This document shows positions 1 to 64,000 of a stretch of 64,000 nucleotides of DNA, piece by piece. The DNA is from Haloglomus litoreum. GTDB taxonomy: Archaea; Halobacteriota; Halobacteria; Halobacteriales; Haloarculaceae. Numbering within the stretch: position 1 is the first letter of the stretch; the number at the start of each line of letters is the position of its first letter. Location: positions 3,472,001 to 3,536,000 of the forward strand of contig NZ_CP119988.1 in assembly GCF_029338515.1 (NCBI RefSeq), written 5' to 3'. A program made the translations under genes and the position numbers. The notes under the pieces are model-generated. The model was not told the origin of the DNA, did no database searches, and worked only from the letters and a program-made list of their open reading frames with translations.

Positions 1-312
1 GAGAACGGGACGCTGGTCGACGACCGGGCGCTGTTCCCGGCCACCGACGCCGAGGCCGCCGCCGAGATCCGGGCCGAACTGGTGGGTGAGCTGGTGGCCG
101 TCCTCCGGGAGCGCTACGACGGCGTGAGCGTCCACGCCGATGCGGTCGTGGCGCGCCGGACGGCGTTCGACCCGGAGAAGGCACGCACCCTCGGCGTTCC
201 GGAGGGCCCGGCCTTCGGGAAGCTGTCGGCCGGGGAGACGGTCGAGGTGAACGGGCGCGTCATCGAGCCCGGGGCGGTCCGCTCCGAGGAGGAGTTGCGG
301 TTCCCGCTCTGA
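1..312 (+). CDS. dtdA: D-aminoacyl-tRNA deacylase DtdA, C-terminal part (5' end outside window)
   Basis: The frame is open from the first base to TGA at 310-312, giving about 103 residues of a gene whose start lies upstream of the window. The archaeal DtdA enzyme hydrolyses D-aminoacyl-tRNAs so that mischarged tRNA is recycled. The visible tail carries the family-like segment GVPEGPAFGKL (fragment residues 65-75) followed by V-x-V-x-G-R-V and a final R-F-P, which I recognise from haloarchaeal DtdA C-termini. The next gene on the same strand is ftsZ1, 210 bp downstream. The assignment rests on the C-terminal motif only; the catalytic N-terminal region cannot be inspected. Confidence 0.75.
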   Translation, partial: ENGTLVDDRALFPATDAEAAAEIRAELVGELVAVLRERYDGVSVHADAVVARRTAFDPEKARTLGVPEGPAFGKLSAGETVEVNGRVIEPGAVRSEEELRFPL

Positions 313-522
313 CCAGACGGCGGGCCGGAGAGCCGCGCGGGCGCGTCAGACATCACCCCGAGAGCGGCGCGCACGCCGGCGGCCGGGACCGGATTCCGTA
401 TCGTCGCTGACGGTTTATCCCCATCACCCACTCGAGAACCGGCAAAAGCGCGCATCGGCGTCAGACACGCGTGCGACGGCGGAGAAAGCTACTTACGGGA
501 CGTAGGCATCCGACCGGACAGA

Positions 523-1740
523 ATGGACTCGCTGATCGAGGACGCCATCGACGAGGCCGAGAATAGGGAGGAGGAGGGCCCGGCTGGGGACGGGCCGGCG
601 AACTCGAACGACCACTCACCGAACACGTCGGGCACCATGACCGACGAGGAGCTGGCGAGTGTCGTCGAGGACCTCGAGACGAAGATCACCGTCGTCGGCT
701 GCGGCGGTGCCGGCGGCAACACCGTCACCCGGATGGACCGCGAGGGCATCCACGGTGCGAAGCTGGTCGCGGCCAACACCGACGCCCAGCACCTCGCCAC
801 CGAGGTCGAGGCCGACACGAAGATCCTCATCGGCCGCCAGCGGACCGGCGGCCGCGGCGCGGGCTCGGTCCCGAAGATCGGGGAGGAGGCCGCCCAGGAG
901 AACATCGACGACATCAACGCCGCCATCGACGGCTCGGACATGGTGTTCGTCACCGCCGGGCTGGGCGGCGGGACGGGGACGGGCTCTGCCCCCGTCGTCG
1001 CACAGGCCGCCCAGGAGCAGGGCGCCCTGACCATCGCGGTCGTCACGGTCCCGTTCACCGCGGAGGGTGAGCGCCGGCGGGCCAACGCCGATGCCGGCCT
1101 GGAGCGCCTACGGGCCGTCGCGGACACCGTCATCGTCATCCCGAACGACCGGCTGCTGGACTACGCGCCGAACCTGCCGCTCCAGGACGCCTTCAAGATC
1201 TGCGACCGCGTCCTGATGCGCTCGGTGAAGGGGATGACCGAGCTGATCACGAAGCCCGGCCTCGTCAACGTCGACTTCGCCGACGTGAAGACGATCATGG
1301 AGAACGGCGGCGTCGCGATGATCGGCCTCGGCGAGTCCGACTCCGAGAACAAGGCCCAGGATTCGATCCGCTCGGCGCTGCGCTCGCCGTTGCTCGACGT
1401 GGAGTTCGACGGCGCCAACTCCGCGCTCGTCAACGTGGTCGGCGGCCCGGACATGAGCATCGAGGAGGCCGAGGGCGTCGTCGAGCAGATCTACGACCGC
1501 ATCGACCCGGACGCGCGCATCATCTGGGGCGCCTCCGTCAACCAGGACTTCGACGGCAAGATGGAGACGATGATCGTCGTCACCGGCGTCGAGAGCCCGC
1601 AGATCTACGGCAAGAACGAGGCCGCCGAGGGACAGGGTGGCCAGGCCGGACAGGTCGGCAACCTCGACGGGCAGGCCACCGACGGCGCCGGCGGCCAACA
1701 GCCCGCCTCCTCCGACGGCGGCATCGACTTCGTGGAGTAA
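523..1740 (+). CDS. ftsZ1: cell division protein FtsZ, type 1
   Basis: This is a tubulin-like GTPase that polymerises at the division site. The 405-residue product has an acidic N-terminal extension of about 50 residues, then the Rossmann-type start ([14 protein letters not shown]). The tubulin/FtsZ signature [13 protein letters not shown] lies near residues 148-160, and NPDR-like and NVD-FAD segments of the GTPase/T7 region follow. The C-terminal tail is Gly/Gln-rich and ends in a short acidic hydrophobic tip (GGIDFVE), the usual site for partner binding. Length and motifs fit haloarchaeal FtsZ1. The ATG at 523 keeps the typical N-terminal extension. The gene stands alone, with no second ftsZ in the window. 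Confidence 0.97.
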
Positions 1741-1883
1741 CGGCGACCCGGCACGGCCGCACTCTCTCGACTCTACCGCCCAGCACCAGGTATCGAGCAC
1801 CTCCCAGTCGCTGGAACGGGTCCCCGACGGACAGCACGCTCGGCCGCTCGTTACACCAAATACCGTGGTAATCATGATGCTAA

Positions 1884-1891
1884 TTTAAATA
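1884..1891 (+). promoter_or_regulatory. TATA box of the vWA surface-protein gene
   Basis: TTTAAATA stands in an AT-rich island of otherwise very GC-rich DNA, about 32 bp upstream of the GTG at 1923. That spacing is expected for a leaderless haloarchaeal transcript and supports GTG 1923 as the start. Confidence 0.6.
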
Positions 1892-1922
1892 CCCGAATTG
1901 CCTACGAAAGTGCAGAGCAGCG

Positions 1923-3899
1923 GTGACCAACAGAACCACCCCACAGAGGCGGGTATCGAAATCGGAACGGCATCACCCGGCGGTGTCCCGACAGCGAGTG
2001 CAGGTCGGCCTGGTCGTGCTGGCCGTCGTGGCGGCAGGCCTGGTCCCATTCGTCGGGCCGGCGAGTGCGACACGGACCACGGCTGCGGACGTCGTCATCG
2101 TGTTCGACCGGACGGTGGGTATGGACGCCGAGCGCGACACGTTCCGCGAGCGGATCGCCAACCTGACCGCCGACCTCGCGGCCGAGGACGTCGACATCCG
2201 GTACGCCGTCGTCGCCTACGAGGGGAACGATCCCGGCGACACGGAGCTGATCCAGGGGTTCACCAGGGACGCGGACCGGCTCCGGGAGGCGTTCGAGTTC
2301 GAACTCTTCGGGACCACGGAGAACGCCTCGCACGGCATCCGCCTCGCGACGGGCCTCGACTACCGCGAGGACGCCCGTCGCGTCGTGGTCGTGGTGACCG
2401 ACGAGGACGACGACGGCACGATCACGGCCCGGACGGCCGCCCGCGAGGCACTCGAGGAGACGAACACCACACTGGTCGCCGTCTCCCCGGAGCGGAGACA
2501 GCCCAACGACCTGCGGCGGCTGGCCGAGAGCGTGGACGGGCGCTGGGTCGACATCGACAGGGGGGACTTCGAGGACGTGCTCGAGGAGACGTTCACGGTC
2601 CTCGACCAGGTCGTGCGGGGGTACGCACCTCCGGATCAGCCGGCCGAGTTCACACTCGATACCACGCTCAACCGGACGGAGGTCGAGATCGAGGAACCCG
2701 TCGCCCTGACCGTCGACATCAAGAACGTCGGCGGCCGGAACGGGTCGTTCATCTACCTCCTCCACATCGACGGGGACCTCGTGAACCAGAGCCAGGGTGG
2801 CATCCGCATCCGCCCCGGGGACACGGTGACGATCTCCGAGACGCTCATCTTCGACCAGCGGGGAGGCTACAACGTCGAGGTCAGCAATCGGCTCGTCGGC
2901 CGGGTCGTCGTCACCGCGCTCCGCGAGACGAACGCGACCGTCGGCCTCCGCGACACCGGCGCCGGCGGGGACAGGCTGGCCCTGTCGATCCGTGACCTCC
3001 GGGCCGACGAGACGGTCACGCTCGAACTCCCGGCGCTGCAGACCGGGCGTGAGGGCGGTGTGGTCTTCGACGAACTCCGGGTCGGGGCGAACGGCGTCGT
3101 CCGGAACCTGACCGCCGACGTGCGACAGACCGCGACCCGGCCGCCGAACGTCCCGAGAGAGCCCGACGACATCCGGCCGGCCCTGACCTGGCTCCACGTC
3201 GACCCAACCGGGACCGAACGCGTCGAGAACGTGACCTTCGGGCTCCGGGTTCGCGAGGCACGGCTCGAGGGGCTTCCCCCGGAGAACCTCGCCGTCTACC
3301 GCCACGCCGGAGGCGGCGGCTGGACCCGGCTCGCGACGACCTACACCGGCGAGGCCGGCGACGACTACCGCTACGAGGTGACCTCACCCGGCTTCTCGAC
3401 GTTCGCCGTCGGCGCCCGCGATGGGACGTTCGAGGTCGTCTCGACGAACCTGAGCGACCGGAGCGTCGGCGTCGACGAGCCCGTGACGGTCACTGCCGTC
3501 GTCGAGAACGTCGGCGAGGTGGACGGCGACTACCGCGCGATCCTCAGGGCGAACGGGGAGTTCGTGAACGACACCGTGGTCCGCGTCCCGGCGGGCGAGA
3601 CGCGGAACGTCTCGTTCACCGCCGCCTTCGACGCAGCCGGCGAGTACCGGCTCCGGGTGGGCGACCGGGGAGCGGGGCGGCTGACGGTCGTGGCGCCGGC
3701 GACATCGACAGCCACGCCGACGCCCGAGCCGACCCCGACCGACCCGGCCCCGGATCCGGCGACGCCCACCGCGACCCCGACGGCCGGGGAGGAGACGCCC
3801 GAACCGACCGCGAGCGACGGCCAGTCCGGGTTCGGCCCGGCCGTCGCGCTGCTCGCGCTCCTCGTGGGCGCGCTCCTCGCGACCCGCCGGCGTGACTGA
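1923..3899 (+). CDS. secreted vWA-like/CARDB surface protein with PGF-CTERM tail
   Basis: This is a 658-residue exported protein. A signal peptide (hydrophobic run LVVLAVVAAGLVPFV, residues 30-45) precedes a von Willebrand A-like domain (about 58-200). Then come a CARDB-type beta-sandwich (about 240-340), a PGF-pre-PGF domain ending in SPGFSTFAVG, a second CARDB domain, a Thr/Pro-rich stalk and a C-terminal SGFGPAVALLALL-RRR sorting signal of the archaeosortase A type. It is therefore probably anchored in the S-layer by a lipid at the C-terminus. The usual MIDAS DxSxS appears as DRTVG, so metal binding by the vWA fold is doubtful. The start is GTG 1923, supported by the TATA box 32 bp upstream. 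The next gene shares its C-terminal stalk architecture. Confidence 0.85.
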   Translation: MTNRTTPQRRVSKSERHHPAVSRQRVQVGLVVLAVVAAGLVPFVGPASATRTTAADVVIVFDRTVGMDAERDTFRERIANLTADLAAEDVDIRYAVVAYEGNDPGDTELIQGFTRDADRLREAFEFELFGTTENASHGIRLATGLDYREDARRVVVVVTDEDDDGTITARTAAREALEETNTTLVAVSPERRQPNDLRRLAESVDGRWVDIDRGDFEDVLEETFTVLDQVVRGYAPPDQPAEFTLDTTLNRTEVEIEEPVALTVDIKNVGGRNGSFIYLLHIDGDLVNQSQGGIRIRPGDTVTISETLIFDQRGGYNVEVSNRLVGRVVVTALRETNATVGLRDTGAGGDRLALSIRDLRADETVTLELPALQTGREGGVVFDELRVGANGVVRNLTADVRQTATRPPNVPREPDDIRPALTWLHVDPTGTERVENVTFGLRVREARLEGLPPENLAVYRHAGGGGWTRLATTYTGEAGDDYRYEVTSPGFSTFAVGARDGTFEVVSTNLSDRSVGVDEPVTVTAVVENVGEVDGDYRAILRANGEFVNDTVVRVPAGETRNVSFTAAFDAAGEYRLRVGDRGAGRLTVVAPATSTATPTPEPTPTDPAPDPATPTATPTAGEETPEPTASDGQSGFGPAVALLALLVGALLATRRRD

Positions 3900-4132
3900 A
3901 CCGACGGGCCGTGACCGAGATGGGCGACCGACGGGGCCCGATCCGGGCGGACGTTTCGACTGGTAGCGACCCGACCGGCACTCGGAGACGGTTTCGGGGC
4001 GTTAACGAGGCGTTAATGCAACGGTATGCTGGGCAAGTCTATTCCGGCTACCAGCCTCCAGACGGTCGGATATGTATCACCAGGTGACAGAAGAGGCGGT
4101 ACAGCAGACGGACACGACCACGGGGAGAGACA

Positions 4133-7100
4133 GTGGGCGCTGAGGCCAGAACCCGGGGAGGTTCCCGGGGGCAGACTCGCGTCAGGCAGGCAGTCGCTAC
4201 CCTCGTGACGCTACTGGTCGTCACCAGCAGCTTCGTCGCGTTCGTCGCGGCACCGGTCGCCGGGCAGTCGACCATCACCGTCGACGACAGCGGCGGCGCC
4301 GACCACACGACCATCCAGGCGGCCATCGACGCCGCGAGCGCCGGCGACACCATCCAGGTCGCCGCCGGGACCTACACCGGGAGCATCAACGTCTCCAAGC
4401 AGCTCACGCTGCGGGGCGACCCCGGGGACTCCGCGGCTGGGGCCGGGCCGAACGCCCCCGTCATCGCCCCGAACGGTCGCGAGTACGGGTTCAACCTCAC
4501 CGCCGACGCCTCGGGCACCGTCATCGAGGGGTTCGACATCGGTGCCTTCGGTGACGGCTCCATCTACCTGGACGTCGCGAGCGGCACCACGCTCTCGGAC
4601 GTGACCATCCGGGACAACGACATCGACAGTGAGGACGACGCCGTCGACGGCCAGAGTCTCGACGGGAACCTCGTCCGGTTCACGTTCACGAGAAACTACC
4701 TGGACGGCGAGTACGGCGTCTACCTCGACGTCTACGGCGACACGTACGAGGACCTCGTCTTCACCGACAACGTCTTCGACGAGTTGGGCGACGAGATGAT
4801 CTACCTCTACGTCAACGAGGACGGCACCACGGTCAGTGGCCTGACCGTCACGGGCAACGAGATGTCCGGCGAGTACGAGGCCGTCTACGTCTACGTGAGC
4901 GAGAACGACGACGGCGTCCTCACCGATGTCGACATCTCGGACAACACGATGGACTACGTCGACTCGGAGGCCATCGACATCTACGCGGCCGGTGTCGGAC
5001 TGGAGGTGAGCGACATCCGGATCCAGGACAACGTCATCAGGTCCGACGACGAGGGCATCGAGGTCGACGTCTACGACGACGACGTGACCGTCGAGAACGT
5101 CGTCATCTCGGGCAACGACGTCGAGTCCGACGAGGAGGAGGCCATCGACGTCGACCTCGAGTCGTACGGCAACGGTGGCGACGGCGGTATCAGCGGCGTC
5201 ACCATCTCCGAGAACACCGCCGGGTCGCCCGGTGACGAGGAGGCCATCGTCCTCTACGTCTACGGATCCGGAAACCCGATCAGCGACGTCAGCATCGTCG
5301 AGAACGTCGTCACCGGAGCCGAGGAGGACGGAATCGATGTATACGTCGAGCTCCAGGACGCGACCGCGACGAACGTCGCCGTCAGCCGGAACGAGGTCCA
5401 GTCGGCCGACCTCGATGGCATCGAGTTCGAGATCTACGGCGACAGCGGCGCCACGGTCAACGGCGTCGAGATCAGCGGCAACACGCTGACCGGCGACGAT
5501 TACGGCGTCTTCTTCTACGTCGACGGTGTCGACCTGCAGAACGCGGTCATCTCGGAGAACACCATCGACGACGCGGGGGATGACGGTATCTACCTCTACG
5601 TCGGGGAGATCCCCTCGGGCGGGAGCGCCGAGGTCGACGTGACGCGGAACCTCGTCACCGGGAGCACCGAGTACGGCCTCTACGTCGAGGCGTCCTTGGT
5701 CGACACGGTGGACATCCTGGTCGAGCGGAACCAGTTCACGAGCAACGACGGCGGCATCCTCGTGACCGGCGACTTCGACCGGAGCGGCATCAACGTCACC
5801 GAGAACAACATCGTCGGCAACGGCGTCGGCGTGCAGAACAGCCAGGTCGCCCAACAGCAGGGCCAGGAGTACGTCGACGCTCGGAACAACTGGTGGGGCA
5901 ACGAGACGGGTCCCGGCAGCCTGACCGCGACCACCGGCCTGTTCTTCGAGGACCCCGTCAGCGATGGCGTCCTCGCCAACGGAACCGGCGACCTGGTGAG
6001 TGGGAACGACAGCACCGGCCTCGCGAACGTCCGGTTCGCGCCGTTCGCCACCACCGCGTTCGACATCGCCGACCTGCCCGACCCGCCGACGCTGGGCGGT
6101 GGTGGCTCGCGCCCGGCGAAGTTCGCCATCACGGAGGACAGCATCTCGCCCCAGACGGTCGAGATCGGCGAGAGCACGACCGTCAGCTACGTCGTCACCA
6201 ACACCGGCGGCCGGACGGGAACGTACGTCGCCCTGCTGACCGCCGACGGCAAGCTCGTCGACACGCAGGAGATCCGGCTCCGGGCCGGCGAGAGCGAGAC
6301 GGTCACCCACGAGTTCGCACGTAACAATGCCGGCAGCTACTACATCCAGACCCGCACCTGGGTCATCGGCCGGCTGACGGTCACGCCGCTGCGCGAGACC
6401 AAGGCCGATGTGGAGTCCGACCTCCTGCGGGGCGGGGCCCAGATCACCATCACGGACCCGGTGACCGGTGAGCCGGTCTTCCTCGCGCTCCCGTTCACGG
6501 AGGCCAGCAACCAGACCGGCATCCACCTCGAATCGCTCAACCTCACGCTCGACGAGCGGACCGACTACGAGGTCGATGTCCAGCAGCCCGAGGACCTCGA
6601 CCGGCTCGGCGTGGGCCCGGACGGCCCGATCCCGCTGGTCGGCGGCGGCACGCAGGAGTTCGGCTACTTCGTCATCGACATCGAGAGTGAGGGGAACGTG
6701 ACGGGCGCCGAGTTCGTCTTCAGCATCCGGAAGGAACTGTACGAGCAGTTCGCCGGTGAGACCGACCCCACGGCCGGCACGACGCTGTACCGTTACGACC
6801 CCGAGACGGGGACCTGGGAGCGCTACGAGATGGAACTGGTCGGCGAGACCGACACGACCTACCGGTTCCGTGTCTCCACGCCCGGTTTCTCGGCCTTCGC
6901 GGTCGGGACGCCCGGGCCGGCGTTCGACGTGCGCAACGTCTCGCTCGCCCAGCAGACCATAGAGGCCGGCGACTTCGCCCGCGTCCAGGCGGTCGTCGAG
7001 AACACCGGCGAGCGCAACGGCACGTACACCGCCGTCCTCACCGTGGACGGCGACCGACGCGCCACCGAGGACGTGTTCGTCCCGGCCGGCGAGTCACGCG

Positions 7101-7411
7101 ACATCGACTTCCGCGAGACCTTCCCCGAGGCCGGCAACTACGACCTCGCGCTCAACGATATCGCGGTCGGCACCCTGACCGTCGAGGCAGCGGCCACGCC
7201 GACGCCGACGGAGACGCCCACGCCGGAGCCGACGGAGACCTCGACCGAGGCTCCGACCGAGGCGCCCGAGCCGACGGACACGCCCACCGAGGCCGAGGAG
7301 ACGCCGGCGACGACCGAGACCAGCGGTCAGCCGGGCTTCGCGCTCGTGACCGCGCTGCTCGCGCTGCTCGCAGCCGCGCTGCTGGCGGCCCGGCGGCGCG
7401 ACCGCGACTGA
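4133..7411 (+). CDS. secreted right-handed beta-helix surface protein with CARDB stalk and PGF-CTERM tail
   Basis: This is a 1092-residue exported protein. A signal peptide ends near AAPVAGQ (residue 45), followed by TIQAAIDAASAGDTIQV, the classic opening of pectate-lyase/NosD-like beta-helix proteins. About ten coils of roughly 40 residues follow, each with an Asn-rich turn such as ISGNDV, ISENTI or VSRNEV and an unusually Tyr-rich strand (VYVYV, IYLYV). From about residue 660 onward it has CARDB, PGF-pre-PGF (STPGFSAFAVG) and a second CARDB domain, then a TPTPTE stalk and a PGF-CTERM (GQPGFALVTALLALL-RRR). It is probably a cell-surface glycan-binding or adhesive protein. GTG 4133 is the only start that keeps the signal peptide complete. 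Confidence 0.85.
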   Translation: MGAEARTRGGSRGQTRVRQAVATLVTLLVVTSSFVAFVAAPVAGQSTITVDDSGGADHTTIQAAIDAASAGDTIQVAAGTYTGSINVSKQLTLRGDPGDSAAGAGPNAPVIAPNGREYGFNLTADASGTVIEGFDIGAFGDGSIYLDVASGTTLSDVTIRDNDIDSEDDAVDGQSLDGNLVRFTFTRNYLDGEYGVYLDVYGDTYEDLVFTDNVFDELGDEMIYLYVNEDGTTVSGLTVTGNEMSGEYEAVYVYVSENDDGVLTDVDISDNTMDYVDSEAIDIYAAGVGLEVSDIRIQDNVIRSDDEGIEVDVYDDDVTVENVVISGNDVESDEEEAIDVDLESYGNGGDGGISGVTISENTAGSPGDEEAIVLYVYGSGNPISDVSIVENVVTGAEEDGIDVYVELQDATATNVAVSRNEVQSADLDGIEFEIYGDSGATVNGVEISGNTLTGDDYGVFFYVDGVDLQNAVISENTIDDAGDDGIYLYVGEIPSGGSAEVDVTRNLVTGSTEYGLYVEASLVDTVDILVERNQFTSNDGGILVTGDFDRSGINVTENNIVGNGVGVQNSQVAQQQGQEYVDARNNWWGNETGPGSLTATTGLFFEDPVSDGVLANGTGDLVSGNDSTGLANVRFAPFATTAFDIADLPDPPTLGGGGSRPAKFAITEDSISPQTVEIGESTTVSYVVTNTGGRTGTYVALLTADGKLVDTQEIRLRAGESETVTHEFARNNAGSYYIQTRTWVIGRLTVTPLRETKADVESDLLRGGAQITITDPVTGEPVFLALPFTEASNQTGIHLESLNLTLDERTDYEVDVQQPEDLDRLGVGPDGPIPLVGGGTQEFGYFVIDIESEGNVTGAEFVFSIRKELYEQFAGETDPTAGTTLYRYDPETGTWERYEMELVGETDTTYRFRVSTPGFSAFAVGTPGPAFDVRNVSLAQQTIEAGDFARVQAVVENTGERNGTYTAVLTVDGDRRATEDVFVPAGESRDIDFRETFPEAGNYDLALNDIAVGTLTVEAAATPTPTETPTPEPTETSTEAPTEAPEPTDTPTEAEETPATTETSGQPGFALVTALLALLAAALLAARRRDRD

Positions 7412-7497
7412 GCGGGCACGCCGCCCGCCGACCGACCCCGTTTCCCGTTCCCACCCGCCTCCCAACCCCGAGCCGCCGCTCCGGCGGGACCAACAGG

Positions 7498-7503
7498 TAT
7501 AGA
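7498..7503 (+). promoter_or_regulatory. TATA box of secE-spt5
   Basis: TATAGA lies 27 bp upstream of the ATG at 7528, placing transcription initiation almost at the start codon. A leaderless transcript for the secE-spt5 pair is therefore likely. Confidence 0.5.
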
Positions 7504-7527
7504 AAGCCAGACTGGAAAGTGGGCGGC

Positions 7528-7701
7528 ATGGAAGTACCGAAGGAACTCGGCGCGTATACCCGGGTGCTCAAGCTCGCGAGCACCCCCTCCTGGCAGGAGT
7601 TCTCCAGGGTCGCCCTCATCGCGGGCGTGGGGGTCATCCTCGTCGGCATCCTGGGGTTCCTGATCTTCGTCATGATGAGCTTCGTCCCCGGAGGTGTCTG
7701 A
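7528..7701 (+). CDS. secE: protein translocase subunit SecE (Sec61 gamma)
   Basis: This 57-residue single-pass membrane protein clamps the SecY channel. The sequence has the family layout: an amphipathic N-terminal helix ([16 protein letters not shown]), then one transmembrane helix ([20 protein letters not shown]) ending in FVPGGV. ATG 7528 gives the standard archaeal length; an upstream ATG at 7519 would add only three residues and sits too close to the TATA box. The 3' end overlaps spt5 by 8 nt, the conserved archaeal secE-spt5 arrangement that couples export and transcription genes in one operon. Confidence 0.95.
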
Positions 7702-8143
7702 GGCCGTGCCCATCTTCGCCGTCAAGACCACTGCGAGCCAGGAACGCACCGTCGCGGACATGATCATGAACCGGGAGGAGGAGAGCGTCCACGCCGCGCT
7801 GGCGCCCGACTCGCTCACCTCCTACGTGATGGTCGAGGCCGACGACATCTCGGTGTTCGACCGCATCCTCGACGAGATCCCCCACTCCCGGGGCGTCGTC
7901 CAGGGCGAGTCCTCCATCGCAGAGGTGGAGCACTTCCTCTCGCCGAAACCGGACGTCGAGGGCATCGCCGAGGGCGACATCGTCGAGCTCATCGCCGGCC
8001 CGTTCAAGGGCGAGAAGGCGAAGGTCCAGCGCATCGACGAGGGCAAGGACCAGGTCACCGTCGAGCTGTACGAGGCGACGGTCCCGATCCCCGTGACCGT
8101 GCGCGGGGACCAGATCCGCGTACTGGACTCCGAAGAGCGATAA
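7694..8143 (+). CDS. spt5: transcription elongation factor Spt5 (NusG family)
   Basis: This protein binds the RNA polymerase clamp as a processivity factor, normally with Spt4. The 149-residue product has an N-terminal NGN domain ([18 protein letters not shown] to about residue 90) and a C-terminal KOW domain with the family motif [19 protein letters not shown] (about 95-115). The GTG at 7694 overlaps the end of secE by 8 nt, indicating translational coupling. Length and domain order match archaeal Spt5. Confidence 0.95.
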
Positions 8144-8219
8144 TCCCCCCATCCTGCGGTTTTCGTAGCGTAATCCCGTTCTTGTAGTGTTGTGACAGTA
8201 TTTCGTCAGGTAGTGCCGC

Positions 8220-8241
8220 TGCACGGCGCGAGCGCCGTGCA
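8220..8241. repeat. near-perfect palindrome, 10-bp arms
   Basis: TGCACGGCGC and GCGCCGTGCA are separated by only GA. It could act as a cruciform, a protein-binding site, or a spt5 terminator stem, though no oligo-T follows. Confidence 0.6.
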
Positions 8242-8254
8242 CGGCCACGGCCAC

Positions 8255-8269
8255 GAACCGAATCGGTTC
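8255..8269. repeat. 15-bp palindrome GAACCGA-A-TCGGTTC
   Basis: Two perfect 7-bp arms flank a single central A. The palindrome is placed 17 bp before a TATAAA element. The position and symmetry suggest an operator for a dimeric regulator; no binding partner can be named from the sequence. Confidence 0.5.
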
Positions 8270-8285
8270 CGCGCACGGCCACGGG

Positions 8286-8291
8286 TATAAA
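8286..8291 (+). promoter_or_regulatory. candidate TATA box at the head of the tandem array
   Basis: TATAAA sits inside GGGTATAAACCG, immediately before the 22-bp array. Initiation about 25 bp downstream would fall inside the first repeat unit, so the array may be transcribed towards the Lrp-type regulator gene. The element also reads as TTTATA on the other strand, so its direction is not certain. Confidence 0.35.
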
Positions 8292-8302
8292 CCGAACTGG
8301 GC

Positions 8303-8720
8303 GATATCGAATACGGGTCCGGGCGATATCGAATACGGGTCCGGGCGATATCGAATACGGGTCCGGGCGATATCGAATACGGGTCCGGGCGATATCGAAT
8401 ACGGGTCCGGGCGATATCGAATACGGGTCCGGGCGATATCGAATACGGGTCCGGGCGATATCGAATACGGGTCCGGGCGATATCGAATACGGGTCCGGGC
8501 GATATCGAATACGGGTCCGGGCGATATCGAATACGGGTCCGGGCGATATCGAATACGGGTCCGGGCGATATCGAATACGGGTCCGGGCGATATCGAATAC
8601 GGGTCCGGGCGATATCGAATACGGGTCCGGGCGATATCGAATACGGGTCCGGGCGATATCGAATACGGGTCCGGGCGATATCGAATACGGGTCCGGGCGA
8701 TATCGAATACGGGTCCGGGC
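8303..8720. repeat. tandem array: 19 identical copies of a 22-bp unit
   Basis: Each unit begins with the palindrome GATATC and carries GGGTCCGGGC at its end. GATATC recurs every 22 bp from 8303 to 8699 without a single mismatch. Two degenerate copies (GATATCACGCGGGTCC) follow at 8721 and 8742. There are no spacers, so it is not CRISPR. The 22-bp period is close to two helical turns, which would place all sites on one face of DNA. Perfect identity implies recent expansion or gene-conversion-like homogenisation. Confidence 0.97.
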
Positions 8721-8820
8721 GATATCACGCGGGTCCAGAACGATATCACGCGGGTCCCCGCGGGGGACCGGGGGCGTGCGTGGGTCCAAAGTAAAGTGGC
8801 TCTGCCGCGGAGTCCCTCGT

Positions 8821-9294
8821 ATGGCCGACGACGACCTCGACGACGTCGACAGGGCGATCCTGTACGCACTGCAGGAGGACGCCCGGAACATGTCGTCCGG
8901 CGACATCGCGGAGCGAACCGGGACCTCGGACAGCACGGTCCGCAAGCGCATCCAGCGCCTCGAATCCGACGGGATCATCAAGGGGTACAGCGCCAGCGTC
9001 GACTACCAGAGATCCGGCTACCCGCTCCGGATGCTGCTCTACTGCACTGCCTCGATCCCGGAGCGTGGCGGGATGATCGCCGATATCCTGGAGATCGACG
9101 GCGTCATCTCGGTCCAGGAGCTGGTCACCGGCGAGCAGAACCTCCTCGTGACGGCCGTCGGCGAGTCCGACAGCGACATCACGCCCGTCGCGCAGGAACT
9201 CCTCGACATGGGACTGACGGTCGCCGACGAGGTACTCGTCCGGAGCCACGAGTCGACACCCTTCGGCAGGTTCGATCCCAGGGGGGATAGCTGA
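8821..9294 (+). CDS. Lrp/AsnC family transcriptional regulator next to the dabBA locus
   Basis: This 157-residue regulator has an N-terminal AsnC-type helix-turn-helix (DDVDRAILYALQEDARNMSS to DSTVRKRIQRLESDGIIKGY, residues 5-58). A C-terminal alpha/beta effector/oligomerisation domain follows, with VQELVTGEQNLLVTAVG in the place of the usual V-x-G-x-x-D core. ATG 8821 gives the family length; an upstream in-frame start at 8776 would run into the leader. It is 275 bp upstream of dabB on the same strand, so it is a natural candidate to control the DAB pump in response to a carbon signal. That role is inferred from position only. Confidence 0.85.
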   Translation: MADDDLDDVDRAILYALQEDARNMSSGDIAERTGTSDSTVRKRIQRLESDGIIKGYSASVDYQRSGYPLRMLLYCTASIPERGGMIADILEIDGVISVQELVTGEQNLLVTAVGESDSDITPVAQELLDMGLTVADEVLVRSHESTPFGRFDPRGDS

Positions 9295-9466
9295 TTCTCT
9301 AGACTTCGACGGATACACGAGCGAACGCGACGGTTCAACATCGGTACCTCTTCTCACCCCGCCCCGCCCGAACAGTCGTCTCGAGCCGGTGCCGTCCCTA
9401 TCGGCTCGCGCAATCCTTGCCAGACCATAATGTTCTATAACACCCACCAGTGCGAACGAACCGGTC

Positions 9467-9496
9467 GAACAGATAGATTTAATAACCAATCTGTTC
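9467..9496 (+). promoter_or_regulatory. inverted repeat straddling the dabBA TATA box (putative operator)
   Basis: GAACAGAT (9467-9474) and ATCTGTTC (9489-9496) form perfect 8-bp arms around TTTAATAA (9478-9485), the most AT-rich element before dabB. A factor bound to this palindrome would block TBP access. The start codon of dabB lies 73 bp downstream of the right arm, leaving a leader of about 60 nt. The neighbouring Lrp-type protein is the obvious candidate ligand, by inference. Confidence 0.6.
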
Positions 9497-9569
9497 TCGA
9501 GGACAGGTGGAGACGACCAGTTGCGGTTCACAGGATCGCCGGTGATCGTGGCTGGCCGCTGGACGAACG

Positions 9570-11066
9570 ATGTCAGGACACAGCCAATCGAAGACGGTCG
9601 GACCACTTCCGGACACGACGGCCGAGTCGCCGTTCGTGCCCGTCGCACTCACCTGGCTCGTCTGGTCGCTGCTGGCCGCGAGTCTCGGCGCCCTGGTCCT
9701 CCGAGTCCGGGGCGGGGCCGCGTGGGAGGTTCCGGGGCTCGTGGCCGTCGACGGGCTGACCGTCCTGATGTGGGTGGTCGTCACGTTCTTCAGCGGCATC
9801 GTCCACAGCTACTCGCGCCGCTACATGGCCGGGAGCGCCCGGAAGACGGCCTTCTTCGCCACCACGTCCGGCTTCACGGTGGTCGTGATGGCCCTGGTCG
9901 CGGCCGACCACGTCGCCCTGTTCGGCCTGCTGTGGCTCGTGATGGGCCTGCTGATGGCGAAGCTCGTCGGCATCGCCGAGGGCTGGGAGCAGGCGCAGGC
10001 GGCCGCGACGGTGGCCCGCCGGTACTTCCTCGCCAGCAGCGCGCTGCTCGGCGTCGCGCTGACGGCGCTGTGGTGGACGACCGGCGCGACGACCGTCTCG
10101 GGGATCGCCGCGGCCGCCGGCACGCTCGGCGGCCCGGTGTGGCTGGTCGCCGCCGCCGCGCTCGTGCTCGCGGCGATGATCCAGTCCGCCCTGGTGCCGT
10201 TCCACACCTGGCTGCTCTCCTCGATGACCGCGCCGACGCCGGCGTCGGCGCTGATGCACGCCGGGTTCGTCAACGCGGGCGGCATCCTGCTGACCCGCTT
10301 CGCCCCGGTCGTCACCGTCGACCCCGGGCTCATGCTCGCGGTGGTCGCCGTCGGCGGCGCCAGCGCCATCGGCGGCAAGCTCCTGAAATCGGTCCAGACG
10401 GACATCAAGGGCAAGCTCGGCTGCTCGACGGTCGGCCAGATGGGGTTCATGATCATGCAGGCCGGCCTCGGCTTCTTCGGGGCCGCCATCACCCACCTCA
10501 TCCTGCACGGGTTCTACAAGGCCTACCAGTTCCTGAGCTCGGGCGAACAGGTCGCCCACACCAGCCCGAGCGAGGGGACCCCGCACACGACGGAGCGACT
10601 GACGAGCGTCGTCGGTGTCGTCGTGATGCTGCTGACCGGCCTGGCCGGCGGCGCGCTGTTCGCGGTCCTGACCGGGAAGGGGACCACCATCGACAGTGGC
10701 CTCCTGCTGACCTTCTTCGTGACGTTCACCACGCTCCACGCCGCTCGAAGCGCGGTCCAGCGCACGTCGTTCTCGCCGGTGGCTCGCTACGGCGCCGTCC
10801 CGCTGGTCTTCCTCCCGGCCATCGTCATCTACGCCGTGGTCTACGGGGCGGTCTCCGGGCTCCTGTCCGGCGTCCCGATGGTCACGGCGCCGACCGAACT
10901 GACCCTGCTCCACGGCGCCCTGGCCGTCGTCTTCACCGCCATCTACGTCGGCATCGAGACCGGCGTCCACGAGAGGAGCCAGCGCCTCTACGTGGCGCTG
11001 CTGAACGCCGGCCAGCCGTCCGCGGACACCGTGCTGACTGCCTCGGAGGACTACAATGAGTACTGA
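9570..11066 (+). CDS. dabB: DAB inorganic carbon transporter, membrane subunit DabB
   Basis: This 498-residue polytopic membrane protein belongs to the NuoL/MrpA proton-conducting family. With DabA it forms an energy-coupled pump that accumulates bicarbonate by vectorial CO2 hydration. About 14 hydrophobic segments are visible. The antiporter core includes the Lys-containing helix region around HTWLLSSMTAPTPASALMH (residues 212-230) and an ITHLILHGFYKAYQFL helix (about 308-325). A highly charged loop follows near residue 330. Its 3' end overlaps dabA by 11 nt, so the two are translationally coupled. Adjacency to a DUF2309-type DabA separates it from respiratory NuoL. Confidence 0.92.
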   Translation: MSGHSQSKTVGPLPDTTAESPFVPVALTWLVWSLLAASLGALVLRVRGGAAWEVPGLVAVDGLTVLMWVVVTFFSGIVHSYSRRYMAGSARKTAFFATTSGFTVVVMALVAADHVALFGLLWLVMGLLMAKLVGIAEGWEQAQAAATVARRYFLASSALLGVALTALWWTTGATTVSGIAAAAGTLGGPVWLVAAAALVLAAMIQSALVPFHTWLLSSMTAPTPASALMHAGFVNAGGILLTRFAPVVTVDPGLMLAVVAVGGASAIGGKLLKSVQTDIKGKLGCSTVGQMGFMIMQAGLGFFGAAITHLILHGFYKAYQFLSSGEQVAHTSPSEGTPHTTERLTSVVGVVVMLLTGLAGGALFAVLTGKGTTIDSGLLLTFFVTFTTLHAARSAVQRTSFSPVARYGAVPLVFLPAIVIYAVVYGAVSGLLSGVPMVTAPTELTLLHGALAVVFTAIYVGIETGVHERSQRLYVALLNAGQPSADTVLTASEDYNEY

Positions 11067-13473
11067 CGCACCCATCGACGACAGCATCGACAGGGCCGCG
11101 ACCATCGTCGGCTCGCTCTGGCCCATCCACTCGTTCGTGACCGCGAACCCCCTCTCGGGGTTCGAGGACCAGCCGTTCGACGAGGCCGTCGCGCAGGCGG
11201 CCGGGCTGCTGGGTGGCCGTGGCTACCCCAGCCCGGAGACGTTCCGTGCGGCGCTGGATCACGGCCAGATCGACCCGGAGCACCTCGGGACGGAACTCGC
11301 CGCTGCCGGCTACGACGACGACCCCGAGGCGCTGCTCGACCGGATGGACGACAAAGTCGACGCCGAGGGCGGCGACGTCGAGGCCGACGCCGATACCGCC
11401 ACGGACCACGTCGACCGGGTGCTGTCGAAGTGGCTGTCGGCCTTCCTCGACGAGGGGAGCGCCTACTGGTCGATGCCGAACCGCGAGGCGGGGTTCTACA
11501 CCGCCTTCCGCGGAGTGGCCGAGCACGACGGCGACATCCCCGACGCGGGGATCGTCGCCGACCTGCCCGAGGAGCCGGCCGCGGCCATCGAGCGGGTGCT
11601 GGAGCCGTTCCCGGAGCACCAGTGGGTACCCATCTTCGAGGAGCAGCTGACCGCCCTCCCCGGCTGGACGGGGTTCATCAAGCAGCGGGTCGCCGACGGG
11701 GGCGAGTGGCAGTCGACGTACCCCATCTCGCTGAAGGAGTACCTCGCGGTGCGTCTGGCGCTGCTGGACGCCGTCGACGCCGACATCGAGCCCTCGAACG
11801 ACGGCGTCGACGCCCACCCCGCGGACGAACTCGCCGGGGCCTTCCTGCGCGCCTGGGAGGCGACCTACCGCGAGGACCTCGTCGAGGCCGTCGCGACGGA
11901 CGGCCGGTCGCTGGCCGACGACGAGCCGTCGGGCCGCCCGGACGCCCAGCTGGTCTTCTGCATCGACACCCGCTCGGAGGTCATCCGTCGCCACATCGAG
12001 GCGACGGGCGACTACGAGACCCACGGCTACGCCGGCTTCTTCGGCATCCCGATGGAGTACCAGGGGTACGAGGCCGACGTGGCGGTCGACGCCTGCCCGC
12101 CGATCCTCGACCCCCAGCACCGCATCACCGACCTCCCGACCGACGACACGACACAGGAACGCCACGACCGCTGGACGGGCATCCGCGAGGCCGCCGACGA
12201 GGTCATCGAGACGCTGGAGGCCAACGCCGCCACGGCCTACGGGTTCGTCGAGACCGCCGGGAGCGGCTACGGGTTCGCGCTCGCGGCCCGCACGCTCGTC
12301 CCCGAGCGCGTCCGCGACCTGTTCACGGCTGCCGACGACGCGGTGCCCGACGACCACGAGTTCTGCGAGCCGCTGGTCCACCACCAGCACCAGTACGCCG
12401 GCGACCTCCCGGTGGGGATGACGACCGAGGAGCGGGTCGAGTACGCCGCGACCGCCTTCGACCTGATGGGCTGGGAGGAGTTCGGCCGCCTGGTCGTCTT
12501 CGCCGGCCACGCCGGCGAGACGGCCAACAACCCGTACGATTCGAGCCTGGACTGTGGCGCCTGTGCCGGCAACCCCGGTGGCCCGAGCGCTCGCGTCCTC
12601 GCGACCATCTGCAACGACGAGGAGGTGCAGGCGGGCCTCCGCGAGCGTGGCCACGACATCCCCGAGGACACCGTCTTCCTCGCCGGCCAGCACAACACGA
12701 CGACCGACGAGGTCGACCTGTACGACGGCCACGTGCCCGAGAGCCACGCCGAGGACCTCGCGCAGTTGCGCGCGGACCTCGAGACCGCTCGCGAGCACGC
12801 GACCGCCGAGCGCGCCGCCGAGATGGGTGCCGACGGCTCGGCGAGCGTCCGCGAGACCGAGCGCCGCGCCGCCGACTGGGCCGAGACCCGCCCCGAGTGG
12901 GGGCTGGCCGGCAACGCCGGCTTCGTCATCGGGCCCCGCGGCCTGACGAGCGACCTCGACCTCGACGGCCGCGCGTTCCTCCACTCCTACGACTGGTCGA
13001 CCGACCCCGACGGGGACGCGCTGGAGGCCATCCTGACGGGCCCGATGGTCGTCACCCAGTGGATCAACACGCAGTACTACTTCTCGACGGTCGACAACGC
13101 CGTCTACGGCAGCGGGTCGAAGGTGACCCACAACCCCGTCGGGAACGTCGGCGTCTACCAGGGCAACGGCGGGGACCTGATGACCGGCCTCCCGCTCCAG
13201 TCGCTCATGGCGGCCGACGACGAGCCCCACCACCAGCCGCTCCGCCTCTCGACGGTGGTCCACGCCCCGGTCGAGCGCGTCACCGAGGTCCTGGCCGAGC
13301 ACGGGGACGTGGCGGGACTGCTCGACAACGACTGGCTCTCGCTGACGGTCGTCGACCCGACGCAGGACCACCGCGCGTTCCACTACGAGTCGGACCTGGA
13401 ATGGTCGGCGGCGTCGGAGGCGGTCGAGGCGCGCCCGGAGCCGCCGGAGGCCCGCGCGGTCGCGGACGACTGA
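11056..13473 (+). CDS. dabA: DAB inorganic carbon transporter, zinc subunit DabA (DUF2309)
   Basis: This 805-residue soluble subunit has a beta-carbonic-anhydrase-like zinc site. The ligand pattern of the family is present: C302 and D304 in VFCIDTRSE, H485 in GHAGETANNPY and C500 in SLDCGACAG. The 15-residue H-to-C spacing equals that of characterised bacterial DabA. HHQHQY and ITHNPVGNVGV-like C-terminal motifs (here THNPVGNVGVYQGNGGDL) are also visible. An Asp/Glu-rich surface marks haloadaptation. It overlaps dabB by 11 nt; the 260 bp after it lead to a PHP-domain gene. The family function is known from bacterial work; activity in this archaeon is inferred. Confidence 0.93.
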   Translation: MSTDAPIDDSIDRAATIVGSLWPIHSFVTANPLSGFEDQPFDEAVAQAAGLLGGRGYPSPETFRAALDHGQIDPEHLGTELAAAGYDDDPEALLDRMDDKVDAEGGDVEADADTATDHVDRVLSKWLSAFLDEGSAYWSMPNREAGFYTAFRGVAEHDGDIPDAGIVADLPEEPAAAIERVLEPFPEHQWVPIFEEQLTALPGWTGFIKQRVADGGEWQSTYPISLKEYLAVRLALLDAVDADIEPSNDGVDAHPADELAGAFLRAWEATYREDLVEAVATDGRSLADDEPSGRPDAQLVFCIDTRSEVIRRHIEATGDYETHGYAGFFGIPMEYQGYEADVAVDACPPILDPQHRITDLPTDDTTQERHDRWTGIREAADEVIETLEANAATAYGFVETAGSGYGFALAARTLVPERVRDLFTAADDAVPDDHEFCEPLVHHQHQYAGDLPVGMTTEERVEYAATAFDLMGWEEFGRLVVFAGHAGETANNPYDSSLDCGACAGNPGGPSARVLATICNDEEVQAGLRERGHDIPEDTVFLAGQHNTTTDEVDLYDGHVPESHAEDLAQLRADLETAREHATAERAAEMGADGSASVRETERRAADWAETRPEWGLAGNAGFVIGPRGLTSDLDLDGRAFLHSYDWSTDPDGDALEAILTGPMVVTQWINTQYYFSTVDNAVYGSGSKVTHNPVGNVGVYQGNGGDLMTGLPLQSLMAADDEPHHQPLRLSTVVHAPVERVTEVLAEHGDVAGLLDNDWLSLTVVDPTQDHRAFHYESDLEWSAASEAVEARPEPPEARAVADD

Positions 13474-13733
13474 CCGGGGCGGACCGCTCGACCGACCGCG
13501 CGAGCGGCACGGCGCGTATCGACCGGTGCGGCGAGGGATCCTCGGACCAAACCGCTGCCCCCGATTTCCGGATTCTATCGAGCACTTGCACAGAGAGCTC
13601 ACAACAGTACACGAGATTCGGCAGTCAGGGAGATAACCGTGCATCTCACCGTCTCCGCGGGGGCCGGCGTCCGCACGGCGACGGCGACCCGAACCCACAA
13701 CGGCTTAGCCCCCGCCGGACCGACGCGGGGCCA

Positions 13734-14495
13734 GTGACAGACAGCGAGTTCCGGGTCGACCCGCACGTGAAGATCCTCGACGAGCGGGTCGTTCGGCGGG
13801 CCAAACGCCGCGGGCTGGATGCACTCGTCTACGCCCCACACTTCACGCGACTGCCCGACATCCGGGCGCGGGCGCGCCGCTTCTCCGACGAGGAACTGCT
13901 CGTGCTACCCGCTCGCGAGGTGTTCACCGGGAGCTTCCGCGAGCGCAAGCACGTCCTCGCGCTGGGGCTCTCCGAGCCGGTCCCGGACTTCATCACCCTG
14001 GACGCGGCGATGGCGGAGTTCGACCGGCAGGACGCCGCCGTCCTCGCACCGCACCCGGAGTTCGCGACCGTCAGCCTCGACGCCGACGACCTCGCCGAGT
14101 ACCGCGACACGGTCGACGCCATCGAGGTCTACAACCCGAAGCACCTGCCGAGCCACAACGAGCGAGCGGGCGACCTCGCCAGGGAGACGGGCCTGCCCCC
14201 GTTCGGCTCCTCGTACGCCCACCTGCCGGGCACCGTCGGCGAGGTGTGGACCACCTTCGAGGAGCCACACTGGTCCGAGCGCGAACTGGTCACGGCGTTC
14301 CAGGAGGGTGCGCCCCGGCGGGTCCACCACCGCGACGGCCCCGGACACGGTGCGCGCTGCTTCGCCGAGACCGCACATCTGCTCTACGAGAACACCTGGG
14401 AGAAGATCGACCGCCTGTTCCTGCAGGGGACGGAACCGACCCATCCCCGACACATCGCCTACGACGGCCGGTTCGACGATGTGGCCGTGTACTGA
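13734..14495 (+). CDS. PHP-domain metal-dependent phosphoesterase-like protein
   Basis: This is a 253-residue cytoplasmic protein with the PHP barrel layout. An early His (FRVDPHVKI), an APHFTRLPDI segment, ALGLSEPVPDF, a metal-ligand-like LAPHPEF, AIEVYNPKHLPSHNERA and GSSYAHLPGTVG occur in the usual order. The first motif is atypical because D-x-H-x-H is reduced to D-P-H. The start is GTG 13734, preceded by a weak CTTAG element about 25 bp upstream. It follows dabA at 260 bp with its own possible promoter, so co-function with the DAB pump is unproven. The substrate is unknown. Confidence 0.75.
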   Translation: MTDSEFRVDPHVKILDERVVRRAKRRGLDALVYAPHFTRLPDIRARARRFSDEELLVLPAREVFTGSFRERKHVLALGLSEPVPDFITLDAAMAEFDRQDAAVLAPHPEFATVSLDADDLAEYRDTVDAIEVYNPKHLPSHNERAGDLARETGLPPFGSSYAHLPGTVGEVWTTFEEPHWSERELVTAFQEGAPRRVHHRDGPGHGARCFAETAHLLYENTWEKIDRLFLQGTEPTHPRHIAYDGRFDDVAVY

Positions 14496-14510
14496 CGCAC
14501 GGCCGCCCGC

Positions 14511-15062
14511 TCAGAACGTCAGGGGAAGGCCCACCAGCCAGCCGATCACCGCCGACGTGGGCTGGTTGCCCACACCGGGCGAGAACGGCAGCGCCGCGGT
14601 GAGCCGCTGGACGAGTCCGGGGGCGACGTGGACGAACACCGCGACCACGGCCAGCTCCAGGCCGGTGACGACGAGCGTCACGGCGTCCGCGTAGGAGCTG
14701 CTCGTCTTCACGCCGAACGGGAGGCCGAACTCCTCGTCCCAGAACGGGTGGAACAGCGCGATACCACGCTTCGATCCGACCATGTCCAGCACGTAGTGAC
14801 TGACGACCCCGACCCAGACGTAGTGGAGGTTGTCGAAGTAGATGGGGTAGAACGCGAACACGGCGAGCACGGTGAGGCTGTGGAACGTCTTGCGGTGTCT
14901 GCCGAACTCGGTGTCGATGTCCGGGAACAGCGCACCCAACGTCACCGGGACGAGCGTCATCCCGATGGTGCGGAACGTCTCGATGTCGCCGGCCGGCTCG
15001 AGGACGTACCCCAGCCCGATGGCGAGCAAGACGCCGTTCAGGACGTGCCCTTTCTTGTTCAT
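14511..15062 (-). CDS. membrane-bound metal-dependent hydrolase (YdjM/DUF457-like)
   Basis: This 183-residue protein has three to four transmembrane helices. Its N-terminus MNKKGHVLNG, the acidic-histidine signature FPDIDTEFGRHRKTFHS (about 47-63) and HYVLDMVGSKRGIALFHPFW (about 89-108) are typical of the LexA-binding/YdjM inner-membrane hydrolase group. The ATG at 15062 was chosen because MNKKGH begins the conserved region; an upstream ATG at 15092 adds ten non-conserved residues. It is convergent with the PHP gene, 15 bp apart. The substrate is unknown. Confidence 0.8.
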   Translation of the reverse strand: MNKKGHVLNGVLLAIGLGYVLEPAGDIETFRTIGMTLVPVTLGALFPDIDTEFGRHRKTFHSLTVLAVFAFYPIYFDNLHYVWVGVVSHYVLDMVGSKRGIALFHPFWDEEFGLPFGVKTSSSYADAVTLVVTGLELAVVAVFVHVAPGLVQRLTAALPFSPGVGNQPTSAVIGWLVGLPLTF

Positions 15063-15191
15063 CGCGTGGGCCGAGGCGCGGGCGCCGGACAAGCGTTTCC
15101 GTCGAGGCTGCGAGCGTCAGACGCACAGCAGACGGCACCGCCGCACGGCTGGCCCCAACGCGTTTGCCATCCGGGGCCCGCCCCGGCCGGT

Positions 15192-15458
15192 ATGCTGGTC
15201 GAACTCCTCGCGGTGGGTGGCCTCTCGGCGGCCGTCCTCGCGACCGGCCTCGCACTCCTGCTCCGGCCCGAGCGGGCAATCGAGTACCAGGAGCGGTACG
15301 CCGCGCGGGTCGGGTCGGTCGGCCCCGAGGACAACCCCTCGTACTACGACCGGACCCGAGCGGACCGCCGGGAGACGTTCCTGCTGGGCGGCCTCGTCCT
15401 CTCGCTGGTCGGCGGGGCCCTCCTCGCAGTCACCGTGTACGGGGCGTTCGTCGTCTGA
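15192..15458 (+). CDS. small two-helix membrane protein, unknown function
   Basis: This 88-residue protein has an N-terminal hydrophobic helix (LVELLAVGGLSAAVLATGLALLL), a charged middle (RPERAIEYQERYAARVGSV) and a second helix near the C-terminus (LLGGLVLSLVGGALLAVTVYG). No catalytic motif is visible. ATG 15192 is the first start that gives a clean hydrophobic N-terminus. It runs divergently from the DUF457-like gene, which leaves about 130 bp for both promoters. The GC3 pattern and acidic bias support real coding. Confidence 0.65.
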   Translation: MLVELLAVGGLSAAVLATGLALLLRPERAIEYQERYAARVGSVGPEDNPSYYDRTRADRRETFLLGGLVLSLVGGALLAVTVYGAFVV

Positions 15459-15485
15459 GACGGCTGCAACCGTGGCATGGCGGTC

Positions 15486-16350
15486 TCAGATAGAGTCGAT
15501 GTGGTGTTTCTTCGGCGGCCAGTCCTCCTCCAGGTCCTCGTCGGCCCGGTCGAGCATCCGCGCGATCCGCCCGCGCGTCTCCTCGGGCGCGATGGCCGCG
15601 TCCACGCCGACGCCCGAGGCGGCACGGATGGCGCCGGTCCGGTCCTGGAACTTCGCGACGAGTTCCTCGCGTTTCGCCTCGGGATCGTCGGCGGCCTCGA
15701 TCTCGCGGCGGTAGGCCACATCGACGGCCCCCTCGATGCCCATCGCCGCGACCTTCGCGGTCGGCCAGACCACGGTGAGGTCGTTGCGCGCGGAGCGTCC
15801 GCCGCCCATCGCGACGTGGCCGAAGCCGTACCCCCGCCGGAGGACGACGTTGGCGATGGGAACGGTCGCCCGATTGAGTTCGTAGGGGAGCTTCCCGGCG
15901 TGGCGGGCGACCCCCTCGGCCTCCGAATCCGGCCCGGGCAGCACGCCGGGGGTGTCCTCGAACAGGAGGATGGGGAGGCCGAACGCGTCACAGAGCGAGG
16001 CGAAGCGGGCGGCCTTCTCCGAGGCGTCGGTGTCGATGGTCCCGGCCATCACGCGCGGCGCGTTGGCGACGACCCCGACGGGCTCGCCCTCGACCCGGGC
16101 GAAGGCGGTGACGATGTTGCGGGCGTAGTGGGCCTTCAGCTCGAACACCGAGCCCGCGTCCACGACGCCCGCGACGACATCGCGCACGTCGTACCCTTCT
16201 TCGGGTCGGCCGGGATGACATCCACGAGGTCCGCGGGTCGCGCTCGGGGTCCCGGGCGGCGACCGTCGGCGGGTCGCGCCGGCCGTTCCCAGCTGCGTCC
16301 GCGTCGTTCCCGGCACCATCCGTCGCCGCCTCGTCGGGCGTCTCGTCCAT
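15486..16350 (-). pseudogene. carboxyltransferase C-terminal half with two frameshifts, N-terminal lobe missing
   Basis: The stretch up to about 16200 encodes the C-terminal lobe of a biotin-dependent acyl-CoA carboxylase beta subunit: YDVRDVVAGVVDAGS, VFELKAHYARNIVTAFARVEG, GVVANAPRVMAGTID, LLFEDTPGVLPG and VVLRRGYGFGHVAMGG. Full-length enzymes are about 510 residues; only about 285 are recoverable here. The linker is spread over three frames. MDETP...RDPERDPR starts at 16350, then DLVDVIPADP in a second frame, then EEGYDVRD in a third. One missing G near 16232 and one near 16203 would restore a continuous frame. The N-terminal lobe is absent; the next gene begins 82 bp away. It is likely a decayed gene, though two G-run base-call errors on a truncated gene cannot be excluded. 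Confidence 0.8.
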
Positions 16351-16431
16351 GTCACGGCGGCCGGGTGGCGCCCCGTTAGGGGTTGCCCCCGAACGCGACG
16401 GCCGACGACCGGTCCCGACGCGGCGGCCGGC

Positions 16432-18624
16432 TCAGTTCCGCCGCCGGCGCGCGCCGAGGCCGACGAGGACGGCCGCGAGCAGCGTCCCGACGACGCCGAA
16501 CCCGTCCCCGCTCGCGCCGGAGGGGGTCAGTGGTGTCGCGGTGGTAGTCACGTCCCCGTCGGCACCGCTGGCCGACCCGGCATCGCCATCGCTGCCTGCA
16601 CCGCTACCCGCACCGGAGTCGTCGGTCCCCGTCGGGGCCGTGGCCGCGCCACCCGCGGCGGTCGAGCCCCCGTCTTCGGCCGGCGTGGCGGTCGCCGTCG
16701 CGTCGCGCACCGACACCGTGGCCGTGCGGTCGCCCGCCGTCACGGTGTACCCGCCCGCCGCCTCGAACGCCGTCGTCGCGGTGAGCGTGACCGACTCGCC
16801 CGGGGCGAGGCGCACGACGCGCCCGGTCAGCGTCCGACCGTCGGCGGCGAGCGCGACGCTCCCGTTCGCCGGGCGCTCCGCACGATTCGTGACGACGGCA
16901 CGCGCCTCGACCGACTCGCCGACGCGGGCCGTCTCGGGAACCCGCAGCCCGGTGACCCGCGGCGCCGCCGGCGGCCGGACCGTCACGGCGCGGGTCGACT
17001 CACCGAGCCGGAGCGTCGTCTCCGCGGGCGCGTCGAACGGGACCGTCCACGAGAGGTCGGTCGAAGCGCCGGCGGCGAGTTCGCCCGTCCTGGTGCCGAC
17101 CGCCCGGTCGCCACGCCGGAGCGTGATGGCGTAGTCGCCGGCGGTGTCGCCGGTGTTCGTCGCGGTCGCGCGGACGACGACCCGCTCGCCGGGGACGAGT
17201 GTCGGCAGCGTCCCGACCGTCGTCGTCCGGTAGGGCCCCTCGACCCGGAACCCATCGAACCGGTAGTCGAAGTCCGCGACCCCGCCGAAGACGTCGGCGT
17301 ACGCCGAGCGGTTCAGGGTCTCCGGCGTGGCGTCGGTCTCGGTGTAGCGGCGCGCGACCTCGCGGGCCCCGGTCCCGCCGACCGCCTCGACGCTCCCGAG
17401 GAAGGTCGACTGGTCGAGGCGGCCGCCGTCGGCGCGGTCCTGGGCGCGACGGATGGCGTCCTGGAGCGTGGCGCGGCCGTCGGTCTCGACCCGGATGCGA
17501 CGGTCGATGGCGGCGAACGCCAGCGCCCCCTTCCAGTAGTGCGCGGTCGTCCCCTGCCAGGTGTCCGGCTCCGCGAGCACCACGTCGGCGTACCGGGGGC
17601 GCGTCCCGATGCGGAGGTGGCGACGGTACTGGGAGTAGTTGATGCGGCCGCTCCGGAGCCCGCGCCTGACGGCGTAGTAGTCGGCCATCCCCTCGTAGCT
17701 CCACCGCGTCGCGGTCGTCGGCCGGTAGGTCTGGCGGGTGTGGACGTACTCGTGGTCCCAGACGTTCTCCGGCGTGTCCAGGCGCTGGAGGTCACGGACC
17801 CAGAAGTCCGAGGCCCCGCGCTGGAGGCCCGTCGAGCCGTAGTCGACGCCCTCGGTCGGGGCGGCGATGGCCAGCACCTCGTCGTCTGCCGGGCCGAAGG
17901 TCAACCCCTCGGCGGTGCCGGCGAGCGCGTCCAGCACGTCCGCCGGCGACTCGCGGAGGTCCGCCGCGCGGGGGACGGCGAGCGTGATGCGCTGGCCGCC
18001 GACCGTCCGGGCCGTCGTCTCGACCGGCCCCAGGTACAGCAGTGAGTCGCCGGCGACACCCTGGCCGGCGACCGCGTTGTCGGTGCGGATTGGCTGGCGC
18101 TGCCCCGTGCCGGAGTAGGTCACGCCGAGACGGGGGGCCTTCATCAGTGCCCACGCCCCGGTGTCGACGAAGAGGTAGCCGCTCGTCTCCGAGCCCTCCC
18201 GCCCCCGGGTGACCGTCTCGTTGACGGGCAGGCGGTAGGTCAGCGACGGCGTGTCGGTGGTCCGGGTCCACTCGTACTGGTGGGGGCCGCGCTGGCTGAA
18301 CCCCTCGATGTTCGTGACCGTCGCGTCCGCGGGCACCTCGGCGGTCAGCGAGGTGACGCCGCCCGGGACCGTGAAGCCGGCCGCGACGTCGACCTCACCC
18401 GGCCGGTCCGGCGTCAGCGACGCGGTGAAGTCGATGTGGAGGCCGCCGTGCGGGCTCGTTGCGGCACCCGTCCCGGTCGCTCCCGCGGCCGCTCGGGCGT
18501 CCGCTCCCGCGTCCGGCGTCCGCGCGCCCGCGAGCGGGACGGCGGCGGTACTCGCGACGAGGAGGACCACGAGGAACAGGGCAGAGGCCGCCGGCGACCG
18601 GACACGGTGTCGGAACCGGGTCAT
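16432..18624 (-). CDS. secreted gluzincin-type metallopeptidase with PGF-CTERM tail
   Basis: This is a 730-residue exported protein with a signal peptide (ALFLVVLLVASTAAVPLAGA, residues 14-33) and an N-terminal beta domain. A zinc-peptidase core carries HEYVH in DHEYVHTRQTY (about residue 290), and a downstream Glu sits in SYEGMADYYAVRRG (about 310), the HExxH plus E pattern of M1-like peptidases. Two CARDB-like beta-sandwiches follow, then a Thr/Gly/Asp-rich stalk and a C-terminal GDGFGVVGTLLAAVLVG-RRR sorting signal. It is therefore a surface-anchored protease. The gene stands alone on the minus strand, upstream of the broken carboxyltransferase. Confidence 0.82.
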   Translation of the reverse strand: MTRFRHRVRSPAASALFLVVLLVASTAAVPLAGARTPDAGADARAAAGATGTGAATSPHGGLHIDFTASLTPDRPGEVDVAAGFTVPGGVTSLTAEVPADATVTNIEGFSQRGPHQYEWTRTTDTPSLTYRLPVNETVTRGREGSETSGYLFVDTGAWALMKAPRLGVTYSGTGQRQPIRTDNAVAGQGVAGDSLLYLGPVETTARTVGGQRITLAVPRAADLRESPADVLDALAGTAEGLTFGPADDEVLAIAAPTEGVDYGSTGLQRGASDFWVRDLQRLDTPENVWDHEYVHTRQTYRPTTATRWSYEGMADYYAVRRGLRSGRINYSQYRRHLRIGTRPRYADVVLAEPDTWQGTTAHYWKGALAFAAIDRRIRVETDGRATLQDAIRRAQDRADGGRLDQSTFLGSVEAVGGTGAREVARRYTETDATPETLNRSAYADVFGGVADFDYRFDGFRVEGPYRTTTVGTLPTLVPGERVVVRATATNTGDTAGDYAITLRRGDRAVGTRTGELAAGASTDLSWTVPFDAPAETTLRLGESTRAVTVRPPAAPRVTGLRVPETARVGESVEARAVVTNRAERPANGSVALAADGRTLTGRVVRLAPGESVTLTATTAFEAAGGYTVTAGDRTATVSVRDATATATPAEDGGSTAAGGAATAPTGTDDSGAGSGAGSDGDAGSASGADGDVTTTATPLTPSGASGDGFGVVGTLLAAVLVGLGARRRRN

Positions 18625-18760
18625 CTACCGCCCGTTCGGCCCGGAGTGGGATAACCTTCCGGCGACCGGACCCGGCGGCCCCCCAGGCCACGCCCTCGGG
18701 GACGGCCGGCAGCCGCCCCGGGGCGCAGGGAGTGGGCTGGCATCGGCCGGGCCCAAACGG

Positions 18761-18766
18761 TTTAGT
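18761..18766 (+). promoter_or_regulatory. TATA-like element of the histidine kinase gene
   Basis: TTTAGT in CGGTTTAGTCGG is centred about 28 bp upstream of ATG 18792, the distance expected for a leaderless haloarchaeal transcript. Confidence 0.45.
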
Positions 18767-18791
18767 CGGCGGACCGATTACCGGAAGGAAG

Positions 18792-19883
18792 ATGGCCTCC
18801 AGTCACGCGGCCGGAGAACTGCCGGACGCGGTCCCCGAGGAGGCCGCTGGCTGGGCGGTCGCGGCCCTGGGACTGGCGCTCGTCACCGTCGGCGTCGCCT
18901 ACTTGGCGGCCAGCCCGGACGCCGCGCTCTTCGACACCGCCATCGCGAGCCTACCGGGCGCGGCCACGACGGGCCTCTGGTTCCTCTCGCGCCGCCTGTG
19001 GTCCGAGCCGGAACACCAGCCGCGCCTGCTCCGCTGGACGCTCATCGGCGGCACCATCCTGGGCGGACTCATCCTCGTCGTGGTCCTCGTGCAGGGGACC
19101 GGCCTGCGCGAGTCGCTCCTGCTCCTCCAGTTCATGACCGGTGTCGGCACCGCCGCCGGGGTCGCCATCGGCACCAGCGAGGCCCGGAGCGTCGAGGCGG
19201 CCCGCCGGGCCGAGCGCGCCCGCGTCTCCGCCGAGCACGTCCGCGAGGAGCGCGACCGCCTGCGCTTCCTCAACAACCTGCTGCGGCACAACGTCCTCAA
19301 CAAGGTCCAGATCATCCGGGCGTACACGCGCGACGTCTCGGAGCGACACGACGGCGAGTTCGACGACGAACTGGAGACGACGATGGAGCAGACCCAGGAG
19401 ATCGCCGAACTCATCGAGAACGTCCGACACCTTGTCCAGGCGACCACCGACGACCGGCCGGCACGGGCGGTCGACCTGCAGGCCGCGGTGGCGGCCGCCA
19501 TCGACTCCGTCGAACCCGAGGCCGGCGTGACCATCGAGACGGACGTGCCCGCGGTCGAGGTCCGGGGCGACGACCTCCTGAAGTACGTCGTCGAGAACCT
19601 CGTCCGCAACGGCGTCCAGCACCACGACCGGGACGACCCGACGGTCCGGGTGCGCGCGACCGTCGAGGACGAGTCGGTCCGCCTGTACGTGACCGACGAC
19701 GGACCCGGCATCCCGAACGGGCGGAAGGAGGACGTGCTGACCCCCGGCGAACACGGGGACAGCGGCCTCGGGCTCCACCTCGTCCGGACCGTCGTCGAGG
19801 GGTACGGCGGCGGGGTCGCCATCCGGGACAACGAACCCCGAGGGACGGTCGTGGAGCTGACGCTCCCCCGCACCGAGGAGTGA
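18792..19883 (+). CDS. membrane sensor histidine kinase
   Basis: This 363-residue kinase has an N-terminal membrane region of four hydrophobic segments (about residues 20-130) with no obvious periplasmic domain. The haloarchaeal-type H-box LLRHNVLNKVQ places the phospho-acceptor at H166. An HATPase domain follows, with N-box VENLVRNGVQHH, G1 box VTDDGPGIP and G2 box GEHGDSGLGLHLV. It lacks PAS and receiver domains, and no response regulator gene is nearby, so its partner is unknown. ATG 18792 agrees with a TATA-like element 28 bp upstream. A hairpin lies 5 nt after the stop codon. Confidence 0.9.
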   Translation: MASSHAAGELPDAVPEEAAGWAVAALGLALVTVGVAYLAASPDAALFDTAIASLPGAATTGLWFLSRRLWSEPEHQPRLLRWTLIGGTILGGLILVVVLVQGTGLRESLLLLQFMTGVGTAAGVAIGTSEARSVEAARRAERARVSAEHVREERDRLRFLNNLLRHNVLNKVQIIRAYTRDVSERHDGEFDDELETTMEQTQEIAELIENVRHLVQATTDDRPARAVDLQAAVAAAIDSVEPEAGVTIETDVPAVEVRGDDLLKYVVENLVRNGVQHHDRDDPTVRVRATVEDESVRLYVTDDGPGIPNGRKEDVLTPGEHGDSGLGLHLVRTVVEGYGGGVAIRDNEPRGTVVELTLPRTEE

Positions 19884-19887
19884 ATCA

Positions 19888-19909
19888 CCGATTACGGACG
19901 TGTAATCGG
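19888..19909. terminator. inverted repeat between convergent kinase and ileS genes
   Basis: CCGATTAC and GTAATCGG form a perfect 8-bp stem with a 6-nt loop, starting 5 nt after the kinase stop. It lies in an AT-rich 121-bp convergent gap, so it could end transcripts from either side. No long oligo-T follows, so the terminator call is tentative. Confidence 0.4.
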
Positions 19910-20004
19910 ACCCATCCATATAGTCTCGGAGATACCCACATATAGAGAGTATTAGAAGTGAACCCCAGAGATTATCGATATATGAAGGCAGTCGGCGTGA
20001 GCCG

Positions 20005-23000
20005 TCAGTCGTCGGCGGTCGGTGCGGCGACCGGTTCGACCGCGAGTTCCAGCCGGACGCCCTCGACGTCCTCGAAGGTCTCGCGGTGTGCGTCCTCGCC
20101 GAGGTCGTCGACGAACGACTCGACGCGGACCTCCTCGGCGATGTAGTCCTCGCGGTCCCGGACGAGGTCGGCGACGCGGTCGTCGTCGACGGCCATGGCG
20201 ACGCGGACCTCCGTGTCGATGTCCAGGTCGAGGGCCTTGCGCATCTCCTGCAGGCGGCGGACGACCTCGCGGGCGTAGCCCTCCCGCTCGATGTCCTCGG
20301 TGAGCGCGGTGTCGACGTAGACGACGCCGCCGGCGAACTCGACGCCGCTGACCTCGGGTGGCGTGTTCGTCTCGAACTCCACCATCTCCGCGGTCAGGTC
20401 GACGTCCATCCCGGTCGCGTCGGCGACGGCGCGTTCGAGCGCGTCGAGGGTGGGTTCGCTCACCTCGGCGTCGTTGAGCGCGTTCATCACGTCGCCGGCG
20501 TCGGGGCCGAACTCCGGCCCGAGGACGGACATGTCGGCGCGGGCGCTGTAGGTGACCTCGCCCCAGTCGTCGCCGGGTTCGACGAGTTCGACCGTCTGGG
20601 CGTTGAGCCGCTCGCAGAGCAGGTCGCGGTGGCGGGCGACGGCGTCGACGGTCCGCTCGTCGTCGGCCACGACCACGACGCGGGTGACGGGCCACCGGAG
20701 CGACCGCTCGGCCTGCTGGCGGGCGTCGGCGCCGGCCTCCTCGACCTCGCGCAGGCGCCGGACGTCCTCCTCCAGTTCGGCGTCCCGCCAGCCCTCGTCG
20801 GCCGCCGGATAGTCGCACATGTGGACCGTCGGGTGGCCGGCCTCGCCGGTGAGGTGGCCGTACACCTCCTCGGCGGCGAACGGCGCGAACGGCGCGAGCA
20901 GCGCGGTCACCTCCTCGAGGACGCGGTAGAGGGTGGCGTAGGCGGCGGTCTTGCTCGGGTCGTCCTCCTCCATCCACATCCGCTCGCGGACGGCCTGGAC
21001 GTAGAACCGCGAGACGTCCTCGACGACGAACTCCAGCAGCGTCGTCAGCGCGCGGTCCTGGCGGAACTCGGCCCAGTGGTCGGCCATCTCGGCCTCGACG
21101 GTCTGGAGCCGGGAGAGGACCCACTCGTCGACCGTTTCCAGCTCGTCGCGGACGTCGTCGAGCGACACGTCGTCCGGCGAGAACCCGTCCATCCGCATAT
21201 ACGGCAGCGGGAAGCGGAAGACGTTCCAGAGGATGTTGAGCCGGCGCTGCATATCCTCGGTCTCCTCCCACGAGAAGCGCATATCCTCGCCCTGCGGGTT
21301 CCGCGAGAGGAGGAACAGGCGCATCGGGTCGGCGCCGTGCTTCGAGATGACCTCGCCCGGCTCGACGGTGATGCCCTTGGACTTGCTCATCCCGCGGCCG
21401 TCGGGCATGTTGGCGTAGCCGTGCATCAGCACCTGCTCGTAGGGCACCTCGCCCAGCGCGGCGGTGCCCATCCCGAGCTGCGACCAGAACCAGCCCCGCG
21501 TCTGGTCGTGGGCCTCCATGATGAGGTCCGCCGGCCAGAGGTCGTCGAAGCGCGAGTCGTCGCTGGGGTAGTCCAGCGTGCCCCACGACGCCACCGAGGA
21601 GTCGAGCCAGACGTCGAACACGTCGGGGACGCGCGTGTACGTCACCCCATCGCGCGTGACGGTGAGGTCGTCGACGGTCGGGCGGTGGAGGTCCAGCTCG
21701 TCGGGGTCGACGTCCTGGTCGACGGCGTCGGCGAGTTCCTCGCGCGTGCCGAAGACGAGCGCGTCGTCCATCTCGCCGGACCACTCGGCGTCGGCCTCGC
21801 CCGCCTCGGGGTCGGGCGTCCAGATTGGGATGGGGATGCCCCAGTAGCGCTGCCGGGAGACGTTCCAGTCCGGCGAGTTCTCCACGAACTTCCGGAACCG
21901 GACGTCCCGGGCCTCCTGGGGATACCACTCGGAGTCGTCGATGTTCTCGAGCAGTTCGTCCTTGATGTCGGTCACCGTGATGAACCACTGGTCGGTGACG
22001 ATCTGGACGATGTCCGTATCGCAGCGCCAGCACTGGCCGTAGTCGTGGACGTACGTCTCGTCGGCCAGCAGCAGGCCCTTCTCCTCGAGGTCGGCCCGGA
22101 CGTCGGCGTTGGCGTCGCGGACGAACTGCCCGGCGTACTTGCCGGCCGACTCGTCGTAGACGCCGTCGCCGCCCACGGGGCAGAAGATATCGAGGCCGAG
22201 TTCGCGCCCGCGCTCGAAGTCCTCCTCACCGTGGCCGGGCGCGGAGTGGACCAGCCCGGTCCGGTCGACCTCGACGTAGTCGGCGGTGTACACCTGCAGG
22301 GTGCCCTCGCCGTCGGCGTGGTCGGGCACCTCGTCGGCGAGCGGGTGGTCGTACGCCCAGCCGACCATCTCCTCGCCCGCGAGTTCGGCCTCGACGGTGT
22401 AATCGTCGTAGCCGCCCTTCTCCATGACCGTCTCGACGACGTCGCTGGCGACGTACAGGACCTCCTCCTCGCCCCCCTTCTCGGCGCGGACCTCGGCGTA
22501 GGTCACGTCCCCGCCGACGGCGACGAACGTGTTGCCGGGGACCGTCCACGGCGTGGTGGTCCAGATGACGAGGTGGCCCTCGCGGTCGGCGAGCGGGAAC
22601 TTCACGTAGATGGAGGGGTCCTCGACCTGGTGGTACTCGACCTCGTTCTTCGCGATGGCCGTCTCACAGCGCGGGCACTGCGTGATGGAGCGTTTCCCCT
22701 GCTCGACGAGCCCGCGCTCGTGGGCCTGCCGGAACCCCCACCACGCGGCCTCCATGTACTCCGGCGAGACCGTCTTGTACGGGTTCTCCCAGTCCATCCA
22801 GACGCCGAACGACCGGAAGTCGCTCTGGAGCCCCTCGAGTTGCTCCTCGGCGAACTGCTTGCACTCGTCGATGAAGTTCTCCATCCCGAACGCCTCGATG
22901 TCCTTCTTGTTCTCGAAGTCGAGGCGGTCCTCCACCTTCGTCTCGATGGGGAGGCCGTGCATGTCGTAGCCCGGGCGGTCGGTCACGTCGTAGCCCTGCA

Positions 23001-23226
23001 TCCGCAGGTAGCGGATATAGGCGTCCTTCAGCGTCTTGTTCCAGGTGGTACCCATGTGGGCCGCACCGCTCGTGTACGGCGGGCCGTCGACGAAGAAGTA
23101 GTCCTCCCCGTCGGCCCGATGCTCGACCGTCCGTTCGTAGGCGTCGACCTCGTCCCAGAACTCGAAGACCCGGTCCTCGACCGCGTCCGGGTCGTACTGG
23201 TCCGGGACCTCGGCGAACCGTTCCAT
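20005..23226 (-). CDS. ileS: isoleucine--tRNA ligase
   Basis: This 1073-residue class I aminoacyl-tRNA synthetase charges tRNA-Ile with editing of valine. The HIGH-type motif is AAHMGTTWNKTLKD (H57-T60), the Thr variant seen in archaeal/eukaryal-type IleRS. An editing CP1 domain follows (TTTPWTVPGNT near residue 225), along with WCPQEA/WRCDTDI zinc-like pairs and the KMSKS motif GMSKSKG (about 615). The C-terminal anticodon-binding region is present. The length is typical for the archaeal type. The ATG at 23226 begins MERFAEVPDQYDP, a normal IleRS N-terminus. It is transcribed alone and converges with the histidine kinase. Confidence 0.98.
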   Translation of the reverse strand: MERFAEVPDQYDPDAVEDRVFEFWDEVDAYERTVEHRADGEDYFFVDGPPYTSGAAHMGTTWNKTLKDAYIRYLRMQGYDVTDRPGYDMHGLPIETKVEDRLDFENKKDIEAFGMENFIDECKQFAEEQLEGLQSDFRSFGVWMDWENPYKTVSPEYMEAAWWGFRQAHERGLVEQGKRSITQCPRCETAIAKNEVEYHQVEDPSIYVKFPLADREGHLVIWTTTPWTVPGNTFVAVGGDVTYAEVRAEKGGEEEVLYVASDVVETVMEKGGYDDYTVEAELAGEEMVGWAYDHPLADEVPDHADGEGTLQVYTADYVEVDRTGLVHSAPGHGEEDFERGRELGLDIFCPVGGDGVYDESAGKYAGQFVRDANADVRADLEEKGLLLADETYVHDYGQCWRCDTDIVQIVTDQWFITVTDIKDELLENIDDSEWYPQEARDVRFRKFVENSPDWNVSRQRYWGIPIPIWTPDPEAGEADAEWSGEMDDALVFGTREELADAVDQDVDPDELDLHRPTVDDLTVTRDGVTYTRVPDVFDVWLDSSVASWGTLDYPSDDSRFDDLWPADLIMEAHDQTRGWFWSQLGMGTAALGEVPYEQVLMHGYANMPDGRGMSKSKGITVEPGEVISKHGADPMRLFLLSRNPQGEDMRFSWEETEDMQRRLNILWNVFRFPLPYMRMDGFSPDDVSLDDVRDELETVDEWVLSRLQTVEAEMADHWAEFRQDRALTTLLEFVVEDVSRFYVQAVRERMWMEEDDPSKTAAYATLYRVLEEVTALLAPFAPFAAEEVYGHLTGEAGHPTVHMCDYPAADEGWRDAELEEDVRRLREVEEAGADARQQAERSLRWPVTRVVVVADDERTVDAVARHRDLLCERLNAQTVELVEPGDDWGEVTYSARADMSVLGPEFGPDAGDVMNALNDAEVSEPTLDALERAVADATGMDVDLTAEMVEFETNTPPEVSGVEFAGGVVYVDTALTEDIEREGYAREVVRRLQEMRKALDLDIDTEVRVAMAVDDDRVADLVRDREDYIAEEVRVESFVDDLGEDAHRETFEDVEGVRLELAVEPVAAPTADD

Positions 23227-23305
23227 GCTCGTGTGTCAGAGCGGGTGGCGGTAAAGGCGAATCGGTCGGACAGGGAGGGCTGTCGGGGAGGAGGCAGGTG
23301 TCGGT

Positions 23306-23333
23306 CCACGCCCCTCTTCGTCGAGGGGCGTGG
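23306..23333. repeat. 11-bp perfect hairpin upstream of ileS
   Basis: CCACGCCCCTC and GAGGGGCGTGG enclose a 6-nt loop, about 80 bp upstream of the ileS start. It could be a regulatory stem or an element end; no conserved partner is visible. Confidence 0.55.
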
Positions 23334-23438
23334 CGAGTACGGTGACCTTCGGAGCGGACGGGAGTGTGGTCGTGTATCTGTAGCGATTCGACGATGATAG
23401 AAGGGACGACAGCGACAGTGATGAGCTGTTGAAAGCCC

Positions 23439-23531
23439 CCGCGGGCTCGGGGCCCCGCGGCTCGCTGCGGTCCTCGGCCGCCAGTGGCGGCCTGCGGTCC
23501 TTACGTCGCCGGGGGACCGCCGAGCCCGCGG
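23439..23531. repeat. nested inverted repeat, 12-bp outer stem and 7-bp inner hairpin
   Basis: CCGCGGGCTCGG (23439-23450) pairs perfectly with CCGAGCCCGCGG (23520-23531). GGCCGCC-AGT-GGCGGCC lies inside at 23476-23492. The nested form suggests a folded RNA or cruciform rather than chance GC-rich complementarity. Confidence 0.55.
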
Positions 23532-23888
23532 CCCCTTTTAGTCCCGCCCGATGCAGCCTTCCAGGGTTGCTTCGCACCATGCTGGCTCGGTGTGTGCGCT
23601 CCGTGGAACAGGCCAACTCGGGCGGGAATGGAAGGGGCTGGCCGTCTCGACCCATCCCGGGCGACGCAAGCACCGCAGCACACGCCCGGAACGGCGCGAG
23701 CGAAGCGAGCGCCGCATGCCCGGAATGCGAGGAGCGCAGCAAGCCCCGGATGGTCGAGCGGCCAGGGGCTTCCAACCCGTTCGTTACAGTCTAAAACCTG
23801 CCAGACCAATCGGCACAGCCAGCCCCTGTCTCTCACACCCCACGGACCGACCAGAACCCCTAAGCCCGCGCGCGGAGCGGTCCTCGCC

Positions 23889-24413
23889 ATGTTCCGCAGT
23901 GGTTCCTTCGTCGCCGAGCACGTGACCCCGACGACCGACGAGCAGGTCCAGCCCAACGGCGTGGACCTCACGCTGGAGGCGGTGTTCCGCCAGCGCCAGC
24001 CCGGACGCATCACCACCGACGGCAAGTCCGTCGGCGCACGGTACGAGCAGGTGAACGAGCCCATCGGCGAGCCGCTCTCGGGCGAGGCTGGCTACGAGCA
24101 CGAGGGGGACGACGAGGTCGACCGCGAGGGCTACCGGCTCTCGCCCGGCTACTACGTCGTCCGGTACGCCGAGGTCATCGGAATCCCCGAGGGCCACGTG
24201 GGCTTCCTCTACCCCCGCTCGTCGCTCCTCCGGAACTCGTGTATGCTGAACACGGCCGTCTGGGACGCCGGCTACGAGGGGAAGGGCGAGGGGCTCCTCC
24301 AGGTCGGTCACGAGATCGACATCGAGACCGGCGCCCGCATCGCGCAACTGACCCTCGCGGAGGCCGAGCACACCGGCGAGTACGACGGCGACTACCAGGG
24401 CGAGAACATCTGA
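23889..24413 (+). CDS. dut: dUTP diphosphatase (Dut, dCTP-deaminase/dUTPase superfamily)
   Basis: This 174-residue trimeric pyrimidine nucleotide hydrolase lowers dUTP and supplies dUMP. The order is the N-terminal QPNGVDLTLE motif, then GYYVVRYAE, then GFLYPRSSLLRNSCMLNTAVWDAGYEGKGEG (two blocks, residues 100-130). The last block contains the PRSSL and D-x-GY-x-G uridine-binding motifs of the superfamily. I favour Dut over dCTP deaminase because PRSSLLRNS replaces the deaminase RSSxAR pattern. ATG 23889 was chosen; the open frame extends further upstream but only through the foldback region. Confidence 0.85.
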   Translation: MFRSGSFVAEHVTPTTDEQVQPNGVDLTLEAVFRQRQPGRITTDGKSVGARYEQVNEPIGEPLSGEAGYEHEGDDEVDREGYRLSPGYYVVRYAEVIGIPEGHVGFLYPRSSLLRNSCMLNTAVWDAGYEGKGEGLLQVGHEIDIETGARIAQLTLAEAEHTGEYDGDYQGENI

Positions 24414-24555
24414 ACATCTATTCAAAACCTGAATCTGTGCGCGAACACCGGGCGGGGTCCGAACGAACGAGAGCATTGGCCCGTAACACGCCGACATAAG
24501 TGACCGGCTATCGACTGCAGCAGGGCTACCCGGGAGTCGGATGCATGTGCAGGCG

Positions 24556-25866
24556 ATGATAGACACGGGCAGGCGAACGTTCCTGAAGGGCGCGGGTGCG
24601 GCCGGCGCCGTGGCGCTGGGCGCCGGTTCGGCGACGGCGACCGAGTCGCTCCCGCTCGACGACGAACTGGACCTCACCGACGGTATCGAGGAGGGGCTCG
24701 CGGTGGTGGACCCGGACGCCTCGGTGTCCGGGCTGGCCGACCGCATCGCGGGGCTCGACACGGACGCCGCGACACGCGCGTTCGAGGTGCTCCCGCTGAT
24801 CTACCTCCGGGCACCGGGCCCGGTGCTCCGGGAGGTCGCCCGGCTGGACGGCGTCCGCTACGTCGCCGCCAACCGCGACCTGGAGTACTTCAACGAGGAC
24901 ATCGCCGCGGAGACGGGCGTGAACAGCGCCCGGGCCGAGCAGGGTGTCGACGGCTCGGGCGTCCACGTGGCGGTCATCGACAGCGGCGTCGCGGCCACCC
25001 ACCCGGACCTCGTCGTCGAGAACAACTACCAGTGGTCGGGCAACCCGCTCGGGTCACCGACGCTGTGGGTGCCAGCACACGACCTCGATACGGACGAACT
25101 CGGGCACGGGACCCACTGCTCGGGCACCGTCGCCGGCCAGGGCGACGTGGACGGCGGGATGGCCCCCGGCGCGGCGCTGACGGGCTACTCGACCGGGGCG
25201 GCCGTCTCGGTGCTGAAGTCGGCGGCCGCGTTCGACCACCTGCTGGCGAACCACTCCGACGTCGTCGACGTGGTGTCGAACTCCTACGGGGCGGCCTCGG
25301 GGGAGGACTTCGACCCGAGCATCCCGCTCAACGTCGCGACGAAGACGGCCTTCGACCGCGGCCTGCTCTCGGTCTTCGCCGCGGGTAACGACGGCCCGAG
25401 CGCGAACACGCTCAACGACTACGCCAAGGCGCCGTGGGTGCTCGGCGTGGCCGCGACCGACGACGACCGGAACGTGACCGACTTCTCGTCGCGCGGGCGC
25501 CCCGGCGGGGCCCACGACCGCTCGACCGCGCTCGCGAACGGGACGGGCATCTACCGGCCGGGCGTGGCCGCACCGGGCAACCTCGTCAACAGCACGATGT
25601 CGCCGGGTGACGCGCTCCAGGCGACCGCACCCGACGCCGACCCCTTCTACGCCGCCATCTCGGGCACGTCGATGGCCTGCCCGGCGGTCTCCGGCATCGC
25701 GGCGCTGATGCTCGACGCGGCGGGCGACGACGCCGCCCCCCTCGACGTCATCCGGACCATCGAGGCGACCGCCGACGACGCCGGCCACGAGCCGTACCAG
25801 ACCGGTGCGGGCTTCGTCGACGCCGATGCGGCGGTCGCGCGAGCGGCCGACAGCGACTGGGCCTGA
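24556..25866 (+). CDS. Tat-exported subtilisin-like serine protease (S8), first of a tandem pair
   Basis: This 436-residue protease starts with a twin-arginine signal (GRRTFLKGAGAAGAVALG). A propeptide-like domain (about 30-110) ends in VRYVAANRDLEYF. The S8 catalytic domain has D142 in VAVIDSGV, H184 in GHGTHCSG and S372 in SGTSMACP, with the oxyanion Asn in AAGNDGPS. ATG 24556 places the RR motif at the normal distance; an in-frame ATG at 24541 is possible. A paralogue of the same design follows 183 bp downstream. Both are probably extracellular halolysin-like enzymes active at high salt. No C-terminal extension is present. Confidence 0.9.
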   Translation: MIDTGRRTFLKGAGAAGAVALGAGSATATESLPLDDELDLTDGIEEGLAVVDPDASVSGLADRIAGLDTDAATRAFEVLPLIYLRAPGPVLREVARLDGVRYVAANRDLEYFNEDIAAETGVNSARAEQGVDGSGVHVAVIDSGVAATHPDLVVENNYQWSGNPLGSPTLWVPAHDLDTDELGHGTHCSGTVAGQGDVDGGMAPGAALTGYSTGAAVSVLKSAAAFDHLLANHSDVVDVVSNSYGAASGEDFDPSIPLNVATKTAFDRGLLSVFAAGNDGPSANTLNDYAKAPWVLGVAATDDDRNVTDFSSRGRPGGAHDRSTALANGTGIYRPGVAAPGNLVNSTMSPGDALQATAPDADPFYAAISGTSMACPAVSGIAALMLDAAGDDAAPLDVIRTIEATADDAGHEPYQTGAGFVDADAAVARAADSDWA

Positions 25867-26049
25867 CCGTCTCGGCCGCCGGACCCTCCTCGGTGATACC
25901 GTCCAGGTACGGTGTTCGTCGTCCACCCGAGAGTATGCGAGAGTATGTCTACCGACTCGACTGAATCTCTAGTATATGTGGTGTTGTTCCCGATACCTTT
26001 GGACAGTTCTGCCTCAATCAGTTTACCTGAGTTCCGATACGGTACCGGT

Positions 26050-28410
26050 ATGGACGCAAACCGACGGACTGTCCTGAAGAGCGCGGGGGCTGCGGCGGGT
26101 GCCTCCATGTTCACGACCACCGGAGCCGCGGCGGAGACCATCCAGGCGGCTCTCGGGGACGGACTCGACGCCGAGAGCGACGACCTGCAGGGGGCGCTGG
26201 TCGTGTTCGAGCCGGGCGCCGACTACGGTGCCCTGGACCGGTTCGACCTGCCCGACGGCACCTACGAGATGGAGGCGCTCGACATCGTCTACACGCGCGC
26301 ACCGGGGTCCACGCTCCGCGCCATCGCCGCGCTCGACCGCGTGCAGTACGTCGAGGCCAACCGGCGCATCGACTACCACAACGGCGACGCCCAGATCGCC
26401 ACGCGTGCCGGCGAGGTCCAGGAGAAACCCACGCTGGGCTACACGGGTGACGGCGTCCACGTGGCGGTCATCGACAGCGGCGTCGACGCCTACCACCCGG
26501 ACCTGCAGGACCGGCTCCGGCACAACTTCCAGTTCCAGGACCCGCTCAGTTCCGACACCGCCTGGACGGACGTCGGCCCGGCCGACACGGACGACATCGG
26601 CCACGGGACCCACTGTGCCGGCTCGGTCGTCGGCGAGGGGAACCGGGACCCCGAGCACGAGGGGATGGCGCCCGACGCCGACCTGACCGTCTATTCCACG
26701 GGTGCGGGCCTGTTCATCCTCAACGCGGTCGCCGCGTACAACCACATCCTCGGGACGCTGACCGCCCCGGTCGAGGAGGGGGGACTCGGCGAAGAGCTCC
26801 ACATCACGTCGAACTCCTACGGCTCCTCCGGTGGCACCGACTTCAACCCGGCCGGCGGCCAGGAGCGCGCGACGTGGCGGGCGTTCGACGCCGGCATCAC
26901 GGTCGTCTCCTCGGCCGGCAACAGCGGCCCGGGGACGAACACACTGGGCGCCGCGAAGACCGCACCGCACATCCTCTGCATCGCGGCCAGCCACGACGGC
27001 CAGGGCGAGGGGATCGACGCGACGACGAAACCGACCAGCTTCTCCTCTCGGGGTCGCAAGGCGAACTACGGCCAGCAGCACCCCGAGAGCGAGGGGGCGC
27101 GCTGGCACGAGTTCCCGAACGGCGACGACGGGTACACGGCGGAGGACCGACGGGACGCGCTCGCCAACGTCGACGAGTTCAACCGCAAGAGCGGATCGGC
27201 GGAGGCGTTCGCCGACGACGAGCAGCCCGCGTCGAAGTCCTTCACCGCGGGTCCGGGTGCCGACGCCAGCGTGGCCGCCGACGGCGCGACGGTCGGGTCA
27301 CCGACCTACGTGGAGTACACGCCGGAGAACGACGACGTGGGCTCCATCGAGGCGACCATCTCCTGGAACCCGCCGGGCCAGGACCTCGATATCAACCTCC
27401 GGAAGGGCGGCGAGGACGGCCCGGTCGAGAGTTCCGCGGCCTCGCTCAACAACCCGGAGGTCCTGTCCGCACAGGTCGAGGCCGGCACGACGTACGTCTT
27501 CGAGATCATCCCGTACGCGGCCGCCCAGGCGACCGGGACCATCGACATCACGGAGCGCAAACAGGCCGAGGACCCGCCGACCGGCCCGTACGGTGTCTAC
27601 CGGCCGACCGTCATCGCACCCGGGAGCGCCGTCGTCTCGACGATGGGGGCTTCGGCGCTGAAGGCACTGGAGGCCAGCTACGGTGCGACGCCCGCCGACA
27701 CCGGCGTCTTCTACTCGGCGCTCTCGGGCACGTCGATGTCGTGCCCGGTCACGTCCGGCGTCGTCGCCCAGGTCATCGAGGCGTACTACCGCAACAACGG
27801 CGGCGAGTACCCCGACCCCGAGGAGGTCATCCGGCTCGTGGAGGGCGGTGCCGACCCCGAGGCGGAGGCCGCGTACACCCCGTACAACGCGGGTGCGGGG
27901 CTGGTCGACGCCGTCCGGACCATCGAGCAGTTCGCGGAACCGGGCGACGTCCCCGGGTACGCCGACATCAACCTCTCCCCGCTCGGCGACGAGCCGGAGA
28001 CGCTCTCGGCCGCCGGCTCCCGCGAGGACGACGGCCAGGTGTTCACCGGCGGCGGGACGAACCAGGTGACCGTCACCATCGAGAGCCTCAGCCACGACGT
28101 GGACGTGGCCCGTGAGGTCCTGCCGGACGGCTGGACGGTCGTCGGAACTGGCGAGGACGTCACCGAGGCGAGCGACACGGAGGTCCGCTTCGATACGACC
28201 GCGGTCAACGACGCGACCGGTGACGGGTCGGCGGAGTTCACCTTCTTCGTCGAGGCGCCCAGCGACCCGGACGGGTCCAACCAGTACACCCTCGGTCCCA
28301 CGGAGGTCAAGGAGACGTCCGGCCGGACCGACACCACCGGTTTCGCCGCCGTCTCCGGGACCTCCAGCACTGAGTACGTCGCCGGCGTGAGTACCGGCTC
28401 GGCGCTCTGA
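26050..28410 (+). CDS. Tat-exported subtilisin-like protease with inserted and C-terminal beta domains
   Basis: This 786-residue paralogue of the preceding protease has a Tat signal (ANRRTVLKSAGAAAGASM), a propeptide-like domain (to about 115) and the catalytic triad D142 (VAVIDSGV), H185 (GHGTHCAG) and S562 (SGTSMSCP). Nearly 380 residues separate His and Ser, against about 190 in the neighbour. The extra part holds a beta-sandwich insert (about 405-505; SIEATISWNPPGQDLDINL) resembling pre-peptidase C-terminal domains. After the core there is another beta domain (about 645-786). ATG 26050 keeps the signal intact; upstream in-frame codons lack coding character. An AGTTTACC element lies about 30 bp upstream. 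Confidence 0.88.
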   Translation: MDANRRTVLKSAGAAAGASMFTTTGAAAETIQAALGDGLDAESDDLQGALVVFEPGADYGALDRFDLPDGTYEMEALDIVYTRAPGSTLRAIAALDRVQYVEANRRIDYHNGDAQIATRAGEVQEKPTLGYTGDGVHVAVIDSGVDAYHPDLQDRLRHNFQFQDPLSSDTAWTDVGPADTDDIGHGTHCAGSVVGEGNRDPEHEGMAPDADLTVYSTGAGLFILNAVAAYNHILGTLTAPVEEGGLGEELHITSNSYGSSGGTDFNPAGGQERATWRAFDAGITVVSSAGNSGPGTNTLGAAKTAPHILCIAASHDGQGEGIDATTKPTSFSSRGRKANYGQQHPESEGARWHEFPNGDDGYTAEDRRDALANVDEFNRKSGSAEAFADDEQPASKSFTAGPGADASVAADGATVGSPTYVEYTPENDDVGSIEATISWNPPGQDLDINLRKGGEDGPVESSAASLNNPEVLSAQVEAGTTYVFEIIPYAAAQATGTIDITERKQAEDPPTGPYGVYRPTVIAPGSAVVSTMGASALKALEASYGATPADTGVFYSALSGTSMSCPVTSGVVAQVIEAYYRNNGGEYPDPEEVIRLVEGGADPEAEAAYTPYNAGAGLVDAVRTIEQFAEPGDVPGYADINLSPLGDEPETLSAAGSREDDGQVFTGGGTNQVTVTIESLSHDVDVAREVLPDGWTVVGTGEDVTEASDTEVRFDTTAVNDATGDGSAEFTFFVEAPSDPDGSNQYTLGPTEVKETSGRTDTTGFAAVSGTSSTEYVAGVSTGSAL

Positions 28411-28640
28411 GTGGACCGGTACCCACGATGCGTCGTTGAAAAGGGTCGTCACAGCGCTGTTGGTGGATGTTCGGCCGCACGGTCGGGACCACGACCGAGT
28501 CACCCCGGACCAGCGCTCTCCAGGGACCGTCCGCCCGTCCACCAGGAACGACGGTAGATAAACACCCGTACATGCGCACCCCAACACCTATCCAGTCGAG
28601 TCCGGTACCTGGGGTAACTGCCAGAGGTCCAGGTGGTGCA

Positions 28641-30314
28641 ATGAACTCGACACGTATACGGCGTGGGCTGGTGGTCCTCGTCGTCCTCCTGCTCGGACTG
28701 TCGCTCGTGGCTCCGGTCGCCGTAGCCACCGGTCCCCACGACGGCGACACGACGACCGGCGACAGCTTCGGGGACGACCTCACGGGCTCATCAAGCTCCG
28801 ATACGACGGACGGTTCCGACGGGGACGCCAGCTCCGGATCGAGCGACGACGGGTCGCTCTCGGACTCGGATTCGGATTCGAGTGACGACGGGTCGCTCTC
28901 CGATTCCGATTCGGATTCCGACTCGGACGACGACGGATCACTCTCGAACGCCGATTCCGACTCCGACTCGGAGTCGGGCGACGACGGGTCGCTCTCCGAT
29001 TCCGATTCGAGTGACGACGGGTCGCTCTCGGATTCGGACTCCGACTCGAACGACGACGGGATGGAGTCGGACGACGAGACGCTCCTCGGGTCGACGACGG
29101 AGGAGCTGTCGCTGGAAGAGCGACTGAGTGCACTCGCGACAGGATCGACGGACGAGGAGTCCTCTCCGGTCAGCGGGTCGGCGGATGGCGTGTCCTCCCT
29201 CGACGGTGGGACCGTCAGCGAGGCCGATCTCGTGGACGTGAACACGGTCTCCTCGCCGACGGACACCAGCTACGAGGTCGAACTGGTCGACCTCGCCTCC
29301 GACGGGACCGCGCTGCTCGAGGTGACCGCCAGTGGCGCCACGACCGACGGGCTGGCGACGACCGCCGAGACGGTCGGCGACACCGTGGCCGCCAGCAGCG
29401 ACCGATTCACCACGGGAGCGAGCGGGACGACCGACGCGACCGGTGACACCGCACGGGTCGAGTCGACCGGGCCCGTGGCGGGGAGCGACGATGCGGCGGC
29501 CGTCGATTCCGGCTCCGGGAGCGGTTCGGACGCTCCGGACGCCGGCTCCGGCAGCAACTCGGACGCCCTCCGGAACGCCATCGGCGGTGGCGTCCCCGTC
29601 TCGGGCGACGACCTGCCCGGCGGCCCGGCCGGTGCGGGCGCCGTCGTCGGGCTCGCCGGAGCGGCCGCGGCGGTCGCCGCCCGGCAGTCGGGTGCGTTCT
29701 CAGGGATGGGGGGCAGCCTCGCCACGACGACCCGGACCGCGGCCGCGTCGGTCCCGGGGACGGGCCACCTCGACCGGCTCGTCCGGATGCTGGCACCGTT
29801 CCGCTACTCGCGGTACGACGACTCGGACCCGCTCGAGCACGAGGCCCGCGAGGCCATGTTCGAGGTCGTCGAGGACTCGCCGGGGACCTACCTCTCGGAG
29901 ATCGCCGACCGGGCCGGCATCCCGCTGTCGACGGCCCGGCACCACATCCGCGTGCTGGAGCGCGAGGACCTCGTCAGCGGGGCGAAGGTCCGCGGCAAGC
30001 GCCGGTTCTACCCCGCCCACACGGAGGGCGTCGAGCTGGCAGCGGCGATGAACGACGACTCCACCGCGGCGGTCATCGACGCGCTCGCCCGGCTCGGCGC
30101 GGCCTCGGTCAGCGACCTGGCGGACGAACTCGGGAAGGACCCCAGCACGGTCACCCATCACGTCCAGCGGCTGGAGGAGGACGAGGTGGTCGTGCGCGAG
30201 CGTGACGGACGCGCTGTCATGAACAAGCTGACCGCCGCCGCCCGGACGATGCTGGAGCCCGACGAGCGCGCCGCCGGGCCGGCGGCCGCCGGCGAGGCCA
30301 TGGCCTCCGACTGA
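28641..30314 (+). CDS. probable transmembrane regulator: Ser-Asp-rich ectodomain plus two winged-helix domains
   Basis: This 557-residue protein has an unusual domain order. It begins with an N-terminal signal or anchor helix (GLVVLVVLLLGLSLVAPVAVA, residues 9-29) and a Ser-Asp repeat region (about 47-150, SDSDS and DDGSLSD motifs). A low-complexity Thr/Ser/Gly region (to about 325) leads to a second hydrophobic segment (AGAVVGLAGAAAAVAA, about 330-346). Two ArsR/MarR-like winged helices follow (about 397-463 with ISTARHHIRVLE-like LSTARHHIRVLE, and 474-543 with PSTVTHHVQRLE). The layout implies a sensor outside and DNA binding inside. ATG 28641 starts the signal peptide; an in-frame ATG exists at 28572. 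A TAGATAAA element lies at about 28553. Confidence 0.75.
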   Translation: MNSTRIRRGLVVLVVLLLGLSLVAPVAVATGPHDGDTTTGDSFGDDLTGSSSSDTTDGSDGDASSGSSDDGSLSDSDSDSSDDGSLSDSDSDSDSDDDGSLSNADSDSDSESGDDGSLSDSDSSDDGSLSDSDSDSNDDGMESDDETLLGSTTEELSLEERLSALATGSTDEESSPVSGSADGVSSLDGGTVSEADLVDVNTVSSPTDTSYEVELVDLASDGTALLEVTASGATTDGLATTAETVGDTVAASSDRFTTGASGTTDATGDTARVESTGPVAGSDDAAAVDSGSGSGSDAPDAGSGSNSDALRNAIGGGVPVSGDDLPGGPAGAGAVVGLAGAAAAVAARQSGAFSGMGGSLATTTRTAAASVPGTGHLDRLVRMLAPFRYSRYDDSDPLEHEAREAMFEVVEDSPGTYLSEIADRAGIPLSTARHHIRVLEREDLVSGAKVRGKRRFYPAHTEGVELAAAMNDDSTAAVIDALARLGAASVSDLADELGKDPSTVTHHVQRLEEDEVVVRERDGRAVMNKLTAAARTMLEPDERAAGPAAAGEAMASD

Positions 30315-30368
30315 GCCGAGCGCGTTCCCGCCTGCTTCCCCGCCTCGTCCCGGTACCGCTCCGCTCGC

Positions 30369-31679
30369 TCACTCCTTGACCGCGCCGTCCTCGTCCACCA
30401 GCAGCCCGACGTCCGACACCTCGAACGCCCGGCCGCGCTCGAACAGCGCCCGCACGGGGCCCCCCGTGTCGGGGCGGAACTCGACGGCGTACCCCTGCAT
30501 CCAGTTCTCCCCCCGGAGCCGTCCGGTCTCCGGGTCGCGGTCGGTCACCTCGATGGAGTGAGGGGTCCCCTCGACCTCGAACCCGAGGCGGTCGCCCTCG
30601 ACCGCGTAGCGAAGCGGCGTCCGCCCGGTGTCGAGCTTCCGGGCCGCAGTCGGGGCGAGGTCGACCGTCCCGGTCCGTTCCGTGCCGTCGTACGTCCCCG
30701 TCCAGCCGTCGCTGTCCCGGCGCAGTGCGACCCGGTAGCCGACGAGGTCGTTCCGGAGCGTGATGGTACCCCTCAGCGGGTCGATGGCCTCGACGGCCCC
30801 ACGGAACCGGCCACCCCGGACGGTGACATCGGGGTCGTCGACGCGGAGCCAGTCGCCGAGCGCGCGATCACCCGTCACGAGGACGGCCGCCAGCGCGCTC
30901 GCGTCGGCAGGCGGGTCCGGCCTCGGCGCGGTCGCCTCGTAGGCGGCCCCACGAAGGGCACGCCGTGCCGCCAGCCGGACGCCCTCGTTCAGGTCCGTCC
31001 GGGCCGCCTGGGCGAGTACCGACCGTGTCTCGGGCTCGTCGCCCACTCGGCCGGCCGCACCGAGGGCGAGGCACGCCGCGCGCCGGGCCGGGATGGACTC
31101 GTCGCTCAGCATCCCCACCAGCCGCTCGTGGCGCTCCCCGTCGGCGTGCGGGAGCAGGGCGCAGAGCCGTGCCGCGTGCTTGCGGACCGGCGGGTGGTCG
31201 TCGGTCAGGAGGCCGGTCAGCCGGTCGGCAGGCACGACAGCGGGGTGGCGGGTGGCGAGCCACTCCAGCGCCCACGCGACGCTGTGGCGGACGCTCTCCG
31301 ACCGGTCGTCGAGGTGAGCACGGAGGGTGGTCGCGGTCGACCGGTGGCTCGCCGGGTCCCGGACGATGACCTCGGCGACCGGCCGGGCGACGTTCGCGCG
31401 GACGCTCGCGACGGGGTCGTCGAGACAGCCGAGCAGGTCCGCCAGCAGCGGCTCGACCGCGACGGGGTCGTGGGTGCCGACCTCGAAGCAGATGCGGGCG
31501 ACGGCTGTCCGGACGCGGTCGTCGGGGTCGTCCAGACCCCCGACGACCCGCTCGACGACCGGCGCCAGGATGCCGGGGGTCCCCGTCGCCGTCTCCACCA
31601 GTTCGGACGCCGCCTCCCGACGCCGCTCGACGGTGTCCCCCTCGAGCAGCGCCGTCACACGGTCGTTCGGCACTCCCAT
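30369..31679 (-). CDS. HEAT-repeat protein, unknown function
   Basis: This 436-residue soluble protein has five to six HEAT-like helical repeats in residues 1-240 (DDPDDRVRTAVARICFEVG, DDPVASVRANVARPVAEV, DDRSESVRHSVAWALEWLA, DDHPPVRKHAARLCALL and similar). The C-terminal region (about 260-436) is beta-rich and has no recognised motif. HEAT arrays serve as protein-binding scaffolds, so it is probably an adaptor. It lies 85 bp downstream of the E1-alpha dehydrogenase gene on the same strand and could be cotranscribed, but nothing links them functionally. Confidence 0.75.
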   Translation of the reverse strand: MGVPNDRVTALLEGDTVERRREAASELVETATGTPGILAPVVERVVGGLDDPDDRVRTAVARICFEVGTHDPVAVEPLLADLLGCLDDPVASVRANVARPVAEVIVRDPASHRSTATTLRAHLDDRSESVRHSVAWALEWLATRHPAVVPADRLTGLLTDDHPPVRKHAARLCALLPHADGERHERLVGMLSDESIPARRAACLALGAAGRVGDEPETRSVLAQAARTDLNEGVRLAARRALRGAAYEATAPRPDPPADASALAAVLVTGDRALGDWLRVDDPDVTVRGGRFRGAVEAIDPLRGTITLRNDLVGYRVALRRDSDGWTGTYDGTERTGTVDLAPTAARKLDTGRTPLRYAVEGDRLGFEVEGTPHSIEVTDRDPETGRLRGENWMQGYAVEFRPDTGGPVRALFERGRAFEVSDVGLLVDEDGAVKE

Positions 31680-31764
31680 CTACCCCCCGTACGACGGGAC
31701 AGGAGGTGTAACTGTCGGTGGTGAGGGGGTCCGTGTCGGGGGGGCGCTGGGCGATGTGACCCGC

Positions 31765-32907
31765 TCACTCCCAGACAGGCCCGCCCGGTTCGATCTCATC
31801 GGCACGCTCGTGTAGCCACGCGCGCTGCTCGCGGACCCGCGGCGGGAGGTCGGCGTACGAGTGGTCGAACAGGTCGGCGACCGCCGGCGGGGCGGTCGCC
31901 TCGGCGGTCGCGACGGCCTCGTCGGCCTCGCGGGCGGCGCGGTCGTGGGCCGACTCGACGAACGCCTCGTCGACGATCCCCTCCTCGCGGGCGAACTCGG
32001 TCAGTCGGTCGAGCGGGTCGCGCCGGCGCCACTCGGGCACCTCGACCCGATCCTCGTAGCGCGAGGGGTCGTCGCTCGTCGTGTGGGGGCCGTGCCGGTG
32101 GACGAGCGACTCGACGAGCATCGGCTCGCCCTCGCGGACGGTCGCGAGGGCCTCGCGGACGACCTCGAGGACCGCCAGCGGGTCGGTCCCGTCGACCTGC
32201 CGGCCCGTGAACCCGTACGCCTCGGCGCGTGCCGCGATGCTGTCGGCGGCGGTCTGCCGTTCCCGGGGGGTCGAGATGGCCCAGCCGTTGTTCTCGCAGA
32301 GAAAGAGGACGGGCGCCTCGAACACGCCGGCGAAGTTCATCGCCTCGTGGGCGTCACCCTCGGAGGTGGCGCCGTCGCCGAGGTAGGCGACGACGGCCTC
32401 GTCGGTCGGGCCGTCGGTGGGGTCGACGAGGCCCGCGGCGACGGCACCGTCACGGCGTGCCGGCTCGCCGTCGGTGGCCGCTGAGGGCTCGGGCTCGACG
32501 GCGTTCCGGTAGTTCACCGCCATCCCGAAGCCGACGGCGTGGGGGAGCTGCGTGGCGATGGGGACGGCCTGCGGGAACAGCCGGACGTCGTGGTCGGAGA
32601 CGAACTCCGGGTAGCCCCGGCGGAAGAGGAGCACGTCGCTCATGGGGACGCCGCGGGCGAGCGCCATCGCGTTCGTCCGGTAGGTCGGGAACAGCCAGTC
32701 GGTCTCACGCATGGCGTGGGCGGCCGCGACCTGCGAGCCCTCCTGGCCCCGGTAGGGTGGGTAGCCGGACATCCAGCCCCGGCGCTGGAGGCTGAGCGCC
32801 CGGTCGTCGAAGACCCGGGCCCGGATGACATCACGGAGGAGGGCTCGGACGTCCGCGGCCTCGAGGCCGGTGTCGCCGAGTGGTCGCTCGTCGATGACGC
32901 GGTGCAT
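31765..32907 (-). CDS. thiamine-pyrophosphate dehydrogenase E1 component, alpha subunit
   Basis: This 380-residue subunit is of the 2-oxoacid dehydrogenase (pyruvate/branched-chain/acetoin) type. [21 protein letters not shown] and the [13 protein letters not shown] motif lead to the TPP-binding signature. The signature starts at [17 protein letters not shown] and ends at ENNGWAIST, about 30 residues apart as required. The phosphorylation-loop-like [13 protein letters not shown] is present. The ATG at 32907 begins MHRVIDE. E1-alpha functions as a heterotetramer with E1-beta, but no E1-beta, E2 or E3 gene lies nearby, so a partner must be encoded elsewhere. It is divergent from trm1. Confidence 0.9.
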
Positions 32908-33069
32908 GTGCGTGCCCAGTTCTGGGGCGCGGTTAGCGGTTGTGGTGGTCCGGACGGTGGGCTGCGGGGGAGCCACCGCCCGACCCGACGCCGGCTCCAG
33001 CCAGCCGCTCTGCCCGTCGGCCGACCACGAACGGAGTCCCTTTGTCCCCGCACCCACTCGACCCGCCAC

Positions 33070-34194
33070 ATGGACGTCTCGGAGGGAACCATCACCGTGG
33101 CGGTGCCCGAACAGCCCGAGCAGGGCGCGGGTGACGCCGTCTTCTACAACCCGGAGCAGGAGCTGAACCGGGACCTGACGGTGGCGGCGCTGCGGGCCTA
33201 CCGCGAGCGCGCTGAGGACGAGGGTGTCGACGGGCCGCCGCCACGCTCGTACCTGGACGCGACGGCGGCGTCGGGCATCCGGGGCGTGCGGGCCGCCGCG
33301 GCCGGGTTCGAGGCGACGTGCTGTGACGTGGACCCCGACGCGGTGGAACTGGCCCGGGAGAACTTCGCGCGCAACGACCTCGACGGGACCGCGGTCCACC
33401 GGGACGCGAACGCCCTGATGCACGAGGAACGCTTCGACGTGGTCGACCTCGACCCGTTCGGGACGCCCATCCCGTTCGCCGACGCCGCGTTCAACTCCGC
33501 CCGGACGCTGTGTTGCGTGACCGCCACGGACACGGCGCCGCTGTGTGGCGCGCACTTCGAGTCGGGCGTGCGCTCGTACTCGGCGGTCCCGCGCAACACC
33601 GACTTCCACGCGGAGATGGGGCTGCGGATCCTGCTGTCGGCGCTCGTCCGCACCGCGGCGCGCTACGACGTGGCCGCCGAGCCAATCCTCTCGCACTCGG
33701 CGCCCCACTACGCCCGCACGTACCTCGAACTCACATCAGGGGCGCAGGCGGCCGACCGCTTGCTGGAGGAGCTGGGCCACATCGACTGGTGTCCGGACTG
33801 CTTCTGGCGGACCGCCCGGAAGGGGCTGATCCACGACCCCGTGACGGAGTGTCCCGACTGCGAGCGCCCCACCAAGCCGGCCGGGCCGCTCTGGCTGGGA
33901 CCGACCCACGAGGAGGGCTTCCTCGGCCGGGTCCGCGCGCACGTGGACGAGGACGAGATGGGCGCGGCCCGCGCCGTCGGGCGGACGCTGGACCGTCTCG
34001 ACGCCGAACTCGACGAGCCGACCCACTACGACCAGCACCGGCTGTTCGGCAACTGGAGCGCCCCCGCCATCGGGATGGACGAGTTCATCGAGCGCCTGCA
34101 CGAGGCCGGGTTCGAGGCCTCCCGGACCCACTACGGCGGAACGACGTTCAAGACGGACGCCGACGTGGCCGAGATGGCCGCCCTCTTCGCCTGA
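33070..34194 (+). CDS. trm1: tRNA (guanine(26)-N(2))-dimethyltransferase
   Basis: This 374-residue SAM-dependent enzyme methylates G26 at the hinge of tRNA. It starts with EGTITVAVP and the family segment [18 protein letters not shown] (residues 23-40). The SAM motif [16 protein letters not shown] (about 58-73) and the catalytic DLDPFGTP (about 123-130) follow. Two CxxC pairs (WCPDCFW and ECPDCERP, about 240-270) form the archaeal/eukaryal Trm1 zinc site. The length matches archaeal Trm1. ATG 33070 is the first start before the conserved region. A YihY-family gene follows after 72 bp. Confidence 0.96.
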
Positions 34195-34266
34195 CCGGGG
34201 CCGAGGCACCCGCCCGCCGTCACCGGGTCGGGGAGCCTTTGTGTCCCGGACACCAACCGACAGGTA

Positions 34267-35112
34267 GTGGCAACCACCGACCTTCCGGCCGTCGCCCGCG
34301 AACACGTCGGCGAGGCGGTCGACGTCGCCCGGAAGGTGATCGAGCGGGCACGCAACGAGCGCGTCACCTTCCTCGCAGCCGCCGTCGCCTACTTCGTGGC
34401 CGTCTCGCTGCTCCCGCTGGCGGTGGTGCTGGTCGTCGCCGCCTCCTTCCTCGGGAGCCGCGACCTCGCGCTGGCGATCATCGCGCAGGCGACGGAGCTG
34501 CTCGGACAGGAGGGGTCGGCGCTGCTGTACACGGTACTCACCGAACAGGCGACCGGCGCACAGGTGACACTCGTGGGGCTCCCGGTCGTCCTGTGGGGCG
34601 CGCTGCGGACGTTCCGGGGGGTCGACGCGGCGTTCGAGGAGGTGTACGGCGCCGAGGAGCGGGACTCACTGCCCGAGGCCCTGGCCGACGCGGCCGTCGT
34701 CTTCACCACGGTCATCCTCGGGGCCGCGCTGATGATCGGTATCGGCTTCGCCATCGGCGCCACGACCACCATCGGCAACATCCTGGAGCCCGTCGCGTTG
34801 TTCGTCGGCCTCGCGGTGGTCTTCTTCCCGATGTACTACCTGTTCCCCAACGTCGACCCGGACCCGACGGAGGTCCTGCCCGGGACGCTGTTCACGGCGG
34901 CGACGTGGACGCTGTTCCAGGTCGGGTTCCAGTCGTTCGTCGCCGACCTCGGGGGCGCCTCGGCGGCGGGCGCGTTCGGTACGGTGTTGCTCGTCCTGAC
35001 GTGGCTCTACGGCGGGAGCCTCCTCCTGCTGATCGGCGCGACCATCAACGCCGTCATGGCCGAGCGGGTCACGGTCGAGGTCGAGGACGACCTGTTCCCG
35101 GAGTACGGCTGA
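34267..35112 (+). CDS. YihY/BrkB family membrane protein (first copy)
   Basis: This 281-residue inner-membrane protein has six predicted helices. The family core is visible: RVTFLAAAVAYFVAVSLLPLA (residues 32-52), a G-x-x-x-x-FRGVDAAFEEVYG segment and FFPMYYLFPN in the middle. LPGTLFTAATWTLFQVGF and GTVLLVLTWLYGGSLLLLIGATINA lie at the end. It is related to BrkB/RNase-BN-misnamed proteins; the biochemical role is unknown and RNase activity is not expected. The start is GTG 34267. A longer paralogue follows after 174 bp. Confidence 0.85.
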   Translation: MATTDLPAVAREHVGEAVDVARKVIERARNERVTFLAAAVAYFVAVSLLPLAVVLVVAASFLGSRDLALAIIAQATELLGQEGSALLYTVLTEQATGAQVTLVGLPVVLWGALRTFRGVDAAFEEVYGAEERDSLPEALADAAVVFTTVILGAALMIGIGFAIGATTTIGNILEPVALFVGLAVVFFPMYYLFPNVDPDPTEVLPGTLFTAATWTLFQVGFQSFVADLGGASAAGAFGTVLLVLTWLYGGSLLLLIGATINAVMAERVTVEVEDDLFPEYG

Positions 35113-35286
35113 CGGGCCGGCGACACCGACACCGGGTGAGACCGGAGAGGGCGCGCCATGGGTGGGGTGGCGCTCACCACGGCCGCCGGGCCCCGGCGCG
35201 GCGCCCCGCGACCACCGGACGGAACGCGTCTCGACCCGTCCGCCGGTTCCACCCGTTTTATGTGACCGTCTGCCGAACGCCGGGCC

Positions 35287-36555
35287 ATGAACCAGCGGGC
35301 GTCGCGACTGGCGGACGTGACCCGGACCACCATCCGGGTGGTCCGGTCGGACCAGATCACGTTCATCGCGGCCAGCCTCTCCTACTACGCGTTCATCTCG
35401 CTGATCCCGCTCCTGTTGCTCGCGCTGGTCGCCGCGAGCGTCATCGGCGGCGAGCAGCTCGCCGCGGACCTCGCGGACCGGGCCGCCGCCGCGTTCGGCG
35501 ACCAGGCCGCAGAGGCCGTCAGGGGGGCGCTCACCTCGAGTGCCGCACAGGGCGGGGCCACGGTCGTCGGGCTCGGGGTGCTGCTCTGGTCGGGGCTGAA
35601 GCTGTTCCGGGGGATGGACGTGGCCTTCTCCACGGTGTACGGCGCACCCCTCCCGGAGGGCATCGTCGAGCAGGTCCGGGACGCGCTCATCACGCTCGTC
35701 GCGGTCGGACTCGGCGTCGCCGCGACGGTCGGCCTGGGCATCCTCATCGCGCAGGTGGACATCCCCGCACTCGGGATCGACCTCGCCAACGTCGTCGGCA
35801 CGCTCCTGCTCGTCGGGGGACTGGCGGCCGCCTTCTTCCCGCTCTACTACTTCCTGCCGGCCGGGAACGTCACGCCGCGCGAGGCGCTCCCCGGCGCGCT
35901 GTTCGCGGCCATCGGCTGGACCGTCCTCCAGACCGGCTTCCGCGTCTACGCCGGGCAGGCCGGCACGAGCGCCTACGGCGTGCTGGGGGCCGCGCTCCTG
36001 CTGGTGACGTTCCTCTACTTCGGCGGCCTCATCCTCCTCATCGGGGTCGTCCTGAACGCGGCCAACGCGGGTCGGCTGGAGGAGGCGGACATCGAGGGCG
36101 AGCTGGGCAGCATCGACAGCGAGCAGCGGGATTCAGCCATGACCGACCGAGACACAGACCTGGACCTGGACATCGACACCGAGGAACTGGACGACGAGGA
36201 ACTCCGGCGGGCCGTCGAGGGGCTCCGCGAGGATCTGGCGGACTTCGAGGAGCGCATCGACGACCGCACCGTCCACCGCGAGGAGATCACCGCGGAACTC
36301 AAGCGGTACGTCCGCGGGCGGGTCCGCAGAGGGAAGGCGCGGGGCTGGGGCCCCTACCTCGTCCTGCTGTACGGGACCGCGATGACGCTGGGGGCGTTCT
36401 ACTTCCTCGGGGACCTCGCCGCGGTGCTGGCGATGTTCGTCATCTGGCTCTCGACGCTCGGGCTGTACACCCTCATGCTGCTGGTCGGTGCGGGCGTCGG
36501 CGCCGCCCGGGCCCCCGGTCGGATGAAGGACCGCATCGACGAGTTCCGCTCCTGA
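35287..36555 (+). CDS. YihY/BrkB family membrane protein fused to a C-terminal coiled-coil/two-helix module
   Basis: This 422-residue protein has a YihY core in residues 1-275 (FIAASLSYYAFISLIPLLLLALV, LFRGMDVAFSTVYG, AAFFPLYYFLPAGN, GAALLLVTFLYFGGLILLIGVVLNA), parallel to the preceding gene. From M285 (ATG 36139) a distinct module continues in frame. It is a very acidic repeat (DTDLDLDIDTEELDDEEL) and coiled coil, then RRGKARGWGPYLVLLYGTAM and two transmembrane helices. The module looks like an independent small membrane protein joined without a stop codon. PAP2 starts 4 nt after the stop, so the two are an operon. Confidence 0.85.
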   Translation: MNQRASRLADVTRTTIRVVRSDQITFIAASLSYYAFISLIPLLLLALVAASVIGGEQLAADLADRAAAAFGDQAAEAVRGALTSSAAQGGATVVGLGVLLWSGLKLFRGMDVAFSTVYGAPLPEGIVEQVRDALITLVAVGLGVAATVGLGILIAQVDIPALGIDLANVVGTLLLVGGLAAAFFPLYYFLPAGNVTPREALPGALFAAIGWTVLQTGFRVYAGQAGTSAYGVLGAALLLVTFLYFGGLILLIGVVLNAANAGRLEEADIEGELGSIDSEQRDSAMTDRDTDLDLDIDTEELDDEELRRAVEGLREDLADFEERIDDRTVHREEITAELKRYVRGRVRRGKARGWGPYLVLLYGTAMTLGAFYFLGDLAAVLAMFVIWLSTLGLYTLMLLVGAGVGAARAPGRMKDRIDEFRS

Positions 36556-36559
36556 GCGG

Positions 36560-37489
36560 ATGGCCCCGGGCCGTGACTCCCTCCGCCGGGCCGGGGTCGC
36601 GCTCGCGACCCGTGGTGCCGGCGTCGAGTCGCTGGTCACCGGCCTCCCACTGCCCCTGCTCGTCGCCTTCGCCGTCGTCACCCAGTTGGGCGACGTGTGG
36701 TTCTACTTCCTGACCCTCGCGACCGCCTTCTGGGTCGGCGAGACCGTACTGGGCGACCGGCGGCAGACCGCCTTCCTGCTGGGCTGTGCCCTGACCGCGC
36801 TGGCGCTCTCGACCACGCTGAAGGGCTACTTCGGCCTCCCGCGCCCGCCGGGCGCGACCGTGGCCACCGGCGCCAGACAGTTGCCCGGCGCCCTGGGGGT
36901 GTTCTACGCCGACGCCGCGACCGCCGACGGGACCGGCTTCCCCTCGGGACACGCGCTGGGTGCGATGCTCGTCTGGGGCGGCGCCGCGCTCACGCTCGAC
37001 GGCGACCGCAGGACGCGGCTCGCTGCCGGCACCGCGGTCGTGGGCCTCGTCGGCCTCTCCCGCGTCGCGCTCGGCGTCCACTATCTCGTCGACGTGCTGG
37101 CGGGCTGGGCCATCGGCGGCGTCGCCCTCGTCGTCCTGCTCGGAATCGGCGCCGACCGGAGCCCCGGCCGTGTCCTCTCCGTGGCCGCACTCGTCGCACT
37201 CGCGGGCGCCGTCACGAACTTCGACGCGACCCACCTGACCGCGCTCGGTGCCACACTCGGTGCGCGCATCACCTGGGGTGCGGTCGGTGGGGACATCCTG
37301 CGTGCGCCCACCGGCCGACGGTCGGGACTCCTCCTGACCGCCGTCGGTCTCCCGCTGCTCGGCGGGCCGTTCGCCTACCTCTACGCCGCCGACCCGCCCG
37401 CCACGGTCGCCTTCGCTGTCAGCGGGCTCGTCACCGCCGGGGTGCTGGTGCTGCCGCTGGTCGCGGATGTCGTACGGGAGAACGTCTGA
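36560..37489 (+). CDS. PAP2-superfamily membrane phosphatase
   Basis: This 309-residue polytopic protein carries the three-part acid phosphatase signature: K-x6-RP as KGYFGLPRPPG (about residues 90-100), PSGH as GFPSGHALGA (about 126-135) and S-R-x5-H-x3-D as SRVALGVHYLVDV (about 165-177). It probably dephosphorylates isoprenoid or phospholipid pyrophosphates at the membrane. ATG 36560 lies 4 nt after the YihY-fusion stop, indicating cotranscription and possibly a shared envelope role. Seven to eight further helices extend the C-terminus beyond the catalytic core. Confidence 0.88.
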   Translation: MAPGRDSLRRAGVALATRGAGVESLVTGLPLPLLVAFAVVTQLGDVWFYFLTLATAFWVGETVLGDRRQTAFLLGCALTALALSTTLKGYFGLPRPPGATVATGARQLPGALGVFYADAATADGTGFPSGHALGAMLVWGGAALTLDGDRRTRLAAGTAVVGLVGLSRVALGVHYLVDVLAGWAIGGVALVVLLGIGADRSPGRVLSVAALVALAGAVTNFDATHLTALGATLGARITWGAVGGDILRAPTGRRSGLLLTAVGLPLLGGPFAYLYAADPPATVAFAVSGLVTAGVLVLPLVADVVRENV

Positions 37490-37527
37490 ACGGGTCCGGA
37501 CCCCGAGGGCGGTTCCGGGGGCGGTCC

Positions 37528-37980
37528 CTAGAAGTCCAGGTCGAACTGCTCGTGCTCGATGACGGTGTTGAGCACGACGCTGGTGTTGGACTCCTTGATG
37601 TCCGGGTCGATGAGCAGCTCCTTGATGCCCTCGTTCATGTGGTCCGTGTCGGTGAACTTGCCGATGGCGACGATGTCGTGGTCGCCCGTGACCTCGTACA
37701 CCGAGACCATCTGTCGGTGGTCCTGCAGGCGGTCCGTGATGTCGGGGAGGGCGTCGCCCTCGACCTTGAGCTGGATGATGGCCGTGACGTCGTAGCCGAG
37801 TTCGCCGTAGTCGACGATGGGTGTGTAGCCGCGGATGATGCCCTGGTCCTCGAGATCCGAGAGGTGGTTCGAGACGGTCGTCACGGAGACGTCGAGGTCC
37901 TCGGCGAGGCTGCGGAGCGATGCGCGCCCGTCGTTCAGCAGGGCATTGATGAGCCGGCGGTCGAGGTTCTCGTAGGTCAT
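37528..37980 (-). CDS. lrp: Lrp/AsnC family regulator divergent from glnA
   Basis: This 150-residue regulator has an AsnC-type HTH ([20 protein letters not shown] to [22 protein letters not shown], residues 4-52). The RAM-type effector domain follows, with the conserved [16 protein letters not shown] (about 94-109). The ATG at 37980 was chosen over an in-frame GTG at 37986. It is divergently arranged with glnA across a 250-bp spacer, an arrangement I know from other haloarchaea, where it suggests control of nitrogen assimilation. It converges with the PAP2 gene 38 bp away. Confidence 0.9.
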
Positions 37981-38189
37981 ACGCACCCTATCACGAGAGG
38001 GGATTTAGAACTTTATGAACACCCACTTTTTCGCGCAAACACCTGACGGTCACCTCGGCGGGAGACCGGATGGGGGGTGTTGAACTTCGAGCAGTTCTCC
38101 GTCGAATACCCGACACGATATGCATAGTCGTCCAATAATAGCAGGTTTTGCCTCTTGTTCGCCGGAGTGAAACTCGCCAGGAGCGCCAG

Positions 38190-38197
38190 TATTTTAT
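38190..38197 (+). promoter_or_regulatory. TATA box of glnA
   Basis: TATTTTAT lies 34 bp before ATG 38231 and 22 bp before the in-frame GTG at 38219, within an AT-rich 250-bp lrp-glnA spacer. A leaderless or very short leader transcript from ATG 38231 fits best. Confidence 0.6.
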
Positions 38198-38230
38198 CCA
38201 AGGGAGTGTTGAGACCGGGTGACGACGAAA

Positions 38231-39586
38231 ATGACGAACGATAACCTCTCTGCAGAGGCGGAACGGGTGATCGAGGAGATCGAGGAGAAGAACGTCGACT
38301 TCCTCCGGCTCCAGTTCACGGACATACTGGGGACGGTCAAGAACGTCTCCGTCCCGGCCGACCAGGCCGAGAAGGCGTTCACCGAGGGCATCTACTTCGA
38401 CGGCTCCTCCATCGAGGGGTTCGTCCGCATCCAGGAGTCGGACATGCGGCTCAAGCCGGACCCGGAGACGTTCGCGGTGCTCCCGTGGCGGAACACCGAG
38501 GAGCACGCCTCCGCGCGCCTCATCTGCGACGTCATCAACACGTCGACGGGTGAGCCGTTCGAGGGCGACCCGCGCTACGTCCTGAAGCAGGCCCTCAAGC
38601 GCGCCGAGGAGCTGGGGTACACGGTCAACGCCGCGCCCGAGCCCGAGTTCTTCCTGTTCGAGGAGGACGAGGACGGCCGCGCCACGACGAAGACCAACGA
38701 CGCCGGTGGGTACTTCGACCTCGCGCCGAAGGACCTCGCCTCCGACGTCCGCCGTGACATCATCTACGGCCTGGAGGACATGGGCTTCGACATCGAGGCC
38801 TCCCACCACGAGGTCGCCCAGGGTCAGCACGAGATCAACTTCGAGTACGACGACGCCCTGACGACGGCCGACAACGTGGGGACCTTCCGGACGGTCGTCC
38901 GGGCCATCGCCGCCCAGCACGACCTCCACGCGACGTTCATGCCCAAGCCCATCCCGCGCATCAACGGCTCCGGCATGCACACCCACATCTCGCTGTTCAC
39001 GGAGGACGGCGAGAACGCGTTCCACGACGGCGACGACGAGTTCGACCTGAGCGAGACGGCAAAGCAGTTCACCGCCGGCATCCTCGAGCACGCGCCCGCC
39101 CTCGCGGCGGTCACGAACCCGACGGTCAACAGCTACAAGCGCCTCGTCCCCGGCTACGAGGCGCCGGTCTACGTGGCGTGGTCCGACCGGAACCGCTCGG
39201 CGCTCATCCGCAAGCCCGCCGCACGCGTCCCGGCGGCCTCCCGCATCGAGGCACGCTTCCCCGACCCGTCCTGTAACCCGTACCTCGCGTTCGCCGCGCT
39301 CATCCACGCCGGCTGTGACGGCATCGAGCGTGGCCTCGAGTGCCCCGACCCGGTCCGGGAGAACATCTACGAGTTCGACGAGGCAAAGCGCGAGGAGTAC
39401 GGCATCGAGACGCTCCCGACCAACCTCGGCGAGGCCGTCGACGCCCTTCAGGAGGACGAGGAGATCCTCTCGGCGCTCGGCCCGCACATCGGCGAGAAGT
39501 TCGTCGAGGCCAAAACGGCCGAGTTCCAGGACTACCTGGTCGACGTCTCCGAGTGGGAGATCGACCGGTACCTGGAGACCTTCTAG
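38231..39586 (+). CDS. glnA: glutamine synthetase, type I
   Basis: This 451-residue enzyme makes glutamine from glutamate, ammonia and ATP and is the main ammonium-assimilation step. It has the beta-Grasp N-terminal domain ([21 protein letters not shown]) and the FDGSSIEGF signature. The catalytic barrel includes [21 protein letters not shown], the ATP site region [19 protein letters not shown], and [17 protein letters not shown]. The C-terminal [19 protein letters not shown] follows. The length and the absence of the adenylylation-loop Tyr pattern fit GSI-alpha. ATG 38231 agrees with the TATA position. An oligo-T tract follows 7 nt after the stop. Confidence 0.98.
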
Positions 39587-39593
39587 AGCACCG

Positions 39594-39598
39594 TTTTT
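39594..39598 (+). terminator. oligo-T terminator after glnA
   Basis: TTTTT begins 8 nt after the glnA stop codon, the simple intrinsic signal used by archaeal RNA polymerase. It also forms the left part of an 8-bp outer stem (TTTTCGGT/ACCGAAAA) around the first hairpin of the following cluster. Confidence 0.5.
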
Positions 39599-39605
39599 CG
39601 GTTCG

Positions 39606-39760
39606 GGTTCGCGGGCTCCGCCCGCGAACCACTCACCGAAAAGATCTGCCACTGCCAGAGCTTCGCTCTGGCAAGGTCTCGCCTCTGGCGAGACACCAAA
39701 AAACCGCTCCTCGCGGCTTCGCCGCTCGGAGCGGGGAAACGCCCTCGCTACGCTCGGGCG
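39606..39760. repeat. cluster of five consecutive hairpins with 3-nt loops
   Basis: Five stems follow each other between the convergent glnA and zinc-ribbon genes. 39606-39630 is GGTTCGCGGG/CCCGCGAACC. 39653-39673 is TGCCAGAGC/GCTCTGGCA. 39676-39694 is GTCTCGCC/GGCGAGAC. 39704-39734 is CCGCTCC/GGAGCGG with an inner GCGGC/GCCGC. 39740-39760 is CGCCC/GGGCG with an inner GC/GC. The stems are perfect or nearly so, mostly with TTC or TCT loops, and their sequences differ from one another, so this is not one repeated palindrome. Confidence 0.85.
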
Positions 39761-39798
39761 TATATCACATCGGATAGATAGTTCGGCTGCTTGCGTCG

Positions 39799-40206
39799 CT
39801 ACGCGGCTTCCTCGCTGTTCGCGTTGATGAGCTGCTGGAGCTGCTCCATCCGGCGGTTCAGGTCGACCGCCGGGTCCGTCGAGCCCTGGGTCTGGAGGCG
39901 GTCGACCGTGAGGATGGGGTCGACGCCGGCGTCGATGACCACGTCCAGGAGCGCCTCGATATCCTGGCGGTTCAGGGCGAGCGAGTCCAGCAGTCCGATG
40001 GCGATGGCCATCGGGACCGCCACGTCGGGGTCCTGGGGGAACTCCTCACCGAGCTGCTCGAAGTCACCGCCCCCCTCCTCGGCGGGGTGGAGCCGGAGAC
40101 AGCGCGAGCAGAGGCCAGCGTGCTCGGTCTCGGCCGGGAGGTGGCCACGGTACGCCTCGGGCACGTCGAACGTCACGACGGCCGCGTTGCAGACGGGACA
40201 GCGCAT
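39799..40206 (-). CDS. haloarchaeal zinc-ribbon protein (DUF6276-like)
   Basis: This 135-residue protein has an N-terminal zinc ribbon: CPVC at residues 3-6 and CSRC near 35-38 in HAGLCSRCLRLHP. A helical region follows (AVPMAIAIGLLDSLALNRQDIEALLDVVIDAGVDPILTVDRL, in two blocks) and an acidic tail. The resemblance to a haloarchaea-specific DUF is from memory and the function is unknown. The ATG at 40206 begins MRCPVC; an in-frame GTG at 40212 is an alternative. It is convergent with glnA and lies just downstream of atpD on the same strand. Confidence 0.7.
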   Translation of the reverse strand: MRCPVCNAAVVTFDVPEAYRGHLPAETEHAGLCSRCLRLHPAEEGGGDFEQLGEEFPQDPDVAVPMAIAIGLLDSLALNRQDIEALLDVVIDAGVDPILTVDRLQTQGSTDPAVDLNRRMEQLQQLINANSEEAA

Positions 40207-40265
40207 ATCCACCCTTCACGGGCGGGGGTAAAAACCAGTAGGGGTAGCCGGACGTCCAGCGGCGG

Positions 40266-40961
40266 TCAGTCGTCGGCCGCGATCGGTTCCTCGGCCTCGG
40301 ATTCGGCCTCCTCCTCGGCGCGGGCGACGGACTCTTCCTCCTCCTTCTTGGCCTTGATCTTCTTCATGCGGAAGATCTCCTCGCGCTCCTGCTCCTCGAG
40401 CTTCTGCTCGATGTACTCCTGGTTCTCGTAGAGCTGCGGGAGGAGCGTGAACTCGAGCGCGTTGACGCGGCGCTTCGTCGTCTCGATCTCCGTGAGCATC
40501 TTCTTCATCGCCGTCTCGACCTCGGCGGCGAGGATGATGGTCTCCAGCAGCTCCTCGTAGGCCTCCGCGGCCTCGTCGATGCGCGCGGAGGTACCGACGA
40601 CGCCGTAGCCACGCTCGTCGAGGGACTTCTTCACCTTCGAGGACTCGATCTGCGGGACGACAACGCCCATGATGTTCTTCGACTGGGTCGTGATCTCCGG
40701 GTGCTCCTTGAGCGCGGCCGCGGCACCGCGCACCGAGACGTCGCCCTCCATCGCGCGCGCCATGTTGATGGCGCGCTGGGCCCGCTCGTAGCGGTCGTCC
40801 ATCTGATCGCGGACGTCCTGGGCCTGATCGAGGATGTCCATGAACTCCATGATGAGGCCGTCACGCTTCTTCTCGAGTGTGTCGTGGCCTCGCTCGGAGA
40901 GCTCGATGCGCTCCTCGATCGCCATGAGGTTCTTCCGCGTCGGCTTGACGTCCTTGGCCAT
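40266..40961 (-). CDS. atpD: A-type ATP synthase subunit D
   Basis: This 231-residue central-stalk subunit couples rotor movement to the A3B3 head. Long coiled-coil helices at both ends flank the family segments [20 protein letters not shown] (residues 6-25), the [18 protein letters not shown] middle and [15 protein letters not shown] (about 168-182). An acidic Glu-rich haloadapted tail follows. It is separated from atpB by two unrelated genes, whereas atpD normally follows atpB closely. It has the same orientation as the rest of the cluster. Confidence 0.95.
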
Positions 40962-41015
40962 TACCGGGGGCTTCCGGGCGAAGCGGCTTAACGCTTTACG
41001 ATGGGTGGCGGCGCC

Positions 41016-41645
41016 TCAGACCGCGTCCTCGGCCTCCTCGCCGGCGTCGGGGCCGATACCGGCCGACGTCCGGACCTCGATGGGACCGTCACCCAGCTCG
41101 ACCGAGGCATCGAACAGCCCCGTGAGTGCCGTGAGCGGCTGTTCCTCGTGGGCGACCGGGTCCACGTGGAAGTGGCCGACGACCCCCTGCGTGTGGAGCC
41201 GCTCGACCAGCGGGTGGAGCAGCCGGTACGCCTCCTCGACCGTCGCGTACTGCAGGAGGGCGGTGACCGAGTCGAAGCAGAGCGTCGCCGGGCCGTCGGG
41301 CAGCGCGGAGAGTGCCTCGGTGACGGTGATCTCCAGCCCGGTCAGGTCGTCGGGGTTCTCCACCGGACGGACCCGCGCGTCCGTCTCGGCCGACCCGCCG
41401 AGCGCGTCACCGACGGTCACGACCTGGACCGTCCCGGGAGACCCGCGGTGCCCCTGCATCCGGTCGAGCCACTCCGCCGGGGTGCCCCGGTAGGTGACCG
41501 CGACCACCCCGTCAGGGTTGCCGGCCATCGAGAGGCTCGCGCAGGCGCTCTCCCGGTCATCGTGGAGCCCCGGCGAGCGAAGGAGGATGGCCGAGGCCCC
41601 CGACACCGCGGGCGGAACCCCGGCCAGGTCGGAGAGCTCGCGCAT
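41016..41645 (-). CDS. KaiC/RecA-like haloarchaeal protein without an evident Walker A
   Basis: This 209-residue cytoplasmic protein has the alternating strand-helix pattern of a RecA/KaiC fold. It includes ASAILLRSPGLHDDRESACASL at the P-loop position, VVAVTYRGTPAEWLDRMQGH, a Walker-B-like ATLCFDSVTALLQYA (about 118-132) and VVGHFHVDPVAHEEQPLTAL. The P-loop GxxxxGK is missing. It resembles haloarchaeal DUF7504-type proteins, from memory. The ATG at 41645 begins MRELSDLAG. It sits between the acyltransferase gene and atpD within the ATP synthase cluster. The function is unknown. Confidence 0.65.
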   Translation of the reverse strand: MRELSDLAGVPPAVSGASAILLRSPGLHDDRESACASLSMAGNPDGVVAVTYRGTPAEWLDRMQGHRGSPGTVQVVTVGDALGGSAETDARVRPVENPDDLTGLEITVTEALSALPDGPATLCFDSVTALLQYATVEEAYRLLHPLVERLHTQGVVGHFHVDPVAHEEQPLTALTGLFDASVELGDGPIEVRTSAGIGPDAGEEAEDAV

Positions 41646-41758
41646 ACGAGGCGGTGATGCGACTCGGAGAGCAATCAAGGCTGCGGTGCTCCCGGTCCCG
41701 ACGTGGGCGGGAACCGGGACCCCCGGCGCGACGCCAGCGGTCCGCCCGTCGGCGTGCC

Positions 41759-43252
41759 TCAGTCGTCGGCCGGAACCGGGTCGACGCCCACCTGCGCGGC
41801 GATGGCCTCGAACTCGTCGACGAACGCCTCCGTCAGCTCCGTCGGGTCGTCGATCAGCCCGGCGTCCGAGGCGATACCGACCCGGACGTGGCCGTCGTAG
41901 CTGTAGATGCTGATGCCGAGCCCGATACCCTGGGAGGTCGGCACCCAGAACATCATGTCGCTCACCTCCGCCCCGGCGAAATGGAAGGTTTCCGTCGGTC
42001 CCGGGACGTTCGTGATGACCGACGAGGCCCGGTTTCGGAACCGCCACATCGCCAGGTCCTGGAACGGCATCGGCAGGTTCCCGACCGTCTTCAGCAGGGT
42101 CAGCATCAGCCACGCCTGCGTCCCCTGGCGGAGCGCACCGGTCCGGCTGCTGATCTCGTCGATGCGACCCTGGACGCTGTCGATGCCGACCGGGAGCTGG
42201 AGGAACCCGAGGCCGAAGGCGTTGCCCAGCTGCTCGTCGCGCCGGTCGAGCGGCTTCAGGTTGACCGGGATGGCGGTCCGGTGCTCGGCGTCGGGGTCGA
42301 CGGCGCCGTCGTGGGCCTCCAGGTACCGCCGGAGTGCGCCCGTGGTGGTCGCCAGCAGCACGTCGTTGATGGTGCCGTCGAACTCGCGACCCACGGCCTT
42401 CGCCCGGTCGACGTCGATGGGCTCGGTCCACGCGGCGCGTTTCTTCAGCCCGAGTTCGCCGCTGACGGCGGTGTCGGGCTCCTCCGGGAGCAGCATCGAC
42501 TCGGTGCCGATCTTCGCGGCGCGGGCGCCCCGCACGAGGAGGCTCGGCGCCTTCGAGAGCGACGCCAGGACGCCCGGCCCGTCGTCGGACCCGCCGCTCG
42601 TGTCGGTCGCGCCCGCCGCGTCCGAGGGCCCGCCCGGCGACGTGGCGTCCCCGTCGGCGGCGTGGTCCGGCGGGGCCGGGACCCCCCCGACGGGGAGGTT
42701 GATCTCGCTCGGGTCGTCGGCCAGACCCAGGAGGACGTACATCATCGCGAACCCGTCGCCCAGCGCGTGGTGGATGCGCATCACCAGCGCGTTCCCGTCG
42801 CCCGCACCCTCGACGAGGTAGGCCTGCCACAGCGGCTTGTCGTGGTCGACCGGCTGGCTCAGCAGGTCGCCCACGAACGACTGGAACTCGGCCTTGTCCT
42901 GTGGCTCGGGCAGCGCGACGTGGTGGAGGTGGCAGTCGATGTCGAACTGCTCGTCGAGCACCCACGTCGGCCGCCGGAACGGCGTCTCCTCGTTGATCAC
43001 CCGCTGGCGGAACCGCTTGAACGGGAGCAGCCGCTCCTGCAGTTGCTGGCGGACCGCCCCGTACGAGACGGGGTCGTCGAAGTAGAGCATCCCCGTGATG
43101 GTCATCAGGTTCGTCCGGTCACCCATCCGGAGCCAGCTGTTGTCGGGCCCCGAGAGCACCTCGCGGTCCGGCGGGTCCTCGCTCACGCCCACCACCCCGC
43201 CCCGTGCCGCGCCGTCGTCGCTGGTCCCGTCGCTGTCATGTGGTCCCCACAC
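41759..43252 (-). CDS. wax ester synthase/diacylglycerol acyltransferase-like protein (WS/DGAT)
   Basis: This 497-residue O-acyltransferase family protein carries the condensation-type catalytic motif HHxxxDG as RIHHALGDGFAMM (about residues 158-170). It also has the family segments LSGPDNSWLRM, DKPLWQAYLVEG (about 138-149), TINDVLLATTTGALRRYL, IPVNLKP and the C-terminal SSVITNVPGP. In bacteria such enzymes esterify acyl-CoA to fatty alcohols or diacylglycerol. In an ether-lipid archaeon the acceptor is unclear. The GTG at 43252 is the longest start; a GTG at 43186 (VSEDPP) is possible. It is inserted between atpB and atpD. Confidence 0.88.
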   Translation of the reverse strand: MWGPHDSDGTSDDGAARGGVVGVSEDPPDREVLSGPDNSWLRMGDRTNLMTITGMLYFDDPVSYGAVRQQLQERLLPFKRFRQRVINEETPFRRPTWVLDEQFDIDCHLHHVALPEPQDKAEFQSFVGDLLSQPVDHDKPLWQAYLVEGAGDGNALVMRIHHALGDGFAMMYVLLGLADDPSEINLPVGGVPAPPDHAADGDATSPGGPSDAAGATDTSGGSDDGPGVLASLSKAPSLLVRGARAAKIGTESMLLPEEPDTAVSGELGLKKRAAWTEPIDVDRAKAVGREFDGTINDVLLATTTGALRRYLEAHDGAVDPDAEHRTAIPVNLKPLDRRDEQLGNAFGLGFLQLPVGIDSVQGRIDEISSRTGALRQGTQAWLMLTLLKTVGNLPMPFQDLAMWRFRNRASSVITNVPGPTETFHFAGAEVSDMMFWVPTSQGIGLGISIYSYDGHVRVGIASDAGLIDDPTELTEAFVDEFEAIAAQVGVDPVPADD

Positions 43253-43492
43253 AGGGATGGGTGGTAAATGAAACCCACCGGTGGCGGGCCGGCACGCGGG
43301 ATTCCCCGTCCTGGGTCGGGACGGTGTCCGCGCACTCGGAAGCGAGAGAACGGTCCGATTATCCAGATGGCTGTCGAGAGGGTCCAGCCTCCGGACCGCT
43401 GCTTGGGAGGGAGAACTTGAGACGGAGCTGTTGCGACCGAACGAGGCGAGACTCGCAGAACGGGAGAAGGCGGACCGTCCCGTCGACGGTCG

Positions 43493-44923
43493 TCAGTCGG
43501 CGGCGACTTCCTCTTCCTCGCCGCCCTCGGTCTCGACGTCCTCGTGGTAGTACTTCTCGATGAGCTCCTCGTCGATCCGGTTGAGCTCCGGCTTCGGGAA
43601 CATCGAGAGCAGCTCCCAGCCCAGGTCGAGCGTCTCGTCGATGTCGCGGTCGGTGCGGAAGCCCTGCTGGACGAACTCCTGCTCGAAGCGGTCCGCGAAG
43701 TCCAGGTAGAGGTTGTCCCGCTCGGACAGTGCCTCGCGACCGACGATGTTCACGAGGTCGCGCAGGTCCTCACCCTCGGCGTACGCGGCGTACATCTGGT
43801 CGGAGACGTCGGCGTGGTCCTCGCGGGTGAGCCCCTCGCCGATACCGTCGTCCATCAGCCGCGAGAGGCTCGGCAGCACGTCGATGGGCGGCTTGATGCC
43901 CTGGCTGTTGAGGTCGCGGTCGACGTAGATCTGCCCCTCCGTGATGTAGCCGGTCAGGTCCGGGATGGGGTGCGTGTCGTCGTCGCCGGGCATCGTGAGG
44001 ATGGGGATCTGCGTGACAGAGCCCTCGACACCCTCGAGGCGGCCGGCGCGCTCGTACAGCGTCGCGAGGTCGGTGTACATGTACCCGGGGTAGCCACGGC
44101 GACCGGGCACCTCCTCGCGGGCCGCACCGATCTCGCGCAGCGCCTCGCAGTAGTTCGTCATGTCCGTCAGGATGACGAGCACGTGGTACCCCTTGTCGAA
44201 GGCGAGGTACTCGGCGGTCGTCAGGGCCAGGCGCGGCGTGACCGTCCGCTCGACCGCGGGGTCGTCCGCGAGGTTCATGAAGACGACCGACCGCTCGAGC
44301 GCACCGGTGCGCTCGAAGTCGTCCATGAACTCGTTGGCCTCCTCCTGGGTGATACCCATGGCGCCGAAGATGACGGCGAACTCGGACTCGCCACCCTCCT
44401 CGTCGGCCTCCTCCGGGACGGTCGCCTGGCGGGCGACCTGCAGGGCCAGCTCGTTGTGGGGCAGGCCCGACGCGGAGAAGATGGGGAGCTTCTGGCCGCG
44501 GACGAGGGTGTTCATGCCGTCGATGGCGGAGACGCCGGTCTGGATGAACTCCTCGGGGTACTCGCGGGCGGTCGGGTTGATGGCGGCGCCGACGATCTCC
44601 CGGCGCTCCTCCGGCTCGATGGCCGGGCCGTCGTCGATGGGCTCACCGGAGCCGCTCAGCACACGGCCGAGCAGGTCCTCCGTGAGCGGCATCTTCAGCG
44701 TCTCTCCCAGGAACCGCACCGAGGAGTTCTTGTCGATACCAGAGGTCCCCTCGAACACCTGGATGGCGACGAACTTGCTCGTCGACTCCAGGACCTGTCC
44801 GCGGCGGACCTCCCCGTTCGGTGTCTCGATCTCGACGATCTCGTCGTAGCCGACGGGCTCGTCGACCTCGGCGAACACCAGCGGGCCGCTGATCTCCGTG
44901 ATGGTCTTGTACTCTTTCTGCAT
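43493..44923 (-). CDS. atpB: A-type ATP synthase subunit B
   Basis: This 476-residue non-catalytic head subunit alternates with A in the hexamer. It begins [18 protein letters not shown]. The family segments [32 protein letters not shown] (two blocks, about 128-160) replace a functional P-loop. [43 protein letters not shown] and [18 protein letters not shown] follow. The Glu-rich tail is haloadaptive. It starts 2 nt after the atpA stop, so it is in the same operon. 240 bp separate its end from the acyltransferase start. Confidence 0.98.
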
Positions 44924-44925
44924 TG

Positions 44926-46695
44926 TCAGTACTTCTCCCGCAGTTCGGTCTCGATCTGTTCCTCGACCTCGTCGATGAACTCGTGGTAGTCCTCGGCGAC
45001 GCCCATCCGGTTCAGGCGCGGCGCGCCGTCGATGGCGATGATCTCCTCGATGGGGACGCCGGCGTCGAGCGCCTTGAACGCCTCGTCGTTGAACGTCTTG
45101 ATGGCACCGAGCATCCGGAACGTCTTCTCCGGTTCGCAGTAGGTGTCGACGTCGTGGAAGGCGTTCTGCTGGAGGTAGGCCTCACGCAGGTAGCGTGCGA
45201 CCTCCAGCGTGAGCTGCTGGTCCTCCGGCAGCGCGTCCTTCCCGACGAGCTGGACGATCTCCTGCAGTTCGTCCTCCTCGTCGAGCGTGTCGACGGCCCA
45301 CTGACGGCGGTCGGGCCAGTCCTCGTCGACGTTGTCCGTGAACCAGGGGTCGAGCTGGTCCTGGTACAGCGAGTAGGACTCGTTCCAGTTGATGGACGGG
45401 AAGTGCCGACGCTCCGCGAGGTCGGCGTCCAGCGCCCAGAACGTCTTCACGATACGCAGGGTGTTCTGGGTGACCGGCTCCGAGAAGTCGCCGCCCGGCG
45501 GCGACACGGCGCCGATGACCGAGATGGAGCCCTCCGTCTCGTTCAGGTTCTGGAACTTGCCGGCCCGCTCGTAGAACTCGCTGAGGCGGGCGGCCAGGTA
45601 CGCCGGATAGCCCTCCTCACCGGGCATCTCCTCCAGTCGGGAGGAGATCTCGCGCATGGCCTCGGCCCACCGGGAGGTGGAGTCGGCCATCAGCGCCACG
45701 TCGTACCCCATGTCGCGGTAGTACTCCGCGATGGTGATACCCGTGTACACGCAGGACTCGCGCGCCGCGACGGGCATGTTCGACGTGTTCGCGATGAGGC
45801 AGGTCCGGGACATGAGCGGGTTGCCCGTGATGGGGTCCTCCAGCTCGGGGAAGTCCTCGATGACCTCCGTCATCTCGTTGCCACGCTCGCCACAGCCGAC
45901 GTAGACGACGATGTCCGCGTCGGCCCACTTCGCGAGCTGGTGCTGGGTGACCGTCTTCCCGGAGCCGAACGGGCCCGGGATGGCGGCCGTCCCACCCTTC
46001 GCGATGGGGAAGAGGCCGTCGAGGATGCGCTGGCCACTGACCAGCGGCGTCGTCGGCGTCTCCTTCTCCTGGCTCGGCCGGGGCTCCCGGACGGGCCACT
46101 CCTGGTGCATGGAGATCTCGGTCCCGGTGTCGAGTTCGACGACCGTCTCGTCGACGGTGTGCTCGCCACCGTTGACCTCGACGACCTCGCCGGAGTTGTC
46201 CTCGTCACCACGCTCGGGCGGGACCAGGACCTTGTGCTCGATCTGGACCGTCTCCTGGACGGTCCCGAGGATGTCGCCGGGGGTGACCTCGTCGCCGACC
46301 TCGACGGACGGCTCGAAGGTCCACTCCTTCTCCAGGTCGATACCGGGCGCGTCGACCCCACGGTCGAGGAAGGCACCCATCTGCTCCTCGAGGACGTCGA
46401 GGGGGCGCTGGACGCCGTCGTAGATGGAGTCCAGCATCCCCGGCCCGAGGTCCACCGTGAGCGGCTCGCCGGTGTTCTCGACCGGCTCGCCGGGGGCCAC
46501 GGCGGACGTCTCCTCGTACACCTGGATGGTAGTCCGGTTGCCCTCGATCTCGATGACCTCACCCATCAGGCCCTCGTCGCCGACGTAGACGACGTCGTTC
46601 ATCCGCGCGTCCAGGTCCGTCGCCACGACGACCGGGCCACTTACACTGTCGATGACCCCGTCCGATTCGGGGGCCGTGTCTGTCGCTTGGCTCAT
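44926..46695 (-). CDS. atpA: A-type ATP synthase subunit A (catalytic)
   Basis: This 589-residue catalytic head subunit has the N-terminal beta-barrel ([25 protein letters not shown]) and the A-subunit-specific non-homologous insert (about 110-190). The Walker A is [11 protein letters not shown] near residue 237. The Walker B/arginine-finger regions include [18 protein letters not shown] and [17 protein letters not shown]. No intein is present, although archaeal atpA often carries one. It lies 2 nt after atpF and 2 nt before atpB, a tightly packed operon. Confidence 0.98.
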
Positions 46696-46697
46696 GT

Positions 46698-47018
46698 TTA
46701 ATCCTCCATCAGGTCGATGCCGATCGCGCGCTTGATCTGCTCGCGGAGGGCTCCGCCGCTGGAGTCCCCGCCGAGCGTCACGAGCACGGGCTCGACACTC
46801 GTTTCGACGTTGCGTCGGACGGTCCGCGAGAGGTGGTCGAGGTCGTCGTCGTGCATCACGACGATGCCGACGTCGTCGTCCTCGAACAGCTCCGTGACCG
46901 CCTCGTCGAGTTCCTCCTCTTTCTGTTCGTCCGGCACGTTCGCGAAGCGCCGGACGCCCGCGAGCCGGAAGCCCGTCGTGAAGTCGGGACTCCCGACCAC
47001 GCCGATCTCCTGACTCAT
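46698..47018 (-). CDS. atpF: A-type ATP synthase subunit F
   Basis: This 106-residue central-stalk regulatory subunit has a Rossmann-like layout: [22 protein letters not shown] at the start, an acidic helix ([30 protein letters not shown]) in the middle, and [21 protein letters not shown] at the end. It overlaps atpC by 4 nt and precedes atpA by 2 nt. The length and order within the cluster are standard. Confidence 0.95.
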
Positions 47019-48073
47019 AGTACCACCAGTTCCTCGTTGATCTCCTCCTCGCTCAGGCCGGCCTCCCGACCGCGCGCGATGGCGCGGATGTTGTCGATCT
47101 CGCGCTCCTTCGCGAGCACGTAGCCGAGCACCGGGCAGACCGACAGCGGGTAGCGGCTCGAGAGCTGGCCGGCGTACTCGAGCAGGGCCGCGTCCAGTGC
47201 GTTCTCGAACCCGATGAGGCTCTGGGCCGCTTCGAGCGCGTCGAGCGCCTCGTCCAGGTCGTCGCCGTACGGCGACTCCCGGACGCGGGCCGCGAGCTCG
47301 TCGGGGTTCTTCGCCAGCTGGCGGAGGTCATCCTCGGCGAACAGCCGGCCTCCGTCGATGAAGTAGTCCGCCGGGTCCATGTCCGCGCCGGAGTAGGCCA
47401 GCCGGAACGCGTTCCGCAGGTTCCGGAAGTCGATCTCCGCGCGGAGGAACTCGATGTAGAGCTCCGTCGCGCGGCCCGGCTCCTCCGGGAGGTCGTCGAG
47501 CAGGTGGCCGTAGAACGCGCGGTCGACGGCGTTCTCCAGCGGCACCAGCTCGCCGCGCTCCTCGTACACCTCCAGCGCCGCCTCGAGCGGCCCGTGGAAC
47601 ATCGTCCCGCGGGTCGCCTCGATGGCCTCCTCCATCGAACCGGCATCGAGCAGGCGATTCAGTCGCTCCTCGCCGAACTCGCCGGCCCGGATGAAGTCGT
47701 CCTCGACCGACGCGCGGTCGGCATCCGAGTAGATGCCACGCAGCTTGGTCTTGACGTTCCAGGCGTCGAACTTCCGGAGGTAGCGGGCGACGTAGTCGTA
47801 CAGCTTCCCGTCGGCCCACCGAAGCAGGTCGTCGAAGTTGTTCGCCAGGTTCCGGTTGAGGGCGTACTCGATGAGGTCGACGCCGCTGTGTCGCGACCCC
47901 AGCGCGTTCATCTCCGCCTCGTACTCGGACTCCTCCATGAAGCGGGCGATCTCGCCCGTCCCCATCCGCGTCAGCTTGCGGTAGTCGTCCTCGTCGAAGA
48001 GCCGGGCGCGCCGGGACCGCACCCGCGCGGTGACGTACTCGTAGTTCGAGCTGCCCTGGGTTCGCGTGCTCAT
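47015..48073 (-). CDS. atpC: A-type ATP synthase subunit C
   Basis: This 352-residue funnel-shaped subunit links the central stalk to the membrane rotor. It is all-helical with [24 protein letters not shown] at the N-terminus, [21 protein letters not shown], and C-terminal [28 protein letters not shown], the last being the V-ATPase subunit d/AC39 signature. It overlaps atpE and atpF by 4 nt each. Confidence 0.97.
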
Positions 48074-48654
48074 CGCTCCTCGAACAGGCGCTCGGAGATG
48101 GCCCGGAGGTTGTCCTCCCAGACCTCGTCGAGCACCGAATCGAACGTATTGTTCACACGGACGCGCGAGCCCTCGCTCTCGACCACGACGCCGCCGAGGC
48201 AGTCGACGGGGTCGCCGACCTCGAAGCCGTCGTGGTCGTCACAGATCGTCTCCAGCAGGTCGGCGTCCGACTCCCGGCCACGAACGCGGACGGTGTCGGC
48301 GTCCTCGAACTCGGGTGCGGCGGCCTCCAGCAGGGTCCGGGTGAGCCCCTCGCGGCGCTCACCCTCCAGCCCGGCGATCTCCTCCTCGACGTCCGTGCGG
48401 ACGTCCTGGAGCAGTTCGCGACGGGCCTCCAGTCGCTCCTGCTTGGCCTCCAGCTTCGCGCTGGAGAGGGCCTGCTCGCGCTCCTGTTCGATGGTCCGCT
48501 CGACCTCCTGCTCGGCGTCGGCCTCGATCTCCTCGGCGTCGGCCTCCGCCTCGGCGACGATCTGCTCGGCTCGCTCCTCGCCCTCCGCGCGGATCTCCTC
48601 CGCGCGCGTGCGCGCTTCGTCTCGAATGTCCTCTACGACCGTATCAAGGCTCAT
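48070..48654 (-). CDS. atpE: A-type ATP synthase subunit E
   Basis: This 194-residue peripheral-stalk subunit has a long N-terminal coiled coil (about residues 1-95) dominated by Glu/Arg/Ala heptads such as RAEEIRAEGEERAEQIV. A globular C-terminal domain follows with GDPVDCLGGVVVESEGSRVRVNNTFDSVL (in two blocks), typical of the E family. It pairs with AtpH to form the stator. It overlaps atpC by 4 nt and lies 22 nt after atpK. Confidence 0.95.
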   Translation of the reverse strand: MSLDTVVEDIRDEARTRAEEIRAEGEERAEQIVAEAEADAEEIEADAEQEVERTIEQEREQALSSAKLEAKQERLEARRELLQDVRTDVEEEIAGLEGERREGLTRTLLEAAAPEFEDADTVRVRGRESDADLLETICDDHDGFEVGDPVDCLGGVVVESEGSRVRVNNTFDSVLDEVWEDNLRAISERLFEER

Positions 48655-48676
48655 GAATCGAAAAGTGGGGGAGCGT

Positions 48677-48928
48677 TTAGACGACGAAGATGACGACCAG
48701 CGCGAGGATCACGAGCGTCTCCGGCAGGACCGTGAGGATGAGCCCGCGACCGAACATGTCGTCGTCCTCGGCGATAGCGCCGACGGCGGCGGCACCGATA
48801 CCACGCTCGGCATACCCGGCACCGAACGCGGCCAGCCCGACGGCGAGGGCGGCTGCGGCGGTCGGCGGGATGGCCGGCGCTGAGCTCTGCAGTACGAACG
48901 TCGCGAACGCCATGATGAGTTCCAGCAT
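48677..48928 (-). CDS. atpK: A-type ATP synthase proteolipid (c-ring) subunit K
   Basis: This 83-residue hairpin membrane protein builds the rotor ring. Helix 1 is PPTAAAALAVGLAAFGAGYAERGIG and helix 2 is LILTVLPETLVILALVVIFVV. The ion-binding carboxylate is the Glu of LPETLVI. The cytoplasmic loop is AEDDDMFGRG. The ATG at 48928 was chosen because MLELIMAFA begins the conserved region. The 308-bp gap before it contains its own TATA-like element. Confidence 0.95.
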   Translation of the reverse strand: MLELIMAFATFVLQSSAPAIPPTAAAALAVGLAAFGAGYAERGIGAAAVGAIAEDDDMFGRGLILTVLPETLVILALVVIFVV

Positions 48929-49236
48929 TGTTGTGAGGTTCCTCCGTGGGTAGTCGCTTCCGAACAGGCGGCTATCCGGACAGCCAGCCAATAAAACTTC
49001 TCAAACCCATCCACTGGCTTGTGTACGGTAGCGTGGCTCACGGGAGGAAATCCCGCCGAACCGCCACGCGGCGGCCGCCTGACACCCCGAACGCGCCCGT
49101 TTCTCCGCAAACAGCACGATTGAACATCAAGGAAACGGACTGCGTCCGAACCCGTTGGTTTGAAAAACGAGCCAGCAATCAACGCTGGAATCGGGATCGG
49201 AATCGGAAAACGGGGCTCGAGTCGTGCCGGGCGCCG
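48929..49236. other. 308-bp non-coding gap between atpI and atpK with a possible internal promoter
   Basis: Elsewhere from atpH to atpB the genes overlap or lie within 22 nt of each other, so this gap stands out. Read on the minus strand it contains TTTTATTG at 48997-48990, about 62 bp before the atpK ATG, and AT-rich stretches near 49110-49170. No protein or RNA gene is visible. Confidence 0.6.
48990..48997 (-). promoter_or_regulatory. candidate internal TATA box for atpK
   Basis: On the minus strand TTTTATTG lies about 62-69 bp before the atpK start. Initiation near 48966 would leave a leader of about 38 nt. It could raise c-ring subunit expression above that of the rest of the complex. 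Confidence 0.35.
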
Positions 49237-51504
49237 TCAGTCGTCGCCGGCGAACCGGGTCTCGTAGCCGAACGGCTCGTACTCGTCGCCGCCGCCCTCG
49301 TAGAACTTCCCGAAGAACTCGACGTACTCGAGACGCACGGCCTGCAGGCCGGCGCTCGTCACGCCGAGCGCGAGCACCAGCAGGTGCCCGAGGACGAGGA
49401 TGACGATGCCGCCCAGCGCGGCGCCGATGCCGCCGTGGACGAGCCCGCCGAACATGACCTCCGTGACCTCGTGGCCGTGGTAGGTCCCCTGTTCGAGGTA
49501 GTAGGCCGGCGAGTGGTCGATACCGAAGTGCCACGCCGGGCCGCTCTCGGTCTCGGTGACCCAGACGCCGAAGAACAGGAGGTTGACGACGAACGCCATC
49601 CCCGCCTTCGCGAGCAGGACCGCCGCGAGTCGCGTGTACGAGAGGACGTTGACGAGCACGTTGAGGAACTCGACGCCCTCGATGGGCTCACCCGCGACGA
49701 GCAGGACGAGCCCGAGGCCGAACACCGCCAGCCCGGCGAGGCCGACCGTCGGCGAGAAGCCGGCGAAGCCGAGCGGGAACGGGTTGCCGTTGAAGACGCT
49801 GTCGGCGCCGTAGATGAGGTCCGGGGCGGACCCGCTGGCGCCGGCGAAGATCCACGCCCACAGGCCGAACATCATCATCAGCCAGGAGCCGGATTCGAGC
49901 ATCGCGTCCTTGAACCCGTGCGAGAGGTTCTCGTAGAAGTCGAAGATCCACCCGACGGTCAGGTGGAGGACGCCGGCGATGAGGCTCAGGACGAGCCAGC
50001 CGAGCGCGTAGTCGCTGTACTCGGGGATGAGCCCCTTGTGGATGGGCGGGCTACCGCCCCAGACGATCTCGCCGAGCTGGTGCAGCCCGAAGAACTCGCC
50101 GTACAGCACACCGAATATCGCGGTGAAGAAGCCCGCGAGGACGCCGACGCCGCCCAGCGACCGGATGATGTCCGAGTCGAACTGGGTCATCAGCGCACCG
50201 CCGAGCAGCATGTACAGGATACCGTAGCCGAGGTCACCGATCATGAACCCGTAGAAGACGGGGAACGTCAGGAACAGGATGACCGTCGGGTCGAGCTCGC
50301 TGTACTTCGGCCGGTTGATGACCTCGACCAGCGCCTCGAACGGCTTCACCGGGCCGGGGTTGTCCTGGATGACCGGCGGCGTGGAGTGGCTCATCGCCAC
50401 GTCCGCACCCGCGCCGTCGGTCGCCACGTCGGCCTCCGCGATGCGACCCAGGTCGCGGCCGCCGTCGGACGCGACCTCGCCTCCATCGGCGGCCGCGGGC
50501 TCGCCGACGCCGCCGCCGGCCGCGCCGCCCGCCACGTCCTCGGAGTCGGTCGGGTGGCCGTCCTCGTTGTAGTCGGCGACCTCTAGCAGGTCCACGTCGA
50601 CGTGGTCGCCGACGGCGTCCTGCAGGCCCTCGGCCAGGTCGACGTACTCGTCGTACGGGAGCCAGCCCTCGGCGACGAAGGCGTTCTCCGTCGTCGCGAA
50701 GGAGAGCGGCGCCTCGGCCTTCTGGACCTTGACCGCGAGCTTCTCCTCGGCCGCGAGGAGGAAGCCGCCGTAGTCCTCGCGCAGGCGGTCGAGCTGTTCC
50801 TCGACCTCCTCGAGGTCGGCCTGGAGGTCACGCCTGCGGGCCTCCAGCTCGTCGACGTACTGCTCGGGACTGATGCTCTCGCCGCCCTCGCCGAGGTCGG
50901 GCACCTCGTAGGACGTGAACTGCGCGCCCACCAGGGCGTCCGTGATGTCGACAGCGGGGTAGGCGAACACCGCGAGCACGTCGCTCTCGTCGGCGGCGAA
51001 CGTCTCGTGGCTGTCGACGCCGGGCTGCTCGACCAGTGCCGCACGCACGCTCTCCTCGTCGCCCTCGCCGACGGCGACCGAGAGGTTGTCGTAGCCGTCC
51101 AGCAGGTCCAGGTCGATGCCCAGCTCGACGAACGGGCGCACCGAGTCCAGCTCCTCCTCGACGCTCCGGAGCTCGTCGGTGAGTTCGTCGCGCCGGTCGT
51201 CCTGTGCGTTGACCTGCTCGCGGATCTCCTCGATCTCGGCGTACAGGTCGTCGGCATCGACGGGGCGGCTCTCGGCGTCGGACTCGTCGACACCGAGGAT
51301 GGACTCCAGCGACCGGACCGTCACCAGCGCCTCGGAGGCACGGTCGGCGCCCTGCTGTGGGGAGCCGGGCTCGAAGCCCTCCCAGCCACCGTCGTAGTCC
51401 GTGAGGTGGAGCAGGTTGAGGTCGTGGGCCGTCTCGACCACGTCGTCGAGAACTGCTTTGGATCCCGTCACCGAGACCCGGCCCATCTTCTCAGGTCTGA
51501 GCAT
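49237..51504 (-). CDS. atpI: A-type ATP synthase subunit I (membrane a subunit)
   Basis: This 755-residue stator subunit has a cytoplasmic N-terminal half with coiled coils (LEEVEEQLDRLREDYGGFL) and a C-terminal half of about seven to eight transmembrane helices. The membrane part has FPVFYGFMIGDLGYGILYMLLG, FTAIFGVLYGEFFGLHQLG and LSYTRLAAVLLAKAGMAFVVNLL, the last holding the conserved Arg of the proton half-channel. A Gly/Asp-rich linker (about 320-365) separates the halves. It overlaps atpH by 14 nt; a 308-bp gap follows before atpK. Confidence 0.97.
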   Translation of the reverse strand: MLRPEKMGRVSVTGSKAVLDDVVETAHDLNLLHLTDYDGGWEGFEPGSPQQGADRASEALVTVRSLESILGVDESDAESRPVDADDLYAEIEEIREQVNAQDDRRDELTDELRSVEEELDSVRPFVELGIDLDLLDGYDNLSVAVGEGDEESVRAALVEQPGVDSHETFAADESDVLAVFAYPAVDITDALVGAQFTSYEVPDLGEGGESISPEQYVDELEARRRDLQADLEEVEEQLDRLREDYGGFLLAAEEKLAVKVQKAEAPLSFATTENAFVAEGWLPYDEYVDLAEGLQDAVGDHVDVDLLEVADYNEDGHPTDSEDVAGGAAGGGVGEPAAADGGEVASDGGRDLGRIAEADVATDGAGADVAMSHSTPPVIQDNPGPVKPFEALVEVINRPKYSELDPTVILFLTFPVFYGFMIGDLGYGILYMLLGGALMTQFDSDIIRSLGGVGVLAGFFTAIFGVLYGEFFGLHQLGEIVWGGSPPIHKGLIPEYSDYALGWLVLSLIAGVLHLTVGWIFDFYENLSHGFKDAMLESGSWLMMMFGLWAWIFAGASGSAPDLIYGADSVFNGNPFPLGFAGFSPTVGLAGLAVFGLGLVLLVAGEPIEGVEFLNVLVNVLSYTRLAAVLLAKAGMAFVVNLLFFGVWVTETESGPAWHFGIDHSPAYYLEQGTYHGHEVTEVMFGGLVHGGIGAALGGIVILVLGHLLVLALGVTSAGLQAVRLEYVEFFGKFYEGGGDEYEPFGYETRFAGDD

Positions 51505-51823
51505 CGACCGCCTCCTCGAACAGGTCCACCACGTGTTCGACGGCCTCCTCCTTGCGCTCGCGGGCGCGGGCCTGGAGCTTCTCGCGGTCGGCCTCGCCCT
51601 CCGCGATGATGGCCTCGCGCTCCTCCTCGATCTCCTCGCGTGCCTCGGCGAGGCGTTCGTCCTTCATATCCTGTGCCGCTTCGCGAGCCTCCTCGCGGAT
51701 CTCCTCGGCCCGCGACCGGGCCTCGTCGATCCGCTCCTCGCGGTCGGCCTCCGCCTCTTCGACGATCTCGTCGGCCTCACGCTCGGCCTCCTTGACTCGG
51801 TCGAGAACTTCCGGCCTGGCCAT
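51491..51823 (-). CDS. atpH: A-type ATP synthase subunit H
   Basis: This 110-residue peripheral-stalk protein is almost entirely coiled coil, with Glu/Arg/Ala heptads from residue 5 to 100 (VLDRVKEAEREADEIVEEAE). It forms the stator rod with AtpE. It is the first gene of the ATP synthase operon, overlaps atpI by 14 nt, and is preceded on its strand by a CCAAATACG TATA-like element about 30 bp upstream. It is divergent from metY. Confidence 0.92.
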   Translation of the reverse strand: MARPEVLDRVKEAEREADEIVEEAEADREERIDEARSRAEEIREEAREAAQDMKDERLAEAREEIEEEREAIIAEGEADREKLQARARERKEEAVEHVVDLFEEAVDAQT

Positions 51824-51851
51824 GTCTATCGGTGGGGACTTCGGAAAGGGC

Positions 51852-51859
51852 GTATTTGG
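51852..51859 (-). promoter_or_regulatory. TATA-like element of the ATP synthase operon
   Basis: Minus-strand CAAATACG is centred about 30 bp before the atpH ATG at 51823, the position of a core promoter for the whole cluster. Confidence 0.4.
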
Positions 51860-51938
51860 TAGTTGCGAAACCGCGAGTCGCCATCCCGCCGCACCCGGTC
51901 ACGCCCGCCGACCCCGCAAGTATTGCCGTAACTGAGGG

Positions 51939-51945
51939 TTATAGA
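51939..51945 (+). promoter_or_regulatory. TATA box of metY-metX
   Basis: TTATAGA lies 27-33 bp before ATG 51972 in an AT-rich island of the atpH-metY divergent spacer, consistent with a leaderless transcript. Confidence 0.55.
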
Positions 51946-51971
51946 TTCGTAGAGATATATGCACGAGGCAC

Positions 51972-53300
51972 ATGACCGACGAGCAGCCGGACGCGAACAC
52001 CCCTGCGGGCCTCGGGTTCGGGACCCGGTGTGTCCACGCCGGCCACGAGCCCGACACGGCGACGGGGGCCTCGGCGACGGCCATCCACCAGACCACCTCC
52101 TACGAGTTCCCGGACGCCGACACGGCGGCGGACCTGTACGCACTGGACGAGGTCGACCACATCTACTCGCGCATCAGCAACCCGACGACCCGCAGGCTGG
52201 AGCGGCGCCTCGCCGCCCTCCACGGCGGGTCGGCCGCGCTGGCCACGGCCTCCGGGATGGCCGCGCTCGACGCCGCCACCTACGTTCTCGCGGAGTCGGG
52301 CGACAACGTCGTCTCCTCATCGGCCATCTACGGCGGCACCCACTCCTACCTCGCCCGGACCGGCAACCGCCGGGGCATCGAGGCGCGGTTCGTCGACACG
52401 CTCGACCCCGACGCGTACGCCGACGCCATCGACGAGGACACCGCGTACGTCCACGTCGAGTCCGTCGGGAACCCGTCGCTCGTCGTCCCGCCGTTCGAGG
52501 CCATCGCCGAGGTGGCCCACGACCACGACGTCCCGCTGCTCGTCGACAACACGTTCGCGACCCCGGCGCTCTGTCGGCCGTTCGAGCACGGCGCGGACCT
52601 CGTCTGGGAGTCGACGACGAAGTGGATCCACGGCTCCGGGACGACGGTCGGGGGCGTCCTCGTCGAGGACGGCTCGTTCCCGTGGGCCGAGTACCCCGAG
52701 AAGTACCCCGAGGTCGGCGGGCCGAACCCGGCGTTCCACGGGGTGAACTTCGCGGAGACGTTCGGCGACGGCGCGTTCACGATGGCCGCGCGCCAGCGCG
52801 CGGTGCGCTCGGTCGGGAGCCAGCAGTCCCCGTTCGACGCGTGGGCCACCCTCCAGGGCCTGGAGACCCTCGCCCTGCGGATGGAGCGCCACTGCGAGAA
52901 CGCCGCCCTGGTCGCCGACGCGCTGGCCGCCCACGAGGACGTGGCGTGGGTGACGTACCCGGGCCTCGAGTCCCACGAGACCCACGACAACGCCCGGCGC
53001 TACCTCGACGGGGGCTTCGGCGGGATGGTCGCGTTCGGCCTGGAGGGTGGGTTCGAGGCGGGCAAGCGCGTCTGCGAGGAGACGGAGCTCGCGCGCTTCC
53101 TCGCCAACATCGGCGACGCCCGCACGCTCCTCATCCATCCGGCCTCGACGACGCACGCCCAGCTCAGCGAGGAGGAACAACGCGCCTCCGGCGTCACGCC
53201 GGACCTCGTCCGGCTCTCGGTCGGCATCGAGGACCCCGCCGACGTCGTGGCGGACCTCGAACGGGCAATCGAGCGCGCCTCCGCGGAGGTGAGCGACTGA
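51972..53300 (+). CDS. metY: O-acetylhomoserine aminocarboxypropyltransferase (MetY)
   Basis: This 442-residue PLP enzyme of the Cys/Met metabolism family converts O-acetylhomoserine and sulfide to homocysteine. Family blocks include [67 protein letters not shown] and the PLP lysine in [16 protein letters not shown] (about residue 217). Length and the [19 protein letters not shown] block favour the sulfhydrylase MetY over cystathionine gamma-synthase. The stop shares one base with the metX start, so the two genes are translationally coupled. Confidence 0.92.
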
Positions 53301-54523
53301 TGGAGGGTGTCCCCCACGAGGCCGACACCGTCTCGGTCGGCGAGTTCACCTTCGAGTGCGGCGAGTCCATCCCCGACCTGGAGCTCGCGTACGAGGCGTA
53401 CGGGGAGTTCACGGGCGACAACGCCGTCCTCGTCTGCCACGCGCTCACCGGGAGCGCACACGTCGCCGGACGGCGACGGAGCGGCGGAGCCGACACCGCC
53501 GGCCAGGCCCGCGCCTGGTGGGACGACATCGTCGGCGCCGGGAAGGCCATCGACACCACCTCCTACTACGTCGTCTGCGTGAACGTCCCGGGCTCGTGCT
53601 ACGGCTCCTCGGGGCCGGAGAGTCGAGACGAGGACGGCGAGCACTGGGGCACGCGGTTCCCGCCGGTCACGGTCGGGGACTGGACCCGCGCGCAGCGCCG
53701 GCTGCTCGACCACATCGGCGTCCCGAACCTGCACGCCGTCGTCGGCGGCTCCGTCGGCGGGATGAACGTGCTGGACTGGGCGAAGCGCCACCCCGACCAC
53801 GTCGACCGCGTCATCCCGGTGGCGACCGCGGCCCGCCTCGACCCGCAGATCGTCGCGCTCGACGGCATCGCCCGCCGCGCCATCACCTCGGACCCGGCCT
53901 GGCAGGGCGGTGACTACTACGGCGAGGGCCCGCGCCCGGAGAACGGCCTCGCCATCGCCCGCCAGATCGGCCACGTCACCTACCTCTCGAAGTCGTCGAT
54001 GCACGACCGGTTCGGCCGACGCTCCGCCTCACGGGATGCAGCCCGTGACACGTTCCCCGTCGATCCGGCGGCGGACTTCTTCCCCTACCGGGACGTGGAG
54101 TCGTATCTGGACTACCAGGGCGAGAAGTTCGCCGAGCGGTTCGATCCCAACAGCTACCTCTACCTCTCGCGGGCGATGGACAACTACGACCTCGCGTCGG
54201 GGTACGAGTCCGACGCCGAGGCGCTCGCCGCGTTCGACGGCGAGGCGATGGTCGTCTCCTTCACGGGCGACTGGCACTTCACCGTCGAGCAGGGCGAGGA
54301 CCTGGCCGAGGCGTTCCGCACCGCGGGCGCCCGGACCGCCCACCACGTCATCGAGAGCGACCACGGCCACGACGCCTTCCTCGTCGAGCCGGACCGCGTG
54401 GGCCCGCCGCTGGCGGACTTCCTCGCCGACGGGGTCCGGGGCAAGTCCGTCACGGACACCCGCGACGACGAGGAGCGCGAGAGCGAGTTCGCGCCCGTCC
54501 ACACCTCGCTGTTCTCGGACTGA
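53300..54523 (+). CDS. metX: homoserine O-acetyltransferase (MetX)
   Basis: This 407-residue alpha/beta-hydrolase fold enzyme activates homoserine for homocysteine synthesis. The conserved N-terminal part is [16 protein letters not shown] and [17 protein letters not shown] (about 22-60). The catalytic Ser is in [15 protein letters not shown] (about residue 155). The Asp lies in FTGDWHF and the His in [12 protein letters not shown] near the C-terminus. The ATG overlaps the metY stop (TGATG). Together the pair supplies methionine precursors from homoserine. Some family members use succinyl-CoA; the context here favours acetyl. Confidence 0.93.
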
Positions 54524-54535
54524 GAGGGCGGCTTC

Positions 54536-55054
54536 TCACTCCTCGGCGTCGGCATCGTCGGCCCGGCCGTCCCCATCCCCAGCCACCGTCTCGGCCAGCG
54601 TCTCCCGGTCGGGGAAGTAGGCCGGCGCGTCGTGGTCGACCTCGAAGGCGACCACGCGCTCCAGGGCCGTGGCGCCGTCCTCGACGTCGTCGAGCGCCTC
54701 GGCGAGGTCGGCGTAGCCGCCCGCGAGGTCGTTGAACGCGTGCATCCGGGCCTGTTTCGCCTCGACGAGCGTCTGCTTGCGCTCGACCGTCGAGACCGCG
54801 GACTCGGCGGCGTCGGCCGCGTCGGCCGCCTCGCCGGCACCCGGCTCCGGACGGTCGGGGTCGTCCGTCGAGGGCGGGGTGGCGGTCCCCTCGGTCGCGT
54901 CGTCGAGGTCGCCGCGGAGGGCGTCGAGCTCCTCGTCGACCTCGTCCAGCAGTTCGTCAGCCGCCTCACCCATCTGCTGGACGCGGCCGGAGAGGAGTGC
55001 GGCCTGGGTGCGGCAGTACTCCACGAACGCCTGTGGCCCCGGTGAATCCTCCAT
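54536..55054 (-). CDS. acidic coiled-coil protein, unknown function
   Basis: This 172-residue soluble protein has an N-terminal helix (PQAFVEYCRTQAALLSGRVQ), an acidic coiled-coil stretch (EAADELLDEVDEELDALRGDL in two halves) and a low-complexity Pro/Asp linker. A second helix pair follows (VERKQTLVEAKQARMHAFNDLAGGYADLAEAL, in blocks) with VVAFEVDHDAPAYFPDRETL near the C-terminus. No enzymatic motif is seen. The composition is typical of haloarchaeal cytoplasmic proteins. It converges with metX, 12 bp apart. Confidence 0.7.
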   Translation of the reverse strand: MEDSPGPQAFVEYCRTQAALLSGRVQQMGEAADELLDEVDEELDALRGDLDDATEGTATPPSTDDPDRPEPGAGEAADAADAAESAVSTVERKQTLVEAKQARMHAFNDLAGGYADLAEALDDVEDGATALERVVAFEVDHDAPAYFPDRETLAETVAGDGDGRADDADAEE

Positions 55055-55096
55055 GCGCGTCGTTTCGTCCCCGGGACGGAAACCGGTTCCGCGGAC

Positions 55097-55369
55097 TCAC
55101 CGCAGCAACAACAGCGCCCCGCACCCCACGACCACCGCGACCGGGTACGCCGGATGCGCCCGCGAGAAGCGCCAGAGCCGCTCGACCGTGACGCCCGCGA
55201 GGTCCGGCGCGACGCCGGTCCCCGGCGAGAGCGAGGCCACGATGATCCACCCCGCGACCAGTGCGCCGACCCCCCCTGCCGTCCGGAGTGGGTTGGCGCC
55301 GGCCCACAGCGCCAGCCGGCGGGGGCCCCAGAGAAGCATCCGCAGCACCAGTCCGAACCCGAGTCCCAT
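55097..55369 (-). CDS. small membrane protein, unknown function
   Basis: This 90-residue protein has three hydrophobic segments: LGFGLVLRMLLWGPRRLALWAG, TAGGVGALVAGWIIVASL, and a C-terminal AYPVAVVVGCGALLLLR. No motif is recognised. It lies 42 bp upstream of the coiled-coil gene on the same strand and may share a transcript. Coding is supported by length without a stop and hydrophobic periodicity rather than by homology. Confidence 0.55.
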   Translation of the reverse strand: MGLGFGLVLRMLLWGPRRLALWAGANPLRTAGGVGALVAGWIIVASLSPGTGVAPDLAGVTVERLWRFSRAHPAYPVAVVVGCGALLLLR

Positions 55370-55449
55370 ACCAGGGAGAGCCGGGCAGCGGTCGTCAAAC
55401 CCCGTGCGACGAGCGTCTGACGCGGCGCCGTCGGGCGCGTCGGCCCGCC

Positions 55450-56082
55450 TCAGAGGACGCCGCGCTCGCCCAGCAGCTCCTGCAGTTCGGCCATCGACGC
55501 CACCACCACGTCGCAGTGGGGTTCGACGGCCGGTTTGGGCTCGTAGCCGACGGCGAGCCCGGCGACCTCCAGCATCGGCAGGTCGTTCGCGCCGTCGCCG
55601 ACGGCCACCGTGTCGGCCATGTCGACGCCCACCTCGTCGGCGAGGTCCTCCAGCGCCTCGTCCTTGGTCCCCTCGATGAGCGGCCCCTCGACGTCGCCGG
55701 TCAGCTTGCCGTTGCGCATCGGAAGCCGGTTCGCGACCACGGTGTCCACGTCCGTGCCGGCGTCGTCGAGCGCGCGAGCGACCCCGCGCTCGAACCCACC
55801 CGTGAGGATGGCGACCGTGTGGCCGGCGTCACGGAGCGCATCGATGAGTTCGGCGGCACCCGGGCGTAGCTCCACCCGACCGAACGCGCGCTCGGCCTTC
55901 TTCTCCCGCAGGCCCCGCAGCAGTTCGGCCCGCGAACGGAGGCTCTCGGCGTAGGAGATCTCGTCGTTCATCGCCCGCTCGGTGATGTCGGCCATCTCCT
56001 CGGCGACACCCTGCTCGCCCCCCAGGAGCACGGTCATCTCCGAGTCGCTGAGCGTCCCGTCGAAGTCGAACGCGATGAGCAT
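55450..56082 (-). CDS. serB: phosphoserine phosphatase SerB (HAD family)
   Basis: This 210-residue HAD phosphatase performs the last step of serine synthesis. Motif I is FDFDGTLSDSE (D6 and D8 by position), motif II is ILTGGFERGVA with the conserved Thr/Ser after the strand, and motif III/IV is VAVGDGANDLPML with Lys in KPAVEPHCDVVV. The cap includes the ELRPGAAELIDALRDAGH region. The ATG at 56082 starts directly at the DxDGT strand. Serine synthesis near metYX is consistent with shared sulfur amino acid metabolism. Confidence 0.88.
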   Translation of the reverse strand: MLIAFDFDGTLSDSEMTVLLGGEQGVAEEMADITERAMNDEISYAESLRSRAELLRGLREKKAERAFGRVELRPGAAELIDALRDAGHTVAILTGGFERGVARALDDAGTDVDTVVANRLPMRNGKLTGDVEGPLIEGTKDEALEDLADEVGVDMADTVAVGDGANDLPMLEVAGLAVGYEPKPAVEPHCDVVVASMAELQELLGERGVL

Positions 56083-56281
56083 ACGTACCCCTTCGGCGGT
56101 CCGGGCTTGAATCCCCCGCGTTGGAGTTGCTGACGGGACCGGCACGTCGAGGGATACCCGGGTGCCGGGCGTGGCGGTTCGAGCCGCGGCGGACCGGGAT
56201 ACGGACCCTCCGGGAAGCGAGCCGTCGCTGTGCATCCCCACCGGCAGAACGTTGATACTCGCAGCCACCACAGACGGAGGC

Positions 56282-57025
56282 GTGCCACCGACGGTCGTCC
56301 ACGCGGCGCTCGGAGTCATCCTGGCCGCGGCAGCCCTCGGCGCGGCGTTCGACCGGCGGGCGGCGGTCGTCGCCCTGCTGGCGGGTGCCGCGCCGGACCT
56401 CGACGCGGCCGTCGGCCTGCTCGCGGTCCCCGGTGGGCTCCCCGTTCCGGAGAGCACCCACGGCGCCGTCCTCCACACGCTGTTCATCCCCGGGCTCGCG
56501 GCCGCCGTCCTCTACGCCGACGCCCGGCGCGACCGGCGGGTCGTCGACCGACTCGGACCCGCCGGCGTGCGGCTGGCGTGGGTCGGTGTCGTCGTCTACG
56601 CGGTCGCTGGCATCGGGCTGGACCTGTTCAACATCGCCACCGCGAACCCGTTCTGGCCGGTCCGGGACCAGTTCTACGCGTTCGTGGGGGGCATCGTGTT
56701 CACCAACCAGGAGTTCTTCGCGCAGTCGTACGTCCAGTTCGGGAAGCAGGGGTACGCGGTCTACGTCGGCCAACAGGGCGGCACCGCCGAGTTCTTCGTC
56801 TCCTCGCCGCTCAACCCGGTCCGGGGGCCGAACGGCAACTCCGAGCGGGTGGTGGACGTCGTGGAGTCGGGCTGGCAGCTGCTCGTGCTCGTCTCGGCAC
56901 CGCTGGTCGGCTGGCTCGCCGCGCACTCGGACGCGTCCGCCGGGGCCGCTGCCCCGTCGGCGCGGGACGGAAGCCGCGAGGCGGGCACCGGCACGGAGGC
57001 CGACACGGCCCCGACGGACGACTGA
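56282..57025 (+). CDS. membrane-bound metal-dependent hydrolase-like protein (paralogue A)
   Basis: This 247-residue polytopic protein begins VPPTVVHAALGVILAAAALG. The family-like APDLDAAVGLL acid motif and ESTHGAVLHTLFIPGLAAAVLYA follow. A central GIGLDLFN-x-x-FWPVRDQFYAFVGG motif, a hydrophilic stretch and a C-terminal helix (GWQLLVLVSAPLVGWLA) complete it. The conserved D and H residues resemble the DUF457 group. The GTG at 56282 was chosen because the paralogue at 58196-59014 begins the same way (VPSTVVH). The two lie in inverted orientation. The function is unknown. Confidence 0.75.
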   Translation: MPPTVVHAALGVILAAAALGAAFDRRAAVVALLAGAAPDLDAAVGLLAVPGGLPVPESTHGAVLHTLFIPGLAAAVLYADARRDRRVVDRLGPAGVRLAWVGVVVYAVAGIGLDLFNIATANPFWPVRDQFYAFVGGIVFTNQEFFAQSYVQFGKQGYAVYVGQQGGTAEFFVSSPLNPVRGPNGNSERVVDVVESGWQLLVLVSAPLVGWLAAHSDASAGAAAPSARDGSREAGTGTEADTAPTDD

Positions 57026-57100
57026 GTGGGCACGTGAGGAGCCCTCACGCACGCGTCGGCCGGAAGCTACTTTCGACGGCCGCGAGTGGCCCCGAACGAA

Positions 57101-57631
57101 ATGTCAGTCTCAGTCGGCGACAGGGATGTACCGCTCGGCGTCGGTGCCGCGGTCGGCGCCGTCGCGGAGCTGGTCGGGTACCTCCTGGTGTTCATCATCA
57201 CCTCGGGGAGCATCCGCGACAACGTCCTCCGGCAGGCGACCGACATCCCGACGTGGAAGGCCGTGGGCTGGGTATTCTTCAACGCCCACTTCGTCGAGAC
57301 GATGATCGACCTCGGGTTCCTCGGGAGCGGCACCGGGAGCTTCATCGGCGAGGACGGGTTCAGTCCCATCCTCTACGCCGTCCCGCCGCTGGTCCTCATC
57401 GCGGCCGGGCTCGCCGTCGGGCAGTACCGGGACATCGACGAGCCGGTCGAGGCCCTGCTCGGCGCCGTCCCCCTGACCCTCGGCTACCTCGTGCTCGTCC
57501 TCGTCGACCTGTTCGCGTTCCAGGCCGACGGGACCGGACCGGTGTTCGCGACCGGCATCCTCCTCGCCGGCCTGGTCTACCCGCTCGTCTTCGGGACCGT
57601 CGGCGGCCTCGTCGCGACGGTCACCGACTGA
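57101..57631 (+). CDS. haloarchaeal four-helix membrane protein, unknown function
   Basis: This 176-residue polytopic protein has a first helix AVGAVAELVGYLLVFIITSG with SIRDNVLRQATDIPTWKAVGW after it. Further helices are ILYAVPPLVLIAAGLAVG, LLGAVPLTLGYLVLVLVDLFAF and GILLAGLVYPLVFGTVGGLV. It resembles a haloarchaea-restricted DUF (DUF7978-like, from memory). ATG 57101 was chosen; an in-frame GTG at 57086 is possible. It is 75 bp downstream of paralogue A, same strand. Confidence 0.65.
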   Translation: MSVSVGDRDVPLGVGAAVGAVAELVGYLLVFIITSGSIRDNVLRQATDIPTWKAVGWVFFNAHFVETMIDLGFLGSGTGSFIGEDGFSPILYAVPPLVLIAAGLAVGQYRDIDEPVEALLGAVPLTLGYLVLVLVDLFAFQADGTGPVFATGILLAGLVYPLVFGTVGGLVATVTD

Positions 57632-57662
57632 CCGGTCGCCGTTTCCGGCTCGCATCCCCGCC

Positions 57663-58199
57663 TCAGAGGTCACGGGCGACCAGTTCTCCCCAGCCGGTGA
57701 AGCCGTGTCGCTCGTAGAAGGCGCGGGCCCGCTCGTTCTCCGCGTCCACGTCCAGCAGGAGCCGGTCCAGCGGGAGCTCCTGTCCGCGGGCGTGGGCCAG
57801 GACTCCCTCGAACAGGTCGTCGGCCAGGCCCGTCCCCCGGTTGCGCGGGGCGACCCACAGCTCGTTCAGGACGGCGGCGTCCCAGACGAACGCGAGTCGC
57901 TCGGGCAGCAGGAACGCGTAGCCGGCGAGCGGCGGTCCCCGCTCCGCCGACCGCTCTGGTACCGCGACCAGTACGCAGCCGGGGTCGGTCTCGACGCAGC
58001 GACGGACCCAGGCGAGCCAGTCCTCGCGGTAGTCGTCGGTGAGCTTCCCGGCGTACGCGGCTTCCTTCTCGGTATCGCCCGCCTCGCCGAGGCCGAGTTC
58101 GAACGCGCGCTTGCCGGCCCACAGCGCGTCGGCGTCGCGTGCCGGGTCGTAGGGGCGGACGGCCGGGTCCGGGTCCGGGCCGACGGTGGGACTGGTCAC
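57663..58199 (-). CDS. GNAT family N-acetyltransferase
   Basis: This 178-residue acetyl-CoA-dependent acetyltransferase begins RPYDPARDADALW. The strand 4-5 region is AAVLNELWVAP, motif A is RNRGTGLADDLFEGVLAHAR (about residues 118-137, RxxGxG type), and motif B is ERARAFYERHGFTGWGEL. The substrate is unknown. It overlaps the neighbouring hydrolase gene by 4 nt, so the two are translationally coupled. Confidence 0.85.
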   Translation of the reverse strand: MTSPTVGPDPDPAVRPYDPARDADALWAGKRAFELGLGEAGDTEKEAAYAGKLTDDYREDWLAWVRRCVETDPGCVLVAVPERSAERGPPLAGYAFLLPERLAFVWDAAVLNELWVAPRNRGTGLADDLFEGVLAHARGQELPLDRLLLDVDAENERARAFYERHGFTGWGELVARDL

Positions 58200-59014
58200 G
58201 GGGCACCCCCGTCGTCGGCCGGCTCGTCGGAGTCCGACTCGGTACCACCGCTCGCATCGTCGGCGACCCGGCGGACCGCGGGTCGGGCATCCGACCCGGG
58301 CTCGGCGGGGACCGGCGTCGTCTCCGCCACGTCGACGCCGGGCGAGAGCCGCGCGCGGACCGTCAGGCCGACCACGCTGGCGACGACGAGCAGGAGCTGC
58401 CAGCCACGGAAGACGACGGGGAAGACCCGCCGGACGTCCTTCGGCTCGCGGCCCTTGTCCGGGTTGACGCCGCTGCCGACGTGGTAGTCCCGGGTCGAGC
58501 CCTGCCCCCCCACGTCGACCTGCACGTTCGGCCGGGCGTCGGTGGTCGTGTTCGGCTCCGGCGTCGCCGTCTGGATGTCGACGAACGACTGCCGGAAGCC
58601 GGCGTCGGTGGAGACGTTGACGGCGCCGTTGAAGGCGTAGAACTGGTCGTGGAGCGGGAAGAGGACGTTCACCCCGGCGGGGTTGGTCAGGTCGAGGCCG
58701 ATGCCCGAGACCACCACGGCAGCGATGGCCGCCCAGGCCACCCGGACGCCGCGGTCCCCGTAGCGCTCGCGGAGCAGCGACCGCTCGCCGAGTCGCGTCT
58801 CGGCGTACAGGTACGTCGCGGCGAACAGCGGGATGAGCACCGTGTGGAACAGCGCGCGGTGGGTCGATTCCAGGAGGAGGCTCGTGACGGTGTCCAGGTC
58901 GACGAAGACGACGGCCCCCGCGACGACGAGCAGCGCCCGCCGGTCGAAGTACGGCCCGAGCACGGCTGCGGCGACGAGGAGCCCGAAGGCGACGTGGACG
59001 ACCGTCGAGGGCAC
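58196..59014 (-). CDS. membrane-bound metal-dependent hydrolase-like protein (paralogue B)
   Basis: This 272-residue polytopic protein is clearly homologous to the 56282-57025 product. It has VPSTVVHVAFGLLVAAAVLG, ESTHRALFHTVLIPLFAATYLYAE, GIGLDL-N, PLHDQFYAFNGAV and GWQLLLVVASVVGL in the same order. A longer hydrophilic insert (about 165-215) and an acidic tail distinguish it. The GTG at 59014 is chosen by alignment with the paralogue; an in-frame ATG at 59041 adds nine residues. It is the upstream partner of the GNAT gene. The function is unknown. Confidence 0.75.
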   Translation of the reverse strand: MPSTVVHVAFGLLVAAAVLGPYFDRRALLVVAGAVVFVDLDTVTSLLLESTHRALFHTVLIPLFAATYLYAETRLGERSLLRERYGDRGVRVAWAAIAAVVVSGIGLDLTNPAGVNVLFPLHDQFYAFNGAVNVSTDAGFRQSFVDIQTATPEPNTTTDARPNVQVDVGGQGSTRDYHVGSGVNPDKGREPKDVRRVFPVVFRGWQLLLVVASVVGLTVRARLSPGVDVAETTPVPAEPGSDARPAVRRVADDASGGTESDSDEPADDGGAP

Positions 59015-59090
59015 GGCCGGAGGGCGGGCCGCGGACGGCAAAGCGGTTTCGGCGGGTGTGGCCCCCGCGACCTGTCGTCGGGCCCGCGAC

Positions 59091-60083
59091 CTACCGCCGA
59101 CCGCGCGTCCCGAGGCCGGGGATGGCGACCCGGTCCTCGACGTAGCTCATGACCGCCGACGCCGAGACGACCAGCGCGATGTAGAACAGCGCGGCGACGG
59201 TGTAGATCTGGACGAACAGGTACGTCTCGTTGCCGATGGCCTCGGCCCGGAAGAACAGCTCCCGGACCGTGATGAACGAGGCCAGCGAGGAGTACTTGAT
59301 GAGGTAGATCAGTTCGTTCGACCAGCCGGGGATGGCGAAGCGCAGGCCCTGCGGCAGGACGACGTGCCGGATGGCCTGGACCTTCGAGAGACCGATGGCG
59401 CGCCCGGCCGTCAACTGCCCCGAATCGACCGAGAGCAGCGCCGACCGGATGTACTCGGACTGATAGGCCGCCGAGTTGATGGTGAAGCCCAGCAGCGCGA
59501 CCACGACCGCCGTGTCTGGCAGGACGCCCACGCCGACGCCCGGAACCTCGCGGACGTACTTCGTCAGGCTCAGTCCGAAGTAGAGGACGAACAGTTGCGC
59601 GAGCAGCGGCGTCCCGCGGATGAGCTCCGTGACGGCGAGCGAGGGATACCGAACCGCCCGGTTGCCGTACACCCGGGCGACGCTGAGTGGGACCGCCAGC
59701 ACCAGCCCTGCGAGGATGGGGACCACCGTGAGGACGATGGTGACCCAGGCGCCGGCCGCGAGCTGCGGGAGCGCCTCGATGCCGAACGCGATGAAGTCCA
59801 GGCCGCCCGCGAGCCAGTCAAGCACGCCCGCGACCGGCGCGGGCGCGGCCACCTGCCGGAGCGTCTCGCCCGCCGTCACGAACGGCTGGGTCGGGAAGAA
59901 CGTCTCCCGCGAGGTCACGTTCGTCCCCGGCACGACGACCCAGTCGTACACCCACCGGACGACGAGCCAGGCCCAGAACGGCCCCAGAACCGCGTAGAAC
60001 AGCGGTCGGCGACCGAGTTCGACACCGATGGTGCCGCGGGTGGTCGCCGAACTCCCCGGCTCGTCGGCGGTCTCGGTGCTCAT
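59091..60083 (-). CDS. polar amino acid ABC transporter permease, long form
   Basis: This 330-residue permease of the HisM/GlnP type is longer than the usual 220-240 residues. It has an extra N-terminal transmembrane helix (FYAVLGPFWAWLVVRWVYDWVVV) and an extracytoplasmic stretch of about 60 residues before the core. The core has TELIRGTPLLAQLFVLYFGL, AAYQSEYIRSALLSVD and the EAA loop GLSKVQAIRHVVLPQGLRFAIP. It overlaps the ATPase gene by 4 nt and is the last gene of the operon. Confidence 0.92.
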   Translation of the reverse strand: MSTETADEPGSSATTRGTIGVELGRRPLFYAVLGPFWAWLVVRWVYDWVVVPGTNVTSRETFFPTQPFVTAGETLRQVAAPAPVAGVLDWLAGGLDFIAFGIEALPQLAAGAWVTIVLTVVPILAGLVLAVPLSVARVYGNRAVRYPSLAVTELIRGTPLLAQLFVLYFGLSLTKYVREVPGVGVGVLPDTAVVVALLGFTINSAAYQSEYIRSALLSVDSGQLTAGRAIGLSKVQAIRHVVLPQGLRFAIPGWSNELIYLIKYSSLASFITVRELFFRAEAIGNETYLFVQIYTVAALFYIALVVSASAVMSYVEDRVAIPGLGTRGRR

Positions 60084-60841
60084 CCGTGCCCGCCCCCGTG
60101 GAGGCTGGTCAGGCGCTCCAGGAACTCGCCCGTCCGCTGGTGTTCGGGGTTCTCGAACAGCTGCTCGGACGGGCCGCGCTCGACCACCTTCCCCTTGTCG
60201 AGGAACGATATCGTGGAGGCCGCCTCGCGGGCGAACCCCATCTCGTGGGTGACACAGAGCATCGTCATCCCGTCCGCGGCGAGGTCGCGCATCACGCGCA
60301 GCACCTCGCCGATGAGTTCGGGGTCGAGCGCGCTCGTCGGCTCGTCGAACAGCATCAGTTCGGGGTCCATCGCCAGCGCGCGGGCGATGCCGACGCGCTG
60401 CTTCTGGCCGCCCGACAGTTCGGCGGGGTAGGAGTCGGCCTGGTTCGCCAGGCCGACCCGCTCCAGTTGCGACATCGCCTCGGCGCGGGCCGCCTCCTTC
60501 GGCATGTCGAGGACCTCGCGCAGCCCGAGGGTGATGTTGCCCAGCGCGGTCCGATGCGCGAACAGGTTGAAGTCCTGGAACACCATCCCGACCCGGCGCC
60601 GGAGCGCGTTCACGTCAGTCTCGGGCGTCGTGACGGGGTCGCCGTCGAGGTAGATGGTGCCCGAGTCGATCTCGGTGAGCCGGTTCACACAGCGCAGCAT
60701 CGTCGACTTCCCCGAGCCGGAGGGTCCGATGACGACCTCCACGTCGCCACGGTCCATCTCGAAGGAGATGCCCTTCAGCACCTCCTCCTCGCCGTAGGAC
60801 TGGTGGACGTCCTCGAACTCAAGGAGGGGGCCGTCGCTCAT
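60080..60841 (-). CDS. polar amino acid ABC transporter ATPase
   Basis: This 253-residue nucleotide-binding subunit has Walker A GPSGSGKST (residues 39-47), the Q-loop MVFQDFNLFAHRT, signature LSGGQKQRVGIARAL (about 142-156), Walker B LMLFDEPTSALDPE and the switch His in VTHEMGFARE. The sequence is of the GlnQ/HisP class, which powers amino acid uptake. It overlaps both flanking permease genes by 4 nt. Confidence 0.95.
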   Translation of the reverse strand: MSDGPLLEFEDVHQSYGEEEVLKGISFEMDRGDVEVVIGPSGSGKSTMLRCVNRLTEIDSGTIYLDGDPVTTPETDVNALRRRVGMVFQDFNLFAHRTALGNITLGLREVLDMPKEAARAEAMSQLERVGLANQADSYPAELSGGQKQRVGIARALAMDPELMLFDEPTSALDPELIGEVLRVMRDLAADGMTMLCVTHEMGFAREAASTISFLDKGKVVERGPSEQLFENPEHQRTGEFLERLTSLHGGGHG

Positions 60842-61563
60842 CGTTCACCCCCCGTGCCCGGGATGGCGAAGCGCCGTCCCAGCAGTTCGAGCCCCTGGTT
60901 GGTGAGGACGGTCAGGACGAAGTAGACCGCCGAGACCGCGAGGATGACCTCCAGCACGCTCGTGGACTGGCCGGGCTGGGTGAACAGGTTGAACCCCCGC
61001 GTCAGCAGCTCCGCGAGGCCGATGAAGAAGGCGACGCTGGTGTCCTTCAGGACGATGGTGAACTCGTTCTGGAACCCCGGGATGGAGCGCCGGAGCGCCT
61101 GCGGGACGACGACGTGCCGGATGGCCTCGAACTGGCTCATCCCGACCGAGCGGGCGGCCTCCATCTGCCCCTCGCCGACGCTCTGGATGGCGCCGCGGAA
61201 AATCTGTGACTGGTAGGCGGCGCTCCGGAGGCCCAGTCCCAGCGTGGCGGCCTCGAACGCGCCGACGTTGATGGGGTTGACGAAGAACGTGAACGCCAGG
61301 ATGACCAGGATAGGGGTCCCTCGAAGCAGGACGCCCGCACGGCTCACCGTCGCCGCGACGGGCCCGGAGCCGTACACCTCGACGATACCCGCGGGGAGCC
61401 CGGCGAGCAGGCCCAGGATGACGCTGGTCAGCGTCAGCGCCACCGTGACGCCGGCACCGTACAGGAGGAAGTCGGCGTTCCTGAGGACGAACGCCCAGTC
61501 CCCCGCCTGGAGGACCACTCCGGGGTCGAGCCGACCGGCGACCGACGCGAACACTGTGGTCAT
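60838..61563 (-). CDS. polar amino acid ABC transporter permease
   Basis: This 241-residue membrane subunit has five to six helices. The conserved blocks are LLRGTPILVILAFTFFVNP, AAYQSQIFRGAIQSV and the EAA loop GMSQFEAIRHVVVPQALRRSIPG (about residues 150-172), which docks on the ATPase. It follows the binding-protein gene by 4 nt and overlaps the ATPase gene by 4 nt. The two permeases of the operon probably form a heterodimer. Confidence 0.93.
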   Translation of the reverse strand: MTTVFASVAGRLDPGVVLQAGDWAFVLRNADFLLYGAGVTVALTLTSVILGLLAGLPAGIVEVYGSGPVAATVSRAGVLLRGTPILVILAFTFFVNPINVGAFEAATLGLGLRSAAYQSQIFRGAIQSVGEGQMEAARSVGMSQFEAIRHVVVPQALRRSIPGFQNEFTIVLKDTSVAFFIGLAELLTRGFNLFTQPGQSTSVLEVILAVSAVYFVLTVLTNQGLELLGRRFAIPGTGGER

Positions 61564-61567
61564 CGGC

Positions 61568-62452
61568 TCAGTTCTCGCGGACGATGATGGACTGGTCGGC
61601 GCTGTAGTACGGGTCCGAGAAGTCGATGGCGTTGTCCCGCTGGTCGGTGATGGTCATCGCGGCCGCGATGGCGTCGATCTTGTCGTCCCGGAGCGACGGG
61701 ATGAGCGCGTCGAACTCGAACTCCTTCCAGCCGCCGAACTGATACTCCGTCTCGGCGACGATGGCCTCGAACAGCTCGACGTCGAACCCGGTCAGCTCGC
61801 CGTCTCGCTTGATCTCGAACGGCGGGAACCCCGGCGCGGTCCCGGCGACGATCTCGGGTCCGTCGGACCCGCCGTCGCCGCCGTCGTTCCCGCCGCTCCC
61901 GCCGCCACTGCCGCCGTCCTCCGAGCCGAACCACTCGTTGCGGAGCTCCTCGTAGGTCCCGTTGTCGCGGACGGCCTGGAGTCCCTGGTTGATGGCCTGC
62001 TGGCGGTCGCTGTCCCCCTCGCGGATGCCGAAGCCGTAGCGCTCGCCCGTCTCGTAGATGAACGCGACCTGGACCGCGCGCTGGTCGGCGAACGTCGCGC
62101 CGACCGGCTCGTCCAGCACGATGGCGTCGATGTTGCCGTTCTCCAGGTCCTGGACCGCGAGGGTGTAGTTGTCGTAGGCGTTGTAGTTCGACTCCTCGAG
62201 CTTGTTCTGCTTGATGAGTTGCTCCTGGATGACGCTCTCGCCGGTGGTCCCCTTCTGGGCGCCGATGGGGTGGCCCGAGAGGTCGTCCAGCGAGGATGGC
62301 ATGAAGCTGCCCCCGCCGTCGCCACCGTCACCGCCGTCACCGCCGTCGCCACCACCGTCACCGCTGTCGGTACAGCCGGCGAGCGTGACGGCGCTCCCGG
62401 CGGCCAGGGCTTTCAGGTACGAACGACGGTCAGTTCCGTGGTCGGTTGACAT
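61568..62452 (-). CDS. amino acid ABC transporter binding lipoprotein with circularly permuted domain order
   Basis: This 294-residue Tat-exported lipoprotein has RRSYLKAL at 9-16 and lipobox LAGC with Cys27, then a Gly/Asp linker (28-48). The first globular part (50-176) runs from SSLDDLSGHPIGAQKGTTGE through AVQDLENGNIDAIVLDEPV to YEELRNEWF. That is the second half of a family-3 binding protein. A second Gly/Ser/Asp linker (177-198) follows. The normal N-terminal part comes last (199-294), from EIVAGTAPGFPPFEIKRDG through EFDALIPSLRDDKIDAIAAAM to DPYYSADQSIIVREN. Both halves look intact, so the fold is probably kept. It leads an operon with both permeases and the ATPase. The start ATG 62452 begins MSTDHG. 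Confidence 0.93.
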   Translation of the reverse strand: MSTDHGTDRRSYLKALAAGSAVTLAGCTDSGDGGGDGGDGGDGGDGGGSFMPSSLDDLSGHPIGAQKGTTGESVIQEQLIKQNKLEESNYNAYDNYTLAVQDLENGNIDAIVLDEPVGATFADQRAVQVAFIYETGERYGFGIREGDSDRQQAINQGLQAVRDNGTYEELRNEWFGSEDGGSGGGSGGNDGGDGGSDGPEIVAGTAPGFPPFEIKRDGELTGFDVELFEAIVAETEYQFGGWKEFEFDALIPSLRDDKIDAIAAAMTITDQRDNAIDFSDPYYSADQSIIVREN

Positions 62453-62474
62453 ATGTTCGTATACATATATCACG

Positions 62475-62482
62475 GATTAGTA
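62475..62482 (-). promoter_or_regulatory. TATA-like element of the ABC transporter operon
   Basis: Minus-strand TACTAATC lies about 23-30 bp before the ATG at 62452, followed by an AT-rich stretch, which suits a short or leaderless transcript. Confidence 0.35.
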
Positions 62483-62555
62483 GCTTTCCCCTCCGGTTCC
62501 AGTCCTGTCTCCCGGTAGCGTCGAGATAGAGCGGCGCAGCCGAGCGACCGGGCGG

Positions 62556-63830
62556 TCAGTCGCGCCGGAGCGCCAGGACCGCCGTCAGGACGAGTCCGAC
62601 CAGCGCCGCGGCGATACCCAGGCCGGGGCCCGAGCCGGCTGTCGGCGTCCGTGGACCAGGCGTGTTCGCGCCGACACTGGTCCCGCCAGACCCGCCAGCA
62701 CTCGTGACCGCGGTGGGGCCGCCACCGCCGTCGCCACTGCCGTCGCCATCCCCCCCGTCGCCTCCGCCGGACTGCCGGGCGGTCGCGGTGTCGGTCGCAG
62801 TGGGCGTGACGGTGGGCGTACTCGCGGCCGGTTGCGAATCGTCGACCGGCGTCGGGCTGGCCGTCGCCGTGGCCGTTGCCGTGGGCGTGCTCGCGGCCGG
62901 ACCCGGGTCGTCGGGCGTCGGTGTCGGCGTGGCACCCGGCGGTGGCGTCGGCGTCGGCGTCCCGGTCGGTGTCGGGCTCCCCTGCGACGGCGGGTCCGAG
63001 CGGTTGTAGTACTCGCCCTCCTGGGTCCGGCAGGTCCACTCCCGCGTGTCCCGGCCGAACTCGTCGGTCGGCGGACACGTGGTCGGCGGGGGGCCGAGCG
63101 TCTCGATGGCGTCCTGTCGGCTGTCACAGCCCTCGCAGACGTAGACGTACTTCGCGGCGCCGTAGATGGTGTAGTCGGTCGTCGTGTCCATCTGCGTCGA
63201 CCCGTTGATGTACCCGGTCAGCCGGTACCAGCCCGGCTCGTCCGGGTTCTCGAGGCAGTTGGTCACCCGCGAGACGATCTGGTCCCTGATCGTGATGTTG
63301 ACCGGGCCGCCCGCAATGCCCTCGCTCTTGAAGAACCGAACGTAGATGCCGTCCTTCGTGTACGTGACCGACTTGTATGCGTTGAGCAGGCTCCGGTCGG
63401 TTTCGGTCCCGGGGCGGTTGTTCCCGCGGTCGATACCGAACGCGGTGGCGTCCGTCGAGGTGCACGTGTCCCAGCGGAAGTCCTCCTGCCGGACCACGTT
63501 CCAGTGCATGTTGATGTTCTCGCTGAACCCGACGGCGAAGATGTTGAACGAGTTCCCCGTCGCGCCCGGCGCGTGGTCGTCGACCCGGAACGACGTGTTG
63601 CCGGGGAACTGCTGCTTCTCGTCGTCCTCGCGCCCCTGGTTGGCCTTCCCGCCCGTGCCGGGAGCGAGCCACGGGGTCCCCTCGTCACCGCCGTCCGGGT
63701 TCGGGTCGTCCTGCACCGCTGCCCCTGCCCGCGACGCGTCCGTCGCGCCCATCTGCGCCGCCGCCGGCACGACCGACAGCACCACCACGACGGCGAGCGT
63801 CAGCGTCACGAGGGTCTGCGCTCGGTTCAT
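62556..63830 (-). CDS. secreted surface protein with Cys-containing domain and PGF-CTERM-like tail
   Basis: This is a 424-residue exported protein with a signal peptide (TLVTLTLAVVVVLSVVPAAAQ, in two blocks, residues 6-26). The globular domain (about 60-275) has six cysteines (TCTS, TNCLE, VCEGC, TTCPP, WTCRT), which is unusual for haloarchaeal proteins and suggests disulfides. A long Thr/Pro stalk (TPTPTP, about 285-355) and a Gly/Asp-rich stretch follow. The C-terminus (GSGPGLGIAAALVGLVLTAVLALRR) is a sorting-signal-like anchor. I do not recognise the Cys domain. A TTTAAAAC element lies about 55-60 bp upstream. Confidence 0.8.
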   Translation of the reverse strand: MNRAQTLVTLTLAVVVVLSVVPAAAQMGATDASRAGAAVQDDPNPDGGDEGTPWLAPGTGGKANQGREDDEKQQFPGNTSFRVDDHAPGATGNSFNIFAVGFSENINMHWNVVRQEDFRWDTCTSTDATAFGIDRGNNRPGTETDRSLLNAYKSVTYTKDGIYVRFFKSEGIAGGPVNITIRDQIVSRVTNCLENPDEPGWYRLTGYINGSTQMDTTTDYTIYGAAKYVYVCEGCDSRQDAIETLGPPPTTCPPTDEFGRDTREWTCRTQEGEYYNRSDPPSQGSPTPTGTPTPTPPPGATPTPTPDDPGPAASTPTATATATASPTPVDDSQPAASTPTVTPTATDTATARQSGGGDGGDGDGSGDGGGGPTAVTSAGGSGGTSVGANTPGPRTPTAGSGPGLGIAAALVGLVLTAVLALRRD

Positions 63831-64000
63831 GGATGGCGCGTCACCATCCGGGGAGAAGTTCGTGCTGCCGGGAACGCTCTATGTTTTAAATCAGCCGTTT
63901 ATTGAACGCATATTCGGTAAATGTGGGCGTCTGGTGTCGGCGCACGTATCCGGGTGCGGACGTGGCGGGGAGGACTTCGCCGCCGAGGTCGGCGGCGGCG
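63831..64000. other. 170-bp leader region at the right edge, no gene seen
   Basis: It contains the minus-strand TTTAAAAC promoter-like element (63884-63891) for the preceding surface protein gene. The last bases are a GC-rich GCCGCCGAGG/GGCGGCGGC stretch that may belong to a neighbouring gene outside the window. Confidence 0.5.

Follow-up and report, generated by a model that had tools for sequence, protein, structure and literature searches.

The window (the whole 64,000-nucleotide stretch of Haloglomus litoreum DNA that was analysed) contains a tandem array of a 22-bp unit in the spacer between nusG/Spt5 and an Lrp/AsnC-type regulator gene (lrp), which is followed by two DAB genes. The features of the locus, in window coordinates, are:

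7694..8143, plus strand: nusG/Spt5 (Pfam Spt5-NGN and KOW; TIGR00405 KOW_elon_Spt5), in the same place in the genomes G001 and G002
8286..8291, plus strand: TATAAA directly 5' of the array (sequence and alignment), absent in both sister species
8299-8716, strand not applicable: 19 exact 22-bp copies of GGGCGATATCGAATACGGGTCC (sequence reading)
8717-8736: degenerate copy B, GGGCGATATCACGCGGGTCC, 20 bp (sequence reading)
8737-8757: degenerate copy C, AGAACGATATCACGCGGGTCC, 21 bp (sequence reading)
8787..8797, plus strand: putative TATA-like core promoter of lrp, from column conservation in 97 distinct orthologous upstream regions
8821..9294, plus strand: lrp, Lrp/AsnC-type regulator of 157 aa (Pfam HTH_24 and HTH_AsnC-type)
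9467..9496, plus strand: inverted repeat GAACAG..CTGTTC before dabB (sequence comparison)
9570..11066, plus strand: dabB, NuoL/Mrp-like subunit (Pfam Proton_antipo_M)
11056..13473, plus strand: dabA, inorganic carbon transporter subunit (Pfam DabA, E 1e-267)

The original prediction placed the array beside the regulator of a DAB locus, and this was correct. A dabB match was present within the fetched flank at all 82 loci searched around lrp orthologues and a dabA match at 66 of the 82, so the regulator is a conserved neighbor of DAB genes. Its score lies below the NCBIfam cut-offs for named Lrp equivalogs. Among the lrp-orthologue loci, adjacency of nusG and lrp was seen in the genus only.

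The presence of nineteen identical copies at a 22-bp period was confirmed both by sequence reading and by TRF, which delimited the array at 8299-8726 (period 22, 19.5 copies, 100% identity), with a perfect partial copy extending it from 8716 to 8726. The interval 8303-8720, given in the original prediction, is the identical 418 bp with the register shifted by four bases. The two degenerate copies at the right edge, predicted to end about 60 bp before the ATG, are also there, with 63 bp separating the end of copy C from the regulator ATG at 8821; the only exact genome matches of the degenerate type, GATATCACGCGGGTCC, are copies B and C. The array is non-coding, since it begins after the nusG stop, ends before the lrp start, and has a period that is not a multiple of 3. 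Of the 22 rows that TRF gave for the window, this array stands out as the most extreme. In the 1.6 Mb of the organism's own 4,695,480-bp genome that served as the sample for tandem-repeat comparison, it is the longest perfect array and the sole array of such size and identity. This is far beyond chance, as a 22-mer would not be expected to recur exactly even once. No match to the unit with up to 3 mismatches was found elsewhere in the 4.70-Mb genome, which excludes identical units scattered genome-wide, and the matches of an 18-bp core of the unit with 2 mismatches were single, scattered sites. A dispersed genomic repeat was therefore ruled out.

The order nusG-lrp-dab is common to two genomes of the same genus, Haloglomus halophilum ZY41 (G002) and G001, whose flanking genes share 89-94% DNA identity with the window. 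The nusG-lrp spacer measures 244 and 262 bp in these sister species, compared with 680 bp in the H. litoreum window, and at the place of the array each contains a single copy of the element (GGGCGATATCGGATACCGGGCCC and GAGCGATACCGAACGCCGGGTCC in G002 and G001). In the alignment of the window with G002 this segment matches at 15 of 16 positions, better than its surroundings, and in the alignment with G001 at 12 of 16. The better-than-surroundings alignment with G002 means that the ancestral segment may hold a functional site, perhaps a single weak regulatory one. With the array and the last 50 bp left out, the spacers of the window and G002 agree at 121 of 192 aligned positions (∼63%). As there are 0 mismatches in 418 bp of the array, its expansion or last homogenization appears to be much younger than the split of the species. 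The claim that the identity of the copies implies recent expansion is thus supported by the sister genomes.

Outside the genus, the array was not found in 145 further genomes from the family searched with a 28-mer probe at up to 3 mismatches, and no exact match of the unit was found in GTDB r220 contigs or in IMG/VR. A plasmid collection contained no unit match, and a mobile or viral origin was ruled out by the lack of matches in this collection and in IMG/VR. Nor was the element seen outside the genus in the upstream regions of lrp orthologues. Since the element is present once in each sister species, about 21 times in the window, and was not found elsewhere, a local expansion on the H. litoreum lineage is the simplest explanation, and the comparison indicates that a segment present once in the ancestor has recently expanded in this species alone.

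Across the 97 distinct lrp-orthologue upstream regions, a ACAAAGGTAAAGTG-like box located 24-34 bp before the ATG is conserved, as is a TGYCGCGGA-like element between this box and the ATG. The position of the box would fit the TATA box of a leaderless haloarchaeal transcript. The array is located upstream of this core promoter box, with ∼60 bp between the box and the end of the array and ∼30 bp between the box and the end of the degenerate copies, which probably leaves the array outside the lrp mRNA. The core promoter region (8787-8812), also in orthologous upstream regions, comprises the conserved box, often in a CAAAGG-TAAAGTG-CCTTTG-like form, followed by TGYCGCGGA, and this combination is possibly an autoregulatory site. 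Further downstream, the GAACAG..CTGTTC inverted repeat surrounds a TTTAATA-like box before dabB, and a related form of 43-44 bp is found at 12 related lrp-dab loci (among L059-L138) from several haloarchaeal genera, which makes it a candidate operator of the DAB genes.

The array is probably a non-coding minisatellite that is specific to the species, lies upstream of the lrp promoter, and is close to neutral. Its effect on lrp expression would most likely be slight, and a promoter-tuning role is possible. The array would have arisen from the ancestral single-copy segment of ∼22 bp (GGGCGATATCGRATAC-CGGGYCC) in the nusG-lrp spacer. Duplication of this segment would have come first, with degenerate copies B and C as the probable remains of this older event, and one version would then have been amplified to 19 identical copies, presumably through slippage during replication or through unequal recombination among the copies.

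In the definition of prokaryotic satellites by Subirana and Messeguer (2019, PMC6749651), the units are 10-200 nt long and repeated head-to-tail in tandem at least four times, with internal regularity and a short total length. The array resembles these satellites in its head-to-tail arrangement, unit length (22 bp), copy number (19.5, at 100% identity), and short total length, and, in keeping with the requirement that we added to the definition for the term non-coding, it is not part of a coding gene. That it expanded locally from a sequence present once is indicated by the one copy at the same place in G001 and G002. Satellites occur sporadically in archaea, including the haloarchaea Halorubrum lacusprofundi and Natrialba magadii (PMC6749651). 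The H. litoreum array differs from the satellites of that study in that it is non-coding and unusually perfect, in that its period is not a multiple of 3, and in that its single-copy state can be traced in sister species.

Besides the known haloarchaeal satellites, tandem arrays at other lrp genes and in the organism's own genome argue for a minisatellite. Unrelated intergenic arrays are located after lrp in Halorubrum saccharovorum (17-bp unit) and Halorubrum sp. SD626R (19-bp unit), and an unrelated array with a 26-bp unit is located just upstream of the lrp promoter in Halorubrum trapanicum (L115), so tandem expansion near lrp is not peculiar to H. litoreum. The coordinates of the Halorubrum arrays are L115:2838-2945, L066:3528-3624, and L082:3487-3554. 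In the 1.6 Mb of the H. litoreum genome, the perfect array that ranks next among those whose period is not a multiple of 3 has a 56-bp unit in 4.4 copies; it is apparently intergenic (G000:C1:3624625-3624871). A further array, of a relatively AT-rich 48-bp unit in 5.4 copies with 95% identity, is found in a sister species (G001:C1:571041-571297).

It speaks against a neutral reading that nineteen perfect copies are extreme for this genome, that the array adjoins a conserved promoter on its upstream side, which suggests regulation, and that the ancestral segment aligns so well with G002. The array could be a cis-regulatory cluster in which each unit is the site of a protein, the Lrp regulator or another, and the number of copies tunes lrp and dab or soaks up the protein. 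Such a role would agree with the location of the array close to the conserved core promoter of lrp, on the upstream side, with the retention of a single copy by both sister species, and with the unrelated array that another genus has at the equivalent place. However, the properties of the unit do not point to a protein site. The original prediction emphasized that each unit carries a palindrome and that the period would align bound proteins on one face of the DNA. An 8-bp palindrome is indeed present, but it is unremarkable, as ∼10% of shuffled units also contain one (32% contain a 6-bp palindrome), and in G001 the sequence is CGATACCG instead of CGATATCG, so this sister species lacks an intact GATATC palindrome. 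The period is near two helical turns (2.10 at 10.5 bp per turn), but this leaves a rotation of ∼34° per unit, which over 19 units adds up to nearly two full turns, so that every face of the helix is covered nearly twice. The phasing is thus only approximate, and the helical-phase argument is weakened. The unit is also unlike the conserved inverted repeat at the dabB promoters, so it does not match an operator-like sequence (the GAACAG..CTGTTC repeat being itself a putative operator). The genome has no second site for a protein that would recognize the unit with up to 3 mismatches, and upstream of lrp the element was seen only within the genus. The suggested functions as a protein sink, a switch, or a means of tuning expression therefore received no positive support from the palindrome, the phasing, or the comparison with dabB, and we regard a cis-regulatory cluster as unlikely. 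That tandem expansion represents a recurrent, selected tuning of the DAB regulator, with the 22-bp array of Haloglomus and the 26-bp array of H. trapanicum acting as a copy-number rheostat, is in our view distinctly improbable.

An assembly artefact, affecting either the copy number or the whole array, is very improbable. The copy number of a perfect array is easily miscounted, and the same assembly contains a perfect 99.7-kb tandem duplication that is either real or an assembly effect. Against this, two degenerate copies mark the edge of the array and its flanks are unique, the genome consists of a single contig with 0 N bases in the 1.6 Mb sampled, and one long read easily covers 428 bp. Transcription of the array, as a structured RNA or as a protein with a 22-residue repeat, would agree with the stop-free passage of both strands through the array, with the long minus-strand open reading frames (ORFs) that cross it, and with the TATAAA directly before it, which on sequence grounds is a possible promoter reading into the array. 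However, freedom from stop codons is a consequence of the unit, and the ORFs extend over nusG and lrp in antisense orientation, so a repeat protein was rejected, the ORFs being by-products. Single strands of tandem units fold no more strongly than shuffled ones (z 0.26 to 0.79, DNA parameters), which also led us to reject hairpin-forming DNA. The Rfam matches (MIR2933, 28.7-31 bits) are far below the gathering threshold of 70 and are attributed to chance on repetitive sequence, and the sister species do not have the array. A transcribed array is thus exceedingly improbable. A length of 22 bp is typical of iterons, and those of plasmid R6K are 22-bp direct repeats. The array shares with R6K iterons this repeat length and direct orientation and a position beside the gene of a DNA-binding protein, as would be expected of an iteron or partition-type array at a plasmid or replication origin. 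Unlike R6K iterons, it is found at a chromosomal housekeeping locus that is syntenic in sister species without the array, it is absent from relatives, and no Rep gene or origin is nearby: the nearest Cdc6 match is ∼345 kb away, and the neighbors are nusG and a gene of Lrp rather than Rep or Par type. Together with the lack of a match in the plasmid collection, this leaves an iteron array practically without credibility, and a replication origin was rejected.

If the minisatellite is neutral, the locus would clearly exemplify the birth of an archaeal minisatellite whose single-copy state is kept in sister species, and the array would be a ready marker for strain typing. VNTR loci in bacterial promoter regions are short tandem repeats upstream of a promoter for which variable copy number is expected. 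The H. litoreum array is similar in being a short tandem repeat upstream of a promoter, and its unit is longer than the repeats typical of phase variation; the comparison of copy number covered one H. litoreum genome and the two sister species with their single copies. A functional array would act as a promoter element dependent on copy number and would control the regulator of a bicarbonate-uptake system; to our knowledge no such element is known in archaea, and none was found in a literature search.

The large duplication in the same genome (G000:C1:1185736-1285488 and 1285475-1385227; L188-L198) is a tandem duplication of 99,753 bp with 100.000% identity. It begins at the 3' end of tRNA-Thr(CGT), a 14-bp core, CCCCCTACCGGCTT, is common to its three junctions, and a tyrosine integrase (Pfam PF00589) is located at the right end. 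It is apparently an integrative element present in two head-to-tail copies, or an integrated copy and a circular form that were merged by the assembler.

Follow-up and report, generated by a model that had tools for sequence, protein, structure and literature searches.

The ATP synthase cluster of the haloarchaeon Haloglomus litoreum contains a gene for a WS/DGAT-type O-acyltransferase, which raises the questions of what this enzyme acylates, which donor it uses, and how its gene came to lie among those for ATP synthase subunits. We analyzed the surrounding 64,000 nucleotides (contig NZ_CP119988.1, positions 3,472,001 to 3,536,000; hereafter the window) together with the host genome, which consists of one contig of 4.70 Mb. 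The gene occupies positions 41759–43252 on the minus strand, where the longest frame encodes 497 amino acids; the plus-strand frame over the same positions is open, without a family match. A first-pass annotation had assigned the product to the WS/DGAT family, and this assignment was confirmed by the NCBIfam model TIGR02946, which matches at 378.2 bits (cut-off 309.95) over profile positions 1–451 of 453, and by the Pfam domains PF03007 (4.2e-38) and PF06974 (2e-33), both over their cut-offs. The two motifs that it had read as complete are indeed so: HHALGDG lies at residues 161–167 and is kept in all four alignment rows (the window and three related loci), and NVPGP lies at residues 415–419 and also occurs in the archaeal rows of a wider comparison. 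The protein resembles bacterial WS/DGATs such as that of Acinetobacter baylyi in domain layout, in the HHxxxDG and NVPGP motifs, and in its full-length profile match; among PDB sequences its relatives are 6chj (4.1e-23, spanning residues 45–461) and 7nxg (5.9e-23). Plasmid-borne bacterial WS/DGATs share only about 24–30% identity with it over the covered part. An AlphaFold2 model built from four similar rows has a mean pLDDT of 29.1.

Homologues with 79–90% identity occupy the equivalent location in four other Haloglomus-type genomes, which excludes a chance ORF; the closest named relatives are Haloglomus halophilum (90%), the MAG QS_4_70_19 (83%), and H. irregulare (79%). Comparison of these sequences indicates that translation probably begins at GTG 43186, which would yield a protein of 475 amino acids. 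This start is favored because the N-terminal stretch 5′ of DREVLSG is poorly conserved across five Haloglomus-type genomes and because a matching start codon lies 9–11 codons 5′ of a conserved L.G.DN.W motif in these genomes. The matching codon is ATG in H. irregulare, G366, G401, and G406 and GTG in the window and G400. A tentative leader ORF of 18 codons (43183–43239, minus strand) ends in a TGA that overlaps the probable GTG start, and an ATG-started frame of 16–20 codons with an equal start overlap is found in 5/5 Haloglomus-type genomes. Such an xTGA overlap arises with any second codon that begins with A, so that the leader ORF is suggestive only and no claim is based on it. On the 5′ side of this ORF is a stretch that we tentatively regard as TATA-like, TTTCATTTA (43265–43273, minus strand), and the sequence GGTTTC(A/T)T is conserved in all five upstream regions.

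The enzyme, its pathway, and its place in the atp cluster were published in 2025, and the window gene is thus known in all main points. According to the accessible text of Grossi et al. (ISME J, PMC11948995), 5679 archaeal genomes yielded WS/DGATs in 26 Halobacteriales, mostly Haloarculaceae, with Natronomonas, Haloglomus, Halorarius, and Halovenus among the genera named; the haloarchaeal genes often lie in the atp cluster, HH and NH copies occur together in two taxa, and wax esters were shown in Natronomonas pharaonis. A previous analysis of 427 archaeal proteomes reported no WS/DGAT, as far as its accessible text goes (PMC6355812). Archaeal wax esters overturn the view of fatty-acid neutral lipids as bacterial and eukaryotic; the discovery dates from 2025, and the window gene is one more carrier. 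The same article describes FcrA, a fatty acyl-CoA reductase related to HMGR with an alkyl-binding N-terminal domain (Lad), whose activity, in the text available, was demonstrated solely with a bacterial FcrA (PMC11948995). H. litoreum agrees with this published system in family, order, genus, atp-cluster place, presence of FcrA in the genome, and possession of two WS/DGAT copies with HH and NH motifs. One difference concerns the motif: in the accessible text the wax-ester producer has an NH enzyme, whereas the window gene is of the HH form, and no assay of an archaeal HH enzyme is described (PMC11948995). What the present analysis adds is the location of HH and NH genes on opposite sides of atpD, the atpB–atpD interval as a common insertion site, and a candidate regulator that combines a Lad domain with a probable winged helix (Lad-HTH).

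The host genome contains candidates for several parts of such a pathway. Two WS/DGATs are present, the window copy (HH) and a second at C1:249432-250808 (NH), which are 48% identical. There are also two HMGR-type genes, of which that at C1:600310 is canonical and that around C1:2125911 joins a Lad domain (PF25653, 2.3e-39) to an HMGR core (PF00368, 2.3e-124). Alignment of this FcrA candidate with the host's canonical HMGR revealed LEGNFATDKK in place of LSGNLCSDKK, in which Glu replaces Ser, and SDWVTSH in place of SHLASAH, in which Trp replaces Leu. We take these to be the columns of the published Ser/Glu and Leu/Trp changes, a correspondence based on human HMGR numbering. Ser-to-Glu and Leu-to-Trp changes characterize FcrA in the accessible text of PMC11948995, and the host homologue thus shares with this HMGR class I relative both domains and both substitutions. 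Scored as a single long frame that joins Lad to HMGR, FcrA occurs in 22 of the 26 family genomes with WS/DGAT compared with 5 of the 120 others; in a sample of the order, where the long frame stands for FcrA, the counts are 10/14 and 4/378. The corresponding Fisher values (1.5e-17 and 4.6e-14) ignore kinship and are overstated. The four WS/DGAT genomes in which FcrA was not found are all assemblies of 72–78% completeness; conversely, five family genomes have FcrA and no strong WS/DGAT match. The host genome also has 42 AMP-binding matches, a family too broad to single out FadD among the ligases. PF01553, the PlsC-type (glycerol-phosphate-type) acyltransferase family, has no match in the host genome and matches in 10 of 14 control genomes.

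These findings bear on the donor and the acceptor, a question that the first-pass annotation had raised and that the published work and the host FcrA gene now answer: they are most likely acyl-CoA and fatty alcohol (PMC11948995, accessible text). We consider it probable, at roughly 0.8, that the product of the window gene is a WS/DGAT-family wax-ester synthase that uses acyl-CoA and a fatty alcohol made by FcrA. Fatty acids from the surroundings would be converted to acyl-CoA by FadD-type ligases, FcrA would reduce part of this acyl-CoA to fatty alcohol with NADPH, and the WS/DGAT, in which the second His of HHxxxDG would act in catalysis, would join acyl-CoA and alcohol to form a wax ester. 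Such activity is predicted for this strain from the protein family, the motifs, the gene order, the selectivity residues of FcrA, the co-occurrence of genes across genomes, and the absence of a PlsC-type acyltransferase match, all observed here.

All genes of the cluster lie on the minus strand in the order atpI (49237–51504), atpE (48070–48654), atpC (47015–48073), atpF (46698–47018), atpA (44926–46695), atpB (43493–44923), WS/DGAT, a DUF7504 gene, atpD (40266–40961), and a DUF6276 gene (39799–40212; PF19792, 4.7e-42), after which comes a glutamine synthetase gene on the plus strand. The first five were assigned by Pfam, subunit B by TIGR01041 (851.7 bits, over cut-off), and subunit D by PF01813 (6.8e-59) and NF001542. 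The location of the acyltransferase gene between atpB upstream and atpD downstream had been described correctly, save that no strand had been given and that the DUF7504 gene (41016–41645, 209 amino acids; PF24336, 1.8e-29), which separates it from atpD, had been missed. A DUF7504 gene is present in the atpB–atpD interval of most genomes with an atp-linked WS/DGAT and was not found there in G366.

Across the order the gene is rare. A strong PF03007 match was obtained in only 14 of 392 sampled genomes. Five further genomes (G098, G137, G215, G336, and G342; loci L016-L020) gave weak matches to frames of 439–465 amino acids with an [NS]HVAADG motif and no NxPGP/NVPGP; these were regarded as a different group of acyltransferases and enter none of the WS/DGAT counts. 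Three of the five (G137, G215, and G098) carry FcrA in the absence of a true WS/DGAT. The window protein has a strong match in 26 of the 146 family genomes; G167 and G098, whose matches are weak and fragment-like, are not counted. In 18 of the 26 the gene is linked to atp genes, 7 times between atpB and atpD and 11 times directly after atpD and before DUF6276. Seven of the remaining eight have no atp gene in the stretch examined, and in G435 the locus is cut by a contig end, with DUF6276 following. H. irregulare provides one more atpB–atpD placement beyond the 26, and in three Haloglomus genomes the second WS/DGAT copy has no link to atp, nor have the Halovenus-like copies. Placement and motif coincide: 8/8 genes between atpB and atpD are of the HH form, and 11/11 genes after atpD are of the NH form; among the genomes examined, none has both places filled. 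The accessible text of PMC11948995 does not tie the two motifs to the two sides of atpD. Within Haloglomus the atpB–atpD interval carries the gene in 5/5 genomes, and its insertion in this strain is therefore not recent.

To what extent does this location speak for gene transfer? It had been assumed that atpB and atpD normally lie close together, so that an intervening gene had probably been inserted by transfer, and synteny in relatives had been proposed as a check. The relatives do not support this inference. In 109 of the 146 family genomes, atpB and atpD share a contig and a strand and lie no more than 20 kb apart, genomes with the genes on different contigs or strands or farther apart being set aside; gap coordinates came from searches with matches in 143 and 140 genomes. 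In the 93 linked genomes without WS/DGAT, the gap ranges from 89 to 5967 bases with a median of 970; it exceeds 1 kb in 40 and falls below 300 bases in only 14. Rhodopsin genes occupy the gap in at least 44 of these 93 genomes, a lower bound from 56 places that were picked by eye among those listed and entered. Pfam confirmed rhodopsin in three intervals examined as examples, one of which also encodes a BAT-type regulator and another of which has a lycopene-cyclase-like match below cut-off; a fourth interval contains a beta-carotene dioxygenase. We found no description of a rhodopsin slot between atpB and atpD in the literature searched. In three genomes without WS/DGAT (G187, G409, and G410), DUF7504 is the sole tested gene seen in the slot, and it is plausible that this arrangement represents the prior state. 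(A frame of 677 amino acids in L088, tried as a DUF7504 query, overlaps atpB; it is spurious and was left out.) The interval is thus a common insertion site (loci L134, L136, and L149), and location in it is weak evidence of transfer.

The place of the gene suggests a further possibility, which is compatible with wax-ester synthesis and is raised in the accessible text of PMC11948995: the WS/DGAT may be co-transcribed with the ATP synthase and its expression thereby tied to the energy state. All genes lie on one strand, and atp linkage in 18 of the 26 carriers accords with this notion, as does constant WS/DGAT expression with and without wax production (PMC11948995, accessible text). Against it stand the 240 bases that separate atpB from the longest WS/DGAT frame, the TATA-like stretch kept in 5/5 genomes, the unrelated cargo of the interval in relatives, and the copies unlinked to atp. 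We therefore regard joint expression with the atp genes as possible but rather doubtful.

The presence of two copies invites the conjecture that they divide the work, the NH copy forming ordinary wax esters and the HH copy acylating an isoprenoid alcohol or an acceptor related to ether lipids to yield mixed isoprenoid-fatty esters. Three of four searched Haloglomus genomes retain one copy from each group, with about 48% identity between the two. WS/DGATs are also loose in their choice of alcohol. However, four genomes with only an HH copy (G405, G406, G307, and G366) have FcrA too, which fits an ordinary fatty alcohol, and such a division of roles appears unlikely.

Formation of triacylglycerol (TAG) from diacylglycerol has to be weighed because the protein family, and TIGR02946 itself, spans both activities; the A. 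baylyi enzyme, like other bifunctional bacterial WS/DGATs, also makes TAG (PMC11948995, accessible text). In the host genome, FcrA together with the lack of PF01553 makes acyl-CoA and fatty alcohol the best donor and acceptor, with the proviso that one missing Pfam family does not mean that every route is missing. The accessible text of PMC11948995 further reports no TAG in N. pharaonis and TAG-pathway enzymes missing in Halobacteriales. TAG synthesis by the window enzyme is accordingly highly unlikely. A secondary-metabolite acyltransferase of the condensation/PapA superfamily, to which a weak Condensation-domain match (1.3e-5, below cut-off) would point, is more improbable than any of these, as matches to the WS/DGAT models are much stronger and span the full length and no biosynthetic genes were recognized near the gene.

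Comparison with bacterial WS/DGATs, which had been proposed as a check, was made with 42 rows, of which 35 are archaeal and 7 bacterial; the latter include no close relative such as Persicimonas, and their long branches render the bacterial side unreliable. The archaeal rows separate from the bacterial ones with a support of 100/100. Together with the occurrence in 14 of 392 genomes, this supports the proposed transfer for the archaeal clade as a whole; the same claim as it had been drawn from location did not stand. Within the archaeal rows, 12 HH and 23 NH rows form two groups (96/86 and 93/91), and these are found on opposite sides of atpD, which implies that the gene was inserted twice or that an ancestral pair was lost differently in different lineages. 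Four HH rows that belong to a different family of the order nest within the HH group, next to Haloglomus and G307 (95/89), and point to transfer between families. The WS/DGAT family would then have entered haloarchaea from bacteria, its HH and NH groups settling on opposite sides of atpD, in an interval that frequently receives further genes.

A second Lad occurrence (PF25653) was found in most WS/DGAT genomes as a separate frame of about 290–340 amino acids without an HMGR core. In the host genome this protein, of about 290 amino acids, is encoded at C1:4569066-4569932 (L161:7067-7933); further members are found at L163-L165, L168-L170, and L172-L174, and ten members align over 297 columns. 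Pfam analysis of three members revealed an N-terminal Lad domain (3e-27 to 3e-28) followed by a C-terminal part with sub-cut-off matches, chiefly to winged-helix models (HVO_A0261_N, 8e-6; HTH_29, 4e-4; TrmB, 4.5e-4), and this part is probably a winged helix; a profile of the alignment found no match among PDB sequences at E values up to 1. Lad-HTH accompanies WS/DGAT in 19 of 26 family genomes and occurs in 1 of 120 others, with G431 counted from a partial sub-cut-off match and G435 from a short frame; the Fisher values (3.9e-17 in the family and 3.6e-14 in the order sample) again ignore kinship and are overstated. We infer from the accessible text of PMC11948995 that the genera coded g4, g9, and g96 are Natronomonas-like, Halovenus-like, and Halorarius-like, respectively. 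Within g4, Lad-HTH is present in 12/12 WS/DGAT genomes versus 1/8 others, and the seven WS/DGAT genomes that do not have it all belong to g9. In a genome of another family (f9, G037) about 13 kb separate it from the HH gene; among the neighbors inspected elsewhere, to which no family library was applied, no pathway genes were recognized next to it. The main text of PMC11948995, in the part accessible, does not name this protein, and its Supplementary Table 3, which covers families that co-occur with WS/DGAT, may well list it. We tentatively propose, at clearly less than even odds, that a dedicated alkyl-sensing transcription factor serves the wax-ester pathway of haloarchaea: Lad-HTH would recognize a fatty acid, acyl-CoA, or fatty alcohol and in response switch genes for wax-ester or fatty-acid metabolism.

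Finally, an additional gene for subunit D of a V/A-type ATP synthase (G000:C1:4336302-4336901) encodes a protein with 48% identity to that of the window atpD, and G406 likewise has a second V/A-type subunit D gene, with 34% identity. The extra gene is possibly a sign of a second ATPase cluster.
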